Shown here: positions 1 to 64,000 of the stretch, piece after piece | Layout of the letters: each line of letters opens with the position of its first letter | How positions within the stretch are numbered: position 1 is the first letter of the stretch | Notes under the pieces: generated by a model | What the model saw: only the letters and a program-made list of their open reading frames with translations | Told to the model about the DNA's origin: nothing | Database searches by the model: none | Assembly (NCBI GenBank): GCA_949316235.1 | Contig: OX438757.1 | Coordinates: 17,175,505-17,239,504 of the forward strand | Reading direction: 5' to 3' | Origin: Oegoconia quadripuncta | Lineage: Eukaryota; Arthropoda; Insecta; Lepidoptera; Autostichidae | Length of the DNA: 64,000 nucleotides | Program-made: the position numbers and the translations under genes

Positions 1-1
1 C

Positions 2-1069
2 CGTCTACGAAGAGCAACACCGAGTATACCTATCTGCGGCGACCTACCTGCAGCGCGCCTGGACCCCTACCACCGCCCATTCTCCAACTGTGGGTTGGAC
101 TATTTCGGGCCTATGACGGTAACCGTGGGACGACGGCACGAGAAGCGATGGGGGGCCCTGTTCACCTGCCTAACGACAAGGGCCGTCCATCTGGAATTGG
201 TCGCAAGCCTCACCACGGATTCCGCCATAATGGCGTTGAGAAGGATGGCAGCGCGACGCGGGTGGCCAGCTATTATGTATAGCGACAACGCTACGAATTT
301 TAAAGGAGCGGATGTGGAGTTACGCGCCGCCTACGCCGAATGGGCCCCCGCTCTACGAGACTACGGGCTACGACATCGCCTCACGTGGCGTTACATACCG
401 CCCGGGGCCCCAAATCAAGGTGGAGCGTGGGAGCGACTGGTCCGGTCGGTGAAGGTGGCATTGACAGCGGTACTCCATGAAAAATCGCCAAAAGAAGAAG
501 TACTCCGTACCGTACTGACCGAAATAGAGCACAGTATCAACGCACGACCGCTGACGCACGTGTCGGTTGAACCAGACGATCCCGAAGCACTAACGCCTAA
601 CCACTTCCTACTGGGATCATCACAAGGCCTACCGTGCACCGGACCATGCCAAGAAGGTGATCGTCGTATGTGGCGGACGAGTCAGGCCCTCGCCGATGAA
701 TTCTGGCGGCGATGGGTCAAGGAGTACCTACCAACACTGGTAGCACGTGGCAGCTCCAGAGATGTTCTACAACGACCACTGCAAACGGGAGATATGGTGA
801 TCGTGACCGACGCTACGCTGCCCCGTAACACATGGCCCCGAGGAATAGTGGAGAAGATCTACCCAGGGCGCGACGGGGAAATTCGCAGCGCAGACGTCAG
901 AACCAGAGGAGGAACGTTCCGACGGCCGACGTCGAAGCTCGCTGTCCTCTCGGTGAAGGAGGCTCCGCAGAGTCTTCGCCGGGGGGAGGATGATAAGGAC
1001 AGCGAGCAAGAAAAGGACCACGAAGGCCGGACGCCCTCACAACCGATGCACGCAACTCTAACTAGTTGA
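2..1069 (+). mobile_element. BEL/Pao LTR retrotransposon, integrase end of pol
   Basis: This is the 3' end of a pol reading frame, open from base 2 to a TAG at 1067-1069 and cut by the window edge on the left. Counting from the TTG at 95, the integrase core residues of the DDE type are visible: D2 in LDYFGP, D64 in YSDNATNF and E113 in GGAWERL. Residues of about 195-285 resemble the DUF5641 C-terminal domain typical of BEL/Pao elements (GDMVIV, WPRGIVEKIYPGRDG). The integrase would insert the cDNA copy of the element. The frame is intact over 355 codons, so the copy is fairly young. It lies upstream of the first visible transporter exon, so presumably in an intron of that gene. Confidence 0.88.
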
Positions 1070-1340
1070 GTGACAACGTTCCCCGCAAGGTCAAGTCGGA
1101 GCGAGAGGGAAATAGATTAGAAGAGGACGTCCGCCCCGCCCACTGCTCACGGACACCCACTAGTTGGGAGACTTAGTTAGGGAATAAATATAGCGATATT
1201 GTACATTGTTTTGTATTCTTGTATTCTGATACGAACTACTACTACATGTTAAGGAGAAATAAAAGTCTGATTGAAATAGAACCAGTGTATTAGTTTGGAT
1301 GCAGGAATCACCAAGAGCGAACGCTCCCCAGCAGAAATAT
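1070..1340 (+). mobile_element. Probable 3' UTR/LTR of the BEL element (borders not resolved)
   Basis: The sequence after the integrase stop changes from GC-rich to AT-rich and holds two AATAAA-type signals (about 1183 and 1258). That is expected of a 3' untranslated region running into an LTR. The 5' LTR is outside the window, so neither the LTR borders nor the target-site duplication can be set. Confidence 0.4.
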
Positions 1341-1377
1341 TTTCCACATACAGTCCACTGCTGTCCCCCACAGAACT

Positions 1378-1912
1378 TAAAATATTGCCTCTGCCTTGTC
1401 AATATATATTCGAGACAACCAAATTTGTCAAACAATTCCCAAATTTATTTCCATTGAATGATCACATTTTAAAAAAAAGTAATAGTAGATATCCTGAGAA
1501 ATTGTTTGTACCTAAGCAAAGATTACAACTCTATAGTAATAATGTATACTGTATGGCTATTAAATTGTATAATAAAGTACCAAACGACATTAAGTCACTT
1601 CCCCAAAATAAATTTTCTAAAATAATGTTCCAATGGCTACTCGATAAGTGTTTTTATTCTGTAACTGAATATTTGCAACAAAAATAACCTAATGACAACT
1701 TGAAAATTGTAAAATGTTATAATGTAATTTTATTGACATGTGAAATTTTTATCTATTATTTACTAAATTTAAATTTTGTTATTCTTTTAATTTTATGTAA
1801 TTTGACATTGTAATGTAATTTAACTATAAAATATTTCTACGCCAAATCATGGCAGAATATGCTGATGGATCTAAATGTGTCACCTTATAATGTACCATAT
1901 TCTTGGAAATAA

Positions 1913-1940
<28 letters not shown>
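1378..1940 (+). mobile_element. CR1-like LINE, C-terminal reverse transcriptase tail and 3' UTR
   Basis: An open stretch to a TAA at 1685-1687 encodes the tail found after the reverse transcriptase in insect non-LTR elements: KLFVPKQRL, then CMAIKLYNKVPNDIKSLP, then WLLDKCFYSVTEYL. It is followed by about 225 bp of AT-rich 3' UTR that ends in a TTA microsatellite (about 1914-1939). The copy is 5'-truncated, as is usual for LINEs. Exact clade is uncertain. Confidence 0.7.
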
Positions 1941-1944
<4 letters not shown>

Positions 1945-2261
1945 TAAGACTTATAATGTGCAAATCTTTGTGGACAAAATAACATATATAACCACCTTTG
2001 ACCCAAACATTAACATTTGGATGGCCAAAACATTAAAAGCTTAACGATCGAAACAACATCCACGGTTCATCTTTTGGAATATACAGATATACACACGTGA
2101 CTGGGGTGAGCCCATCGCCGTTGAAAATCTGTAGATGTTTTTTGGTGCAAAGCCCCTTAGTCGCCTTTTACGACACCCACGTGAAGAGACGGGTTGATTC
2201 TATTCTTTTTACGTGCTGTAACCACACAGCACTTGTGGAGAAAATTAAGATTATATTGTTT

Positions 2262-2500
2262 TTTTTTTATGAGAGGGCGGCAAACGAGCATGCGGGTCAC
2301 CTGATGGAAAGCAATCACCGCCGCCCATGGACACCCAAAGGGTCACAGATGCGTTGCCGGCCTTTGAGGAAGGTGTAGGCTCCTTTCTTTAAGTTCCAAT
2401 ATCGTACTCGTTCGGGAATACCGCTGCAGAAAGTTCGTTCCACAGGGTGGTCGTACGTGGTAGGAAGCTTCTTGAGAGACGTACAGTGGTAGACTTAGTG
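2262..2500 (+). repeat. Dispersed repeat E, copy 1
   Basis: A T-rich run followed by a GC-rich block containing GAGGGCGGCAAACGAGCATG and GTTGCCGGCCTTTGAGGAAG. The same block recurs at 23073-23240 and, inverted and longer, at 33360-33735. The T-run is the complement of a poly(A) tail, so the element reads on the minus strand here. No coding capacity is seen; it is probably a SINE or a LINE tail. Confidence 0.7.
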
Positions 2501-2557
2501 GTAGTGATTTTATTTGTTAAGGAAAACCATGTGAGTAAACAATCTTTTGGATTTCAG

Positions 2558-2680
2558 GGGCTTTCTTCCTAATATGTTTGCTGGGGACCCTGTCATTCCT
2601 GTCTATCAGCTACGTCATCAGCTTCGTACTTAACCCTCGAATGGTTTACATCCTACTGATGTTCCTAATTCTCACATTTG
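2558..2680 (+). CDS. ABCA-type transporter, visible exon 1 (second membrane domain)
   Basis: First transporter exon in the window. It lies between ATTTCAG and GTAAGT. Entering in phase 2 it reads AFFLICLLGTLSFLSISYV, then a short loop (NPRM), then a second hydrophobic run (VYILLMFLILTFG), that is, two membrane helices of the second transmembrane domain. It ends one base into a codon, which the first two bases of the exon at 4875 complete as Gly. Exons coding for the first half of the protein must lie upstream of the window. Assignment to the ABCA family comes from the downstream nucleotide-binding domain with which it is in phase. Confidence 0.75.
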
Positions 2681-2740
2681 GTAAGTAGATATACCCTCTA
2701 GTTTTTATGATGTTCATCGACTAACCTAAATCTAATTTAT

Positions 2741-3225
2741 CTAACTAATATTATAAATGCGCAAGTTTGGATGTTTGTTTGTTGTTCAATCACGGCGAAA
2801 CGGATGAACAGATATGGATGAAATTTGGTATATACCTAGCTAGAACATACCCACAGGATATTTTTTATCCCGATAAAGTGAATAGTTTCCCCGGGATAAA
2901 CAAATTATCTAACTTCTAACTAATATTATTGATGCGAAAGTTTGGATGTTTGTTTGTAGCTCAATCACGGCGAAACGGATGAACAGATATGGATAAAATT
3001 TCAAAACAAATCCTAGATTATATTTTTTTAGTGACTAGTTTCCCGTGGGATAAACACATTAAATATATCCGCGATAAGTTATACATGCAGGCGAAGTCGC
3101 GGGCGGAAAGCTAGTTGGAAATAAATGAGAAATACTTATACCCTGTATATATATGTATACCCTGGATTAAGACATAGGATACTTTTTATCCCGATAAAGT
3201 GAGTAGTTCCCGCGGGATATAGAAA
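2741..3225 (+). mobile_element. Helitron-like short elements, two to three adjoining partial copies
   Basis: A module starting CTAATATTATAAATGCG, followed by CGGATGAACAGATATGGATG and TTTTTATCCCGATAAAGTGA, and ending GCGGGCGGAAAGCTAGT, appears twice in tandem (2741-2930 and 2922-3115). A third, partial module is at 3130-3225. Related copies are at 20739-20938, 23767-23993 (inverted) and 60261-60470. The CTAG-type 3' end and lack of TIRs or target duplication fit non-autonomous lepidopteran Helitrons, but no Rep/helicase is present to prove it. Confidence 0.6.
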
Positions 3226-3227
3226 TT

Positions 3228-3503
3228 AGGATGATGTTAAGTGAAGATGAGTTCGAAGGTGGAAGCGTACTGACCCGGAAACCCCAACACATTTGGGGGA
3301 CTGGCTATCTTATCTCTGACAACCGGAACACAACAATGCTATTAACATTGCTGCTTGGCGGCAGATTTTGATGAGATGGTGGTAGCTAGCCAAGCGGACA
3401 TTTAAAATGCCCTACCACCAATCAAACCGAATACGATCGAACCCGCGACCCCCGAATCGTAAACCCAATGTTGTTTACATTGAGCCACGGAGGCGGTTTT
3501 CGT
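3228..3503 (-). mobile_element. SINE-C, tRNA-derived, inverted copy
   Basis: This is an inverted copy of a SINE of about 300 bp. Its tRNA-like head (GCCTCCGTGGCTCAATGTAA, then a B-box GGTTCGATC) is followed by a tRNA-unrelated body with TGTCCGCCTGGCTAGCTACC, CTGCCGCCAAGCAGCAATG and CACTTAACATCAGGTGTGAT, and an A-rich tail. At least ten full or partial copies lie in the window. Here it abuts an RTE LINE remnant. Confidence 0.8.
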
Positions 3504-3900
3504 TCATATCACCCCTCACACAATCCATCCATCTTTTCCCTGGTCTTCCTCTTTCTTTCCAACCATGAACAACGATATCCATCACTCTCTTAGTAACGTG
3601 CGTTTCATCCCTCCTCATAACATGTCCATACCAAGCCAAACGATTTCCTTTCAACATTTCTGTCACCGATGCCAGTATATCGATGAAGTATCTACGACAT
3701 TCTACTCATCATCATTTTCCTGCCCTTACCCCACTCTAGGTGGGGTCGGCACAACATGTCTTCCTCTTTCACTCTCCTTTATCAGCCGTCATCTCCGTAC
3801 TCACCCCTTTCACACACATATCATTCCTCACGCAGTCTATCCACACCTTCGGTCTCCCTCTGCCTCGGTATCCTTCTACATTCATACTTAGCACTCGTCT
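3504..3900 (-). mobile_element. RTE-type LINE remnant, C-terminal tail
   Basis: The minus strand encodes TEMLKGNRLAWYGHVMRRDE and then GRPGKRWMDCVRGDM. This is the conserved C-terminal tail after the reverse transcriptase in RTE-like endonuclease/reverse-transcriptase proteins. The rest (3690-3900) is degenerate. The remnant is truncated on both sides. Confidence 0.7.
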
Positions 3901-4125
3901 TCTTCACCTGTGGGAAAAGAAGCAGCCGCTTCTTTTCCCACAGATGATTTCCCTTTCCGAAGCGGTGGTAGCTTGGACTTACTGACTGACCGAAAAATGC
4001 TTAGCCCTATTTTTATTTCCAATAGATTTAAATTGACATTCAACAAATGATATCATGTATCTTACTTCGGGTAGTGTTATTCCTCTATGATCTTACGTTG
4101 AAATAAAATGCTTGAAGTTTGAAGT
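3890..4125 (+). mobile_element. LINE 3' end fragment with hairpin
   Basis: This segment ends with AATAAAATGCTTGAAG and is repeated inverted at about 21462-21640 and partly at 42958-43035. It is the 3' UTR of a LINE family. It contains a 16-bp perfect stem with a 4-nt loop (3908-3943, arms CTGTGGGAAAAGAAGC and its complement). The inverted copy at 21462-22470 continues into reverse transcriptase code, which identifies this as a LINE tail. Confidence 0.6.
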
Positions 4126-4776
4126 TCTCATTACGCGCCTTTCACCCCTTCTTATAATGTGTCCAAACCTATTACTCCTCAACTTTTCTGTATACGACAT
4201 TCTTCTCCGAGGAGCCGCGCGCTTGCCCTTCAGTTCAGGTTCGATTCTCAGACCTTATCGCAAATCATAGCAAAATCACTACTTTCATGTCTTTATCATA
4301 TTTCGTCCTTACCTATGAAATTGGCGTTTTGTATGAAGAATTTCATTAAGACTGTTTTCTCCATACAAACATTTTTGATTTTTTTTTTTTTGGGAATGGC
4401 CAACAGAAGTTTAGCTAAACTTTGTGTGTATTATCGGATAACATTAAGTTAAGTATAGGCAGCGTTAATTTTTAAAAGTAACCGCTTTATAAAAGTTTCA
4501 GCGAATCTAAGAAATGATTATGGGAAGCACATGAAAAGAGCTCTGTAAAAATTTTTTTTATTATTTGATTTAGCCCAAAAATTAAAAAATATTTCATGTG
4601 AAACCTTGAAATAATATTCGATTTTCCAAATAAAAAACCTATTTGGATATAGCTTTGAAAATCGCAGGAATTGGCACATATGATTAACGAAGAAAAAAAA
4701 CTCCAATTTCATAGGTAAAGACCCAATATATCTATTGAACAATATAATATCAATTATTATCAAGACCAGCAAACAC
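4126..4776. other. Intron sequence, no feature seen
   Basis: AT-rich transporter intron. The short open frames here have no recognisable content. Confidence 0.5.
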
Positions 4777-4854
4777 TTTAACTACTCTTTAAAATACAGA
4801 TCGCCGATCGTACAGTTGTACGATCGGCGATCTGTATTTTAAAGAGTAGTTAAA
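4777..4854. repeat. Perfect 78-bp palindrome next to a 3' splice site
   Basis: Two 38-bp arms are exact reverse complements around a 2-nt centre (4815-4816). The core is GATCGCCGATCGTACA and its complement. The palindrome ends 20 bp before the transporter exon at 4875, so in RNA it would form a long hairpin beside the acceptor. It may be a minimal fold-back element or a small inverted duplication. Confidence 0.9.
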
Positions 4855-4874
4855 ATTTGTTTCATTTTCTTTAG

Positions 4875-5102
4875 GTGTCATCTTGGCGTTAGTTAAGGTG
4901 TTTATGGACGAAATAGGCTCAACGAGCATATATGCGGGCTTGCTGAAGATCTGCCAGTACCTCGTACCGCCGCAGACCTTGAGCGCGGGTATACTGAACG
5001 CGTGCCACGTGGCGAGGTTGAACGCGTACTGTGATATGAACCGTGTCCATTGCCCAATGCTGGTACCAATCAACATGGATTTCGACATCTTAAAGTGCTG
5101 TA
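4875..5102 (+). CDS. ABCA-type transporter, visible exon 2 (membrane domain and large loop)
   Basis: The exon lies between CTTTAG and GTGAGT, enters in phase 2 and leaves in phase 1. It encodes VILALVKVFMDEIGS, then ICQYLVPPQTLSAGILNACH, then a Cys-containing region ending DFDILKCC. The QYLVPPQTLS segment is a loop and helix of the second transmembrane domain as found in insect ABCA proteins. Several Cys residues (CDMNRVHC and CC) may form disulfides if the loop is extracellular; that is inference. The acceptor lies next to the 78-bp palindrome and a TIR miniature starts 30 bp after the donor. Confidence 0.8.
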
Positions 5103-5132
5103 GTGAGTATAAATTAATGGTATCCAGCCCCT

Positions 5133-5259
5133 GTAGCATGACATCGTTTGTCGCGCGCGACGTAGGTGTGTGAGTGGGATAGTTGTATATTTCATCCCAG
5201 CGAAAGAGCAGGACAAATATCTCGGGCGACAATAATGTTTATAGCGCCTGTCATGCTAC
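5133..5259. mobile_element. MITE family with GTAGCATGACA termini, copy 1
   Basis: A short element bounded by 11-bp terminal inverted repeats (GTAGCATGACA and its complement), with GTTTGTCGCGCGCGAC inside the left end. Copies at 38451-38543 and 43601-43730 share both ends and the internal GAGCAGGACAAATAT. It is non-coding and sits just inside the transporter intron. Confidence 0.75.
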
Positions 5260-5928
5260 TAGTGCTGGCAATTTAGCTGATAAGTCTAAGCAGAATGTAT
5301 CTGCCCTTTAATGTACTTTTCTCAAACATGCATGGAAATATTGTTATTACTTTCGAAAAAAGAACACGCGAAGTTTACGGACAGCGAAAAATAAATCCAT
5401 TGCAGGAGCGTTTTTTGAATTTGGAACATTACAACGCTCCAGCAATGTTGTATGAAACGGCGTGCTGGGGTTATTATATACTCTTTGATTGGATCTCTTT
5501 TATCATTCTTGGCATACCAAAATCTCTTTGCTTAGTACAAATTGCGTTCACGTGGCTGTATGCGTAAATGCGTTTGCCTTTCGGCACAGATGATAAATAG
5601 AAAATCGGCGGCAAAGCTGAAAATTCGTGTTGATTTGTTATTTAAATATTTATTATTTCCCTGCATTCTTTTGAGAAAAGCACTATATATGCCTCGGCGG
5701 AAATGGCAATTGCCTGTCTCATATTAGTGAAGTCCTCGCCTACGGCCTCTTTTCCGGCCTTTGCAATAATGTACTATTAATGACTATGTTGAACCATATG
5801 AGAATTAAGATTCCAGCAACACGTGACGCCAGAATGCTCATTTAAAATATAAAATAATTAATTACTAAACTATTTTTACAGTGGCACATTTTTTTTCCTA
5901 TTTTTATTTATAGTAAATAAAAAAATAA

Positions 5929-6185
5929 AAAATATCCTTAGACATACCGACAGCGCCATTTAGTTCCACAATAAGCAACTATAGGCTTATGTTGTGGATT
6001 CCAGATAGTTGATATACTACATAAATGCATATTTTTTTTGTAATACTTATAATAAATGAAAACATCCGTAACTCGGGTACAAATGTCCGTATTCATCACA
6101 CAAACATATGCCCCTAGCGGGGTTCGAACCCGCAACCTTTTAGTATAGTGGCCAGAGTTGCTAACTACTACACCAAACAGGTTGT
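5929..6185 (-). mobile_element. SINE-A, tRNA-derived, inverted copy
   Basis: Inverted copy of a SINE with a tRNA-like head (CCTGTTTGGTGTAGTGGTTA for the A box, GGTTCGAAC for the B box). Its body contains ACTCGGGTAC/GTTATGGATG and a conserved AACTAGATGGCGCTGTGTGT end. Other copies: 23998-24276, 26755-27215, 27884-28135, 31358-31605 and 47608-48256. Confidence 0.85.
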
Positions 6186-6727
6186 CAAGTCAAACTATAT
6201 CAGCATAGTTTTTTGACATTGTCAAACTGAATTCCACTTTATGTATTTTAGCATTCGCAAAAAATTCGCAAAAAGTTCGCAAAACTGATAGGCAAATGTA
6301 ATAATAATAATAATAAAAATTGTTTATTTTCTCACCACAAATGACGCTTTACAAAGTGATTTTAGGACTAGGTAATACATAGAACTTATTCGTGGGAAGA
6401 CTGGTGCCTGAAAAGGAAGAACCATAATTACAGGTCACCAGGCCCCCCAGCTATGGACATAGTGTATTAGAGCAGAGATATCGACGGGTTCCGGGCTATT
6501 TGTATTAACCGCCATTTTTGAAACTTCACACCAGAGCAGTTTAAAGTTTCGATTTTCAGAAAAAAAATCATATCTTTAGCAAATCGCATTATTTTTTCAA
6601 AGCAAAGGAAATTTCTGTTTCTGTTACACATTATTCATATTTTGATTAATGTTTTTTTCCGATATTCCTATTTTTAACGAAAATAAATGTCGATTAATAC
6701 AAAATGACCCACATTTTCGTTTTTTTT

Positions 6728-6942
6728 GTTCCAGGCTAAATGACTTAACCGCCTAGGTTTATTAATATATGTTCCAAGCTACTTGACTTAACCGCCTAAG
6801 TTTATTAATACATGTTCCAAGCTACTTGACATAACCGCCTAGGTTTATTAATACATGTTCCAAGCTACTTGACTCAACCGCCTAGGTTTATTAATACATG
6901 TTCCAAGCTACTTGACTTAAGTACCTAGGATTGCAAATAATA
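6728..6942. repeat. Subterminal 43-bp tandem repeats, left end of the TIR element
   Basis: Units start at 6728, 6771, 6814, 6857 and 6900, exactly 43 bp apart. Each contains TTCCAAGCTACTTGACTTAA and CCGCCTAGGTTTATTAATAC with few changes. The last unit decays. The motif AAGCTAA..CTTAACC recurs further in. Confidence 0.9.
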
Positions 6943-7250
6943 GCTCTAAGCTAAGTGCTTTAACCAATGAGTTGGTCATATTTCAAACCTAAGCTAATTG
7001 ATTTAAATACCATATCTCAAACTTATTGATGTGTGGCTAATTAGTTTATGTGACTTATTTCTTTTTTTTAAATTGTTTGCAATCATACTAAAATAATAAG
7101 GTGTGCAGAAATTGACGGCTAAAACATTGATTAATTAAAAGGTACGTTGAAATAATAGGGGGTTTCATATATCTTGTTAATTATTATGAAATGAAAAATA
7201 AAACATAGGTAATAAATTGTTCAAAGATAAGTTTTTTATTTAAACTAACT

Positions 7251-7680
7251 TGTGTAAAGTGCGCTGATGCACACAAAACAGCAGACTGTCCCAAGAAGGA
7301 TCGCAACAGCCCAGCAAAATGCGCTTTATGCCTTGGTAACCATCCTGCAAACTACAGGGGTTGTGATCTCTATAAAGAAATAATGAACCGAAAATATAAC
7401 AAAAGAAACAACACTGACACTTAAAAACCATTACGGAAAAGTAGTGAGGAGATAAGGCATGCGAATAACACTGAAAATGACAACTAAAGAAATAAATACA
7501 ACCAACCAAGCAACATATGCAGATGTTACCAAAAATAAAAACCAACGCGTAAGTGTTGAGCCAACCCAAGTAGTGCAAGACCTACTTATAAAACAGTCTG
7601 AAAAGATTGACCTACTCTTACAGCATATAGGCAACCTAATGGGCCTTATGACTAAACTCATAGACCAACTATTAAAGTGA
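7251..7680 (+). pseudogene. Jockey LINE ORF1 (Gag-like) C-terminal remnant
   Basis: From 7251 the frame reads two CCHC-type zinc knuckles, CVKCADAHKTADCP and CALCLGNHPANYRGC, which bind the element's RNA in Jockey ORF1 proteins. It hits a stop at about 7423. The C-terminal part continues in another frame (7459-7680), with a helical end VVQDLLIKQSEKIDLLLQ. The 5' part is missing and at least one frameshift separates the two pieces. Its TGA overlaps the start of ORF2, as is common in these elements. Confidence 0.8.
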
Positions 7681-10349
7681 TTGGATTACGGATTGGAACT
7701 TGGAACGTGAACGGACTTGCTCCAAATAGAGACGAAGTGGAAGTACTGTTGAGTATGCATAGACTAGATGTGCTTCTGATATCTGAGACACACTTCACTA
7801 ATAGAAGTGCCATAAGGATACCACAGTATAATATCTACACCACAAACCATCCCGATGGAACGGCTCATGGAGGATCTGCGATTATCATTAAATCTAACAT
7901 GAAGCATCACCAGCTGCCTTGTTATAAAACGGAACATATACAGGCGACAACAATTTTTGTTGAGGACAAAAATGGTGGTTTTAGTGTGTCCGCGGTATAC
8001 TGTCCTCCAAAACACAACATCAAGGAATACCAATTCACTCACTACTTTGCAAGCCTCGGAAGACGTTTCATAGCTGGTGGCGACTGGAATGCAAAGCATA
8101 CATTCTGGGGATCACGACTCATACATACTAGAGGAAGAGAGATGAAGTTATGTATTGATAAGAATAGATTCGTGACTCTGTCACAAGCTGAACCAACACA
8201 CTGGCCAAGTGATCCAAAGAGACTACCGGACGTGATTGATTTCTTTGTTGCGGGAGGTCTCCCAAGACTAAACTTTCATGTTGAGACTTGCTTGGATGGC
8301 TCATCGGATCGTGTACCAGTGATTCTGACGGCTGGTGCAACTGCACTGCATCATGACAGTCAACACCGACTATGCAATAACCTGACTGACTGGAACTCCT
8401 TCCGAGAAATGGTTGAGGAAGGACTGGAGTTGAAGGTGGCTTTAAAGACATCGGATGATATCGATAGAGCCGCAAGAGAATTCATGGAAGCAGTGCAGTG
8501 TGCCTGCTGGCATTGTACCCCTGTAAAAAAACCTGCAAAATCAAGAAACAGCATACCATGGCAGATACGTGAGAAAATTAGGGAAAAACGAATATTGCGA
8601 CGGGTTTGGCACATTAGTCGAGCTAGAGAAGATAAAGCAGCCCTAAACAAGGCCATCAAAGAAGTCAGAGAGGTTATTGCTGCTGCTAATAGTGCAACAC
8701 TAAAAGCTCAACTGGAATCTTTAACAGCGACTAGAGCTACGGACTATTCATTGTGGAAAAGTACACGGAGCATGAATCGACCTCAAACCACAAAACCTCC
8801 AATAAAGATGGAAAACAATGACTGGGCTAGAACAAGTAAGCAAAAAGCTGAAGTGTTTGCGGAACACCTAGCAAAGGTATTTGTGCCTAACTCGGCCGAA
8901 ACAGACGTGGATGACTCAGATGTGGAACTCATTCTGGATCAGCCATACCAGATGGAACTGCCTATCAAACCGATTACTCCAAGAGAAATAGTAAGGCACA
9001 TCCAAAACCTCGGTAATGGGAAGGCCCCTGGTTTCGATATCATTACAAAAGAAATACTGAAAGAGCTGCCAGGGAAGGCTGTGACGTATTTGACCCTTCT
9101 GTTCAACGGTATACTCAGGGTGGGACATTATCCATCTCTGTGGAAGGTGTCACAAATAGTAATGATACACAAAGAAGGAAAACCAGCGCACGAGGTAACC
9201 TCATACAGACCTATAAGCCTGCTTCCCATAGTATCAAAACTCTTTGAAAAACTACTGCTCCATAGAATGTCACCAGCCCTAAGAGACAGGGCAGTAATCC
9301 CAGACCACCAGTTCGGCTTTCGACAGAAACACGCAACCGTTGAACAAGTCCACAGAGTTTGCGGTGAGGTGAGGAGGTCCCTAGAGAACAAGGAATACTG
9401 TGCCTCTGCTTTCCTGGATATACAGCAAGCATTCGATAAGGTATGGCACATGGGGCTCCTGTGCAAAGTCAAACAATCATTGCCACACACATTTTATGAG
9501 ATCCTACAGTCGTACCTGACGGACAGAATCTTCCAAGTTAAGGAAAGCGACTCGGCATCCAGGTTCTACGAAATTAGAGCCGGCGTACCCCAGGGTTCAG
9601 TGCTGGGACCAGTGTTATATACAATATACACAGCAGACCTACCACAGCCGCTGACTGTAATGACTGCAACATATGCCGACGACACGGCCATTCTGGCGAG
9701 CCATAGTGATCCCGAAATAGCATCTAACATACTTCAACTAAGCTTGGATGAAATAGGCAAATGGTTGAAGAAATGGAGAATTAAAGCTAGTGCATCCAAA
9801 TCTGTCCAGGTGACGTTTACGCTACGGAAGGGCAACTGTCCTCCTGTTAACCTTGACGAACAAGAACTTCCTCATAGAGACTCGGTGAAATATCTGGGAA
9901 TCCACCTTGACCGAAGACTCACCTGGAAAACTCATATTGAGGCTAAAAGGGATCAGATCAACATAAAATACAGAAACTTGTACTGGCTTATAGGCAGGAA
10001 TTCAGTTCTTTCCACTGATAACAAATTGTTAGTGTATAGAGCCATACTAAAGCCAGTCTGGACGTATGGCATTCAGTTGTGGGGCTCTGCATGCACCTCC
10101 AATCTCAACATCCTACAGACAATGCAAAATGGCATCTTAAAAAACATCTCAGATGCACCGTGGTACATAAGGATCGCAGAGGTGCATGACATACTAAAAA
10201 TTAACACCGTGCAGCAGGAGTTATAGCTGTCTGCCGAACGCTATAGGATCAGACTGGACAGACATCCAAATCCGTTGGCTGTGCCACTGACAAAGCCTAG
10301 CCACCAAAGACGGCTTAAGAGACTGGCAATCAGCGACCTATGCGGTTGA
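7677..10349 (+). pseudogene. Jockey LINE ORF2: endonuclease and reverse transcriptase, one internal stop
   Basis: ORF2 is open for 849 codons to a TAG at 10224-10226. The frame then continues 40 codons to a TGA at 10347-10349 with typical Jockey tail sequence (AERYRIRLDRHPNPLA), so the TAG is a nonsense mutation. The N-terminal APE-like endonuclease shows WNVNGL (9-14), SETHF with E37 and GGDWN with D136. The usual SDH motif reads SDR (R212), which should disable the nuclease. The reverse transcriptase has FLDIQQAFDKVW, PQGSVLGP and YADD (666-669). It is otherwise full length, so the copy is young but probably dead. Confidence 0.92.
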
Positions 10350-10652
10350 CTATTGTTCTGAGGAAGAGATTTTCTCACTGGAGAAAACACTCTACAACGC
10401 CACTCCCCCCACACATCTGCTTATAGTTTAGCAACTGATCGCAGATTGCCTAAAGAAAAAAAAATAATTGGTAAACAGTCTTTTCCCTGAAATTAAAATT
10501 CTAATTATTTGAGATAATATTGCAGTTACTCATTCTTCTTTATTGTTAATCTTTAACATTTAGAACTGTTCCTATCCTAATTCTAAACAAGTTAAAGAAA
10601 TGTAGCTTTTGTTAATTGTGCAATAAAGAGTATTTGAATTGAATTGAATTGA

Positions 10653-11471
10653 AAAGTCTCTTCAATGACGCGGCGACGCCTCAAGCGCCCGCGCGCCTTG
10701 GCCCCCGGTATTCGAACTCGCGCGGTTAATCACGCTGGCGCCAAAATCAATGTTTTAACCAACGTCTAATAGTCAATCCATACAAAATTTCGATTGTATT
10801 AATGTGTATACTATACTTATTCCGTTGAAAATAAACTGTTTGATGTACTAGAACTTTACTTTTGTTATAGCTGAAACGACAGTGCAAATCAAATATAGAC
10901 TAAGAAAAATAGGTTTAACCATTATCTGTAAATGTTTACTGTTGAAACCATAAATAGTTCATGCGACCGGTATACCATAATCTACTACAAGCTAAATGGT
11001 TGAAGTGACAACATCTAGCATTTCAAGTACCAAGCTTAATGTATGAACCGACACTGGACATAAATTTGACAAAGAGGCTAGTTGTATTAAGCGACACTGG
11101 ATATGAATTTAAATAAGAACCTAATTGTATTAAGCGACAATGGATAAGAATTTAACTAAGAGGCTAATTGCATGAAGCGACATTTCTATATATTTATAAG
11201 GTCAGGCTAAATGCTTGAACGTACACTGCCTGTAAATTGTTGCTCCAGGAAAAAAGGTTTAAACGACTATGTAGTATTTGGTAGTGAGCTTAAGTACACA
11301 AGTCTTAAATTTGACAATATTTTGTGTCGGTCCATACATTGCAGTGCAAAATAGGCCAAAAAAATGCGGTTGTATTAAGCGACATTTTTATGCTCCGATC
11401 GTCGCCTAACTGAGCTCAAACGACGCAGAAAAATTCGCTGATTCCAAATATATATAAAAGTCTAATAGCAA
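10653..11471. repeat. Right arm of the TIR element with 43-bp periodicity
   Basis: Non-coding. Clear 43-bp units start at 11007, 11050, 11093 and 11136 (GACACTGGATATGAATTTAA and TAAGCGAC). Looser 42-43-bp units lie on both sides (from about 10965 and to about 11260). Several units contain AAGCTAAATG.TTGAA, close to the motif in the left-arm repeats. Confidence 0.75.
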
Positions 11472-11816
11472 AAAAATGGCGGTTAATTCAAATAGCCCGG
11501 AACCCGTCGAATGGTGATTGAGGAAGAAATACTTAAGGAAAGATACAAACGAGAAGGAAATCACGAAACATAAGACCTGGTTCTTGGAGTGGAGTTGTAA
11601 TGTTATGCACTGTTTTTAAGCCCCGACGAAAAACCACGGGTGTTATGTGTTTGTTGGCGTTATATGTGTATGCATGTCCAGTCTCTGTCCGCAAGCAATA
11701 AGCGGTCCAGTTGGAATGATGTTACCAATGTTTCCATTTATAGTTGTTATTTAATGTGATCCTATTGTAATGTTTAAAATACTTTTTATATCTATATATT
11801 AATTTTGATCTTGCAG

Positions 11817-11911
11817 CAACGACGGACCAGCCGGCTAGCTACTACGCTTTATCAGGGAGGAGTCCAGCGCCAATGATGTTGGGATTGCTCATACAAACAA
11901 TAATTTTAATG
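11817..11911 (+). CDS. ABCA-type transporter, visible exon 3
   Basis: The exon lies between CTTGCAG and GTGAGC, enters in phase 2 (completing a Thr codon) and leaves in phase 0. It encodes TTDQPASYYALSGRSPAPMM, then the start of a membrane helix, LGLLIQTIILM. This is the last transmembrane helix of the second membrane domain, which the next exon completes. The intron before it is 6.7 kb and holds the TIR element with the Jockey LINE. Confidence 0.75.
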
Positions 11912-12547
11912 GTGAGCATTAGGCCAGTAACTGGAACACGGTAAAATTTAACACCAATAGAGATACATTGCTTAGTTGTAGAATAATCATATTTAATGCA
12001 ATCTGTAATCGACCACATGTAAAAAAAATTGTCATATTTTCTGTATTTTAGTTAAGGGTATGCGTGAATGTAGTCTTAAACATTTCATTGTTTTTTTTTT
12101 TGTAATTGTTTTGCATTTTTGTTTTTTGTATAAAAACACAAAAATGATTAAGTGATCCCATTAATAACTTAAAAACCTATTTCATTCACGCAAACTACAC
12201 TGGTCATTAAAAAAAATCGCCTTACCAAATTAATCTCCATACAACTTCATACATGTCTGGGTTTAGAAACTACTTAGCAACTCGAATAGTACTATACCGA
12301 TTTTAATGAAATTTTCACTTTTCTACAGCCAGTATATCACCAATTGTCTACACTATTTTTAGTGAATAATAATAATAATAAAAATTATTTATTGCCTTAG
12401 TTCCGATTTAACTTAATGCTATTGACATAGTAAGAATTTTGAATAGTCAAGGCAAAAGGGAGAGTACCGGGACAGATGTCACGGTCAACGCTGTTTTTCA
12501 GTCACCCCCCTTCTCCCCGAGGTGAAGGGGGGGAGGATAGGTTTATT

Positions 12548-12720
12548 GCACAAAAAACAACATTGGTGTCGATTCGGATGTACACCAACTAAACTAAACT
12601 AAAACCAGTTTTGGAATGGTGCCGTCGCATCGTACTGTTCCAGGGAGACGGTACTACTTTAATACTAGTTTTAGTTTAGTTGGTGTACATCCGAATCGAC
12701 ACCAATGTTGTTTTTTGTGC
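12548..12720. mobile_element. MITE with TIRs of about 50 bp
   Basis: The left end GCACAAAAAACAACATTGGT, continuing through GTCGATTCGGATGTACACC, is repeated as its reverse complement at 12667-12720. The 60-bp centre is GC-richer and non-coding. The element can fold into a near-perfect hairpin. Confidence 0.85.
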
Positions 12721-12897
12721 ATATAACAAATGTCATTAATGTGTTGAGATGCCACTGTTACGATATTAGTACACTCTAGGCTCTAATTTAGAAATAGCGC
12801 AAAGCTTGCTTATATAGAACATTTCTGTATCGAATGGGTATGTTTAGCAATGCTTGATTCGGTTGCTTTGTATCCATATCTATCTATGTATGTATGT

Positions 12898-13140
12898 ATG
12901 GACGACCGATTGGTGTAATGGATAGTGGCCCTGTCAGCGAAACCAACGGTTGCGGGTTCCAATCCCGCGAGGGGTAAATGTTTGTGTGATGAATACAAAC
13001 ATTTATTCCCGAGTCATGGATGTTTATATAAATATTTATGTACGTTTATCCGTTATCTAGTTTCCATAGCACAAGCTTCGCTTAGTTTGGTGACTAGATG
13101 ATTGATGTAAGTGTCCGAAATATTTATTTATTTATTTATG
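12898..13140 (+). mobile_element. SINE-B, tRNA-derived
   Basis: The tRNA-like head has an A box (ATTGGTGTAATGGATAGTGG) and a B box (GGTTCCAATCC). The body has ATTCCCGAGTCATGGATGTT and a tail with TTGATGTAAGTGTCCGAAAT ending in TTTA repeats. It shares body motifs with SINE-A, so the two families are related. Other copies: 18634-19023 and 24826-25026. Confidence 0.85.
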
Positions 13141-13246
13141 TATGTTTGGTGTAGTGGTTAAAAAGAAAGAAAGATAATAGTTCATTCGCCCAAGACACAC
13201 TAAATGTACAAAACAAACTTAACACATAAAACATTAAAAAGTACAT

Positions 13247-14036
13247 GTTTCGTACTCGGTTTGGTTTGTGGTAGGGCATTTAAATGTCCGCCTGGCTAGC
13301 TACCACCATCTTATCTAAATCTGCCGCCAAGCAGCAATGTTAATAGCAAATCAAAAAAATGTTTTATTTTGTAGGTACACAGGGTACACTTAAAATAGTC
13401 AGATTTTACATTTTTTAAAAGCTACTGCTTGTTCAAAAGCCAATTTTCCCCTGAGAAGAACAAGCAAGAAACTCGAGAGGTTGCTCTTTTTTTAAAAAAA
13501 AGGTTTATATGTTACAAAATTATTAATTATTATTTTATATTATAATATTTTATTATTTTATTGTGAAATTGCCTGGTTATGCGAATGTCCATGAATACTT
13601 ATCATCTAAATAATCTGATATTTTATAATATGCTTTCTTAATTAGTTTCTGTTTTATAGTATCTTTAAATTTATTGAAAGGAAGATTTTGTATATCAACA
13701 GGAACCTTATTGAAAAAGTGTATACATAACCCTTTGAATGAATTACTGACTTTGCCGAGGCGACTTATGTGACCTGCAAGTTTATCTTTATTTCTTGTAT
13801 TGACATCATGTTTATCACTATTTTTCCTAAATGATGCTATATTTTTTTTGACAATTCAAAAATGTACTGTGACGAAAAGGTTAGAATATACTCGTAATAG
13901 TTGTTAGAGATAAGATAGCCAGTCCCCCAAATGTGTTGGGGTTTCCGGGTCAGTACGCTTCCACCTTCGACCTCATCTTTACTTTACATCAGGTGTGATT
14001 GAGGTCAAGTACAAACCCGTTGTGCATAAAAAAAAC
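13247..14036 (+). mobile_element. SINE-C split by a LINE fragment
   Basis: The SINE-C body begins at 13247 and breaks off after CAGCAATGTTAATAGC (13346). It resumes at about 13899 with GTTAGAGATAAGATAGCC and runs to the A-rich tail at 14036. The 550 bp between are an inverted LINE 3' end (AATAAA complement first, then GAAACTCGAGAGGTTGCTCT). Related LINE tails lie at 25265-25460, 45445-45835 and 53860-54066. Confidence 0.8.
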
Positions 14037-14040
14037 CATC

Positions 14041-14790
14041 TTAAGACCCATGCCTGTTGGGATAGATGCGCGATGTCTCCGGGCATAATACCGAGTCTTC
14101 TATCGAGTCTGCCATGACTTTATAGTCATGAGCAAACTGATGGTGAGTGATATACTCGCCGTTGATGTTGATGTCGAATCCTTGACATTCCAGGAGCTTG
14201 GAAGGCGTCTTCCGGTGCGGCAGGGAATGGTTTCGGAGAGATAACGTCTCCCTGCCTCCACCTCTGCAGTGGAATTGCCCATGTGCTCTGCTCCTATACT
14301 CGAACATGGTGGCGCTGTTGTACACTTCAACGTACCAACAGTCAATATAGCACCGCCTGAGAGACTGCAGCACCGTCCAAGAGTCGATGGAGTCGATGGC
14401 TTTTTCAGTCCACAAACGCTAAACACAGTGGCAAGTTGTACTGCACGGTCTTCTGTATAACCTGCCGCAAAGTGTGAATGTAGAAACCGGCTTGTTCCAG
14501 AGGCTGGAAGTCATCAAACCTGTGTACGAGTTCGTGATAAACTTCAAAAACAGTTTGCAGACTTGTCACGGGTCTGTAGTTCTTCAATATAGTGTTATTA
14601 CCCTTTTTGAAGAGCGGTGCCGCTATTCTTCTATTCTAGGCCTCCGGACTACACCCTCGAGCATCACTGAATTAAAGAACTTCTGAAGGATTTTAATTAT
14701 CAGTGTTCCAACAGTTTGCAGAAGCTGCGCAGTGATTCCGCCATCACCCGGCGCCTTGTTGTTTTTCAGCTATTTGAGTACCACCTAATC
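14041..14790 (-). mobile_element. RTE-clade LINE reverse transcriptase remnant
   Basis: Reading leftwards the minus strand gives AFFLICLL-unrelated reverse transcriptase segments: NKAPGDGGITAQLL, then NYRPVTSLQTVF, DFQPLEQAGF, LPLCLAFVD, DSIDSWTVLQSLRRC and GFDININGEYITHHQFAHD. These are the fingers and palm of an RTE-type reverse transcriptase. The catalytic FADD is altered to FAHD and several frameshifts are present. It is an old dead copy, abutting SINE-C. Confidence 0.8.
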
Positions 14791-15014
14791 TCATAAGGTT
14801 AAAAAAACATGTAGTGTCCCACAAATTATGTATTAATTTTGCTTAGTCTGAATGGTCTGAACATTCATGTAGCTAATGTAGACACACATGCATAATTCTT
14901 TAATTCCATAGGTTCTATGTCGACCCGCGACTCTTCCATCCATCGACCCATACTATAATATAGGTAATAAAATCGTGTTGTATCTTATTAACCTATTATT
15001 TAATATGCTCACAG

Positions 15015-15144
15015 GTATTGGTGATACTGATGGAGCAAAAGATGCTTAACATTTTTAAGCCAAGCTACAAGAAACCAGTGACCAGATACAACAATTCGTT
15101 GGTGATCGCCGAGAAGGAGTACGTCAGTGAATCGATTAAGTTAT
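15015..15144 (+). CDS. ABCA-type transporter, visible exon 4 (end of membrane domain, linker)
   Basis: The exon lies between CTCACAG and GTAAGT, enters in phase 0 and leaves in phase 1. It encodes VLVILMEQKMLNIF, completing the last membrane helix, then a charged cytosolic linker (SYKKPVTRYNNSLVIAEKEY) that leads to the nucleotide-binding domain. Its last base (T) must join a two-base codon remainder. All four exon-like segments further on supply one: TG, CG, AT and CG give Leu, Ser, Tyr and Ser. Confidence 0.85.
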
Positions 15145-15639
15145 GTAAGTATTTACCCAGGCTACACTCAACACCCTTATTGTCTAACTTAAATGGTAAC
15201 GTACCGTATCGCGAAGCAGATGACAACGAAGTTATTGAAATTAAACAATAAGGGGACAGACCAATCAAGTATCAAGATCCATCGATCAAGTATGGATATC
15301 GAGCGCTGTATTATCCAACTATATCGTAGTCACAATTTTGTGCACCTGGCCTTGCGACGTCATATCAGTCCTCTGGGTACGGTGCGAAACATCACTTGAA
15401 TCTTCTTAATAATTTCGGACCATCATCCAAGTACACTAAAAACTGTTAAAAGCTACATATCTTCGAAATATGAGTAATAACCTGGAGACATTTATTCTTT
15501 ATATAAAAAACCTATCGTTTAGAAAATTCCCGAAAGACTATGATGTCATTCAAACACACCAAGAAATTGTTTTAAAAACATAATATTTACAAAACGGAAA
15601 TCTCGAAAATAATCCCAACAGGATGCAGTTTAGTACAAG

Positions 15640-15826
15640 GTGAGGTTGGTGGTAGGACATTTTTAGATGTCCCTTTTATGATCTGCCACCACCTCATCCC
15701 TGCCGCCAAGAAGTAATGTTGTGATAGCATTGTTGTTTTTCGACTGTTTGAGAAAACATAGCCAGTTCCTTATAAGTTAGAGATAGCGGATGGGGGCGCT
15801 TCTACTTTTCACTTAACATCAAGACA
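15640..15826 (+). mobile_element. SINE-C, diverged body fragment
   Basis: GGTTGGTGGTAGGACATTTT, TGCCGCCAAGAAGTAATGTT and TTCACTTAACATCA mark a decayed SINE-C body without its head. Beyond it, 15830-17220 contains LINE-tail-like T-rich sequence (about 15835-16110 and 16320-16640) and a SINE-D tail-like fragment (16140-16240), but no gene. Confidence 0.65.
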
Positions 15827-17220
15827 GAAAGAAAGAAAAATTTATTTAAACCCATCTCACACAAACAATCAGGTACAAATATTACACAGTCGAGACACAT
15901 GCAAAAAATAACATTGTGTTTGCCATCTAATTGTCGGTGTCGCAAGGTGGAGTCAAAAAGGTCTCCAACTCAGCATGGGTTGTAGCCGTTCACTACAACG
16001 CTGGTTTTCAGTGGAGCCTCCAAATGACGTGTGTGATTGAGGTAACACGCTAATACATAGTGCATAACGAGTGTGCTGGAAGTCTGAAGCACTGGTGATG
16101 CAGTCGCTTCTTCAGGGGCGTTAGTCCGACATCAATTCACCAATTTATATGGTGGTAGATTATGACCCATACCCTCTCTCAGTGATAGGAGGTTATGCCC
16201 AACAATGGAGACGTATAAGCCTGTAGATAATGAAGTGTGTTATAAACGAAAATGAGAGTGGTGCACTGTGAAAAGGATGAAGCCGAGTCGATCTTTGGTA
16301 TGTAGGTTTACCACGGAGTATATTTTATTTTATTTATTGGTACATAAAACAGATTAGATTAGAGAAGAACTTAAAGTTATTCTATTCGAACTAGATTGGA
16401 ATCCCAAGCATGTATACACAACTTGGTTAAACAAGAACAAGCTTAATTATTGTATTATTATTATTATTTTTAAGAATACTGAAGAATATGCAAAGAAAAA
16501 AAGAGATTAGGGACAAACGTGGTTCCTACTGCTCCACGTGCTGGTTGGTGTGGACACTCCTCGACATTCAACAGCCTCCAGACGCGATGATTCGCAATTT
16601 TTTTCGCATGGGACGCAGTTGCTTATCTTGGATATGCGCGGTTTATGATTTTCCCGATTGACTTCAGTACTGAATTGGGGACTCAAGCGATGTCCTAGAC
16701 CCGGGCGTCGTTTCTAGTTTATCCTTAAGATTGGATAAGCAATGATAGGATATTGAGGGTAGGACATATGCTATAAAACCGTAACAAATGATTTATATGT
16801 TTCATTATATCAAAGGCAGTGTTCATGTTCATATAATTATGCGGGATATCGGGGTGAGACGAGCGTGGCGCGTGTCCGTAGCTATCACAATATTAGGTGT
16901 GCGAGACATAATCTCGATTTCGCTAGTTCATTCCGTAACCAATCACAGTTATTTGATATGCCCGCCAAAAATAGTAAAAGGTTTGATACAACGTAGTCAA
17001 ATGCGGAAACTTTTCTGGAAGTCCCAAACGACTTCAACTATCACCCTTTTCATCAACCTCCCTAACACCCTGTTTAAACATCCGTAACAAGAGAATGAAT
17101 TATAATTGTCATCAAGCAAACATTTACCCCTAACAGGATTAGAATACTCGAACCTGCAACTGTTAGTTTCGAAGTCAGTCTTCAAACAATCAAAGTAATT
17201 AGAGTTATTTGTTTGAACAG

Positions 17221-17313
17221 CGCAGAAACAAAACTCGGGAGTAAAGTTAGTGGATGAATTGCCCAAAGTTGATGTCAAAAAGTCAACGGGAATCAACTTC
17301 TCCGTCAAAGGGG
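17221..17313 (+). CDS. Candidate alternative exon a of the transporter
   Basis: An exon-like copy of the exon at 25081-25209. It starts after GTTTGAACAG and ends before GTGTGTATCC. It is 93 nt long, phase 1-1, with no stop. It begins QKQN like the regular exon and continues GVKLVDELPKVDVKKSTGI and NFSVKGG, against VMLVDDLHKKY...VKGISFSVKKG in the regular exon. It is 12 codons shorter and lacks the aromatic A-loop residue. It may be a real alternative exon or a decaying duplicate; an open frame plus intact borders favours the former, the shortening the latter. Confidence 0.5.
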
Positions 17314-18633
17314 GTGTGTATCCTTTTCTATCTTATAGCAACAGCAACATTGATAAGCCATTTTTATCCCCGATTTAGTCCGTGGTTTGCTATAAATCAG
17401 GAGGTCTGCTTCACTAGGCCTTGTGACTAATTACTCAAATTTTGCCGAAGGGGGTGGTCAGTGGCGTTTACACCGCACGGCATTCCATAAAAACTTTCAG
17501 GTTCAAAATTTTCATGAAACTGTAAATGAGTAGGATACATAAATGTAAAAGTTATCGAAAAAAAAAAACATAAATCTGGGGTCCGAAATAGTAATAGTCA
17601 CGTAGGACTTCGTTTAACTTCAGTAGACGAAGGCCAGAGATCTATTCTGGCTTACATGTGTTACTGGAAGGTAACTCTAGCTCGGTTATGCTGACCTGGT
17701 GCCAGCGGTAAATAGTCTATAGACGCCGTGCACAGTACCGATGACTCTGGACCGCTTTAGTTACGCAGACGGAATGTAAAGGGTGGGTTCTGATAGGCCT
17801 CTCCCAAAGCACGCCTAGCTAAATTCAAGGGAGGATAAGCGATTGCAGATTTTTTTTAAGATTCAATTGTGTTAAAGGCATTCACGAAATTGAACAGACT
17901 TTCTTACCGCCATGCTCGCTACAATCGCTACATGCTCCGTCCATGTTGTATATGAAAGTAGGGGCCGAGCTTCATTCGACTTGCTCTCTATTAGGTTCGC
18001 CCTGGGTAGTCTTCCATTTGTCGAGGGGGAAAGTGAGAATCCTATTTCTATAATTAGTTTGACACCCAAGGCAGCTATAGTGTCACGCAGGGCACCGTGT
18101 CATTCAGGAGGCACCACTGTCGATCAGTGGAATGAGTGTGGAGACGGGATTGCGTTCATATTGTTATATTTATTACTAACTTTCCCGACGAGCCTTCGTC
18201 TGCGTGGAACTCGATATAGATAGAAATTGGACATGCAAAAATGCTTTTCCGAAATCCTATCTTAGCGATTGTTTACCAGAAAAGATCCCGTTTTTAACGT
18301 TCCTAAAAAAATCCGTTGGGTATTTTTCAATTTTCCCTTAGGAAATTTCGATAATTTTACCTAGGCGAGTGTTTACCCCATCCCGTTTTTCCTGTTCCCG
18401 TGGGAATTTCGGGAAAACCGTTCTTATGGCTTTGAACGCCAGCGAAGTCGCCTGATGTCCTCAAATAATGGATTTTTAAATTGTGCCTTTGTCGCGGCCA
18501 ATGTGTTAACTAATGTCTTCCACCTATAAATTATCTATTTCAGCTTCATACGTCAGATAGTTTTCAATTTCCCCTGGGAATTTCTAAATTTTCCCTTAGG
18601 AATTGTCCTAAATCTTACCTTAGCGAGTGTTTA
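17314..18633. other. Intron with a short recurring motif, no gene
   Basis: Mostly unique sequence. Around 18250-18632 a motif built from TTCCCTTAGGAA and CCTTAGCGAGTGTTTA-like blocks recurs about three times (18250, 18328, 18562). It appears to be an old repeat into which SINE-B inserted at 18634. Confidence 0.4.
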
Positions 18634-19023
18634 GGATTGGTGTAGTGGATAGTGACCCTATCAGCGAAACCAACGGTTGCGGGTTCGAATCCCGCGAGGG
18701 GTTAATGTTTGTGTGATGAATACGAACATTTATTCCCAAGTCTTGGATGTTTATATAAATATTTATGTATGTTTATCCGTTATCTAGTATCCATAGCACT
18801 TATATTTCGGACACTTACACCAATCATTTAGTCCCAAACTAAGCAAAGCTTGTACTATGGATACTAGATAACTGATAAATATACATAAATATTTATATAA
18901 ACATCCATGACTCAGGAATAAATGTTCGTATTCATCACACAAACATTTACCCGTCGCGGGATTCGAACCCGCAACCGTTGGTTTCGCTGACAGAGTCACT
19001 ATCCGCTACACCAATCGGTCGTC
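18634..19023. mobile_element. Two SINE-B copies in tail-to-tail inverted arrangement
   Basis: A plus-strand SINE-B (18634-18800) runs directly into a minus-strand copy (about 18801-19023). Both tRNA-like heads face outwards with A and B boxes intact. The pair forms a long imperfect palindrome in the intron, just upstream of candidate exon b. Confidence 0.85.
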
Positions 19024-19142
19024 GAACCTGTGCTAAAACCTTCTATTTCACTTACGTAATATGCCCTATGTTTTTCCTTACGGAAAAAAACTCATCCGGT
19101 ATGTATAGATAGATTTACACTGAGTATTATTTGTTCGAACAG

Positions 19143-19256
19143 ATCATGAACAAATGTCGAGAGTGAAAGTAGTGGACCGTTTACACAGATTGCGTACCTG
19201 GACCCCAAAAGGGTTTGCCCGTGATGTCGAAGCAATGAGCTATTCCGTCGATAACG
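19143..19256 (+). CDS. Candidate alternative exon b of the transporter
   Basis: Second exon-like copy. It starts after TTGTTCGAACAG and ends before GTGTGTATCT. It is 114 nt long, phase 1-1, and open throughout. It encodes HEQMSRVKVVDRLHRLRTWT, then PKGFARDVEAMSYSVDN, and would join the Gly that starts ECFGVLG in the next exon. It aligns with VMLVDDLHKKY...SFSVKKG and, like candidate c, has a Trp-x-Pro-Lys in the A-loop region. It is the most divergent copy at the protein level, yet it has kept frame, phase and borders. Confidence 0.5.
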
Positions 19257-19403
19257 GTGTGTATCTGTTGTAAATAAATAATAAACACCGGCCAAGTGTG
19301 TGTCGGGCCACGCGTAGCGTAGGGTGCATCACAATATGCGGACTTAAAAGGGGGTTTTTTGCTGTTTTTGTTATTGTCTAATAATAATTTTCGTCGTAAT
19401 ATA

Positions 19404-19655
19404 AGCGTCGGTGGCTCAGCGGTTAAGAAGCGGTGTCCCAATTTGGGAGGTCCGGGTTCGATTCCCAGGCAGGCCATGTACGAATGAGTTTTGAAATTTA
19501 ATTTGATTACTTATGTGCATTTATCCGACTGCTCTTAACCGGTGAAGAGAAATATCGTGAATTTATTCAAAGGCATGACAGCGTGGTGGACTATGCCCCA
19601 TACTCCCTCATTAATACCTGCAGTGGGATGTTTACGGGCTGGTAATGATAATGAA
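19404..19655 (+). mobile_element. SINE-D, tRNA-derived
   Basis: The head GCGTCGGTGGCTCAGCGGTT, with B box GGGTTCGATTCCC, is followed by a body with ACTTATGTGCATTTATCCGA, GGTGGACTATGCCCCATACT and CTGCAGTGGGATGTTTACGG. Other copies are at 34548-34865 (inverted) and 58604-58885. Confidence 0.85.
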
Positions 19656-19820
19656 GGAATAATTTTCGATGGAAAGTACATTTTATCAGTTTACTCGAAA
19701 AACTTATAAAGTTTACTTAGCTGTGAGGGAGTTAGAGTCTTTTACTCTGTGCTACTACGCCTTGACTGCCGCCCAGTAATAATACCAGACCACGCATTAC
19801 TGAGATTCGTCCGGACAAAG

Positions 19821-19973
19821 ACTGGCCGGACACACACGCATACACACACACGCACTCACACGCGCACGCACACACACGCGCCCGCACACACACTCGCCCG
19901 CACGCACGCACACACACACACGCACACACACACACACGCACACACGCACACACACACACACACACACACGCAC

Positions 19974-20035
<62 letters not shown>

Positions 20036-20072
20036 GCACACAAGCACACACATGCGCGCGCGCGCGCGCGCA

Positions 20073-20157
<85 letters not shown>

Positions 20158-20166
20158 ACACACACC
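19821..20166. repeat. Long (CA)n microsatellite
   Basis: About 345 bp of almost pure CA repeats with CG-containing interruptions (CACG, a CGCGCG run near 20055). Open frames across it are products of the repeat. Confidence 0.97.
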
Positions 20167-20439
20167 GCCGTCAAACACATGACGTTTTTCGTCGAGCGTT
20201 AAAATATGAGGAAAATACACAAGACACGCAAAGCATAAAAATACAACAATCAACCTCCGCTCCCTAGGCCTGTACAGGGCGCATAGCTCGAAGAAACGGC
20301 GGGCCGTAAAATTTGTGGAGACCACGCAGGCAGGGACAGAATATTTGTTGCCATCTTAAATTACCTATAAAAACCATATATATATATAAGATGTAGTAAA
20401 ATAATACATAGAACTATACATATAATAATACATATAATA

Positions 20440-20577
20440 TATTTGCACGGCTGTAGCACACACATACTCTAGTGTATCCTGATGTTAATTTTATCAATTG
20501 TTATAAAATTGCTTTGGAACTTATGGTATGTGTGTGACTGGAGATATAAATAAACGATTTATCTATCTATCTATATA
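20440..20577 (+). repeat. LINE-type 3' tail ending in (ATCT)n
   Basis: The segment has GGTATGTGTGTGACTGGAGA, AATAAA and a run of ATCT repeats. An inverted relative starting with TAGA repeats and AAGTCTTTATTTGTTTCCAC lies at 39090-39235. It is probably the 3' end of one non-LTR family. Confidence 0.55.
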
Positions 20578-20738
20578 AATAGTGTAGTGATATTGAGTGC
20601 ATAGTGATCTCACCACACCGCAGGTAGACCCAACGGTTTGGGCGGGTGGTAAACTTGTATCCACATAGTCGTAGTAGAAAAATAAAATTTAAAATAAACC
20701 ACCCCTGACGCATTTTCACGTGTATATTCCGATTATAT

Positions 20739-20938
20739 CCCAACTAATATTATAAATGCGAAGGTTTGTGTGTGTGTATGTCGTATGTATGTATGTATGT
20801 ATGTATGTTTGTTACCTCTTCACGCATAAACGGCTGGACGGATTTGGATGAAATTTGGTTGGTAGACAGATTAGGTCCTGGATTTTTTTTTGCTGAACCG
20901 ATTTTCATGAAATCTTCCACGCGGGCGGAAAGCTAGTG
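20739..20938 (+). mobile_element. Helitron-like short element
   Basis: Starts CAACTAATATTATAAATGCG and ends GCGGGCGGAAAGCTAGT, with a (GTAT)n run at about 20777-20808 and the conserved CGGATTTGGATGAAATTTGG core. Same family as 2741-3225. Confidence 0.65.
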
Positions 20939-21209
20939 CTCCATAAACTAAAGTAAGGTTTTGTACCAACATTAATTATAACCCCCGTAAAGGTGATCTT
21001 CTTCACATCATTTAGAAACCGTATTGATTATGTTATGTAATTTTAGGAGTAATAATGAAATTCACGGGAACGTCGACGGGCATGAAATCCCTTTATTTTT
21101 TCAATTGCTGTGATTTTTAGGACCTGGTTATGGAATGTAACATACAATTAGACAGCATTCTTTATTGAAATCTGATTTATAGTAAAATTAGTATTATTTG
21201 TTTGAACAG

Positions 21210-21326
21210 CGCAGACCCGAAAGTCGGATGTAAAGTTATTGGACGATATACACAATATGGACCTCTGGCGTCCAAAAAGGTCGGTCAGTGTCGTCCAAGG
21301 GATCAGCTTAACCACCGTCAAAAAGG
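21210..21326 (+). CDS. Candidate alternative exon c of the transporter
   Basis: Third exon-like copy. It starts after GTTTGAACAG and ends before GTGTGTATCT. It is 117 nt long, phase 1-1, and open. It encodes QTRKSDVKLLDDIHNMDLWR, then PKRSVSVVQGISLTTVKK. It matches the regular exon at LLDDIH (LVDDLH), VVQGIS (SVKGIS) and VKKG. Flanking intron bases are nearly the same as at candidates a and b (TTATTTGTTTGAACAG, and GTGTGTATC after the exon), which shows that the copies arose by duplication of an exon with its splice sites. Of the three, this one looks most functional. Confidence 0.55.
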
Positions 21327-21461
21327 GTGTGTATCTCACTGTATATACACTATCTATTAACTCATTATATTTATGGAGCTAGTGATTAACGTGTGGGTAT
21401 AAATTTTTTTTAATAGCCATATTTATAAAGTTTAAAAAGGCTGTACTGTAATATATAAATA

Positions 21462-22470
21462 CTCCCTTCAAACTTCAAGCATTTATTTCAACATAAGATA
21501 CATGATATCATTTGTTGAATGTCAATTTAAATCTACTGGAAATAAAATAACATTTATTGTATTTATCTGTCAGTCGGTATGTCCAAGCTACTACCGCTTC
21601 GGAAAGGGAATTCATCTGTGTGAAAAGAAGCGGCGCAAGAAACCCACAGGATCATTGTTGTCCTTTTTTTAAAAAATAAAGTATATAACTAACACAATTT
21701 TATAATTTTGGGGAGCTGGTCGAAGTACACCAAGCGTGTTTGTCATTCAGGTAGTCACAAATTTTATAATAACCCATTTTTGCTAATGTTATTTTGACAT
21801 GATCTTTAAATTTTTTCTCAGTTAGATTAATGATATTCTCCGGTATAAGGTTATAAAAGTGTATACAGTGTCCCACAAATGATGTATTAACTTTGCTTAG
21901 TCTGAACTCTAGTTCTTATATCTCAAATTTAAATTATGCTTGCCACTATTTTTCGGGAACGCAGAAAAATTTTTTCGAACGTACATAATATTTTCGTAAA
22001 TAAACAGTGAAGGGACAGTTAAAATATTAATTTCTTTAAACCTGTCCCGGAGAGAGTCATGTCGACGCAGATTATAAATTGCTCGTATTGCTCTCTTTTG
22101 CAAAATAAAAATATGTTCTATGGCAGCTGCTCGTCCCTAAAGCAAAATACCGTAAGACATAATACTGTGGAAATAACTAAAATAAACCAATGTTGCAGTA
22201 GCCACATCAGTTAGCTGTCTAATCTTCCAGACGGCATATATTTAGCGGAACTCAATCTACTTGCTAAATATTCTAGATGTGGTCCCCACTGAAGCTTGGA
22301 GTCAAGAGTAATTCCCAAAAATACCGTCTTATCTACATATTCTACTTTATCTGCGTCAATCATAATATTGCAATCAATTTTGTTTTTTTAGCATTTAAAA
22401 CCAAGTTATTAGCTGTAAACCAGCGTAAAATTATTCACCTTGCCAAAAACATTGTCTTTTCTGTCAACTC
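21462..22470 (-). mobile_element. CR1-like LINE, 3' part in inverted orientation
   Basis: The complement of the LINE tail seen at 3890-4125 leads into minus-strand reverse transcriptase tail code: MQKRAIRAIYNLRRHDSLRD, then FKEINILTVPSLFIYENIMY, then VRKNFSAFPK (22103-21909). Upstream code up to about 22470 is degenerate. The element is 5'-truncated. Confidence 0.75.
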
Positions 22471-23072
22471 GAACGTGATACGAGATATGAGATATCGGTC
22501 AGATCATTTCGAAGTTTTCGCATTTTTGTAAAATGAAAAATAAAAACTAACATAGGTTAAGGGTAAATTGTTACTAACAAAATATGGACCCAAAGTCTGA
22601 AATAAAGAAGTTTTATTTTTATTTATTATTTTTATTATTAAACGGTTTTCTAAATTTTAATATTTTTTATATTTAAGATTAAACCCGGCGATACGTTCTT
22701 AGCCAAGTTTGATGGAAATCGCTTAAACCGTTTCAAAGATATTTAGCTTTTAACACTATCTACGTGCGTGATGCTAGAATATGCATGCAGATTGAATACA
22801 TGATTCCTAAATTTCTTATGAAACCTTATAAACTGCATTCTGGCGAATAAAGAATTTCTTTCTTTCTATGGGGTTCATATGTGAATGAATTTATATTTTG
22901 AAATTTTTTGTAACCAAACGAGGCAATATATGATATGATACGGTATCCTGCTGCTGTACACCCTTTACTGTTATGATGAATGCTGTGCTGATGAGGATGA
23001 CGATTAAAACATGCTGAAGTATGACTGGTTTATTGGTACTAGTACATACAATGCTAATGCTAAGTAGGTTTT
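22471..23072. other. Intron, no gene seen
   Basis: AT-rich. A block around 22620-22760 (AAACCCGGCGATACGTTCTT, then TTTGATGGAAATCGC) has a diverged relative near 34370-34430, so it is a minor dispersed repeat. Confidence 0.4.
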
Positions 23073-23240
23073 TTTTTTTTATAAGAGAGGGCGGCAAACG
23101 AGCATGCGGGTCACCTGATGGAAAGCAATCACCGCCGCCCATGGACACCCGCTACACCAAAAGGGTCACAGATGTGTTGCCGGCCTTTGAAGGAAGGTGT
23201 AGGCTCGTAGGTCGGTGCGTCACCCTCGACCGTGTCTGAA
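23073..23240 (+). repeat. Dispersed repeat E, copy 2
   Basis: The T-run followed by GAGGGCGGCAAACGAGCATG and TTGCCGGCCTTTGAAGGAAG matches 2262-2500. It is the 3' end of the element in minus orientation. Confidence 0.7.
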
Positions 23241-23519
23241 AAGTGTTTCAATTTAAAAACATAAATAATATAATTTAAAGGAAAAAGGTGCTGTCGCAGC
23301 AGCGCGCGAAATGTGCGATTGTAAACCGTACAAACAGTGGGAATCAGCTATTTTGATTATGTCAAAAAACTGTGCTTCAAAGAAAAAATTACAGTTTAAG
23401 AGCTATTCAATATTTTAAGTGAGCGTTATGGCGTAACGTTCTGCTGGTATCCTCATTCTCGAAAAAGTGCGGCCTACAAAAATCCATCATCAGCGCTGCC
23501 CCTTTACAGATTGAGTTCG

Positions 23520-23660
23520 CGTCTCATACTATTTTTTTTGATACTGTTTTAATATGCAACAGATTCTCAAGCTTCAACTTAGGTCATCTCAATCTAGAGC
23601 ACGGTTTATTGATAAGGGTGTTAGATTGCGATATTTTAAAGCACTGCAAACAGTTTTGTG
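23520..23660. mobile_element. Fragment of the CCCGTATTAATAA family of TIR elements
   Basis: TACTGTTTTAATATGCAACA and CACGGTTTATTGATAAGGGT match parts of elements at 37508-37600, 40141-40480 and 53521-53690. Only part of the element is kept. Confidence 0.5.
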
Positions 23661-23766
23661 CTGCCCAGGTTACCTGTAATCTTTAAAACATATTTTTTAT
23701 AATCGTGAATTCTGGAAATTAGCTTTTTGGATTCTCGATTTCTCGTTTTTTTTTCATTTATTCTAT

Positions 23767-23993
23767 ACTAGCTTTCTGCCCGCGACCCGCCTGCGCCGAA
23801 AACTTTGTTTATTTTGTTTATCCCGCGGGAACTCACTTTATCGGGGTAAAAACTACTATGTCTTAATCCATGGTATATTCTATCTATACCTATACCAAAT
23901 TTCATACAAATCCGTTCATCCGTTTCACCGTGATTGAGCAATGAACAAATAAGTAAACATCCAAACTTTCGACTTTATAATATTAGATTTAAA
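23767..23993 (-). mobile_element. Helitron-like short element, inverted
   Basis: Begins ACTAGCTTTCTGCCCGCGAC and ends TTTATAATATTAGA, the reverse complement of the 2741-3225 family, with ATCCGTTCATCCGTTTCACC inside. Confidence 0.65.
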
Positions 23994-23997
23994 AATA

Positions 23998-24276
23998 ATA
24001 ATAATAAAATAAACAATAAATATCCTTGACATACACACAGCGCTATCTAGTTCCATAGTAAGCAACTATAGGCTTGTGTTGTGGATACCAGATGGTTGAT
24101 ATGCTACATACATACATATTTTTTGTAAATAAATACTTATTATAAATGAAAACATCCATAACTCGGGTGCACATGTCGGTATCCATCACACAAACATATG
24201 CCCCTAGCGGGATTCGAACCCGCAACCTTTTGGTATAGCGGTCAGAGTTGCTAACCATTACACCAAACAGGTCGTA
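23998..24276 (-). mobile_element. SINE-A, inverted copy
   Basis: Full-length inverted copy. It runs from the tail (AATATCCTTGACATACACAC) to the tRNA-like head (GGGATTCGAACCCGCAACC, then ACACCAAACAGG). Confidence 0.85.
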
Positions 24277-24499
24277 TACATAACGTCACCGACCGTAATT
24301 ATCTTAATTTATCCAATGAGGGCGCCACTGGACCGAATAAACCCTCTTAATGATATATAACCCTTGGCCCGCTCACGACCATCATACTTCTTAATTTGAC
24401 AGATTTCTTAAATTACATTTTACTGATTTCGTGGGCGGGACACATTGCTCGTTAGAACCGACGGCCGTTGGCGCGGGGCTCGAATGACGCAGCGTCCCC

Positions 24500-24760
24500 C
24501 CCGAGCCAGATAGATAAAACATTTATTCACCGCACGGTACATACATCCAAAATTGAAGAAAACAAACCGTAAAGTCTGTGTAATTAACACAATACAATTA
24601 ATAAATAAATTAAAACAATTCACTGATGTACACCAAGCAACATTTACTTACCGATGGGCTGTACCTACTGTGCACTGAAAGGGCTCTGACTCAGTATAAT
24701 GCTGCAGTATAGACAGTGGATCATACCACAGCGTTAATAATTCTGCCAGTACCGCCTACT
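24500..24760. repeat. Dispersed repeat, copy 1 of 2
   Basis: A segment with ACATTTATTCACCGCACGGT and TTACTTACCGATGGGCTGTA, then GCTGCAGTATAGACAG, recurs diverged at 45170-45400. The T-rich start suggests the tail of a retroelement in minus orientation. Confidence 0.5.
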
Positions 24761-24825
24761 GAAAAACGCACGCAACATTTCTGTAGCGAAACCAATACAT
24801 TTATTTTACCATTATTAAATAAATA

Positions 24826-25026
24826 AATATTTCGGACACTTACACCAATCATCTAGTCCCAAACTAAGCAAAGCTTGTACTATGGCTACTAGATAACGGA
24901 TAAACATCCATGACTAGGAATAAATGTTCATATTCATCACACAAACATTTACCCGTCGCGGGATTCGAACCCGCAACCGTTGGTTTCGCTGCCAAGGCCG
25001 CTATCCTCTACACCAATCGGTCGTCA
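24826..25026 (-). mobile_element. SINE-B, inverted copy
   Basis: Contains ATTTCGGACACTTACACCAA, the B-box complement GGATTCGAACCCGCAACCG and ACACCAATCGGTCGTC. It ends about 50 bp before the regular exon at 25081. Confidence 0.85.
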
Positions 25027-25080
25027 AAATTATTATACCAATATAATAGTTTAATGTTGTGTATTATTTTGTTTATTCAG

Positions 25081-25209
25081 TGCAGAAACAAAACGTACCG
25101 GCCCAGGACGTGATGCTAGTCGACGATTTGCACAAGAAATACGGCGGCTTCTTCGGGTGCACGAAGGTGGTCAACTCAGTCAAAGGCATCAGCTTCTCCG
25201 TCAAAAAAG
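25081..25209 (+). CDS. ABCA-type transporter, visible exon 5 (start of nucleotide-binding domain)
   Basis: The exon lies between TTTATTCAG and GTGGGTACT, phase 1-1, 129 nt. It encodes QKQNVPAQDVMLVDDLHKKY, then GGFFGCTKVVNSVKGISFSV, then KK. This is the first beta-strand pair of the second nucleotide-binding domain; the Tyr of HKKYG is where the A-loop aromatic that stacks on the adenine of ATP lies. The next exon starts with Gly and Walker A. Compared with its three intronic look-alikes it has a longer loop (GGFFGCTK) and a stronger donor, so I take it as the default exon. Confidence 0.85.
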
Positions 25210-25578
25210 GTGGGTACTCATTGACCGTTGGGCCGCATAGATCAGATAATTTTCTAAATCAAATCAAAAAATATTTATTTCGTAGGATAAAAATTATCAC
25301 TTGAAAACGTCACATTTTTTATCTTATTATTAAAGTTTATGACATTATTTGCTCATTCACAAAACTGATTCCCCAGAGAAGAACGAGCAAGAAACTCAAG
25401 GGTTGCTCTTTCAAATAAGTTTGGGTTACAATTAGATTATATTGTATAATTAGACTGAATATCGCCGAGCAGTTTATGTCCATGCTTGCTTATCATCTAT
25501 CTAGATGACTATCTAGTCAGAAATTTACCTATTAATACTTAACTGATCTATTGTTCAAACGTCCTACAACTATTCGCG

Positions 25579-25581
<3 letters not shown>

Positions 25582-25635
<54 letters not shown>
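25582..25635. repeat. (TA)n microsatellite
   Basis: About 27 TA units in the intron before the Walker A exon. Confidence 0.97.
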
Positions 25636-25638
<3 letters not shown>

Positions 25639-25773
25639 TATTTCATTTATCCCCTCCCATACGGTATGCAACACGGTGTATACAATTGTTCTGATAGCTA
25701 CGTTTGTGTGCTCCATCTCAACTTTCCACCCAGTACCATGGACTGTTCTGAAATATTGGTATTAACAATCCAG

Positions 25774-25907
25774 GTGAATGCTTCGGCGTGCTCGGTGTGA
25801 ACGGCGCTGGTAAATCTACGACCTTCAAGATGATCGTGGGCGAAGTGAGGCCCTCGCTCGGCAGGATCATGGCCAACGGACATATGCTCGACAAGCAACG
25901 CATGCCG
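25774..25907 (+). CDS. ABCA-type transporter, visible exon 6 (Walker A)
   Basis: The exon lies between AATCCAG and GTAACG, enters in phase 2 and leaves in phase 0. It encodes [20 protein letters not shown], then [29 protein letters not shown] is a perfect Walker A (P-loop) that binds the ATP phosphates. The [13 protein letters not shown](S/T)TTFKM context is diagnostic of the second nucleotide-binding domain of ABCA transporters, which identifies this as the C-terminal half of a full transporter. Confidence 0.93.
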
Positions 25908-26122
25908 GTAACGTTCACTCACTTATACCTCGTTCATTCGCTTCACACCTCGTTCATTCACTTCACATCTCGTTCTTTCACTTCATACCTCCTTCATTCA
26001 TCACACAGAAAAATATAGGAATAAGTTATTATTTTGTAGTTGTCATTTTTCTCATTTAATAGCAAATTTTATAATTCTGCCTACCCTGTGACAAAACGCT
26101 GTGCACGTCACTGGCTACTATA

Positions 26123-26561
26123 CAGGGTGTCCCAGAAATAGTGAATCAAACTGCTATGGGAGGTAGCTTGACTAATGTCCTATACATAAAAAATATGAAA
26201 ATAAAACGCACATGACCATAAAAAAAACGGGATGGCTCTAATTATTGCGTTTTGGGTTTCTTTGTACATTTTCCCTACCAATATTAATTGTTAGAGGTTG
26301 CTTCGACAGATTGAAATCTCTTCAATGAGTTTGCGACACCTTAAGCAAAATTTTTAAGAAGATGCAGATTGTGCATACGAATGCACGAGTGCACGGGAGG
26401 AAGTCAGTTTTACCACCTTTTGTAGGGATTGCGATTGTTTTAATTATTAATAATTTTTAATTGTAATTGTTAATTAAAGTTCATTTAAATCACTAATGTC
26501 ATATAATATTAGTCAAGCTAGCTCCCATAGCAGTTTGATTCACTATTTCTGGGACACCCTG
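26123..26561. mobile_element. Tc1/mariner-type MITE with TA target duplication
   Basis: Terminal inverted repeats of about 57 bp start CAGGGTGTCCCAGAAATAGT and are flanked by TA on both sides (26121-26122 and 26562-26563). It is 439 bp and non-coding. The right end lies 24 bp before the first base of the next transporter exon, so the intron's branch-point region falls in or at the edge of the MITE. Confidence 0.92.
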
Positions 26562-26585
26562 TATATACGTCTCTGCTTGGAACAG

Positions 26586-26733
26586 TACCTCTACTCGTTG
26601 GCGTACTGCCCACAATTTGGCGGGCTGGACGACTTCATGACGGGAGCGCAGAACCTCCGGTTCGTGCTCACCATGCATGGACTCAGCGAACGCGACATGG
26701 AGGCTGAGGTCGCCACGTGGATAGACGTCGTTG
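26586..26733 (+). CDS. ABCA-type transporter, visible exon 7 (Q-loop)
   Basis: The exon lies between TTGGAACAG and GTACGT, enters in phase 0 and leaves in phase 1. It encodes YLYSLAYCPQFGGLDDFMTG, then AQNLRFVLTMHGLSERDMEA. The CPQF segment is the Q-loop, whose Gln contacts the metal and couples ATP binding to the membrane domain. The region up to WIDVVG is the start of the helical subdomain. The acceptor follows the end of a MITE almost directly. Confidence 0.92.
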
Positions 26734-26754
26734 GTACGTCCGACTCCATACTTT

Positions 26755-27215
26755 TAACGACCTGTTCGGTGTAGTGGTCAGAAACTGTCTGCTATACCAA
26801 AAGGTCGCGGGTTCGATACTCGCTAGGGGCATATGTTTGTTTATTTATTTATTTTATTTTATTGGGGAAACCAACAAACAAATTATCACTTAAACTAAAA
26901 ATCTGAAAGCCAATTAGAGGTTTCCACTGATAGAAACTACTTAAATTTAATAAAAAATAAAAACTATACATTGCAATCAGAGAACGGTTGGAAAATTAAT
27001 GTAATTATAAACAATCTATAGATAGGATATCCTTGTATCTTTGTATGATGAATACACACATGTGTTCCCGAGTTATGGATGATTTTTGTTTACATATATG
27101 TATTTATTTACCAAAAAAAAATTGTGTACGTTATCAATCATCTGGTATCCATAATAGAAGTCTAGTTTCTTAGTGTGGAACTAGATAGCGCTGTGTGTAC
27201 GTGCAAATATATTGT
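26755..27215 (+). mobile_element. SINE-A with an internal insertion of about 210 bp
   Basis: The head (TTCGGTGTAGTGGTCAGAAA, then GGTTCGATACTCGC) ends with CATATGTTTG near 26838. The SINE body resumes near 27048 with TGTATGATGAATACACACAT. Between them lies an AT-rich block beginning TTATTTATTTATTTTATTTT. The start lies about 20 bp after a transporter donor. Confidence 0.75.
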
Positions 27216-27883
27216 TATGTACCTATAGATTTCACATTGGAGGCGTTCGTGGCGCAGTTGCAAGCATTCGCTATTCGTTTTCGATTAGCGAAGTTAACAG
27301 TGGCATGGTCACTTTTCGGATGAGTGACCACTAGTGGCATTTTAATACGAGTGTTTCCGTACTTTGGAGGGCATGTTTAATAGTCCAAGATCGACTATTC
27401 AACGTGCTCTTCGAAGCATGGAAACATTGTCGAATTCAATTGATAGTGACCTACAGGGGCAGCTTGAAAAACATTGACTGTAACTACTAATCTAATATAA
27501 AATTTTTTTGTTAAAATGGACGATTTTCTGATCACTTAGTAATAGGTCAGAATAGATGGCGCTGACAGACGGGGCCTCGTAGTTTTTACATTTTAATTTA
27601 ATTTCTTCATTGTAAAAAAAATTATAGCGATTGGAAAGTCGTCCATTCTTTCTTTGGTGGCAGCAACTATTCTGCTGCCCCCAGCAGGATGTTCCCCCCG
27701 GACTGAAAATCAAGAACACTGCTGAATACCTACCCATTCATCACAATACTGCAATTCCCGATTCTCATACACGAGATGAGCTTGTTTTATAAATACCTTT
27801 CATTTATTTATTAGTCTGGCGTAAATCCACGGCACCGTGGTGGATTGTTTTTGCTCACTAAACACAGTCCGCGTCTAACTTCT
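27216..27883. other. Intron, no feature seen
   Basis: No exon or known repeat recognised. The open stretches lack splice sites in phase with the transporter. Confidence 0.4.
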
Positions 27884-28135
27884 CAACGACTGTTTGGTGT
27901 AGTGGTTAGAAATTCTGACCGCTATACCAAAACGTCGCGGGTTCAAATCCCGGTAGGGGCATATGTTTGTATGATGAATACAGACATGTGTTCCCGAGTT
28001 ATGGATGTTTTTCATTTATATATGTATTTATTTGCAAAAATAAAAAATATATTTTTGTAGTTTATCAACCATCTGGTAGCCATAGTTGATTACTGTGGAA
28101 CTAGATGGCGCTGTGTGTATATACAAAGATAGATA
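27884..28135 (+). mobile_element. SINE-A
   Basis: TTTGGTGTAGTGGTTAGAAA, then GGTTCAAATCCCG and the end CTAGATGGCGCTGTGTGT. A tail-only fragment of the same family follows at about 28250-28340. Confidence 0.85.
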
Positions 28136-28408
28136 AAATAAAAACTCATCGACAGCCTATAGACTCCTACCCCGCGTCCCCCATATCTCAGTAAATTGAC
28201 AGAAATAAGAATTCCAATCTTAAAAAATATCAGTATGAATTCACCATAGTAAAGAACACGAGCATCCATAACACAAGCCTCCTGATGCTCACTGTGGACC
28301 TAGATTGCGCTGTGTGTATGTACAAAGATATTTATTATTGACTGAGGCTTCAGGGCCGTGAGGTGGGGAGAAGAGTGTGAGTGAGGTGTACGTTTGGGTG
28401 GGCGGCAG

Positions 28409-28619
28409 GCATGGAGCAGCACCAGCACAAGCGCGTGTCGGGGCTGAGCGGCGGCTGCGCGCGGCGCATGGCGGCGGCGCTGGCCATGAGCCTGGGCGCG
28501 CCGCTCACGCTGCTGGACGAGCCCACGGCCGGCGTGGACGTGGCCGCGCGCCGCAGGGTGTGGCGCGCCCTGAGGCACGCCCAGCGGCAGCAGCGCGCCG
28601 TCATCATCACCTCGCACAG
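28409..28619 (+). CDS. ABCA-type transporter, visible exon 8 (signature, Walker B, D- and H-loops)
   Basis: The exon lies between GGGCGGCAG and GTGGGT, entering in phase 2 and leaving in phase 2. It encodes MEQHQHKRVSGLSGGCARRM, AAALAMSLGAPLTLLDEPTA and GVDVAARRRVWRALRHAQRQ, then AVIITSH. Visible are the LSGG signature, Walker B with catalytic Glu (TLLDE), D-loop (AGVD) and H-loop His. All ATPase residues are intact. ABCA second domains usually have YSGG, so the consensus LSGG is noted. The exon is very GC-rich in an AT-rich setting, and its 3' two thirds are repeated directly downstream. Confidence 0.92.
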
Positions 28620-28983
28620 GTGGGTCCGGCGCTGGCCATGAGCCTGGGCGCGCCGCTCACGCTGCTGGACGAGCCCACGGCCGGCGTGGACGTGGCCGCG
28701 CGCCGCAGGGTGTGGCGCGCCCTGAGGCACGCCCAGCGGCAGCAGCGCGCCGTCATCATCACCTCGCACAGGTGGGTCCGGCGCTGGCCATGAGCCTGGG
28801 CGCGCCGCTCACGCTGCTGGACGAGCCCACGGCCGGCGTGGACGTGGCCGCGCGCCGCAGGGTGTGCCGCCCCCTGAGGCACGCCCAGCGGCAGCAGCGC
28901 GCCGTCATCATCACCTCGCACAGGTGGGTCCGGCGCTGGCCATGAGCCTGGGCGCGCCGCTCACGCTGCTGGACGAGCCCACG
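28476..28983 (+). repeat. 152-bp tandem repeat made from the Walker B exon
   Basis: The unit starts GGCGCTGGCCATGAG at about 28476, 28628, 28780 and 28932. It covers the Walker B to H-loop part of the exon plus the donor GTGGGTCC. Copies 1 and 2 look identical; copy 3 has a few changes (GTGTGCCGCCCC for GTGTGGCGCGCC). Copy 4 stops after GAGCCCACG. The unit length is not a multiple of three, so only the first donor keeps the frame (extra 152 or 304 nt would shift it). The copies have no acceptor before them. It is a recent local duplication or an assembly error. Confidence 0.93.
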
Positions 28984-29720
28984 TACCCCGGGCAGCTTAT
29001 ATCAATCACGAGACTTTTTTTTGCTTAAATATTGCTTGTTTCCAAACAAAATACTACGAAGTATCCTTCAGTTTAGCAAAATATTTTTCGTAAAATTTTA
29101 CTTCCCAAAAAACTTATCGCATTAGTTTCATTTCTCAAAAGAATCTTTAGCAAATTTACATTTCGCATTTTAATCACTTGGTCAAATATTAACTTGGCAA
29201 CTTTTTACTTGCTCAAGTTTTATTAAGTCAAATATACATTAAGCAAATGCTTTATTTTGTAAAGAATTATATTCCAAAAATAAGATCGTTCCAATTTTCA
29301 TTTTAATATGGGTGATAAATTGTAAAAATATGAAATGTCTGATATAAATCATTATTGTTATAATTATTACCTACACAATCAGAATAAACAAGTACAATAG
29401 TTAAGTACAATGTCACGTAGGCTAGATTAGAACTGCTAGAAAAATGGGTTAGGTTAGAACTGTGACCCCAACTGTGACAAAATGTGTATTAATTTGGATA
29501 ATAATATAATTTTGGGAAGATTTTATGCCAAACCATATTTGACTACATAATACTTGGTAAAATGAAACATTGCCATGTAATTATATGTTAAACAATAAAT
29601 AGTATTGCTAACTGTAAAATTGCGAAAAGTTGTTTTGCCAAATGAAAATTTGGGAAACATACTTTGGCATGTGATATTTTGGGAAACGTTTTTTGCCCAA
29701 AAATTAGTAATCCAGTATTA
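28984..29720. repeat. Irregular short-period repeat, unknown element
   Basis: A run of about 30-bp loosely similar phrases built from GCAAAATATTTTTCGT-, TTACTTCCCAAAA- and TTTGGGAAAC-like pieces (TTGCCAAATGAAAATTTGGG near 29635). It starts right after the 152-bp repeats and fades near 29720. No coding sequence is seen. Confidence 0.45.
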
Positions 29721-30440
29721 ATACGTAATCTGACGCGTCACACGTCAAAGCCTAAACTTGGCTAATACTTTTTGTATGTAAACGGAGTACGCTATCCTTA
29801 TGTTCGGTCTGCCACTATTTTTCTTAGCGAGACAAAAACATAAACATTTTGAGACCCAACATATGGACACGCGCACTATTGTAATGGTATTGTTTTTCGA
29901 TTGTATGTATTAATGATGTAAAGAATATCCGCATTTGCAATCGCGAATATTCGATTATTTCTTGATATTCGCATCCCCATTCGCAAATATTATTCTAAAT
30001 TAGTTATTAATATTATTTTCGAAAAATTATTAATTTACTCGTGTTAACAAGTAACTAATCACACTGTAATCTCAAAATTCACTGTTCCTTTTTGCGAGCT
30101 GTCGAATACTGTTGATAGGTAAACAAAACAATCGACTTTGTTCCAATTTTCGAATCAACAGTCAGACCTGCTTTCACAATGACAAGGACAGACTTCGCTA
30201 TCGCTATAGCTTTGAATCAGAGGGCAGAGCCCCAGCTCAGTTATAAATGGCGCTAGATTTAAAAACTGAACAGTCGCATTCGCAGATATCAGCGTGCCTC
30301 ATTGTTATTCATTACATTATTAGTATGTATATAAGTATGTCCGTTCCTTTGGCCCATCCTGTAGCCTGCGCGGCTTGACGGATTTTAATAAATGAAGTGT
30401 CGTTGGATTCTTCATAATTCCGGGAGTGTTTTTGGATATA
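29721..30440. other. Intron, no feature seen
   Basis: AT-rich sequence without recognised exons or repeat families. Confidence 0.4.
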
Positions 30441-31303
30441 CAGGGTGTAATCGTTAAGTGTGCACAGGCGATTATTCCGTAACTATTATAGATATCAAAA
30501 GACTTTAAACTGATATCGAAAATACTTTACCTAATGAGTAAAATGACATTAATAACTTTTTAAAATAAAACGAGAAATATCCAAAAAAATTACATTAAAC
30601 ACTCCCATACATTTAGCATGAGATAGTAGAGATTTTAGTTTCCTTATTTTAAGTGGAATAGTATCAACTCATTTTACCCTTATCATTTTATAAATACGTA
30701 TTATGATAGTGATGAATTTCAAGTAGATACACGTGTAGGTTAATTATCTTACCACTTCAAATTAATAATAAACCTTGTTTCAATATCGCATTGATTTGAA
30801 CTGGCTGAAAAGCAACATACTAAATAAAAACAAAAAAAAAGATACTATTTGGTGTTCGTTCTAAATTCAAATTCTTTATCGCGGATTCTCGTTGCATTTA
30901 TTAATTAAAAAATGGCATATTCCAATACAGAAAAAAGGGACGTGTTAAAAATGTACTACGAACATGATTGTAACAATAGGGCAGCCATTATTGCCTACAG
31001 AAGAGAGTACCCAGATAGAGAAGTTCCTTCTGGTACGTATTTACGTTAGCTGGATCATTGTATTGCACAACGAGGACGTCACTTCGAACATCTGCTTTGA
31101 ATAGGTACAAAATTTTGTACTTACTAAGAAATAAAATGTATGGGAGTGTTTAATATATATATTTTTTATATTTCTCGTTTTATTTTTAAAAAGTTATTAA
31201 TGTCATTTTACTCATTAGGTAAAGTACTATCGATATCAGTTTAAAGTCTTTTGATATCTAGTTACGAAATAATCGCCTGTGCACACTTAACGATTACACC
31301 CTG
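30441..31303 (+). mobile_element. Tc1/mariner-type element, internally deleted
   Basis: An 863-bp element flanked by TA, with inverted repeats of about 175 bp starting CAGGGTGTAATCGTTAAGTG. Inside, the 45-codon frame 30912-31049 begins MAYSNTEKRDVLKMYYEHDC and reads like the helix-turn-helix start (DUF4817 type) of insect mariner-like transposases. In another frame, CIAQRGRHFEHLL followed by a stop at 31098-31100 resembles the C-terminal end of such enzymes. The catalytic core is missing, so this is a deletion derivative that kept both ends of its gene. Confidence 0.85.
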
Positions 31304-31357
31304 TATATTTTGTGATATAAATATGGCCGTCAGCCACTATTTTCGTCGCATTATTAT

Positions 31358-31605
31358 ACGACCTGTTTGGTGTAGTGGTTAGCAACTCTGACCAATATAC
31401 CAAAAGGTTGCGGGTTCGAATCCCGCTAGGGGCATATTGTTTGTGTGATGAATACGGATATGTGTACCCGAGTTATGGATGTTTTCATTTATTTACGAAA
31501 AAAAAGGAGTATATCAACCATCTGGTATCCACAACACAAGCCTATAGTTGCTCTCTGTGGAACTAGATGGCGCTGTGTGTATGTCTAAGGATATTTATTA
31601 TTATT
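31358..31605 (+). mobile_element. SINE-A
   Basis: CCTGTTTGGTGTAGTGGTTA, GGTTCGAATCCCGC and CTAGATGGCGCTGTGTGT, ending in ATT repeats. Head and body are nearly intact. Confidence 0.88.
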
Positions 31606-31748
31606 ATTAATTATGTACGTTTGAACATCGATGCGCTCATTCCCTGTCACGTGTACATCTCTCATCATCATCATCTAGCAGGCGGGTTGTCTAGCTTGTA
31701 TTAGGTCTGTGATGAGAGACTGATTCGGTTGTGGTTGTGGTGGCATAG

Positions 31749-31888
31749 CCTGGACGAGATGGAGGCGCTGTGCGACCGCATCGCCATAATGTCGCGCGGC
31801 GAGGTGTGCGCGCTGGGCTCCCCGCGGGCGCTGCGCTCCGCCTTCGCGCTGGGACACGCCGTCGTGCTCAAGCTGGCCGGCCGCGACG
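31749..31888 (+). CDS. ABCA-type transporter, visible exon 9 (after the H-loop)
   Basis: The exon lies between TGGCATAG and GTGAGC. Its first base completes the Ser codon after the H-loop His, and it leaves in phase 1. It encodes LDEMEALCDRIAIMSRGEVC, then ALGSPRALRSAFALGHAVVL. The SH-S-LDE(M/A)EALC(D/T)RIAIM context is standard for ABCA nucleotide-binding domains, and GxxxxLGSPxxLR is its last strand. GC-rich like exon 8. It is followed at once by a low-complexity C/A tract. Confidence 0.92.
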
Positions 31889-31909
31889 GTGAGCGCTCCC
31901 CCGGCGGTG

Positions 31910-32400
31910 GGGGACCACGCACCCCTCACCCCTCACCCCTCACCACACACACAGACACACTCTCACTCACACACACACCACCTCCCCCCCCACACACACA
32001 TACACCCCCCCCCCCCCACACACACACACTACCACCACCCCACACACACACACTCACCCCCCACATACACTCGCCTCCCCCACACACACACACCACCACC
32101 CCCCACGCACACCACCACACCCCCCACACACCCCCCTCACACATACAACCCCCCCCACACACACACACCACCACCCCCCACGCACACCACCACACCCCCC
32201 ACACACCCCCCTCACACATACAACCCCCCCCCACACACACACACTACCACCACCCCACACACACTCACTCACCCCCCACATACACTTGCCTCCCCCCCAC
32301 ACACACACCACCACCCACCACACACACCACCACACCCCCCCCCACATACACTCGCCCCACACACACTCACCGCCCCACATACACAAATAAAACCATATCA
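31910..32400. repeat. C/A-rich low-complexity tract
   Basis: Repeats of CACACA and CCCCCC mixed in higher-order units. A block of about 75 bp (CACACCACCACCCCCCACGC and following) occurs twice near 32085 and 32158. His/Pro-rich open frames here come from the repeat. The opposite strand is strongly G-rich. Confidence 0.93.
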
Positions 32401-32754
32401 ACACACACTTATGTACTAAATTCTAAGTGAGCGATTACACGATCAGTTTTCCAACAAGGTTAAACAGCCAATAGGACGCAACATGTAGTATATTGATAAC
32501 CTTGCCTTATTTCGGTGTTTAACCGTAACGCAATGGTTTACTGCGACATAAACGCATATCGCTTAGTCAGCGCCGATACCAATATTATTGGCTTGTTATT
32601 AATTAAACGGCCGTGTTGGTGCAACATCACTACGGACAACGAGTCTTATTTACGGAACCCTCCGTCCTTGACCAACTACCATCATTAATACCACATGGCG
32701 ACCATTTAATTATCACAAACGTGTCTAACACCTTACTCGATTTATTTTATTGAT

Positions 32755-33345
32755 AATACAGAATCAACAGTATCATTAGGTATAAAAAATGTTACACAAA
32801 ATCAAAAGCCAAAGTTATGCCAATTACTGATTCTTATTTTTCATTACAATTCTTTTAAAAATAATTATATGGAAAGTCACTATTAAATAATAATCATTAT
32901 ACAACTTATAGGTAAAAGTAAATAGGAAGAGTCACATTTAGTCAATATGCAATTACTAAATTTGACTCTTGCAATATACAAATATAAAATTGGTCGACGT
33001 TAAACTATTTAGTACACGCTAATCCTAACACAAGCACTGGGATCTTCATAAAGTGATTTCAGTGCTCGTACCAAGGTGCTGTCTACCCCATAGACAATGC
33101 TGACCATATTTCATTCCTTATCACTTTGTCTTCCAAATCCACGAAAGCGCAATAGACTTTTTGTTCTTTTGCAAAAACTTGCTACGCATCGTAAAGAAAT
33201 ACCTGATTCATACATCCCATTTTCAACCGTCTCAGCCATTATCCTTTCAATTAACACTTTCGCATACAATTTGCCAACAATATCGAGAAGGCTGATTTAC
33301 ACTATTTTTTATTCTTTCTCTCAAAGTAGTGGTAGAGCCACGCTG
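32755..33345 (-). mobile_element. LINE tail repeat and degenerate reverse transcriptase fragment
   Basis: 32755-32895 is a T-rich tail-like repeat with a close relative at 37617-37765. 33060-33330 read on the minus strand shows broken reverse transcriptase pieces (KVLIERIMAETVENGM, then FAKEQKVYCAFVDLE) with frameshifts. It is an old inverted LINE copy, similar to RTE-like elements. Confidence 0.55.
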
Positions 33346-33359
33346 TAAGCTATTAGCTT

Positions 33360-33735
33360 GCAGCACGAATGGGCCGGCTCGACCGGGGAAGCACCACCCT
33401 CTCGCAGAAGACCGACGTCTGAGTAGTGGCATTTTGCCACTGCGCTTCGTCCGGTGAGCGAGGGCGCCGGAGGCCCACCTTCCAGTCTCTCTCCAGAATG
33501 GTAGCGGTATTTAAAGAGTTAGTCTTAGTACCCCAGGAGGGTACCAGCACTGCTGGAGAATCCCTCATCGCTCAGGCTGCCCTACTTATTCTGGGGTGGA
33601 CACCATCCTCAAAGGCCGGCAACGCATCTGTGACCCTTTTGGTGTTGCGGGTGCCCATGGGCGGCGGTGATTGCTTTCCATCAGGTGACCCGCATGCTCG
33701 TTTGCCGCACTCTCATATAAAAAAAAAAAAAAAGT
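33360..33735 (-). repeat. Dispersed repeat E, longest copy
   Basis: About 375 bp running from GCACGAATGGGCCGGCTCGA through CCGGCAACGCATCTGTGACC to CATGCTCGTTTGCCGC and an A-run at 33718-33733. The poly(A) at the right shows that the element reads left to right here; I give '-' relative to copies 1 and 2. It has a SINE-like size and its A-run ends 35 bp before a transporter exon. Confidence 0.7.
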
Positions 33736-33768
33736 CACCCCACTCATACTTTCTGTTTCTTATTTCAG

Positions 33769-33851
33769 AAACCGATGGTGCATCGCCTGTGAACGATTTG
33801 AAATCACGAATGAATACCAAATTCGACTGCACACTAAAAGATGAACATGCG
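33769..33851 (+). CDS. ABCA-type transporter, visible exon 10
   Basis: The exon lies between TTATTTCAG and GTAAAT, enters in phase 2 and leaves in phase 0. It encodes TDGASPVNDLKSRMNTKFDC, then TLKDEHA. This is the variable stretch between the nucleotide-binding domain and the C-terminal ABCA segment. It is short and not conserved enough to assign alone; phase and position place it. Confidence 0.72.
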
Positions 33852-33962
33852 GTAAATATGGTTCACTGACGTGTAACACAAACTCCTTGCTATAACGTGA
33901 ACATTTGAAGAGAACCTCCGACAGCCTGATGTCATCCAAATAAAACTTGTACGAATCGGCTT

Positions 33963-34276
33963 AACCGCCTCCGTAGCTCAATGTAAACAACAGGGTTTAC
34001 GAATCGGAAGTCGCGGGTTCGATCCCCAGCGGGGTAAATTAGTACCCGGTTTGGTTGGTGGTAGGGCATTTTATATGCCCACCTGGCTAGCTACCACCAT
34101 CTTATCTAAATCTGCCGCCAAGCAGCAATGTTAATAGTATTGTTGTGTTCCGGTTGTCAGAGATAAGATAGCCAGTTTCCCAAATATTTGGGTTTTTGGG
34201 CTTCCACCTTCGGCGTCGTCTTCACTTAACATCAGGTGTGATTGAAGTCAATTGCTAATATGTTGTGCATTAAAAA
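33963..34276 (+). mobile_element. SINE-C, near full length
   Basis: It runs from the tRNA-like head (CGCCTCCGTAGCTCAATGTA, then GGTTCGATCCCCAGC) through TGCCGCCAAGCAGCAATG to TTGTGCATTAAAAAAAA. It is one of the best reference copies of the family here. Confidence 0.88.
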
Positions 34277-34547
34277 AAATACAATTTTTCGTAAGAAAAA
34301 ATCGGACCCACGCATTACTTACATACATCCGCACAAAGGTTTGATCTTTCGAGGGTTTTCTAAAGTTTCATATTTTTTATATTCAAGGATAAACTCCGGG
34401 ATTAGGTCTTAGCCACGTTTGATGGAAATTTTTCCATCAGATAGTCGAATCCGATAGTCTGATCCGACTATTGGAAGGCGTAGGAGCCATATTTTTTTTT
34501 AATTTCAATACACGTCCGATCCGATGGTATTTTTGAATTTGCTTCAT

Positions 34548-34865
34548 CATCATCATCAGTCCGTAAACATCCCACTGCGGGGATATAGACCTTCCCTCAT
34601 ATCGAGGGAGTATGGGGCCATAGTCCGCCACGCTGACCCAATGCGGGTTGGGTACTTCACATGCCTTTAGAATTTTTATTTCTCAGGCATGCAGGTTTCC
34701 TCACGATGTTTTCCTTCACCGTTCAAGAGCAGTCGTATAAATGCACATAAGTAATTAAATTAAATTTAAAAACTCATTAGTACATTGGCCTGCCTGGGGA
34801 TTGAACCTGGACCTCCCAGATTGGGAGACTCTGTCTCCTCCACTGAGCCACCGACGCTCCTTTAT
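34548..34865 (-). mobile_element. SINE-D, inverted copy
   Basis: The complement of the SINE-D body (CCGTAAACATCCCACTGCGG, then TATGGGGCCATAGTCCGCCA) ends with the inverted tRNA-like head (GGATTGAACCTGGACC, then GAGCCACCGACGCTC). It lies 69 bp before the last transporter exon. Confidence 0.85.
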
Positions 34866-34934
34866 AAGTCTCTATTTGCTTAATGTATATCATAAAAATA
34901 CACAAATTTATTAATTTTCACGTTATTCCACCAG

Positions 34935-35117
34935 ACAATGCTCCGATATCACATCAACCAGACCATGAACTACAGCGAGCTATTCACCCAACTCGAAGAA
35001 CTGAAGACCACCTTCTCGAGCTTCATCGAAGACTACTCCGTAACAGAGACCACGCTTGAGGAGGTGTTCCTCTCTATTGCACACGAAGCTGCAGATGACA
35101 AGAAAGAGACCGTGTAA
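34935..35117 (+). CDS. ABCA-type transporter, last coding exon
   Basis: The exon starts after TTCCACCAG in phase 0 and ends with TAA at 35115-35117. It encodes TMLRYHINQTMNYSELFTQL, EELKTTFSSFIEDYSVTETT and LEEVFLSIAHEAADDKKETV. The sequence YSVTETTLEEVFL is the hallmark end of ABCA proteins. With the ten exons above, the window encodes 533 residues, all in frame. A GTATGT two bases after the stop (35120) could be a donor for a 3' UTR intron. Confidence 0.93.
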   Translation, partial: TMLRYHINQTMNYSELFTQLEELKTTFSSFIEDYSVTETTLEEVFLSIAHEAADDKKETV

Positions 35118-35220
35118 AGGTATGTACGTATAGTACATGTAGGAGAGTAAGATTCATTGATATAATTGTACTGATTATATTATCGTTTTATTATCTTTGG
35201 TATATATATTTATTATATTT

Positions 35221-35727
35221 GGTTGATGGTAGGGCATTTTAAATGTCCGCCTGGCTAGCTACCACCATCTTATCTAAATCTACCGCCAAGCAGCAATGTT
35301 AATAGCATTGTTGTGTTCCGGTTGTCAGAGATAAGATTGCCAGTCTCCCAAATGTGTTCGGGTTTCCGGGGCGATGAGGGAAGGGAGGGAAGATGAGGTC
35401 GAAAGTGGAAGCGTACTGACCCGGAAACCCCAACACATTTGGGGGACTGGCTATCTTATCTCTGACAACCGGAACACAACAATGCTATTAACATTGCTGT
35501 TTGGCGACAGATTTAGAAAAGATGGAGGTAGCTATCCAGGCGGACATTTAAAATTTAAAAGTCAATAAGTCCCCATTAATCCTAACACAACCACTGGAAT
35601 GTTCATTAAGTTAAAATGTCCTACCACCAACCAAACCGAGTACTTATGTACCCCGCTGGGGATCAAACCTGCGACCTCCGAATCGTAAACCCAATGTTGT
35701 TTACATTGGGCCACGGAGGCGGTTAAG
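35221..35727. mobile_element. Two SINE-C copies facing each other
   Basis: A plus-strand partial copy (35221-35370) meets a minus-strand copy (about 35390-35727). The 3' bodies are joined, forming a near-palindrome of about 150 bp per arm. The minus-strand copy keeps its tRNA-like head (ACCTCCGAATCGTAAACCCA, then CACGGAGGCGG). Confidence 0.85.
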
Positions 35728-35789
35728 TATGAAATTAAATGTATTTATTTGCACTAGATATGGAGTATCTCATATTTGGGCGTATTACA

Positions 35790-35990
35790 CGACATGCAAA
35801 TAGCGCTAAAGAACAGTCGACAAACAAAATGAGGGGGTGGCGTTGAAAGTTAGTATAAGGAATAGTGTTAAGGAGTTATGCGATGTGAAAGAAGACGTAG
35901 TGACAAGGTTTGAAAAAGGTGTGCTTAGATGGTTTGGACATGTAGACAGGAGGATATCAAGTTAGTAGGTATCAATACGTCCAAAATTGC
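35790..35990 (+). mobile_element. LINE C-terminal tail remnant
   Basis: In one frame it reads VALKVSIRNSVKELCDVKED, then VVTRFEKGVLRWFGHVDRR. This is the conserved tail of endonuclease/reverse-transcriptase proteins of RTE-like LINEs in Lepidoptera. It is truncated on both sides. Confidence 0.65.
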
Positions 35991-36345
35991 CAAGAAAAAG
36001 TTTGGATATACATGTCGTTGCTCTATGGCAGGGTTTGAAAAAATTAATTTTTTTTTTTTTGCCATGTGGTTTCGGCAATTAATAAATATAGAACCAACCC
36101 GTCTCTGTCGTAAAAGGCTACTATGGGACTTTCCACCAAAAACATCTAAAGACTTGCACGTTTTAACGGTGATTGCCTCACCCCCTGTAACCTGTGCATT
36201 TCAGTATATTTTGTAATGTTATTACAAGCATTTTAATGTTTGGGATATCTCTGACCACCCCGTTTGGGATAAAGATCGTCACATTGTGTAGGTATGTATA
36301 AGTATTACGTAAACATTGTTATGACAAACGATTTCTTCCTTTCAG

Positions 36346-36500
36346 GTCCAGGCGGGTCAATGAGAGTCAGTTTGACCGTCCTCTCCAGTTCTGTAGAGCT
36401 GGAGAGTCCTTTGCTCGTGGTGGACAGCCTTCTCCAGTTCTGCAGAGCTGATTTGCACGCGGTGGTCTACGAGGAAGTAGACTACGACTAATACTACCCG
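36346..36500 (+). other. Possible 3' UTR exon of the transporter
   Basis: TTCCTTTCAG (ending 36345) is a good acceptor. Paired with the donor at 35120 it would splice out repeat-filled sequence and continue the 3' UTR. A 48-codon open run here (36348-36491) contains an internal imperfect repeat (CTGTAGAGCTGGAGAG and CTGCAGAGCTG) and matches nothing I know. This is weak inference. Confidence 0.25.
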
Positions 36501-38280
36501 TAACTTACACCTATACTACATATTGATGTAAGTGCGGTATGTCTTTTCATCTTCACTGGCGGACGTAATTGAACACACTTCAAGGAACCTATTGTCTATT
36601 TTCAATGGTAATAGACTTCAGTGCGGTTTCCTTCGTCGTTGGTCGAATTTGACATTTGAAGCCTTCTGTTGGTTTTTACAGTTGGCAATGTAGTTCATTA
36701 CCATCGAAAGTAGACCATAGACAGGTCGGTTTTGAAAGAGACTATATAAAAGAATGAGGTAAAGGTCACTCCAAGTTATATGTTACCATAGAAACTGGTA
36801 CCAACGGCAAGTGGACGGTAACGCTACCAGTGTAAGCTGACCTCGCGACGGTATCGGAGTGTGAACGTCGCGCACGGACGGATCCAGAGGTCTTAACACG
36901 TTCAGGGACACTAAACCAGACACTGTAGATGTTTTATTGTTATTACGTCTATAAACGTTCAGTGACCGCCAACGTGTTAAGAGGGTTTATTCCGCACGGT
37001 ATTCCATACAAATTTTCAAGTCCAAATTTTTAGAAATGAATAAACAAATTAACTTTACAAGCCTAAAGCACGTACATAAATGTAAAAAATTAGTAGCGAA
37101 CATTTTCGAAAAAGTGTATTGAAACTAGATTAGAGCTATATTCAGTTTTGCATAGTAACTGCCCAACTTAGGGTTTTTAGCTCCAAATTTAGGGGGGTAT
37201 AATGCTTTTTAATTTAGGGGGGTTTACTTGGGCTATTTCCAGGGGCATAAAATAATATCCATGCAATCAATATGTTTTTGGACATATTGATAAAAGCTAA
37301 GCTAAGAGAACATAATTCATAAAAGCTAAGTAAAATTTTATTATAGGGCTTTATGAAGAAAGAATTTATTTGGACTTGTGTTATAAAGCTATTACAAAAA
37401 TTTGCACGTATAATACTTCTAATTAAACGAAAGTTTACTTGACTATACGTTTGAATAGGTATGGAATTTATTTTAGTACTTAAAATTATTGGATTTAGAT
37501 CTTTTAGGGCACGTATTAATAAACCGTTCTCAAGATTGAGATAACCTTGAGTTGATGCTTGAGAATATTAGCACATTAAAACAGTATCCAAAAAAATTGT
37601 ATTGAGAGTGATTTTTATTTTTATTTTATTTTATTGATAATACAGAATCAACAGCATCATTATAAAAAATATTACACAAAATTTATAATCCAAAGTCATT
37701 TACAGATTCTCATTTTTCACTACAATTCTTTTAAAAAATAAGTCGGTGGAAAGTCACTATTACGTGATAAGTGATACGCGATCTCAATCTCAATTTATTA
37801 ATACCCCGTGGACTCGATCCGCTCCTGACGTCATCGTCGCGAGGCCTGCAGTAGACGTCTTTAAATCAATTGCTTTGGGAATTGTAATCCTAGCTTATAC
37901 TGGAAGTGTTACGGTGGTCGTTCGGCCGCGAGTGCGTTGATAATTTAAATATGCTATATTTAAATGTTCACCAAAGAAATTGTTTTTGGACGCCGTTATT
38001 GAGGCTTGGCTTCTGTCGCAGTGTCTGCGATAACCGCTACGTATCTCCCGGACGTTTATCTCAATTATATAAAGGGAAGCTTAACTGTGAAGTGCCTAAA
38101 TACGCTTTTTATAGGAGATTAAATCTCATTAGATTCATGTACCTATATTGTAATTAATGTGTGTATTACTAGTGTCTAGGTAAGGTGAAGATAGTAATTA
38201 GAATAGTAACGAAACATACCTATGATTATGTATATGATCGTTCTGATATATCTAAAGATGTATAATGCCTCTAATAACAG
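36501..38280. other. Intergenic, mostly unrecognised
   Basis: Contains a TIR-element fragment (37508-37600, CACGTATTAATAAACCGTTC) and a LINE-tail repeat (37617-37765) related to 32755-32895. Two short overlapping open frames (37746-38157) have no recognisable domain and no start or splice context; I make no gene call. Confidence 0.4.
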
Positions 38281-38285
38281 GTATA

Positions 38286-38382
38286 CAGGGTAAAATTTAA
38301 TTTGTGTAATTCCTGTTTACTGGCGTCCTGATTACGAACAACTTTCCCCGAGGAACCATTACACGAATTCAAATTCACCCTG
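38286..38382. mobile_element. Very small MITE with CAGGGT termini
   Basis: Inverted ends (CAGGGTAAAATTTAATTTGT and, on the other strand, CAGGGTGAATTTGAATTCGT) flanked by TA. At 97 bp it is among the smallest TIR elements here. Confidence 0.7.
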
Positions 38383-38450
38383 TATATACCACAGGTTCTT
38401 ATATATCGTGAGTAGAACATGCTTACTATATAAAGGTCCGATCTGCCCCC

Positions 38451-38543
38451 GTAGCATGACATCGTTTGTCGCACGCGGTCCAAGCGAATGAGCAGGACAA
38501 ATATTATCTTCGACATAAACGGTGATCGCGCTTGTCATGCTAC
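38451..38543. mobile_element. MITE with GTAGCATGACA termini, copy 2
   Basis: Both ends match 5133-5259. It is 93 bp and internally shortened. Confidence 0.75.
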
Positions 38544-38635
38544 AGTGCAGCTGTACTGACTGTATGGGAAAATTGAAATATTTTTTCGAAAAAAGATATT
38601 TTACCCATGGAAATGTCTTCTGTTCACGATAAACG

Positions 38636-38868
38636 ATTTAATCACCTCCGTGACTCGGTGGAGACAACACAAGGTTTGCAAAACGGAGGTCGCGATTTTG
38701 ATTACCAGCGTATGTTTAATACTCTGTCTTGTAAGTCCGCCTGGCTAACTACCACCGCCTCAAGTCTGCCGCGATTGTGCCCCGGCTGCTTTGTATAAGC
38801 TTCACTTAACATCAGATACAATCGAGGCTGAACGCTGATGCGTTGCAAATAAAAAAAAAACGCTAAAC
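38636..38868 (+). mobile_element. SINE-C, diverged
   Basis: ACCTCCGTGACTCGGTGGAG, AACGGAGGTCGCG, GTCCGCCTGGCTAACTACCA and CACTTAACATCAGATACAAT, then an A-run. Confidence 0.75.
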
Positions 38869-39089
38869 TGTATCCAGCTTTTTTATGTCTATGGAGTAGC
38901 TGATTTTTTTCCTGTTTTCAAAGTTGACTCCATAGATATTATCTTCAGATATTTCAAACTTAGCCGAGTTTATATATTATAAAACGAAGCAGAACCAAAA
39001 ATAGCTATTACAGATATCATAAATGTACAGTCGGCGTTGAAAGTGTCGATCACTATAAAGTTGATTGTCAGTTGGAGTTTTTTATTTAG

Positions 39090-39235
39090 ATAGATAGATA
39101 AAGTCTTTATTTGTTTCCACAGTCACACACATACATTCAGCTTATACATATTGATACACAGATAAGGTAACACATCAACAACAATAACATAATATTGTAA
39201 CACTAGCGCATGTGTGTGCTACAACTAACTTATTT
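39090..39235 (-). repeat. LINE-type 3' tail, inverted
   Basis: TAGA repeats, AAGTCTTTATTTGTTTCCAC and TGTGTGTGCTACAAC mirror the segment at 20440-20577. 39236-40140 has AT-rich sequence with no feature. Confidence 0.55.
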
Positions 39236-40140
39236 CAAATTGGGTCGTTTATTTGGACCTGAACCGTATAGACTTTTGTTCGTAATTTTTTTTTTCTTCT
39301 ATTAGATTGTTTTGTTGCTGGTTCTATCAAAACATCGCTGGTTAAAGGGATCTCGTTAATCTAAAGTAAAATTTAAATTTGAAGTCACCATGAAGTCTTT
39401 GCATGAAGTTGTGTTTTATACTAGAAATATTCCTTAGAGATATATTGATAAGTGCGTCTATGTTCACACACACTACAATCTTACTATGAAATATTAATTT
39501 ATTGGATTCGAATTTTCTTTATTACAAAACTAATTAATATATTGCATAAATAATTTCTGTCGCTAATGTTTCACATACTAGAAGTGTTGTACGTTAATTG
39601 TTATTATTGATGTACCCATATTTTATTTTGTATTATTTTTAATGAATTCGTAATTTTGTTTTTACAAAGTCAATTTAAAATATTGTAAATATATTATTTT
39701 TTTTCTTAATATTATAACACTACGAATGAATCAAGTGTACATATTTATTCGTAGATTATACACATTTTTATGTTTATTCATATAACTTTTAGTGATTTTA
39801 ATCAAAATATTATTGTGTAATGAGGAACGGTTACTAAGCAATTTTTTACTTTTTAGTTAGTACCTCAGATCAAACAACAGAAAAAGAAAGATAAAGTGGC
39901 CCGTATCGCTTTTATACTTTCGCTATACAATACGCATAAAGTGTATGAATCCAGAAGGCAGCAAGGAGACAACTTAAAGCGATTCGACATAGTCTCAGTC
40001 TCTTGCAGCTGATAGGCTGTCGCTTGACAGCTGTCAACTTGACCGCTAATCGGCTTTGAGAGATGTTGGCAATGTCACGGAGTGAGTGACTCTATGTCAC
40101 TCGAGTCGCGCTAAGTTGTAGTAGCCCTACGGATTGTTTT

Positions 40141-40480
40141 AGGCCCGTATTAATAAGCCAATCTCAATACAAGTCTCGAGGCTGTATCACCCGAGATGCG
40201 TCTTAAGAAGTTGACGCTATCTCAAGCTCCGTTCTAATTTATAAAACAATCTTGAGGTCTACTCAGCTGAGCACAAGTATTCGCTTCAGCGGCGAATGAA
40301 TGATAGTCTTGAGTTTCGTTTATTAATACGTGAAAATCGGCGCACGTCTCAAGTGAGTGCCGCTTGAGTATGCACGTGCTTTTCAGGTCTCAAGTTAGGT
40401 TTATTAATCAACACGTTTACTTGAGACCGGTCACAAGACTGTTCTCAATCTTGAGAATGGTTTATTGATATGGGCCTAAG
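40141..40480. mobile_element. TIR element of the CCCGTATTAATAA family
   Basis: Ends AGGCCCGTATTAATAAGCCA and, inverted, TTAGGCCCATATCAATAAAC with TCTCAAGATTGAG next to it. The interior repeats CTTGAG/CTCAAG many times. Partial relatives: 23520, 37508 and 53521. Non-coding. Confidence 0.65.
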
Positions 40481-41654
40481 AGCTCGTTAATGGTAAACTA
40501 TGGTAACTAGTTTTCATATAAATTATAATCATCAAAAAAGTGAATACTTTTTAACGAAAACACAAAAAGCTCGTATTTCTATGTTCACTGTCGTAATCAT
40601 TATTATCACCCGACAGCCTCAAAAAGGCGGTAATGTTTTTCGAGTGTACGTATAACCTGTACCCTAAATCGTCTCGACCGATTCTGATGTGAAAGGGATA
40701 CATATTATAGTAAAAACAAACAACATGACGCCTGCAAAATACAAAATATGCTGCCGGGTTTTTTAAATACTTAAATGAGCTCCCTTCCGGCGTCAGTCTT
40801 TCCTGAATCCTACAACCTTGGGATCTTCAAGAGCAGGGTGAATAGGCATCTACTCTCGTCACTTCCCATCACGTGAGGTTGTGGTCAAACGCGTATCCAG
40901 TGAGTCAAAAAAAAAAAACAAAAATATTATTCGAAGTCGGCGGCCATGTTCAAAGGAAATCAATCTACATTGAAATGACAATAAACAGTGACGCCGACTT
41001 CGAACGATATTTTTTCATATATATTTTTTTTATTAACACAAAAGAGGCTTTATTTAACACTATTTCACTGAAACAAAGCACTCGTCTAAAGCAATATTGC
41101 TGGAGTATACTAGAAATAATTATAATTACGCCAGTGAGCACAGAAAATAACTAATTAAGTGATACGAGCGTTTCAGTAAAATAATTTTTTACTTTGTAAA
41201 GTCGGTCTTTGTAACTTTCGGTCGGTACTTTGTAAAGTAAACTGAAGTCGGTTTCTTTTTGCTTTATAGTATTTTAGCGTATTTGTATAGTTCCTACAGT
41301 TTAGATGGGCGTATAAGTAATCGGGCGTTAATCTGTCACGAGTTTTAGGCGTTGTCAGCCAATGCGATTGCTTGCGCCACGGAATGTAATACCCAAAGGT
41401 TGAATGTAAGAGATCGCTTTTAGTGATAAGGTCGCCAAATTGTGCATTCTATTCTTACCACCGTATTTTCTTTTCCGTTGTGCAATAAAGTGTATTTGTA
41501 TTGTAACATTGAACCGATTTGATTGGATGACAACGCACATCTCCTCTCTGGTGGATGATAGGCCTGTGTGCGAATTCATATATTTTGTCACTAGGAAATG
41601 CTGTACTGTAGTACTAATTTACTCCATCGAAGGCGCTGTGTCAATGCAAGCTAT

Positions 41655-41728
41655 GCTTAAACGACCTCCATAGTCCTATGGTAACAAAAACAAACAGGGG
41701 TCGCGAGTTCGAGCCCCACAAAAAAGTA
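41655..41728 (+). mobile_element. SINE-C head fragment
   Basis: ACGACCTCCATAGTCCTATG, AGGGGTCGCGAGTTCGAGCC: a decayed tRNA-like head only. Confidence 0.5.
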
Positions 41729-41884
41729 AAAGGGAAGCTGTACTAATATAATTGAATACACGTGCTGTTATCGCTTTATGAGTTCTATTAATTAAGTTTC
41801 ATTTTAATTCTATAAAGAGGTAAATTTTTAAGTGTAAACTCATCCGTATTCCATTCGTATAAAATTTTGTATAAACGCGCGTCC

Positions 41885-42500
41885 AGGTTATATAACAAAA
41901 CATGTTGTAAAACATGGTTATTTCGCATTTTTATCAGTGTGAACGAAATCTGTTATAAAACATTGTTATATAGTTGTAGAAACAATGTTTTATAACAATG
42001 GCGCGCGGGGCACGTGAGGATTTGACGAGAATAGACGTGTCGACATTATGAACAGAACTGCAAAACTAATTTGTTGATATGTTATAATCAGTGGTCGGAG
42101 TAGGTAGAGCTGTTTTTGCTACTTTCGACGTGCGTTGAAATATTTCCCAAAATCCCGGGAATTCTCGGAATTAAAAAACCATTGTTTAAGTAGTGTTTAT
42201 AGGAGTAGGTCGAGCTATTTTTGTTATTTACTGCTTTGTTAGAGAAAGACAGAAAACATTTTCTAAATATTAACTACAAGAAAAATAGTATATGTAGGTA
42301 ATTAAAAAAACTCTTTACATCCTTTTTTATTCTGATGATCGACAATTTCAAAATCCCGGGATTTCAGAGGCATATCCATGTTAACATCAATGTTTGCGGT
42401 CATTCACCCCAAACAGCTCTACTTACTCCGACCACTGGTTATAATATAACACTGTTATATTAATTTATACGGTCTTCTTTAAGTTGCAATGTTATATAAC
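41885..42500. mobile_element. GTTATA-rich palindromic element hosting a hAT-type MITE
   Basis: The outer sequence is full of TGTTATAAAACA-type palindromes (41900-42000 and 42440-42500). It is split by the MITE at 42089-42437. Without the MITE the outer element is about 260 bp. Confidence 0.5.
42089..42437. mobile_element. hAT-type MITE with 8-bp target duplication
   Basis: A 349-bp element with inverted ends (CAGTGGTCGGAGTAGGTAGA and its complement, 27 bp or more). It is flanked by GTTATAAT on both sides (42081-42088 and 42438-42445), the 8-bp duplication typical of hAT transposition. Non-coding. Confidence 0.92.
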
Positions 42501-42639
42501 ATATTACTTAAATTGGACACAAATTAAGATGTCTTTAAAACACGTAAGTATATTAATGGAATACGAATGTGCAGTAACAGCTTTTGATGCACAGAGATTA
42601 CTTGAATCCTATACCAGCAGCAAACTAAGGGCCATGTTT

Positions 42640-42776
42640 CAGAATGTTACTCAAACAGATATCTCCGCTTGGGGATAGTTAAAAAGAGGCAGCTTTATGT
42701 AACTTGTATAGCGGCATCTCTAACTGCGCTCAAGCGCAGATCTACGCTTGAGCAGCATTCTGACATACGGGCCTAA
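42640..42776. mobile_element. MITE related to 43903-44050
   Basis: GTTACTCAAACAGATATCTC and GCGCTCAAGCGCAGATCTAC, ending ACGGGCCTAA, match inverted parts of the element at 43903-44050, in opposite orientation. Confidence 0.65.
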
Positions 42777-43189
42777 GGTACTTTCCCGCTACTTACATTC
42801 CTATTCTTTAACATTCCCAATTCCTCAAGGAACTTGATACTTTATTTTCTCTTTTTATGCGTAATGTTTAAGAATTTTCGGACTTATAATAAATAGTAGC
42901 AGATCTATTAATATAGGCCATTAGGCGACGTTTAGGCCGGCTATGCTGCTTGAGGTACATGATCTTTTTAAATCTACTGGAAATAAAAAAAGTTTATTGC
43001 ATTTATCTGTCAGTCGGTATGTCCAAGCTACTACTTTCAATAGTTGTTTATGCATGTAATCATGATTACAAAACAATTTTTTCATTTCCCCTATATATAG
43101 ATACTCTCCTCGATCAAATCCGGGACGTTTGTCAAGAGTATCCTAAACCAACTAGCATGTATTTTTATAAGAGATGAAGTAAAAAGATG

Positions 43190-43560
43190 ATCAAATCGGG
43201 GACGTCTTAAAGAAAGGCCATGTCAAGAGTACCCTAAACCGACGAGCATGTATGAACAACCTTATGAGAGTGAAGGAAACAGAAGAGGTGTGTCAGGATC
43301 GTAGCAAGTGGAAGTCTGGTCTCTGCCTACCGCTACGGGAAACAGGCGTGACATTATGTATGTATGTATGTATGAAGCAAAAGAGGTATGTCAGGATCGT
43401 AGCAGTGGAAGTCTGTGGTCTCTAACTACCGCTACGGGAAACAGGCGTGACATTATGTATGTATATATAAAGCAAAACAGGTATGTCAGGATCGAAGCAA
43501 GTGGAAGTCTGTGGTTTCTGCGGGAAATAGGTATTACTTTATGTATGAGCGTAACTTTCC
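43190..43560 (+). repeat. LINE tail with three tandem copies of its 3' end
   Basis: Units of about 95-98 bp start at 43285, 43383 and 43478. Each has GTATGTCAGGATCGTAGCA, then CCGCTACGGGAAACAGGCGT, then (GTAT)n. The first translates as EVCQDRSKWKSGL, the end of an RTE-like reverse transcriptase protein, so this is a LINE 3' end repeated in tandem. Confidence 0.7.
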
Positions 43561-43600
43561 CCATATTAACATGATTGAGATGAAGTGTTGACCTGCCTGC

Positions 43601-43730
43601 GTACCAAGACATCGTTTGTCGCGCGCGAAGTGGGCGTGAGAGTGGGATAGTTGTATATGTCGTCCAAAAGAATGAGCAGGACAAATATTATCTCGCGCGA
43701 CATAAACGTTTATCGCGCCTGTCATGCTAC
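43601..43730. mobile_element. MITE with GTAGCATGACA termini, copy 3
   Basis: Left end GTACCAAGACATCGTTTGTC (mutated), right end CGCGCCTGTCATGCTAC; internal GAATGAGCAGGACAAATAT shared with copies 1 and 2. Confidence 0.75.
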
Positions 43731-43902
43731 CGGGGATGTGGGTAGTTCATAAAAAATTATTAAAGTTGTTTCAATCATGAGTGCATGCATATGTTTTGTT
43801 AACGAGAAGTAACTAAAAGTTATCCAATATAAATAATGCTTTTACACAAACAAAACTCGAGGTATCTCATTAGGTATGAACAAATTCGTAATCAAAGGCC
43901 CG

Positions 43903-44050
43903 TATTTCACAAAGTTGCTCAAGCGTAGATCTGCGCTTGAGCATAGTTAGAAAGAGATGCCGCTATACAAGTTACATAAAGCTGTCCCTTTTTAACTGTC
44001 TTCAAGCGGAGATCTCTGCTTGAGTAACACTCTGTAATATGGGCCTAATA
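43903..44050. mobile_element. MITE with GGCCCGTATTTCAC end
   Basis: About 148 bp. The inverted ends are GGCCCGTATTTCACAAAGTT and, on the other strand, GGCCCATATTACAGAGTGTT; each is followed by CTCAAGC..AGATCT. Related to 42640-42776. Confidence 0.75.
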
Positions 44051-44130
44051 AACCTAATAATAACCATTAATATATAACCATTTTTGTGGCGAGACCAAGA
44101 TGGCAATAATACTCAGACCTGTCACAAATA

Positions 44131-44222
44131 ACCGGGCCAGTACGCTTCCACCTTTGACCTCATCTTCACTTAACATCAGGTGTGATTGAGATCAAGTACG
44201 AACTCGTCGTGCATAAAAAAAA
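44131..44222 (+). mobile_element. SINE-C 3' fragment
   Basis: CCAGTACGCTTCCACCTTTG and CACTTAACATCAGGTGTGAT, ending TGCATAAAAAAAAA. Confidence 0.8.
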
Positions 44223-44264
44223 ATGAAAATATAGTTTTTAATCACAAAATTAATTAACAAGCAT

Positions 44265-44428
44265 ACCCTCTTATTCATAAAAAATTACAAACGCTTTACA
44301 AGCCTGTTTTAGTTAAAGTATGTTTTGTCACTTTCTTTCATTACAACATTTCCTTATGAACGACAGAGACAAAACACACTAACTAAAACAGGCTTATAAA
44401 GCGTTTGTAAATTTTTATCAATAAGACG
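44265..44428. mobile_element. Hairpin MITE
   Basis: The left arm (CTCTTATTCATAAAAAATTA, then AAACGCTTTACAAGCCTGTT) is mirrored by the right arm (AACAGGCTTATAAAGCGTTT). The arms are about 65 bp with a 35-bp centre. Confidence 0.85.
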
Positions 44429-44487
44429 GTAAGAGTAAATCGGTAGCGTCGCTGAACATCCAAATAGAAACGCACGACGAACTGTGG

Positions 44488-44756
44488 TTGGAAAGATCGT
44501 AGTTCCGATGCTCTGTTGGTCGACACATTGCTTGTACGATAAACCATACAGCGACAGAATACTTCTTCGACGGACGCTAGTACGAAAGGGACCTTTAGTA
44601 GCGAGCGAGAACCCGACACTGTTGGTCAGGCTCAGAAGATTTAGTCTTCGATGTTTGGTTGAAAATATTGCACTTTCCGGGGAGTTCTTTCGCTAGCTGT
44701 ATAGTTTACCGCACAAGCTATGTGTCGACCAACATAGTATCGGAACTACGATCTTT
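44488..44756. mobile_element. TIR element with 60-bp ends
   Basis: AAAGATCGTAGTTCCGATGC, then GTTGGTCGACACATTGCTTG, at the left; the reverse complement with a few changes at 44697-44756. About 269 bp; the short open frame inside is not convincing. Confidence 0.8.
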
Positions 44757-45169
44757 AGAATCACCTGTAATTCGGTGTTCAGTTACGGGCTCGGAGTATT
44801 GCTATCTTTGCGGCGCAAAGATATGAATTTAGTCACTTGTGCGTGGTTAAGTGGTACGGAGCTAAGTCGGCAGCCGTCAGTAAAGTGAAAATTTATTTAA
44901 AGTGATTTCTACCCACACTATTTTGTACAAAATCGTATTCAATTTTTTTATAAATTTTTGTAAATTTAACACTATATTTTTCTCACACGACTTCGATGAC
45001 ACCGTATATGTACCGATATAAGTATCTACTACATAATATACTGCACATGGAATCTGGTACCTCCGTACTTATTGTTAATCATAGTTTGTTTTTTATCAAT
45101 AAGACTGCATTTACACTGTGTACTGTATTTAAATCTCAATAAATAAAAGTTTATATTTTATTGTGAATT

Positions 45170-45400
45170 TGTGTTTTATTATTGAATAGATGGATAAAAG
45201 TTATTCACAGGACAGTACATACAACCAACATAGAAGAACACAAACAATAAACAGAATAAATAAAAATATAGTACACGAAACAAGATTTACTTACCGATGG
45301 TCGGTATCTACTGTGCACTGAAAGTGCTCACTCAGCATAATGCTGCAGTACGAACAGAGGTCCATACCACAGCGCTGATAAAAAACGCACGCAACTTCTG
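45170..45400. repeat. Dispersed repeat, copy 2 of 2
   Basis: TTACTTACCGATGGTCGGTA, CTACTGTGCACTGAAAGTGC and TAATGCTGCAGTACGAACAG match 24500-24760. Confidence 0.5.
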
Positions 45401-45444
45401 TTATTGTCAGTTCTATCCAATCAAGCAGTGCCGGATAAAGTCAA

Positions 45445-45835
45445 AAATGCTTTATTTTTTAGGTACAGAGTACCTACACTTAAAATAGTCAATTTTAAAA
45501 TGCAATTTTCCCCCGAGAAGAACAAGCAAGAAACTCTAAGGGTTGCTCTTTTAAAATCAGGCTTTGATTTTACATAAAGGTTTTTATATTTCATTATTAA
45601 TTCAGAAATAGCCTGGCATGCGAACGATCTGATTAGGTATGTGTAAGGATGATTATCATATGTCTGATATTTAATAATATGCTTTGTTAATAAATTTCTG
45701 TTTTATAGTATCTTTAAATTTATTGAGAGGAAGATTTTGTATATCAACTGGAACCTTATTGAAAAAACGTATAGGTATTTTGAATGAATTACTGACTTTG
45801 CGAAGGCGACTTATGTGACCTGCAAGCTAGCGCGG
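45445..45835 (-). mobile_element. LINE 3' end, inverted
   Basis: Same sequence type as the insert at 13347-13898: AAAATGCTTTATTTTTTAGG, then GAGAAGAACAAGCAAGAAAC, then TTGTATATCAACTGGAACCT. It ends near GGCGACTTATGTGACCTGCA. Confidence 0.7.
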
Positions 45836-46135
45836 GGCCCATAGCCAATGTAAATAGGCCTTTGAGTTGCATTTACACATTTATGATTGGCGTATACCCA
45901 GCAGTGGGAGGATGTGAGCTAAGATTGATTGATGTAAATGAACAGCACATTTACAAAAGGACTTTTGTGATTAGGAATATCACTCGTAAGTAAATCATTT
46001 TCTGTATATTTCTAGGTCATTGTCATAGGATTGAGGGTTCAAGACATTTGGCCATAACAATTTGAAAAAAGAACACTCAGTCCGAGATTGGGGTACGTAT
46101 AAGACCATTATGCACGACGGGTGAGCACTTGGCCT

Positions 46136-46205
46136 ATGCACCTCATGTTAAATGAAAATGACGCCGAAGGTGGATGCGTACTGACCCAAAAACTCCATCT
46201 TATGT
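46136..46205 (-). mobile_element. SINE-C fragment, inverted
   Basis: ATGACGCCGAAGGTGGATGC and GTACTGACCCAAAAACTCC: a short 3' body piece. Confidence 0.55.
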
Positions 46206-46737
46206 ATGCATATAGTTGGCTCGCGCACATTCGATTTCGGTGATTCCAACTATGCCAACCAATAGTGCTCAAATAGTGCCTAATAGTATCCAAAACCCAA
46301 ATAGTGCTACTGTATTTTAAAAGATATTTAAGCGATCTTGACGTCAAGTTAGTGTAGAACCGCTGTATGTACGTATCGTCATGATACTCATCTATGAATA
46401 GTGCTCCCTACACGTAAAGATTCAATAATAGTGCTTCAGTAGACGCTGAGAAAACATGGTACATTATTGAGCAAGACAACTTGACGCTTCCATTCCTGAG
46501 AAAATGAAGTGAAGAAAACTTAAAAACTTCTCGGCCCGTTTAGTAGAAATTTCTGGTGACCGGAAGGCGGGCAGCTATCTTTGCCAGCGCATCAGCATGG
46601 CAATCCAAAGAGGCAACGCCGCCTGTCTTTTGGGCACATTGCCACACGGCAGCCTTCTAGAAGATATTTTTTTGTTAGATGAACTTGTGATTTAATTCCA
46701 AATAATCACCATTAAACTGACCATGTTGATACCTTAT

Positions 46738-47026
46738 TAATCGCCTCCGTGGCTCAATGTAAACAACATTGGGTTTACGATTCGGAGGTTGGTTTAAGTA
46801 CTCGGTTTGGTTGGTGGCAGGGCATTTTAAATGTCCGCCTGGCTAGCTACCACCATCTTATCTAAATCTGGCGCCAAGCAGCAATGTTAACAGCATTGTT
46901 GTGTTCCGGTTGTCAAAGATAAGATAGCCAGTGCCCCAAATGTGTTGGGGTTTCCACGTTCGACCTCATCTTCACTTAACATCAGGTGTGATTGAGGTCA
47001 AGTACCAATCCGTTGTGCATAAAAAA
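46738..47026 (+). mobile_element. SINE-C, near full length
   Basis: CGCCTCCGTGGCTCAATGTA, GTCCGCCTGGCTAGCTACCA and CACTTAACATCAGGTGTGAT, ending GTTGTGCATAAAAAAAAA. The B-box region is partly deleted. Confidence 0.87.
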
Positions 47027-47303
47027 AAACCTATAACAATATAATATACACAAGAATAAAACAAAAGCGAAGTTATGCTTATTTTAACTTTATTAACACA
47101 ACTAGCCTTGATTATGGACTCGATAACAATTATTATACCTACTTAAAGACAGTACATCTATTTCTGTAGACAATCGGTGACCTTTCAAAAACCTACTAAG
47201 GAATGTAAATAACATAGGAAATTAAATACTCGTATACGATAGAAGATTAAAAGTTTCTACACAACTTTAGACTTTCCAACTACACGTGCCCCATTGTATT
47301 ATA

Positions 47304-47591
47304 CAGGGTGTCCCTGGAAGTATGGATCAAATCGAACAGGGGCATGGGGAAGGTCATTCCCAAACTTAAGCTGAAAAAAAAAAATTAAAAAAAAAAAAAA
47401 AAAATAACAAAAAAAAATTAATTAATTATTTTTAATTAAAAAATTAAGCTGATAGCTTTGCTAGTTTTCTTTTAAAAAATTTTTTTGTATAACCGTCAAA
47501 AATGGCACCGACATTCATAGGGTTAAAAAGTTTGGGAATGACCTTCCCCATGGCCCTGTTCGATTTGATCCATACTTCCAGGGACACCCTG
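47304..47591. mobile_element. Tc1/mariner-type MITE with TA target duplication
   Basis: 288 bp, inverted ends of about 65 bp starting CAGGGTGTCCCTGGAAGTAT, flanked by TA. The centre is almost pure A/T. Same terminal CAGGGTGTCC motif as 26123-26561 but a different subfamily. Confidence 0.92.
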
Positions 47592-47607
47592 TATAAATAA
47601 ATATAAT

Positions 47608-48256
47608 TGGACATACAGCGCCATCTAGTTCCACACTAAGCAACTATGCTTGTATTATGGATATCAGATTATTGATATACTACACGAACGCATGTTTTTC
47701 TTATAAATATATACACATTATCTCTCAATTTCATCAGCATGCTACGCTCTAAATGAAAATAAATAATATGAATTGTTTTCAATACAAATATCCATAACCA
47801 TAGCTGGGCATTAACTCGTTAATCGTCAATTAACGAAGTTAACATTTTGACTAACGAATTAACTTTTAAGTCAACTTAAAATGTTAACGGACTCGTTATC
47901 TTCCGTTAAATTTCCATCCATCAAGTCCGTTAATCCAGTACCTATTTACCAAAAAGATACCGCACGCACCGCGCCGCGCCGCAAAAACACGACGCGTGCC
48001 GCGAGTGAAACGAAACTAGGTTGGTACTTTTATAAGTAGATCACTAACTATAAAAATAAACTATTTTTATCACGTGTTAACGGATTAACATTGACTTGCG
48101 TTAAACCTTCCGAAATGTAACACGGATTAGCGATTAACAAAGTTAACTATTTCATTAACGGTGCCCAGCTATGTCCATAACTCTGGTACACTTGTCCGAA
48201 ATCATCATCCCTTCCACCTTTCAATATGTCAGTCAGGATTTCTAACCACTACGCCA
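47608..48256 (-). mobile_element. SINE-A (inverted) interrupted by a hAT-type MITE
   Basis: The SINE tail (ACATACAGCGCCATCTAGTT) starts at 47613 and its body continues to 47798. The remaining body and decayed tRNA-like head follow from 48182 to about 48256. The break is the 375-bp MITE at 47799-48173. Confidence 0.8.
47799..48173. mobile_element. hAT-type MITE, target duplication TCCATAAC
   Basis: Inverted ends CATAGCTGGGCATTAACTCG and CGTTAATG..TGCCCAGCTATG, flanked by TCCATAAC at 47791-47798 and 48174-48181. The interior is rich in GTTAAC/TTAACG. TIR plus exact 8-bp duplication fit hAT. Confidence 0.93.
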
Positions 48257-50199
48257 AATATGTTGTCGTTAGGAGGACAATTTTTATATAAAAAGTTTAA
48301 ACTTCATTGCTCTTGATTTGTGTTAGCAATGGGATGTATTTCAATTAAAAACTCAATGAAGATACTAATTAAAGTGTTAATGGCGCGTCGCAATAATCGT
48401 TACAAAATTGAATTCAGTGTGCGCAGGTTTTAATGACTACTTCTCAACATGTAGATAAGTCAGGAGCACATGTAGCTAGATAAGTATTTAATCTATCTGT
48501 CCTACTTCAATTCATCGATCGCTATAAAAAATGACATAATAATTCCTATTTGGTAATCAGCTTTGTAGGCTGCAATGCATAATGCAGTAGGTACGTACGC
48601 CTTCCCTGAGAAAGATTAGTTAGATTAGTTACATAATCTAGGAAACTAATTGACAATTTATAGTATTACCAATGGCACTGAAGACAAGAGGCAAACAGGT
48701 TGCAAACTTTGAAATGTTATTATTGAAAATTGATTATTTACTAACTTTGCTTATGATTTATAAATTAATTGAACATCATTTTAAGTAAACATGTGACAGG
48801 AAGCCCAAATCGACCATATTCGTCATTCGGATACAAAATAAACTCTTAATTCTAATTCTGACCCAAGGAAAAATATACTTATTAACATAGACCAATAGTA
48901 AATGGGGCAACATGGCTGTTCTCTCCCTAACCCCATATCGGGAGTCTTGAAAAGTATAACTTTACAGGTTAGTAATTATAACATTTTTGGTTTACAGCGT
49001 AATATGTTACAAATAAATTCTAAATACATATTTTGTAAAATACAAGTTATTACATCTCAATTGAATTGTTTTTAAATCTTTTTTACACAATTTAATTCGT
49101 CACATTAAATTAAGTATCTTATTTATTAAGAAATAACAATTGATCACAGCTATCCAAGTTCAAATTTTTATCAACAACACCCGGCACCTACCAAAACCAA
49201 TTGCAATTAAACATGCTGATTGCAGAAACATTGAGCTCTAATTAATGTTGTAATCATGACTTGACTAATTACAGTGTGCATACATTCTGAGATGCATTCA
49301 CAATAGTGTAGGAAAAAATATGTTGACCTTTAAAGCCAACCTTACTAAAGCTGCAATTGCAAGGTTATTTCATGGTGAAGGTCATTATTTAAATATTACC
49401 ATGACCTTGTGTAAGTAAAAACTAAATTACTGTTTTGAAGTAGCAATCATATTGAATAGTATTTATCGCAAATGTATTCTTTAAAAGACTAAGTATTATG
49501 TTAAAACCATTATATACAATTATAAAATCAATACAGTCACAGGTGCATTTATGCCTCCCACTGGCACAAGTATCAGCCAGTACATCCCATTTGGACTTAC
49601 CAATTTGGCCTTTGGTAAGACTCAGGAATATTTTTGAGTAATCCCTATATAATATAGGTAATCTTAAGTCAATAAATAAAATAGGCTTACTAAAAATTAA
49701 ACATCCCAATAGTCAGTCTATTTGTCAGTCAAAAGATTAATCAGCACCTAAAGTTGGTAGCTCTCTTGATTATTACATAAGACTTCTGAAACAATATTTA
49801 ATGTTTTGTCATAGTATTGGGCTTTTTTCAGATTGTTCTCCCAATACCTTATGATAAGACAGTGGGGATGTACTGGTGGCTAAGGCTCCTTAAATATTTA
49901 CGAAAATTCGCAACAGTGGCTTATGGTATCACAATAAGGATACCTTGTGTCCTTATTATGGCATAGTAGAAAGGATCTAGGTATCCAGTAGACTTTAGTA
50001 AACCTTATCTTGCTAACTATATAGATGATGAACTCATTCAGGTGCTCAAGATACACTTAGACTAATAAATTGTATCTATTACCACAAAGCTTATTGATAT
50101 TAAAGGGTATCATCAGGCAATGTGTTTCAATAAATGTTTACTTCGGATAATGGATAGCACAGTACATGCTTAGATTGATCTACTTAACAATAAAGGGAA
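48257..50199. other. Intergenic, no feature seen
   Basis: AT-rich, low in recognisable repeats. The left border of the UMP-CMP kinase transcript (minus strand) should lie here; a possible ATTAAA signal on the minus strand is at 49802-49797, about 400 nt past the stop. Confidence 0.4.
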
Positions 50200-50844
50200 T
50201 TAAGTTTCTATGCTTTTCAGTCCAACACCATGAAACACATCTTTCACACGATCGAAGACTTTGTCAGGGGCTACTTCTGCATTGATCTTGCGCACCAATC
50301 CCTTTTCGTCGTAATGCTCAACTATGGGCATAGTGTCATTCAAGTATGTGTTAAATCTCTTCTGTAAACTATCCAGGTTGTCGTCGGAGCGGCCGCTGCC
50401 GGCGGCGCCGCGTCCTAGGCATCTCTCCGTGCATAAGTCTCGCGAACATTCAAAGAAAAGTACGAATAGCAGTTTAGTTTTGTCGGACATGACTCTCTCC
50501 CAGCCCTCCAAGTTGTCCTTGTTACGCGGAAACCCATCGACTAGGAAGCGTGTTTTGCCGGACTCTTGCATGGCCTTGTGAATGAGTGAACACGTAACCT
50601 CAACCGGAACTATTAACCCGTTGCGGATTTTCTCCTCTATCATTTCTCCGAACTCTGAACCAGGCCGCTGCCGCTCCTCGCGTAGCAAATCACCAGCAGA
50701 GAGATGAACGAAATCATATTCTTTAGAAATGAACGAACACTGAGTACCTTTGCCGGCACCGGGCGCTCCCAACACGAACACAACTTCAGGAACCATTTTA
50801 TTTAAATACAGCGATAACGACCGCAATGCACAATTCAGCATCAA
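50200..50844 (-). CDS. CMPK1: UMP-CMP kinase
   Basis: This enzyme phosphorylates UMP and CMP (and dCMP) with ATP in pyrimidine nucleotide synthesis. The uninterrupted 214-codon frame shows the adenylate-kinase-family P-loop GAPGAGKGTQ (26-35), the NMP-binding segment LSAGDLLREE (48-57), DGFPRNKDN (103-111), where UMP/CMP kinases have Asn-x-x-Asn instead of the adenylate kinase form, and a short LID with RSDDN (152-156). From Met17 it is 198 residues, close to the usual cytosolic length of about 196. Met1 would add 16 residues with a basic, hydrophobic pattern that could target mitochondria. No introns are seen, so it may be an intronless gene or a functional retrocopy. All key residues are intact. 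Confidence 0.95.
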   Translation of the reverse strand: MMLNCALRSLSLYLNKMVPEVVFVLGAPGAGKGTQCSFISKEYDFVHLSAGDLLREERQRPGSEFGEMIEEKIRNGLIVPVEVTCSLIHKAMQESGKTRFLVDGFPRNKDNLEGWERVMSDKTKLLFVLFFECSRDLCTERCLGRGAAGSGRSDDNLDSLQKRFNTYLNDTMPIVEHYDEKGLVRKINAEVAPDKVFDRVKDVFHGVGLKSIET

Positions 50845-52085
50845 ACCTCGAGACTAACTAATTTTGCTAATGGGATAATTTATTTTGTAAAACATGCGCA
50901 CAGCTGCAACCTTGAGCGTTTGACACATAACAGTGTTACTAGTTGCGAGGGATTAGAGGCGAAATATAATGGTAGGATTTATAGCAAAAAAATAACGAGG
51001 GCGCTCAGCTAATTTTGCAACTAATCAATATTTCCGTGTAAACTAAATTAAGCTGTCAAAAGTAACTCCAAATGGTTCGTGTAAAATAACACGGCTGCTA
51101 CGTCGCCAGTTCCCTTGCGCTTTGCGCGCCTCCAAAAACGATTTTTCAATTATGTAGGTACGTAAGTCATTTATTTATTTATTTATTTTAGTTAGGTTAG
51201 TGGAATAATCGTAAAAACCAGATTGGTTTTTTAATTTGGCGGATTAAAATCTGTAGTTTCGAAAAATCAACTGAACATTAATTTTTGTTTATTCTCCAAC
51301 AATGGTGTAAGGTAAAGGGATCCGAGCCCATACAGCCTAGTTTTCTTAGTATTCTTCAGACAAGTAGCACAATGATTTACGGAAAATGACGGCTTCTTGT
51401 AGGAACTCGGAAAACTTCGTTACGTACTTTAATTTGCACTTTTATTCACTTGTATATCACTTATCACTGACTTTTCCGTAAGTCTGCCATTATTAACCTT
51501 TAACAAGTACTCAACAATAATTCAGAATGCACAACAAAATGCAACATCACTCGCCAAGTTCCCGCCAAAATGCCTCGCACACGGCGAGCGTTAGAAAGAA
51601 TACCACGGGACAAAGTTAAGAATTTGAAGATCGAATACGATAAACAGCTAGACAATACCTGCATCCTACTAATGTTTACTTTTAATGGGAAAGTTAGTAG
51701 GTACCTTAACGATTCATCAAAATAGAAATTTAACCGAAAACTACCAGATTTGGTGTAACTGATGCTTGTTACTGTAGGTACACAAGAGATACCAAAAATT
51801 AATTAAAAAATATATAAATTTTATAATCTAAAAGCCCAAAAGGTATATAAAACGAGCCTTGTTTTCTGGTACACCCGGATGGTGAGTGTACCTCTTTTTT
51901 TTTATAATTTTATAGAGGTACGGACTTGCAGTAACAGGTTACGTTCCACAATAAATGATTCGAATCGGAGTACACCCCCCGCCTATCTGACACACAGTCC
52001 GAGCAAACAATTAATGAAAAGAATCCCCATGCTGATAAGACATCTATGTGCTGCAGTATACGATACTTTGCACATTACTCGAATA
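50845..52085. other. Intergenic region upstream of the UMP-CMP kinase
   Basis: Contains the kinase promoter on the minus strand, not delimited. No gene seen; a TTTA run lies at about 51170-51190. Confidence 0.4.
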
Positions 52086-52255
52086 ACCTGTGGATCAAGT
52101 CATTGTAAACAACATAAGGTTAACGAGACGGAGGTCGCGGGTTCGATCCCAGCAGGTTAAATGTTTTAGCACTCAAAAGCATTGCAAAATGCCCTGGTGG
52201 TAGGGCATTTTAAATATCCGCCTGGCTAGTTACCACCATCTTATAGTATATTAGC
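52086..52255 (+). mobile_element. SINE-C, partial
   Basis: GTAAACAACATAAGGTTAAC, GGTCGCGGGTTCGATCCC, then ATCCGCCTGGCTAGTTACCA; 3' part missing. Confidence 0.75.
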
Positions 52256-53520
52256 TATTTTGTTCTTTGGAAGCTTTCGCTAGGGCCCCGGTACTAGCAC
52301 TTTCTACATTTTCGATGTCTGACACATCGAATGGGTTTATTTTACGCCAGTATATACTGTCTATGGTTTATTTCGCACAGTGGCGCCCTCATTATATAAA
52401 TTAAGATGTGGCAAATTGGTGTGACTACGGATTGGTTGGGGATTTCCTTGATATTTTGCATTTATCGGAAGCCATAACAATAACGCCATTTTTACCATAA
52501 AATATATCCTATAACACTCCATGGACCAAGACGAATCTAAGTGTAGCGACACCTTACCTTACCCTACGCTAAAAACACCCTGCAATTTGAAATCGGTCAA
52601 GAGCCGTTTAGGCCAGAAGAAATTACAAACATACACTCGAAAAACATTACCCTCCGTCCTTGGGTACTCGGGTAAAAATATCGCTGTACTCTGTATCTGT
52701 GCTAAATATAAATAATTTTTGAGAATTTCAAAAAATGGCCACTATAAAATTATGAACTCGGGAAAATAACCCCCTATTTAGGCTTCTCGAGTTCAGGTCA
52801 CAGATTTTGTGAATTATTCTGAATAAAAAAAAAATTGTCTCATGAGGCCGCCACTGGATGGAGTAGACCCTCGAATAACAATTGTTTATTATAGGTTTGT
52901 ACTTCAATAATGTGAAAGTGAGTGGAATAGCGATTAAAATTAACATATATTATTTTATTTTCAGAAACATTTATTTACCTTCTTAACATTAACTTAAAAC
53001 ATTGTTTCTATTTACAAATAAGCGAAGTACCTGAAACAGAAATAAATTGTTTTAGCCTTCTTTTGTTCCTTAATAGTTAAAATCTAATGTTAATAATTAA
53101 ATCAGGTTATATAAATATGTTTTCCTCAAATAAATTCAGAACAGGTCTGTGATTATTTCATCATTAGAATTAATCAGATGTCGCCAAAAATTTATCAATA
53201 ATGTGAATAAATATTTACCTGTTGTTGGGACCTACGACTTTCAACCACCAATCCTGCAACAAAAAATAATCATTAGAATAATGCAATGATTTTTGTTTAG
53301 CTTACAATTGCGGCTGAAGTATATTCAGTCCTGTTGAGCTTATAAAAACCGTCATAGTGGCATCAGGGGAAAGTTTATCATCATTTAATTGATTATGCAT
53401 GCATATTCCGTGTTCTGCGCGAAAAATACCCAAAACAACTCTTATTGCTCAGAATGTCTTCTACCCTTAACAAACTAAAAATCGTTTGATACGTCGTCAC
53501 ACGTTACATCGAACAAACTA
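52256..53520. other. Intergenic, no gene
   Basis: Holds one half of a local duplication: AAATTCAGAACAGGTCTGT at about 53130 and CAGTCCTGTTGAGCTTATAA at 53326 recur at about 54577 and 54304, in swapped order. Otherwise featureless. Confidence 0.45.
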
Positions 53521-53690
53521 AGGCCCGTATTAATATAATAAATCGATCTTGTCTCAGTCTCAATACAATTTTTTTTTTGTTACTGTTTTAACATGCTACA
53601 GAGAAACGTCAATTTAATGTCATCTCAACTCCGTACCTCCCTCACGGTTAGATAGATCTTGAGAACGGTTTATTAGTACAGGCTTAAGAA
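53521..53690. mobile_element. TIR element of the CCCGTATTAATAA family
   Basis: AGGCCCGTATTAATATAATA at the left, and GAGAACGGTTTATTAGTACA with GGCTTAAG at the right. About 170 bp. Confidence 0.6.
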
Positions 53691-53859
53691 TTATAACGAC
53701 GAAGCTACCTGGCGCGTGTTCAGGTATAAAAACAATAACAACACAATCGTAACAATCAACTCGATTTCACCTTCTACTGCCAAATATAGGAAAGGATACG
53801 AAAATAAGTATTTTAGCTGGTTTTTTATAAAAATTACTGCATAGTTGTAGAAGTTAATT

Positions 53860-54066
53860 AAGTATACAAATGAGTAATGAAATTATGACATTACAACACT
53901 CATGCTGTGAAGGATTTATAGATGTTTTTAAAAAGAGCAACCATTCTAGTTTTTTGCTTATTCTTCTCCGGGGAAAATTGCATTTTGAACAAGCAGTAGC
54001 TTTAAAAATGTAAAATCTGACTATTTTAAGTGTACCCTGTGTACCTACAAAATAAAGCATCTTTGA
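53860..54066 (+). mobile_element. LINE 3' end fragment
   Basis: Plus-strand version of the tail at 13347-13440 and 45445: AAAGAGCAACCATTCTAG, TTGAACAAGCAGTAGCTTT, GTACCCTGTGTACCTACAAA and AATAAAGCATC. Confidence 0.65.
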
Positions 54067-55795
54067 CCTTGAACTACGTCTGAGAAATACCCTTTTCAGG
54101 TATCATCTGATTTTCATACAACAAGACTCAAGTTAATCCCAGAAACTATTAATTTATTTAGTATTACATTACGTACCTTGCACAGTTATTCACCAGGACA
54201 TCGCGTGACTGCTCTCCTGTCTAATACGTCCTCTGTAACAATAAAAACTAACATCAAAAACTCCACGTCAATAGCTACAATACAGCACCCTGTATTGTTC
54301 ATATCAGTCCTGTTGAGCTTATAAAACTGTCATGGTGGCATCGAGAGAATATATTATCATCATTATCATTTTTTGGTGACTTGTTGGTCGTGTAATTTTA
54401 TTTATTTTATAAAAAGATAAAAACTGTATTTACCTAATTCCATAGATAGATGGCTGGTCAAAGATTATCTGGAAAGATAAATTTCATAAATAAGAGAGAT
54501 GATAACGAAATGATAATGTTCAGGTGTGCGCATAGTTATTTATTTCAGTACAATTTCAAAACTATCCTCATAAATTCAGAACAGGTCTGTATTTGTCATC
54601 ATGAACAATAGAGATACAAAAATAAGCATTTCCTGTCATACATGGTACAGATTTTGTACAGCGCTTCATGTCCGGACGTCCACTTAAGCAGTTTATGTAT
54701 TCAAATGTGTAGTTAAATAAACAGCCTCTACCCAGAGATATCAAGAGTTTGTAAATAGCGAATGTGACGCTCAAACACATGCATGGCTTTAAATTTGTAA
54801 TAATTAATAACGTGGCGGGTCAGAGACCTCATTCGCGCTACACACAAACCTTTACAGGTTTTCGTAGGCGTATTATAGTGAAGATTGTTCAAATAATGTT
54901 CTATGGATAAATAAATAAAAATAAAAAAATGATAATTTCGTCCTAAATGCAAGTGAGTCTAGGATTGCGCGCGAGCCGTGTGCGAGAATCGGCAGCCCGC
55001 ACCTGCACTCCATACCCAAGTCAGACAGAAAAACTTTCAAGAATTTTTGCTTTACATGCGGATTTGGTTGTAATGTTTCATTAACAAGCGGTACAGGGTT
55101 TCCGACCAATGCAACTATAGGTACCATTAACTTTTATATTTATAATCACTATGATTATGACTAGTTGACACCCGTAATTATAAAATTTCGTTCCCTTAAA
55201 TATATTCATGTACGCTCACATACCCTCCCCATATGAGTATCAATTAACAAAATAATGCTTACCCATTTTCACAAGCTTCACAATCCTGATCGATAGCGAG
55301 GCTAACCTGAAATACATAGATCAATTTATGAATACACTCAGCGTCAAGTCATCGAAATATGTTTATCTATTCACACTGTAAACGACCCTAAGGTCATGAC
55401 TTGTCTCAGTATTAGACACCCAATTTAATTGTAAAGCCCCAAGGTCCGATAATTAACGAATTCTGACTAAAACTGATAATGATCTGTCACAATGTGAATA
55501 GACATTGTTATGTAATTAACTCACCTTCCACTACTCAACTACAAAAGATAAAATAAACAATACCTTTATACAATAGAAAAAATTATAATTTAAAAATTAA
55601 TTACAGTATAAGTAAAGAAATTCCTGGTTCCCGACTACAAATTAATCATTGATAACAAATCTTATGAAAGAAAGCATCGCAATATAATCATTATTATATT
55701 TATTATACTCTCGTGTGATACATACAGTTAACAATAAAGTATCACAAACGTGGCGGTAAATATTAACAATACAATAAATATCGTCCAGCAATATT
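54067..55795. other. Intergenic, no gene
   Basis: AT-rich sequence between the kinase and the end of eEF2. It includes the second half of the local duplication (54295-54610). No convincing open frame. Confidence 0.4.
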
Positions 55796-55801
55796 TTTAT
55801 T
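55796..55801 (-). terminator. Probable poly(A) signal of eEF2
   Basis: The minus strand reads AATAAA about 170 nt after the eEF2 stop codon, a plausible 3' end. Confidence 0.5.
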
Positions 55802-55969
55802 TCAATATATATCTCAATCGCTTGGGGCACTTTAACAACTTATCCAAGGCGAAAACAGAATGCTCCACGGATGAATTAAATTATTATATATGTAATAAAA
55901 ACAAGTTAAGGGCGTGAAGCGCGCGCAATGTTACATATATTACAGTATCGATTGCATTAGCTACAGCGT

Positions 55970-56038
55970 TTACAGTTTGTCCAGGTATTGATTTAGATCT
56001 GGGAGACCTTCCTTGAGTCCTTTTCGTTTCCTCGTCTC
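55970..56038 (-). CDS. eEF2: Elongation factor 2, last coding exon
   Basis: On the minus strand it follows TTCCTGTTGCAG, in phase 0, and encodes ETRKRKGLKEGLPDLNQYLD, then KL and TAA at 55972-55970. This is the near-invariant C-terminus of eukaryotic eEF2 (domain V). The preceding intron is 3.6 kb and contains the 146-bp satellite array. Confidence 0.95.
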   Translation of the reverse strand, partial: ETRKRKGLKEGLPDLNQYLDKL

Positions 56039-56640
56039 CTGCAACAGGAAACATTAAAATGAGAACACATTCTATAACAACTGAAATCGTACACAAATTT
56101 AAGAAATACACTACCGTCAACAAGTTCTAGAACATATACATATATTTTATTAAATATTGAAGCGTATCTAAATCGGGAATATACAAGATCTTTTGATCCA
56201 TTAAACACGTTAACAATTTTGTATATCAATGTGATAACAACAAAATATGACCGCTTCCAATTACAGTGAGCGTTACTTTTCGCTGTTTGTTTTCGTTTTT
56301 ATTAACTAAATTATTACTTGAAATACTTCGGAGCTATACAATCATGTATTTAATGGATCGAAACTGATACATTAGGACCTTTATATATTAAAAATTTTTG
56401 GCTACAGGGACTGTGAGACAGGCTAGGACATGATGTTCTCCTATTACCATCTATTTCTTTTAAAATGTCTACGAGAATCAAACGTTCAAATGGCGAGCAA
56501 AGTTGCATAACAAATCTCTTCAGACACAGCCCGCAAATTTTAGACATGATTTTCTATTAAAAAAAAGTGTCCTAAAACCAGAGACGGTAGTGTATGTGAT
56601 AAAAAAATGTGTCGCCCACGGCGTAGCATGCGGTCCCGGG

Positions 56641-58538
56641 ACATAAGGATAGCGGTCCTGCGCAGCGTAGTGCCGCGGGCGAGGGCCGAGGGGCTGCTGT
56701 GCGTCCCGCGCGGGCCGCGCCGTCCCGCGCCGAGCGGCCGGGGCCGCCCCGCGCTACGGCGGGCCACGGGGCGAGGGACGGGCTTTACATAAGGATAGCG
56801 GTCCTGCGCAGCGTAGTGCCGCGGGCGAGGGCCGAGGGGCTGCTGTGCGTCCCGCGCGGGCCGCGCCGTCCCGCGCCGAGCGGCCGGGGCCGCCCCGCGC
56901 TACGGCGGGCCACGGGGCGAGGGACGGGCTTTACATAAGGATAGCGGTCCTGCGCAGCGTAGTGCCGCGGGCGAGGGCCGAGGGGCTGCTGTGCGTCCCG
57001 CGCGGGCCGCGCCGTCCCGCGCCGAGCGGCCGGGGCCGCCCCGCGCTACGGCGGGCCACGGGGCGAGGGACGGGCTTTACATAAGGATAGCGGTCCTGCG
57101 CAGCGTAGTGCCGCGGGCGAGGGCCGAGGGGCTGCTGTGCGTCCCGCGCGGGCCGCGCCGTCCCGCGCCGAGCGGCCGGGGCCGCCCCGCGCTACGGCGG
57201 GCCACGGGGCGAGGGACGGGCTTTACATAAGGATAGCGGTCCTGCGCAGCGTAGTGCCGCGGGCGAGGGCCGAGGGGCTGCTGTGCGTCCCGCGCGGGCC
57301 GCGCCGTCCCGCGCCGAGCGGCCGGGGCCGCCCCGCGCTACGGCGGGCCACGGGGCGAGGGACGGGCTTTACATAAGGATAGCGGTCCTGCGCAGCGTAG
57401 TGCCGCGGGCGAGGGCCGAGGGGCTGCTGTGCGTCCCGCGCGGGCCGCGCCGTCCCGCGCCGAGCGGCCGGGGCCGCCCCGCGCTACGGCGGGCCACGGG
57501 GCGAGGGACGGGCTTTACATAAGGATAGCGGTCCTGCGCAGCGTAGTGCCGCGGGCGAGGGCCGAGGGGCTGCTGTGCGTCCCGCGCGGGCCGCGCCGTC
57601 CCGCGCCGAGCGGCCGGGGCCGCCCCGCGCTACGGCGGGCCACGGGGCGAGGGACGGGCTTTACATAAGGATAGCGGTCCTGCGCAGCGTAGTGCCGCGG
57701 GCGAGGGCCGAGGGGCTGCTGTGCGTCCCGCGCGGGCCGCGCCGTCCCGCGCCGAGCGGCCGGGGCCGCCCCGCGCTACGGCGGGCCACGGGGCGAGGGA
57801 CGGGCTTTACATAAGGATAGCGGTCCTGCGCAGCGTAGTGCCGCGGGCGAGGGCCGAGGGGCTGCTGTGCGTCCCGCGCGGGCCGCGCCGTCCCGCGCCG
57901 AGCGGCCGGGGCCGCCCCGCGCTACGGCGGGCCACGGGGCGAGGGACGGGCTTTACATAAGGATAGCGGTCCTGCGCAGCGTAGTGCCGCGGGCGAGGGC
58001 CGAGGGGCTGCTGTGCGTCCCGCGCGGGCCGCGCCGTCCCGCGCCGAGCGGCCGGGGCCGCCCCGCGCTACGGCGGGCCACGGGGCGAGGGACGGGCTTT
58101 ACATAAGGATAGCGGTCCTGCGCAGCGTAGTGCCGCGGGCGAGGGCCGAGGGGCTGCTGTGCGTCCCGCGCGGGCCGCGCCGTCCCGCGCCGAGCGGCCG
58201 GGGCCGCCCCGCGCTACGGCGGGCCACGGGGCGAGGGACGGGCTTTACATAAGGATAGCGGTCCTGCGCAGCGTAGTGCCGCGGGCGAGGGCCGAGGGGC
58301 TGCTGTGCGTCCCGCGCGGGCCGCGCCGTCCCGCGCCGAGCGGCCGGGGCCGCCCCGCGCTACGGCGGGCCACGGGGCGAGGGACGGGCTTTACATAAGG
58401 ATAGCGGTCCTGCGCAGCGTAGTGCCGCGGGCGAGGGCCGAGGGGCTGCTGTGCGTCCCGCGCGGGCCGCGCCGTCCCGCGCCGAGCGGCCGGGGCCGCC
58501 CCGCGCTACGGCGGGCCACGGGGCGAGGGACGGGCTTT
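56641..58538. repeat. 146-bp GC-rich satellite, 13 apparently identical units
   Basis: Units begin ACATAAGGATAGCGGTCCTG at 56641 and then every 146 bp to 58393; the array ends at 58538, exactly 13 units (1898 bp). I see no difference between units. By my count each has about 27 CpG, far above its surroundings. Both strands give open frames from the repeat, with no known domain. It lies in the last intron of eEF2. Confidence 0.97.
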
Positions 58539-58571
58539 ACATCCAACTTAGGCTTAGCATTATACCACATG

Positions 58572-59240
58572 AGTTTTATACCGTAAGGAAAAAATATTTC
58601 TTGAGCGTCGGTGGCTCGGCGGTTAAGACGCGGTCTCCCAATTTAGGAGGTCCGGGTTCCATTCCCAGGCAGTTTTTTAATTTAATTACTTATGTGTTAT
58701 CCGAATGCTCTTAAACGGTGAAAGAAAACATTGTGAAGAAACCTGCATGCCTGAGGATCAAAGGCATGTGAAGTCCCCAACCCGCATTGGGCCATTACGT
58801 GGTGGACTATGGCCCATACTCAATATACGAGGGAAGGCCTATATCCCTGCAGTAGGATGTTTATGGGCTGATGATAAAGGAAAAAAAATTGGGCATATTA
58901 GGTAAGTGAAACAGAAGGTATTGGCATGGGTAGTTTATTTTTTTTCTTCAAAACCATAAAATATAATAAAACATTGTCATTTGACGGTCGCGTTTGTAGC
59001 CTATGATTACACCATTAAACTATATTAAACTACAGTAAATGAAGAAAAAAACTTGGAGAAAATATAAATGCCAAATAAATTTCACATGATAGGAACTCTA
59101 CGAATCCCGTCAGTCGCACATCAATCTCCGGCAGGCGCGGGGGTCGATGATCGTTTTGGAAAAAAAAATTACATATACCAATAACTTATATTTCACTTAC
59201 CTAATATGCCCTTTTTTTCTTACAGTAAAAAAAAACTCAT
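58572..59240. mobile_element. MITE with TACCGTAAGGAAA termini, split by SINE-D
   Basis: Left end TTATACCGTAAGGAAAAAAT, then SINE-D (58604-58885), then the rest from GGGCATATTAGGTAAGTGAA to TTTCACTTACCTAATATGCC and CTTACAGTAAAA at 59228. The intact relative is 61441-61793. Confidence 0.75.
58604..58885 (+). mobile_element. SINE-D
   Basis: GAGCGTCGGTGGCTCGGCGG, GGTCCGGGTTCCATTCCC, GGTGGACTATGGCCCATACT and CTGCAGTAGGATGTTTATGG, then an A-rich tail. Confidence 0.85.
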
Positions 59241-59384
59241 CCAGTATAACCCTTTACAAGTGTCAAAAATCTAACAGTAAGTGAAACGCAAGGAGAAAAT
59301 TTTACCCAAATAGTACTATTGGCATAGTTAGAACATAAATACCATTGGATTTTGTTGTTTTTTTATGCACTCTTTACCTGAATC

Positions 59385-59470
59385 ACATCTGATGTTAAGT
59401 GAATATGAGGTCAGTAAAAGCACGCACAGCCGGAAGACAACAATGCTTGTAACATTGTGGCTTGGCTTCC
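59385..59470 (-). mobile_element. SINE-C fragment, inverted
   Basis: AATCACATCTGATGTTAAGT, then GGAAGACAACAATGCTTGTA, then CATTGTGGCTTGGC; body only. Confidence 0.6.
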
Positions 59471-59669
59471 CTTTATAGACTATGACAGTTGGAAATGCAC
59501 CATTATGCATTAAAGCTAATGAATTCTAGTGAAAAAAACTTATTAACCATGAAGATCAGTATGCTGAAGTGTAATTGAAACGGTTGAACCATTTAATATT
59601 AGCAAAATCATAAGAAAAACTTTTCACCACCTTCAGTACTTCGTTTATCATATTAATAACATAACGTAC

Positions 59670-59927
59670 CTGTACGACGACGTAGGGCTTGCTGCTTGGC
59701 TCACACGGGTCACCAGGCAACACTTGCCAATGGTCGAACACGCACTGCGGGAACGCCTGCCCGCCGGTGTTGGACCGCAGATCGGCGGTGAAGCCGAACG
59801 ACTCGTTGACTGGCAGATACGCCTTCACGACGAACATCGGCGTGCCGGCGACTTGCGACTCCTCGAACACGTGGCCTCGGCGTCTGTTGAGCACGCCGTA
59901 GATACCGCCCACGGCTACCTCCGGACA
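59670..59927 (-). CDS. eEF2: Elongation factor 2, second-last coding exon
   Basis: On the minus strand it lies between CTCCATCTCCAG and GTACGT, phase 0-0, 86 codons. It encodes [20 protein letters not shown], then [20 protein letters not shown], then [20 protein letters not shown], ending YVVVQ. It is domain V and the end of domain IV of eEF2, the GTPase that moves tRNA and mRNA through the ribosome. It is almost identical to animal eEF2 as known to me. Confidence 0.97.
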
Positions 59928-60260
59928 CTGGAGATGGAGTATCAATGTTAATTGGTTACGTCATTATTTCTTGCAATTCACAACATTGCAAATAAGCCTA
60001 CCAATATTCACCATCTCGATATAAACTCTTGAGTCCTGTACGACCTGCATCTATTTCATTTTACACATTGTCGCAAAGTGTATTGGTAAATAGTTGAGAG
60101 TGCATCGGTCCACTGACGCCTACATTTTATAAACTAAGATTTCGTTTCAAATACCACATAAATCCAACGACTTCTAAGCGGACGATGTCGCGGGTCACAG
60201 CTAGTACCACATAAATCCAAAATGAACCTGCTGAGTGCGCTCGAAAAGCCAATCTAACGA

Positions 60261-60470
60261 AAATTATAAATGCGAAAGTTTGGATGTTTGTTGCTTAATC
60301 ACGGCAAAACGAATGAACAGATTTGGCTGAAATTTAGTATGTAATATAGACAGAACATACCGTGGATAAAATTTTTATCCCGATAAATTGCGTAGTTCCC
60401 GCGGGATAAAGTAAACAATTCCACGCTAAGAATATTCCACGCAAGCGAAGCCGCGGTCGAAAAGCTGGTT
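60261..60470 (+). mobile_element. Helitron-like short element
   Basis: AAAATTATAAATGCGAAAGT, TTTATCCCGATAAATTGCG, TTCCCGCGGGATAAA and a decayed end AAGCTGGTT. Same family as 2741-3225. Confidence 0.6.
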
Positions 60471-60581
60471 ATAAATAATACTTAAATAGTTTTAATTCCG
60501 ATTTCATTCCGACAGAAAGTTATTAATAAAAACGGCAACTAATTTGATGATCTCGAAAATAGCAGGAACTCCTCTGAGGGC

Positions 60582-60763
60582 CGAGTGTAAGTTTTGTTTC
60601 GACTTAACTTTACTACCGCGTTCACGTTTACGTGAAGATTTGTATGGAGAAATGTGCAGCGCTTCTAGCGGATAGTTTGCAAAACGATTTTTTTCATAGG
60701 GACTTTGTTCGTAAACGCGAACGCGAAGGTAAAGTTAAAAACGAGACGAAACTTACACTTCGC
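60582..60763. mobile_element. MITE with TIRs of about 47 bp
   Basis: CGAGTGTAAGTTTTGTTTCG, then AACTTTACTACCGCGTTCAC, is mirrored at 60714-60761 (GCGAAGGTAAAGTT, then ACGAGACGAAACTTACACT). It lies in the eEF2 intron and is non-coding. Confidence 0.8.
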
Positions 60764-61440
60764 ACACTGTTTTTGAGTGCTCCCAGTGAGCGCATTTTGG
60801 ATTTATGTTATATTTGAAAATAAATCTTAATTTATCGAAACGCCACTGGACTGGGTGCTCTAGAGTTCTTGTTAAATAGTTTTCAAACAATTTCTTTGCA
60901 AACAAAGTCAGAATATACTTATTAGTTTCAACAACAACAATACAAGACAGGAACTCGTTGCACATGCTACACTAGGAGCTCTTTCGAATAGTAAGGGGTA
61001 ATGTTAATATAATATACTGTATCAGTTGTTGTTAGTTCCCCTATTCAGGCAAGGAGTAGGGTGCGTCGATGCCAAAACAAAGAACTGTCGCTCTGCCACG
61101 TGTCGGAAAGGCGGCACTATCATGCTGTTAGCGCGCTCAGGAAATACGTGGGGATCACACCATGCAAGTTAGTTGTGCAATACACATATGTTCGGGTCGG
61201 CTTTCTCCGTCGACCCCATACCGCAAATAAACGCCTGTTATTCATTTTATTGTGAATTAATTTTGTCAACCAGCTGAAGTGTGAGGGAGGCGGTATCGTG
61301 CTCGTCAGCCAAATGCATAGTACTAATTAAAAGTGTTTATCACACACGACATTCCATACAAACTATGTCCAAATTTTTCGAAAAGAATAGACCGATTCTA
61401 TTGAAACTATACATATAAGCAGGATACATACCCGAGTTTT

Positions 61441-61793
61441 TTTACCGTAAGGAAAGAATAAGGCATATTAGGTAAGTGAAATAGAAGGTATTGGCATAGG
61501 TAGTTAAATTTTTTTTTTTTTCAATATCTCGATCGAATAAAGCGTTAATTGTGTTTGTAGCCTATTCCACATAAATACATAATAAAATAAATAACGAAAG
61601 CTTGGAGAAAAAATGAGTTCCAAATAAATTTTGTACGATAGGAACCCTACGAATCATGCCAGTCGCATATCAATCTCGGGTCGGCACGTGTGTCTATGAT
61701 GGTTTGAAAAAAAAAAAGAAACTACCTATGCCAATAAATAACTTCTATTTCACTTACTTAAGCAATATGCCTAATTTTTTTCCTTACGGTAAA
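61441..61793. mobile_element. MITE with TACCGTAAGGAAA termini, intact copy
   Basis: Left TTTACCGTAAGGAAAGAATA, then GGCATATTAGGTAAGTGAAA; right the complement ending TTTTCCTTACGGTAAA. About 353 bp with inverted ends of about 60 bp. A remnant of the same right end is at 19030-19092. Confidence 0.85.
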
Positions 61794-62207
61794 AAAAAAT
61801 CAATTCGGTATATCCAAAAAGTTGTAAAAAAAACATTTTCGAAATATAGAAATTAAAAGAATGTATTAATTTTTTTAAATCGCCCTAGTTTCAATACTCT
61901 TTTTAGAAAATGTTCTCTACTGTTAAGATCTATGGTACATGTTTTACAGGTTGTAAAATTTAATTAGAATCTTTTTATTCGTTTCGAAAGATTTCGACTT
62001 GAAAGTTTGTATGAAATACCATGTGGGATTGTGGGATAAACCCTGCGCAATTATCTTGTGTTGACAAGTGCCCCTGAGTCTATTGGCTGTGGTGGCCAAA
62101 GGTTTCCTCTAAGGAACTCAAATATGTGTATAGCACTTACTAATAAAATCCATAAAAAAAAAACAAGGATATCTCGAGTTTCATTTTAGAAAGACTTTCG
62201 ATTAGCG

Positions 62208-62525
62208 TTGTATTGACCTTTCGACGGCCACAGTCATCCAGTCGAGACAGAAATCTAAAGAATACTCAAATAAACACCATAATTGTTTTGATAATGGGAC
62301 ATAGCTTTTAAATTGAATTAAAAATATATATACAATGGACGGCTCAGCTGTGTATTGGCAATAGTCTGTATAAATTTATTGAATTGTCCATTGATTGCAA
62401 AAAGAGAATAAGGTTAAACGTAGTCGAAACATCAATGAGGCTGGCAGTCACCCAAAGTGTACAAAGAAAAGCCTCAAAGAGATTGAATGCTCAGCATAGA
62501 CATTGTGGCCGTTAAAAGGTCAAGT
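62208..62525. mobile_element. Possible TIR element
   Basis: TTGACCTTTCGACGGCCACA (62213) has an inverted partner TTGTGGCCGTTAAAAGGTCA (62502-62521). Only about 22 bp match and the rest is unrelated, so this is tentative. Confidence 0.35.
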
Positions 62526-62578
62526 AATTTGTATGTAGTCATAGACGGGTCACATGATTTGATATGCAGTTCACCCAC

Positions 62579-62681
62579 CTGAATCTCACACAGGTATACC
62601 GGCTCCATGAGTCTGGGTTGGGCCGTCAGCAGGCACGCGTACAAGCATCTCCTTGTCGTTGGAATGATTTGACCGCCACCT
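62579..62681 (-). CDS. eEF2: Elongation factor 2, exon after the diphthamide His
   Basis: On the minus strand it lies between TTGGTACAG and GTGGGTGAA. Its first base completes an Arg codon, then [20 protein letters not shown] and [14 protein letters not shown]. The exon boundary cuts the diphthamide loop directly after the conserved HR. It leaves in phase 0 into the CPEVAV exon. Confidence 0.96.
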
Positions 62682-63073
62682 CTGTACCAAGCAAAAATAA
62701 TATTTACTGAGATGTAGATGAGTAGGTACCATTAAATTGCAAATTATGGCGCTTTTGCAAGTCGGCTACTTACTGCGTAATGCGTTCACTTTCATTTGAA
62801 AGAAATTGAGATTTAGAATTTTTAGTGATGATACAGTGAACAAGGACAAATTTAATCTGGTTGTTCTAGCTGGAATAACCATAGCCACTCATTAGGCGCG
62901 CACAATATTTCTAGTAATTCTAAAGTGATATAGGTATCATTATCACAGGTTTCTTTTTCGCTACCTCCCGCATGCTTCATCACGTCTACACCAAATTCGT
63001 ATTGGAAATCTCTCTTTCAAACGAAAGCAAAAATACATCAGAATCAATACATTCAATAGAATAGCGAACAAAC

Positions 63074-63363
63074 CTGTGGATAGCGTCAGTGTGTAACGTC
63101 ACGTCATAGATGTTAAACCGGACACCTCTCAAGTTCTCCTCAGCCATAACTCCCTCTTTGGCGGCCCATTGGAACCCGGCGACCACAGAGTCTTTAATCT
63201 CGTTCAGGTACTGAACTCCCTTGGAACAGTCCACCATTAGGTTGGGGCCAGTGCCCTCGGGTCCGAAGCACCAGATCTTACGGGCCTCAGTCACGTCGTA
63301 CTCGTATTTCTCGCTGAGGTAGCGGGCGCGGGTCTTGAAGTCGTCGCGGGGGTTCACACGGCC
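63074..63363 (-). CDS. eEF2: Elongation factor 2, exon with domain IV and diphthamide His
   Basis: On the minus strand it follows CCTTACCCAG and ends before GTTTGT. It encodes [60 protein letters not shown] and [18 protein letters not shown]. The last His (in DAIHR) is the residue modified to diphthamide, the target of ADP-ribosylating toxins in eEF2. The 96 codons plus two bases join the exon at 62681. The earlier exons lie to the right of the window. The four exons together give 239 residues of a protein that is usually about 844. Confidence 0.97.
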
Positions 63364-64000
63364 CTGGGTAAGGAGGAATACTGTAGATTTCAAAACTAAG
63401 AAAAGATATAATATTTGAGTTGCAATGTAATATATAATCTTTATCGATTTTTATTAGTCTAAATAATTAATAGGCTGTCTTAGATATTTGGAGTTCTGAC
63501 ACCCAAACTAGGTTTCCCTGTATTATGAGAGTCAGCGTTCCTTACTTAGATTCAGATGCTTTTCTTGATTAATGACTAGCAAATATGAGTAACTTAATTA
63601 GATTTTATTAAACAAACACATGTAAGTTGAGCAGGGTTTGAAGTTACTATCTCCCTGTCGTTTATAAATAATAGAACACTGCTATATTTGTATACTTATA
63701 TTTCGCGAATGTAAAATCTTTAATAAAAGTAAAATTTTAATAGACTGGACGAAAGTGCATGCAGTCATGACTCGTGTCGCCCCAGAAGTTAATGAAAAGC
63801 ACATTAAAAATCTTTTGTTCGCTTATTTCATTATCATTCTTTATTGTAATTTTTATGTACTAAACCTAGGAAATAAGAAAATTATTACTAACACCTATGG
63901 ACTACTGTATTTGAAATAAAAATTTCAATTCAGTACAATTCTCAGAGGTTAATTTATTATTAATTAACGTACACAAAGTTGTTTTTTAATATAAAGCAAT
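63364..64000. other. eEF2 intron, no feature seen
   Basis: AT-rich sequence upstream (minus strand) of the last visible eEF2 exon. No further eEF2 exon before the window edge. Confidence 0.6.

Follow-up and report, generated by a model that had tools for sequence, protein, structure and literature searches.

Does an ABCA gene of Oegoconia quadripuncta carry a cluster of alternative exons just ahead of the Walker A motif of its second ATPase domain? The question is raised by three segments in the window, the whole stretch of 64,000 nucleotides that was analyzed, which look like spare copies of the exon leading into that motif. The host is a large lepidopteran ABCA gene on the + strand. Its upstream exon (15015..15144, phase 0 to 1) encodes the end of the second transmembrane domain and was placed by reading frame, splice sites, and tblastn against lepidopteran ABCA proteins. 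The canonical exon, C (25081..25209, 129 nt), carries the A-loop HKKYG, feeds into Walker A, and was identified by tblastn and its match to related proteins. It is followed by the Walker A exon (GVNGAGKST; 25774..25907; reading frame, splice sites, and tblastn), a Q-loop exon (26586..26735; reading frame and tblastn), an exon with the signature and Walker B (28409..28619; reading frame, tblastn, and an ABC_tran match), and the last coding exon found (34935..35117; reading frame and tblastn), whose first base is a provisional reading and whose TAA stop lies at 35115-35117. Walker A, Q-loop, signature, Walker B, and H-loop of the second nucleotide-binding domain are all present around C, and both C and the mapped remainder of the gene appear intact. 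In a tandem ABCA paralogue, the C-type exon occurs as a single copy.

The spare copies, V1 (17221..17313, 93 nt), V2 (19143..19256, 114 nt), and V3 (21210..21326, 117 nt, nearest to C in length), lie on the + strand and were recognized by splice pattern, similarity scores, and genome search. Re-reading the sequence bore out the coordinates, lengths, and splice pattern given in the initial annotation: all three copies, like C, are preceded by AG and followed by GT, keep phase 1-1, span a whole number of codons, and are free of stops. They are shorter than C by 12, 5, and 4 residues, respectively. We scored against C every open, phase-1-1, AG..GT segment of similar length, which gave 611 background candidates in the remaining 42.7 kb of the + strand and 976 on the - strand. 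V1 (0.214) and V3 (0.205) were far above the best background candidates (0.066 on the + strand, 0.127 on the - strand), whereas V2, at 0.116, was not above the best of the - strand. The claimed resemblance of the three segments to C is thus strong for V1 and V3, and V2 is linked mainly via V3: it is counted as a member because its acceptor flank is V3-like (20 nt, 95%, E 0.002), its protein weakly matches that of V3 (36% over 28 residues, E 0.004), and it has the common donor. V1 and V3 match at 84% over 61 nt (E 1e-9 in a genome-wide search). In a tree, V1-V3 were set apart from C and the exon of the paralogue (98% bootstrap), in keeping with a single origin.

Whole exons were duplicated together with their splice sites, as had been proposed. 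The acceptor TTATTTGTTTGAACAG stands before V1 at 17205..17220 (+ strand), is identical before V3 (21194-21209), and has one change before V2 (19127-19142); the exact donor GGTGTGTATC marks the end of each copy, and these three are its only occurrences in the window. Across flank positions -16 to -1 and +1 to +9 (25 sites), each pair of copies shows at most one difference, compared with 37-45% divergence inside the exons. Cutting the acceptor flank at 16 nt favors this result; with a flank of 20 or 24 nt, the chances per pair range from 1e-5 to 3e-4, reaching as much as 2e-3 with AG/GT left out. Four bases into the V1 intron lies GTATCCTTTT, which we take to resemble the U12-type donor consensus; its use would shift the frame, and we regard it as a chance likeness. 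Together, these comparisons confirm V1, V2, and V3 as duplicates of exon C.

All three detectable copies are intact. A profile search of 314 kb yielded no copy beyond V1, V2, V3, C, and the exon of the paralogue. Neither this nor the genome search turned up a broken copy, a weak negative result because such searches can miss badly decayed copies. Genome DNA searches with V1 and with V3 retrieved only these two, and the search with V2 retrieved V2 alone, missing V1, V3, and C. No DNA copy of V1-V3 was found elsewhere in the genome by these searches, which are insensitive in that all three missed C.

The A-loop Tyr is present in C and in all 26 related lepidopteran proteins (24 of them in the residue alignment; P0121 and P0146, left out of it, are canonical by segment reading); none of the three copies has it at the corresponding place. 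The pre-Walker A segment was whole in seven of ten proteins read, taken from the 120 listed of 5201 matches, and all seven were canonical with Tyr. Two details of the initial annotation were correct: Trp-x-Pro-Lys occurs in V2 and V3, with its Trp three residues beyond the place of the A-loop Tyr, and one copy, V1, lacks aromatic residues throughout the A-loop stretch, a Phe following further on in GINFSV. Replacing C by V1, V2, or V3 changed the ABC_tran match little (E 2.5e-25, 8.7e-25, and 1.2e-24, versus 1.8e-26 with C) because no more than the final 5 to 10 residues of the exon fall within the match. None of the 26 related proteins has a V-like segment. In one copy-specific search of proteins, no relative turned up, and comparison of V1-V3 with all fetched proteins, at up to eight best matches per copy, showed no V-like exon; the best matches of V1 were canonical segments. 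These protein collections were clustered at 90%, and clustering and annotation could hide isoforms.

Has selection kept the copies? For their amino acids, we saw no sign of it. In whole-tree codon models, freeing omega and kappa barely bettered the likelihood of V1-V3 over that at omega 1 (the fixed value pair of the IQ-TREE codon model being, as we take it, omega 1 and kappa 2), and no purifying selection on the V1-V3 protein sequence was detectable. Pairwise NG86 estimates agreed, with amino acid change at a neutral rate and dN/dS of ~1. Such drift would be expected of mere relics, never or only briefly used and decaying neutrally, whose frames and splice sites were left by luck; the loss of conserved residues (A-loop Tyr included), the protein search without a relative, the 12 codons missing from V1, and the choice of V1-V3 for open frames and splice sites in the first place all agree with this. 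Against it, simulated neutral decay left all three copies open, in frame, and with AG/GT at a chance of 2e-5, rising to 1e-4 under milder indels (between 4e-3 and 1e-5 for branch lengths of 0.15 to 0.35, short branches giving the higher value), and kept the frame alone at 1e-3 to 4e-3. The simulations start from an existing copy, assume a whole-codon indel share of 33% or 50%, and take the indel rate from 11 SINE copies, whose pairs are non-independent; since V1-V3 were first picked for open frames and splice sites, the chances favor constraint. The splice flanks also differ less than the exon interiors, and a broken copy was not found. The evidence therefore supports the conclusion that frame and splice sites were kept better than simple neutral decay predicts, and we consider it rather unlikely that the copies are relics only.

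The locus combines exon duplication, conserved splice flanks, open frames, and neutral-like amino acid change. The explanation that we hold to be moderately probable is a gene-specific alternative-exon cluster that remained fit for splicing over much of its past and at present is either fading or in loose use. The ABCA gene, to all appearance intact, would have duplicated the exon that leads into Walker A in the second ATPase domain; a single duplicate would have diverged for a while and then yielded three tandem copies in an enlarged intron, and these would have retained splice competence and frame through much of their history. Such lasting competence suggests that they were most likely joined into some transcripts. 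We infer both this RNA use, past or present, and the order of events: the V copies were most probably, and perhaps at a low level still are, spliced in place of or together with C. Because their amino acids are without detectable constraint, a transporter with V for C would be weakened or altered at its second ATPase site, not tuned. The chance that at least one V copy is presently used in mRNA is about one in two, an abandoned cluster being about as likely as current use.

It is also possible, although quite unlikely, that the three exons are still spliced in and that choosing between exons is what matters functionally: whichever V replaced C, the A-loop Tyr would be lost and the second ATPase site of an in-frame transporter weakened. 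The gene would then make full and one-site transporters in graded proportions, with no particular V sequence needed, and one inverted SINE at 18635-18780, facing the SINEs before V1, V2, and C, could pair with them and help set the choice. The gap from SINE end to exon is 41 nt for V1, 110 nt for V2, and 52 nt for C. V3 has none, and a SINE adjoining no exon pairs better than that of V1. Joint duplication of exons and their upstream SINEs was rejected: the two SINEs that precede V2 and C are young and share 93% of their sequence, and the same holds for further copies in the window, whereas 52% of sites are different between the exons V2 and C, so that independent insertions are more likely. 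Of the paired RNA elements raised in the initial annotation, none other than SINE copies was found. A docking site complementary to either splice motif was also rejected: the acceptor motif had no - strand match within 3 mismatches, and the only one to the donor motif, allowing 1 mismatch, was at 61423 and thus not in the intron. Exclusive splicing can be enforced by RNA pairing, by frame incompatibility, or by introns that are too short. Here, the introns between copies are ~1.8 to 3.8 kb and every exon combination stays in frame, which speaks against the latter two; phase 1-1 exons can be joined together, so exclusive choice is not enforced by frame.

Two further readings we find improbable. 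The first is that of working mutually exclusive exons tuning nucleotide binding at the second ATPase site. Like insect clusters of the Mhc and Dscam type, V1-V3 are neighboring copies of one internal exon, and they agree with the WebScipio/Kassiopeia prediction rules on length (within 20 residues), reading phase, and GT-AG splice pattern. On homology (relative score of >=15% to the original exon), V1 (21.4%) and V3 (20.5%) are above and V2 (11.6%) below, with the caveat that our gap settings may differ from those of WebScipio. Unlike the Mhc and Dscam type, V1-V3 are candidates predicted from DNA, their amino acid change fits neutrality, and V2 is under the default score. The proposal that swapping exons tunes ATP binding is not supported, given this neutral change, the loss of the A-loop Tyr from all three copies, and the one copy-specific protein search that gave no relative; joint inclusion in frame also counts against it. 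The second is that of cassette exons inserted before C, which would lengthen the linker between transmembrane and ATPase domains, free in sequence and held to frame and splice sites. Symmetric phase 1-1 and amino acids that drift while frame is kept would suit it, but none of the 26 related proteins has an insert before the segment of C (25 have the usual upstream segment and P0121 a different one), and the copies retain traces of the pattern of C, V1 best matching canonical segments. Chance resemblance or an assembly artifact is hardly credible: V2 alone is weak against C, but the scores of V1 and V3 already contradict chance, and the mutual divergence of the copies speaks against one stretch assembled twice.

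Returning to the fading or loosely used cluster, lepidopteran ABCA genes (ABCA1-, 2-, 3-, 4-, and 7-like; Ostrinia, Chilo, Pieris, Vanessa, Papilio, and others) have the same domains and the same pre-Walker A segment as C, and the present gene differs from the 26 proteins examined in having V-like segments at all. The parts of a report on the pink bollworm considered here describe how splicing of an insect ABCA gene, PgABCA2, alters the protein, mis-splicing and exon skipping being tied to resistance, partly with splice-site mutations (PMC6131251). Duplicated exons, as in V1-V3, go unmentioned in those parts; the likeness is one between insect ABCA genes. In searches of the open-access literature, we found no report of an alternative-exon cluster at the nucleotide-binding edge of ABCA genes.

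If the V copies are used, this locus would place an alternative-exon cluster at the nucleotide-binding edge of a full-size ABC transporter. Even if the cluster is fading, its exon copies combine retained splice sites and frame with drifting coding content, and V1-V3 are of use in studying how clusters of alternative exons come to an end.

The + strand of the window carries the 3' portion of a full-size ABCA gene, which contains the copies, and the nearest relatives of the encoded protein are lepidopteran ABCA entries. Four lepidopteran ABCA proteins, placed on 94 kb by tblastn, matched exons for the two ATPase domains and for portions of the membrane domains with no evident break, in a map that misses some exons and falls short of a finished gene model. 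The exon at 15015-15144 precedes the copy-bearing intron; the canonical exon C occupies 25081-25209 and is followed by the Walker A exon, which begins at 25774. Further along, a 152-bp tandem repeat (28475-28983; 3.3 copies, 99%) includes, in every full unit, the donor site of the Walker B exon together with the exon's 3' end. The gene's introns also house a retroelement of the non-LTR type, seen as a long open frame (7656-10223) that encodes endonuclease and reverse transcriptase domains. Elsewhere, the open frame at 2-1066 includes DUF5641, which we take to be a domain of Pao/BEL-type retroelements; a GC-rich 146-bp tandem repeat spans 56641-58542 (13 copies, 100% matches); and a minus-strand frame at 62989-63450 with elongation factor G domain IV is presumably elongation factor 2.

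The three spare exons, V1 (17221-17313), V2 (19143-19256), and V3 (21210-21326), are bounded by AG and GT, have phase 1-1 and whole-codon lengths, and are free of stops with their split codons completed, all as the initial annotation had claimed. Similarity scores to C were 0.214 for V1, 0.205 for V3, and 0.116 for V2. Among comparable open segments, the best reached 0.044 in this intron (n = 128; segments overlapping a copy set aside), 0.066 on the remaining + strand (n = 611, 42.7 kb), and 0.127 on the - strand (n = 976). V1 and V3 thus exceed the backgrounds of both strands; V2 falls below the - strand best and is assigned to the set on its flanks and a weak similarity to V3.

If the copies had decayed neutrally, their flanks should have diverged as much as the exons, which differ at 37-45% of sites between copies and at 43-52% between copies and C. 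Each pair of copies differs at 0 or 1 of the 25 sites compared in the flanks (16 upstream and 9 downstream), a likeness with a neutral chance per pair of 8e-6 to 6e-5, or 5e-5 to 4e-4 without AG/GT; with 20 or 24 upstream positions the chance was 1e-5 to 3e-4 (6e-5 to 2e-3 with AG/GT omitted). Decay was also simulated at 0.07 indels per substitution, a rate derived from the window's SINEs (11 copies), with whole-codon indel shares of 33% and 50%, kinder than the 10% of 86 pairwise indels measured in the SINEs. Three open, in-frame copies with AG/GT remained with a chance of 2e-5 (1e-4 with indels halved), and the chance for frame alone was 1e-3 to 4e-3. Shortening branches to 0.15 raised the full chance to as much as 2e-3 to 4e-3, and all these flank and simulated chances overstate constraint, because the copies were picked for their intact look, the simulation started from one that exists today, and the pairs are non-independent. 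Judged on these comparisons, the copies appear to have been kept spliceable better than simple decay would predict.

At the protein level, the evidence goes against function. Pairwise NG86 dN/dS among V1-V3 was 0.8, 1.3, and 1.4, and against C it was 0.4 to 1.0, a constraint that is partly C's own. Differences between copies hit all three codon positions, with a mild third-position excess at most, and freeing omega and kappa in codon models gained just 0.88 log units. The A-loop tyrosine is expected to stack on adenine, and the canonical segment with this tyrosine was present in 26/26 related proteins from the search. At the tyrosine's position, all three copies lack an aromatic residue; three residues further on, V2 and V3 carry a Trp in W-x-P-K. 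The proposal that swapping these exons would tune nucleotide binding finds no support in these dN/dS values or in the loss of the tyrosine from all three. A V-specific search among proteins of ~540 to 1720 residues (50 candidates) gave none at E 10, and of the relatives returned by a joined-fragment query with V3, the 7 inspected that include this segment are all canonical.

Any copy joined to 25774 stays in frame, as do several in series, and neither frame nor intron length enforces exclusive choice. SINEs end 41 nt before V1 (17069-17179), 110 nt before V2 (18872-19032), and 52 nt before C (24899-25028), in one orientation, with the tRNA-like end, as judged by eye, toward the exon. Random placement would give three such neighbors among four exons with a chance of ~9e-5, computed post hoc with SINE seeds from beside V2 and C. 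As for the suggested paired RNA elements, an inverted SINE (18635-18780) is indeed complementary to all three, with predicted pairing energies of -92 (V1), -237 (V2), and -190 (C) kcal/mol, but a SINE with no adjoining exon (24139-24275) reaches -146, surpassing that of V1; the stretch before V3 gives -46 kcal/mol. The inverted SINE is a weak switch candidate, because V2's SINE, its direct neighbor, would be its first pairing partner. Between V2 and V3, a long (AC)n repeat (19830-20165) is complementary to the copies' GTGTGT donors.

A four-exon profile, which by construction recovers its own exons, found no fifth match with E < 0.5 in 94 kb. Across 314 kb its single extra match at E < 0.3 was a C-type exon in a tandem ABCA paralogue, ~153 kb before C and preceded by an intron of ~1.8 kb; no spare copy was detected there at this sensitivity. 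The paralogue, with one C-type exon and a short preceding intron, lies upstream of the window, at a distance of ~119 to 147 kb. DNA searches of the 622.6-Mb assembly (45 contigs) with V1, V2, and V3 gave no match outside this locus, which, as they missed C too, rules out only close copies elsewhere. Because neither approach showed further spare copies, the expansion looks confined to this gene. In an unrooted tree of these short exons, V1-V3 separated from the two C-type exons with 98% bootstrap (200 replicates) and no resolution of branching order within V1-V3, a pattern that would fit one initial duplicate undergoing change before it was itself duplicated again.

Prediction rules for mutually exclusive exons are given in PMC3228551 and PMC3923563. 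Among the papers listed by our open-access literature search, we saw no duplicated alternative exons described for any ABCA gene; mis-splicing of PgABCA2 (PMC6131251) and fruit fly ABCA13 isoforms arising by alternative start (PMC11215311) have been reported. Taken together, the sequence evidence argues that V1-V3 and C form a real array of exons, one that belongs to a known kind and seems to be confined to this gene.
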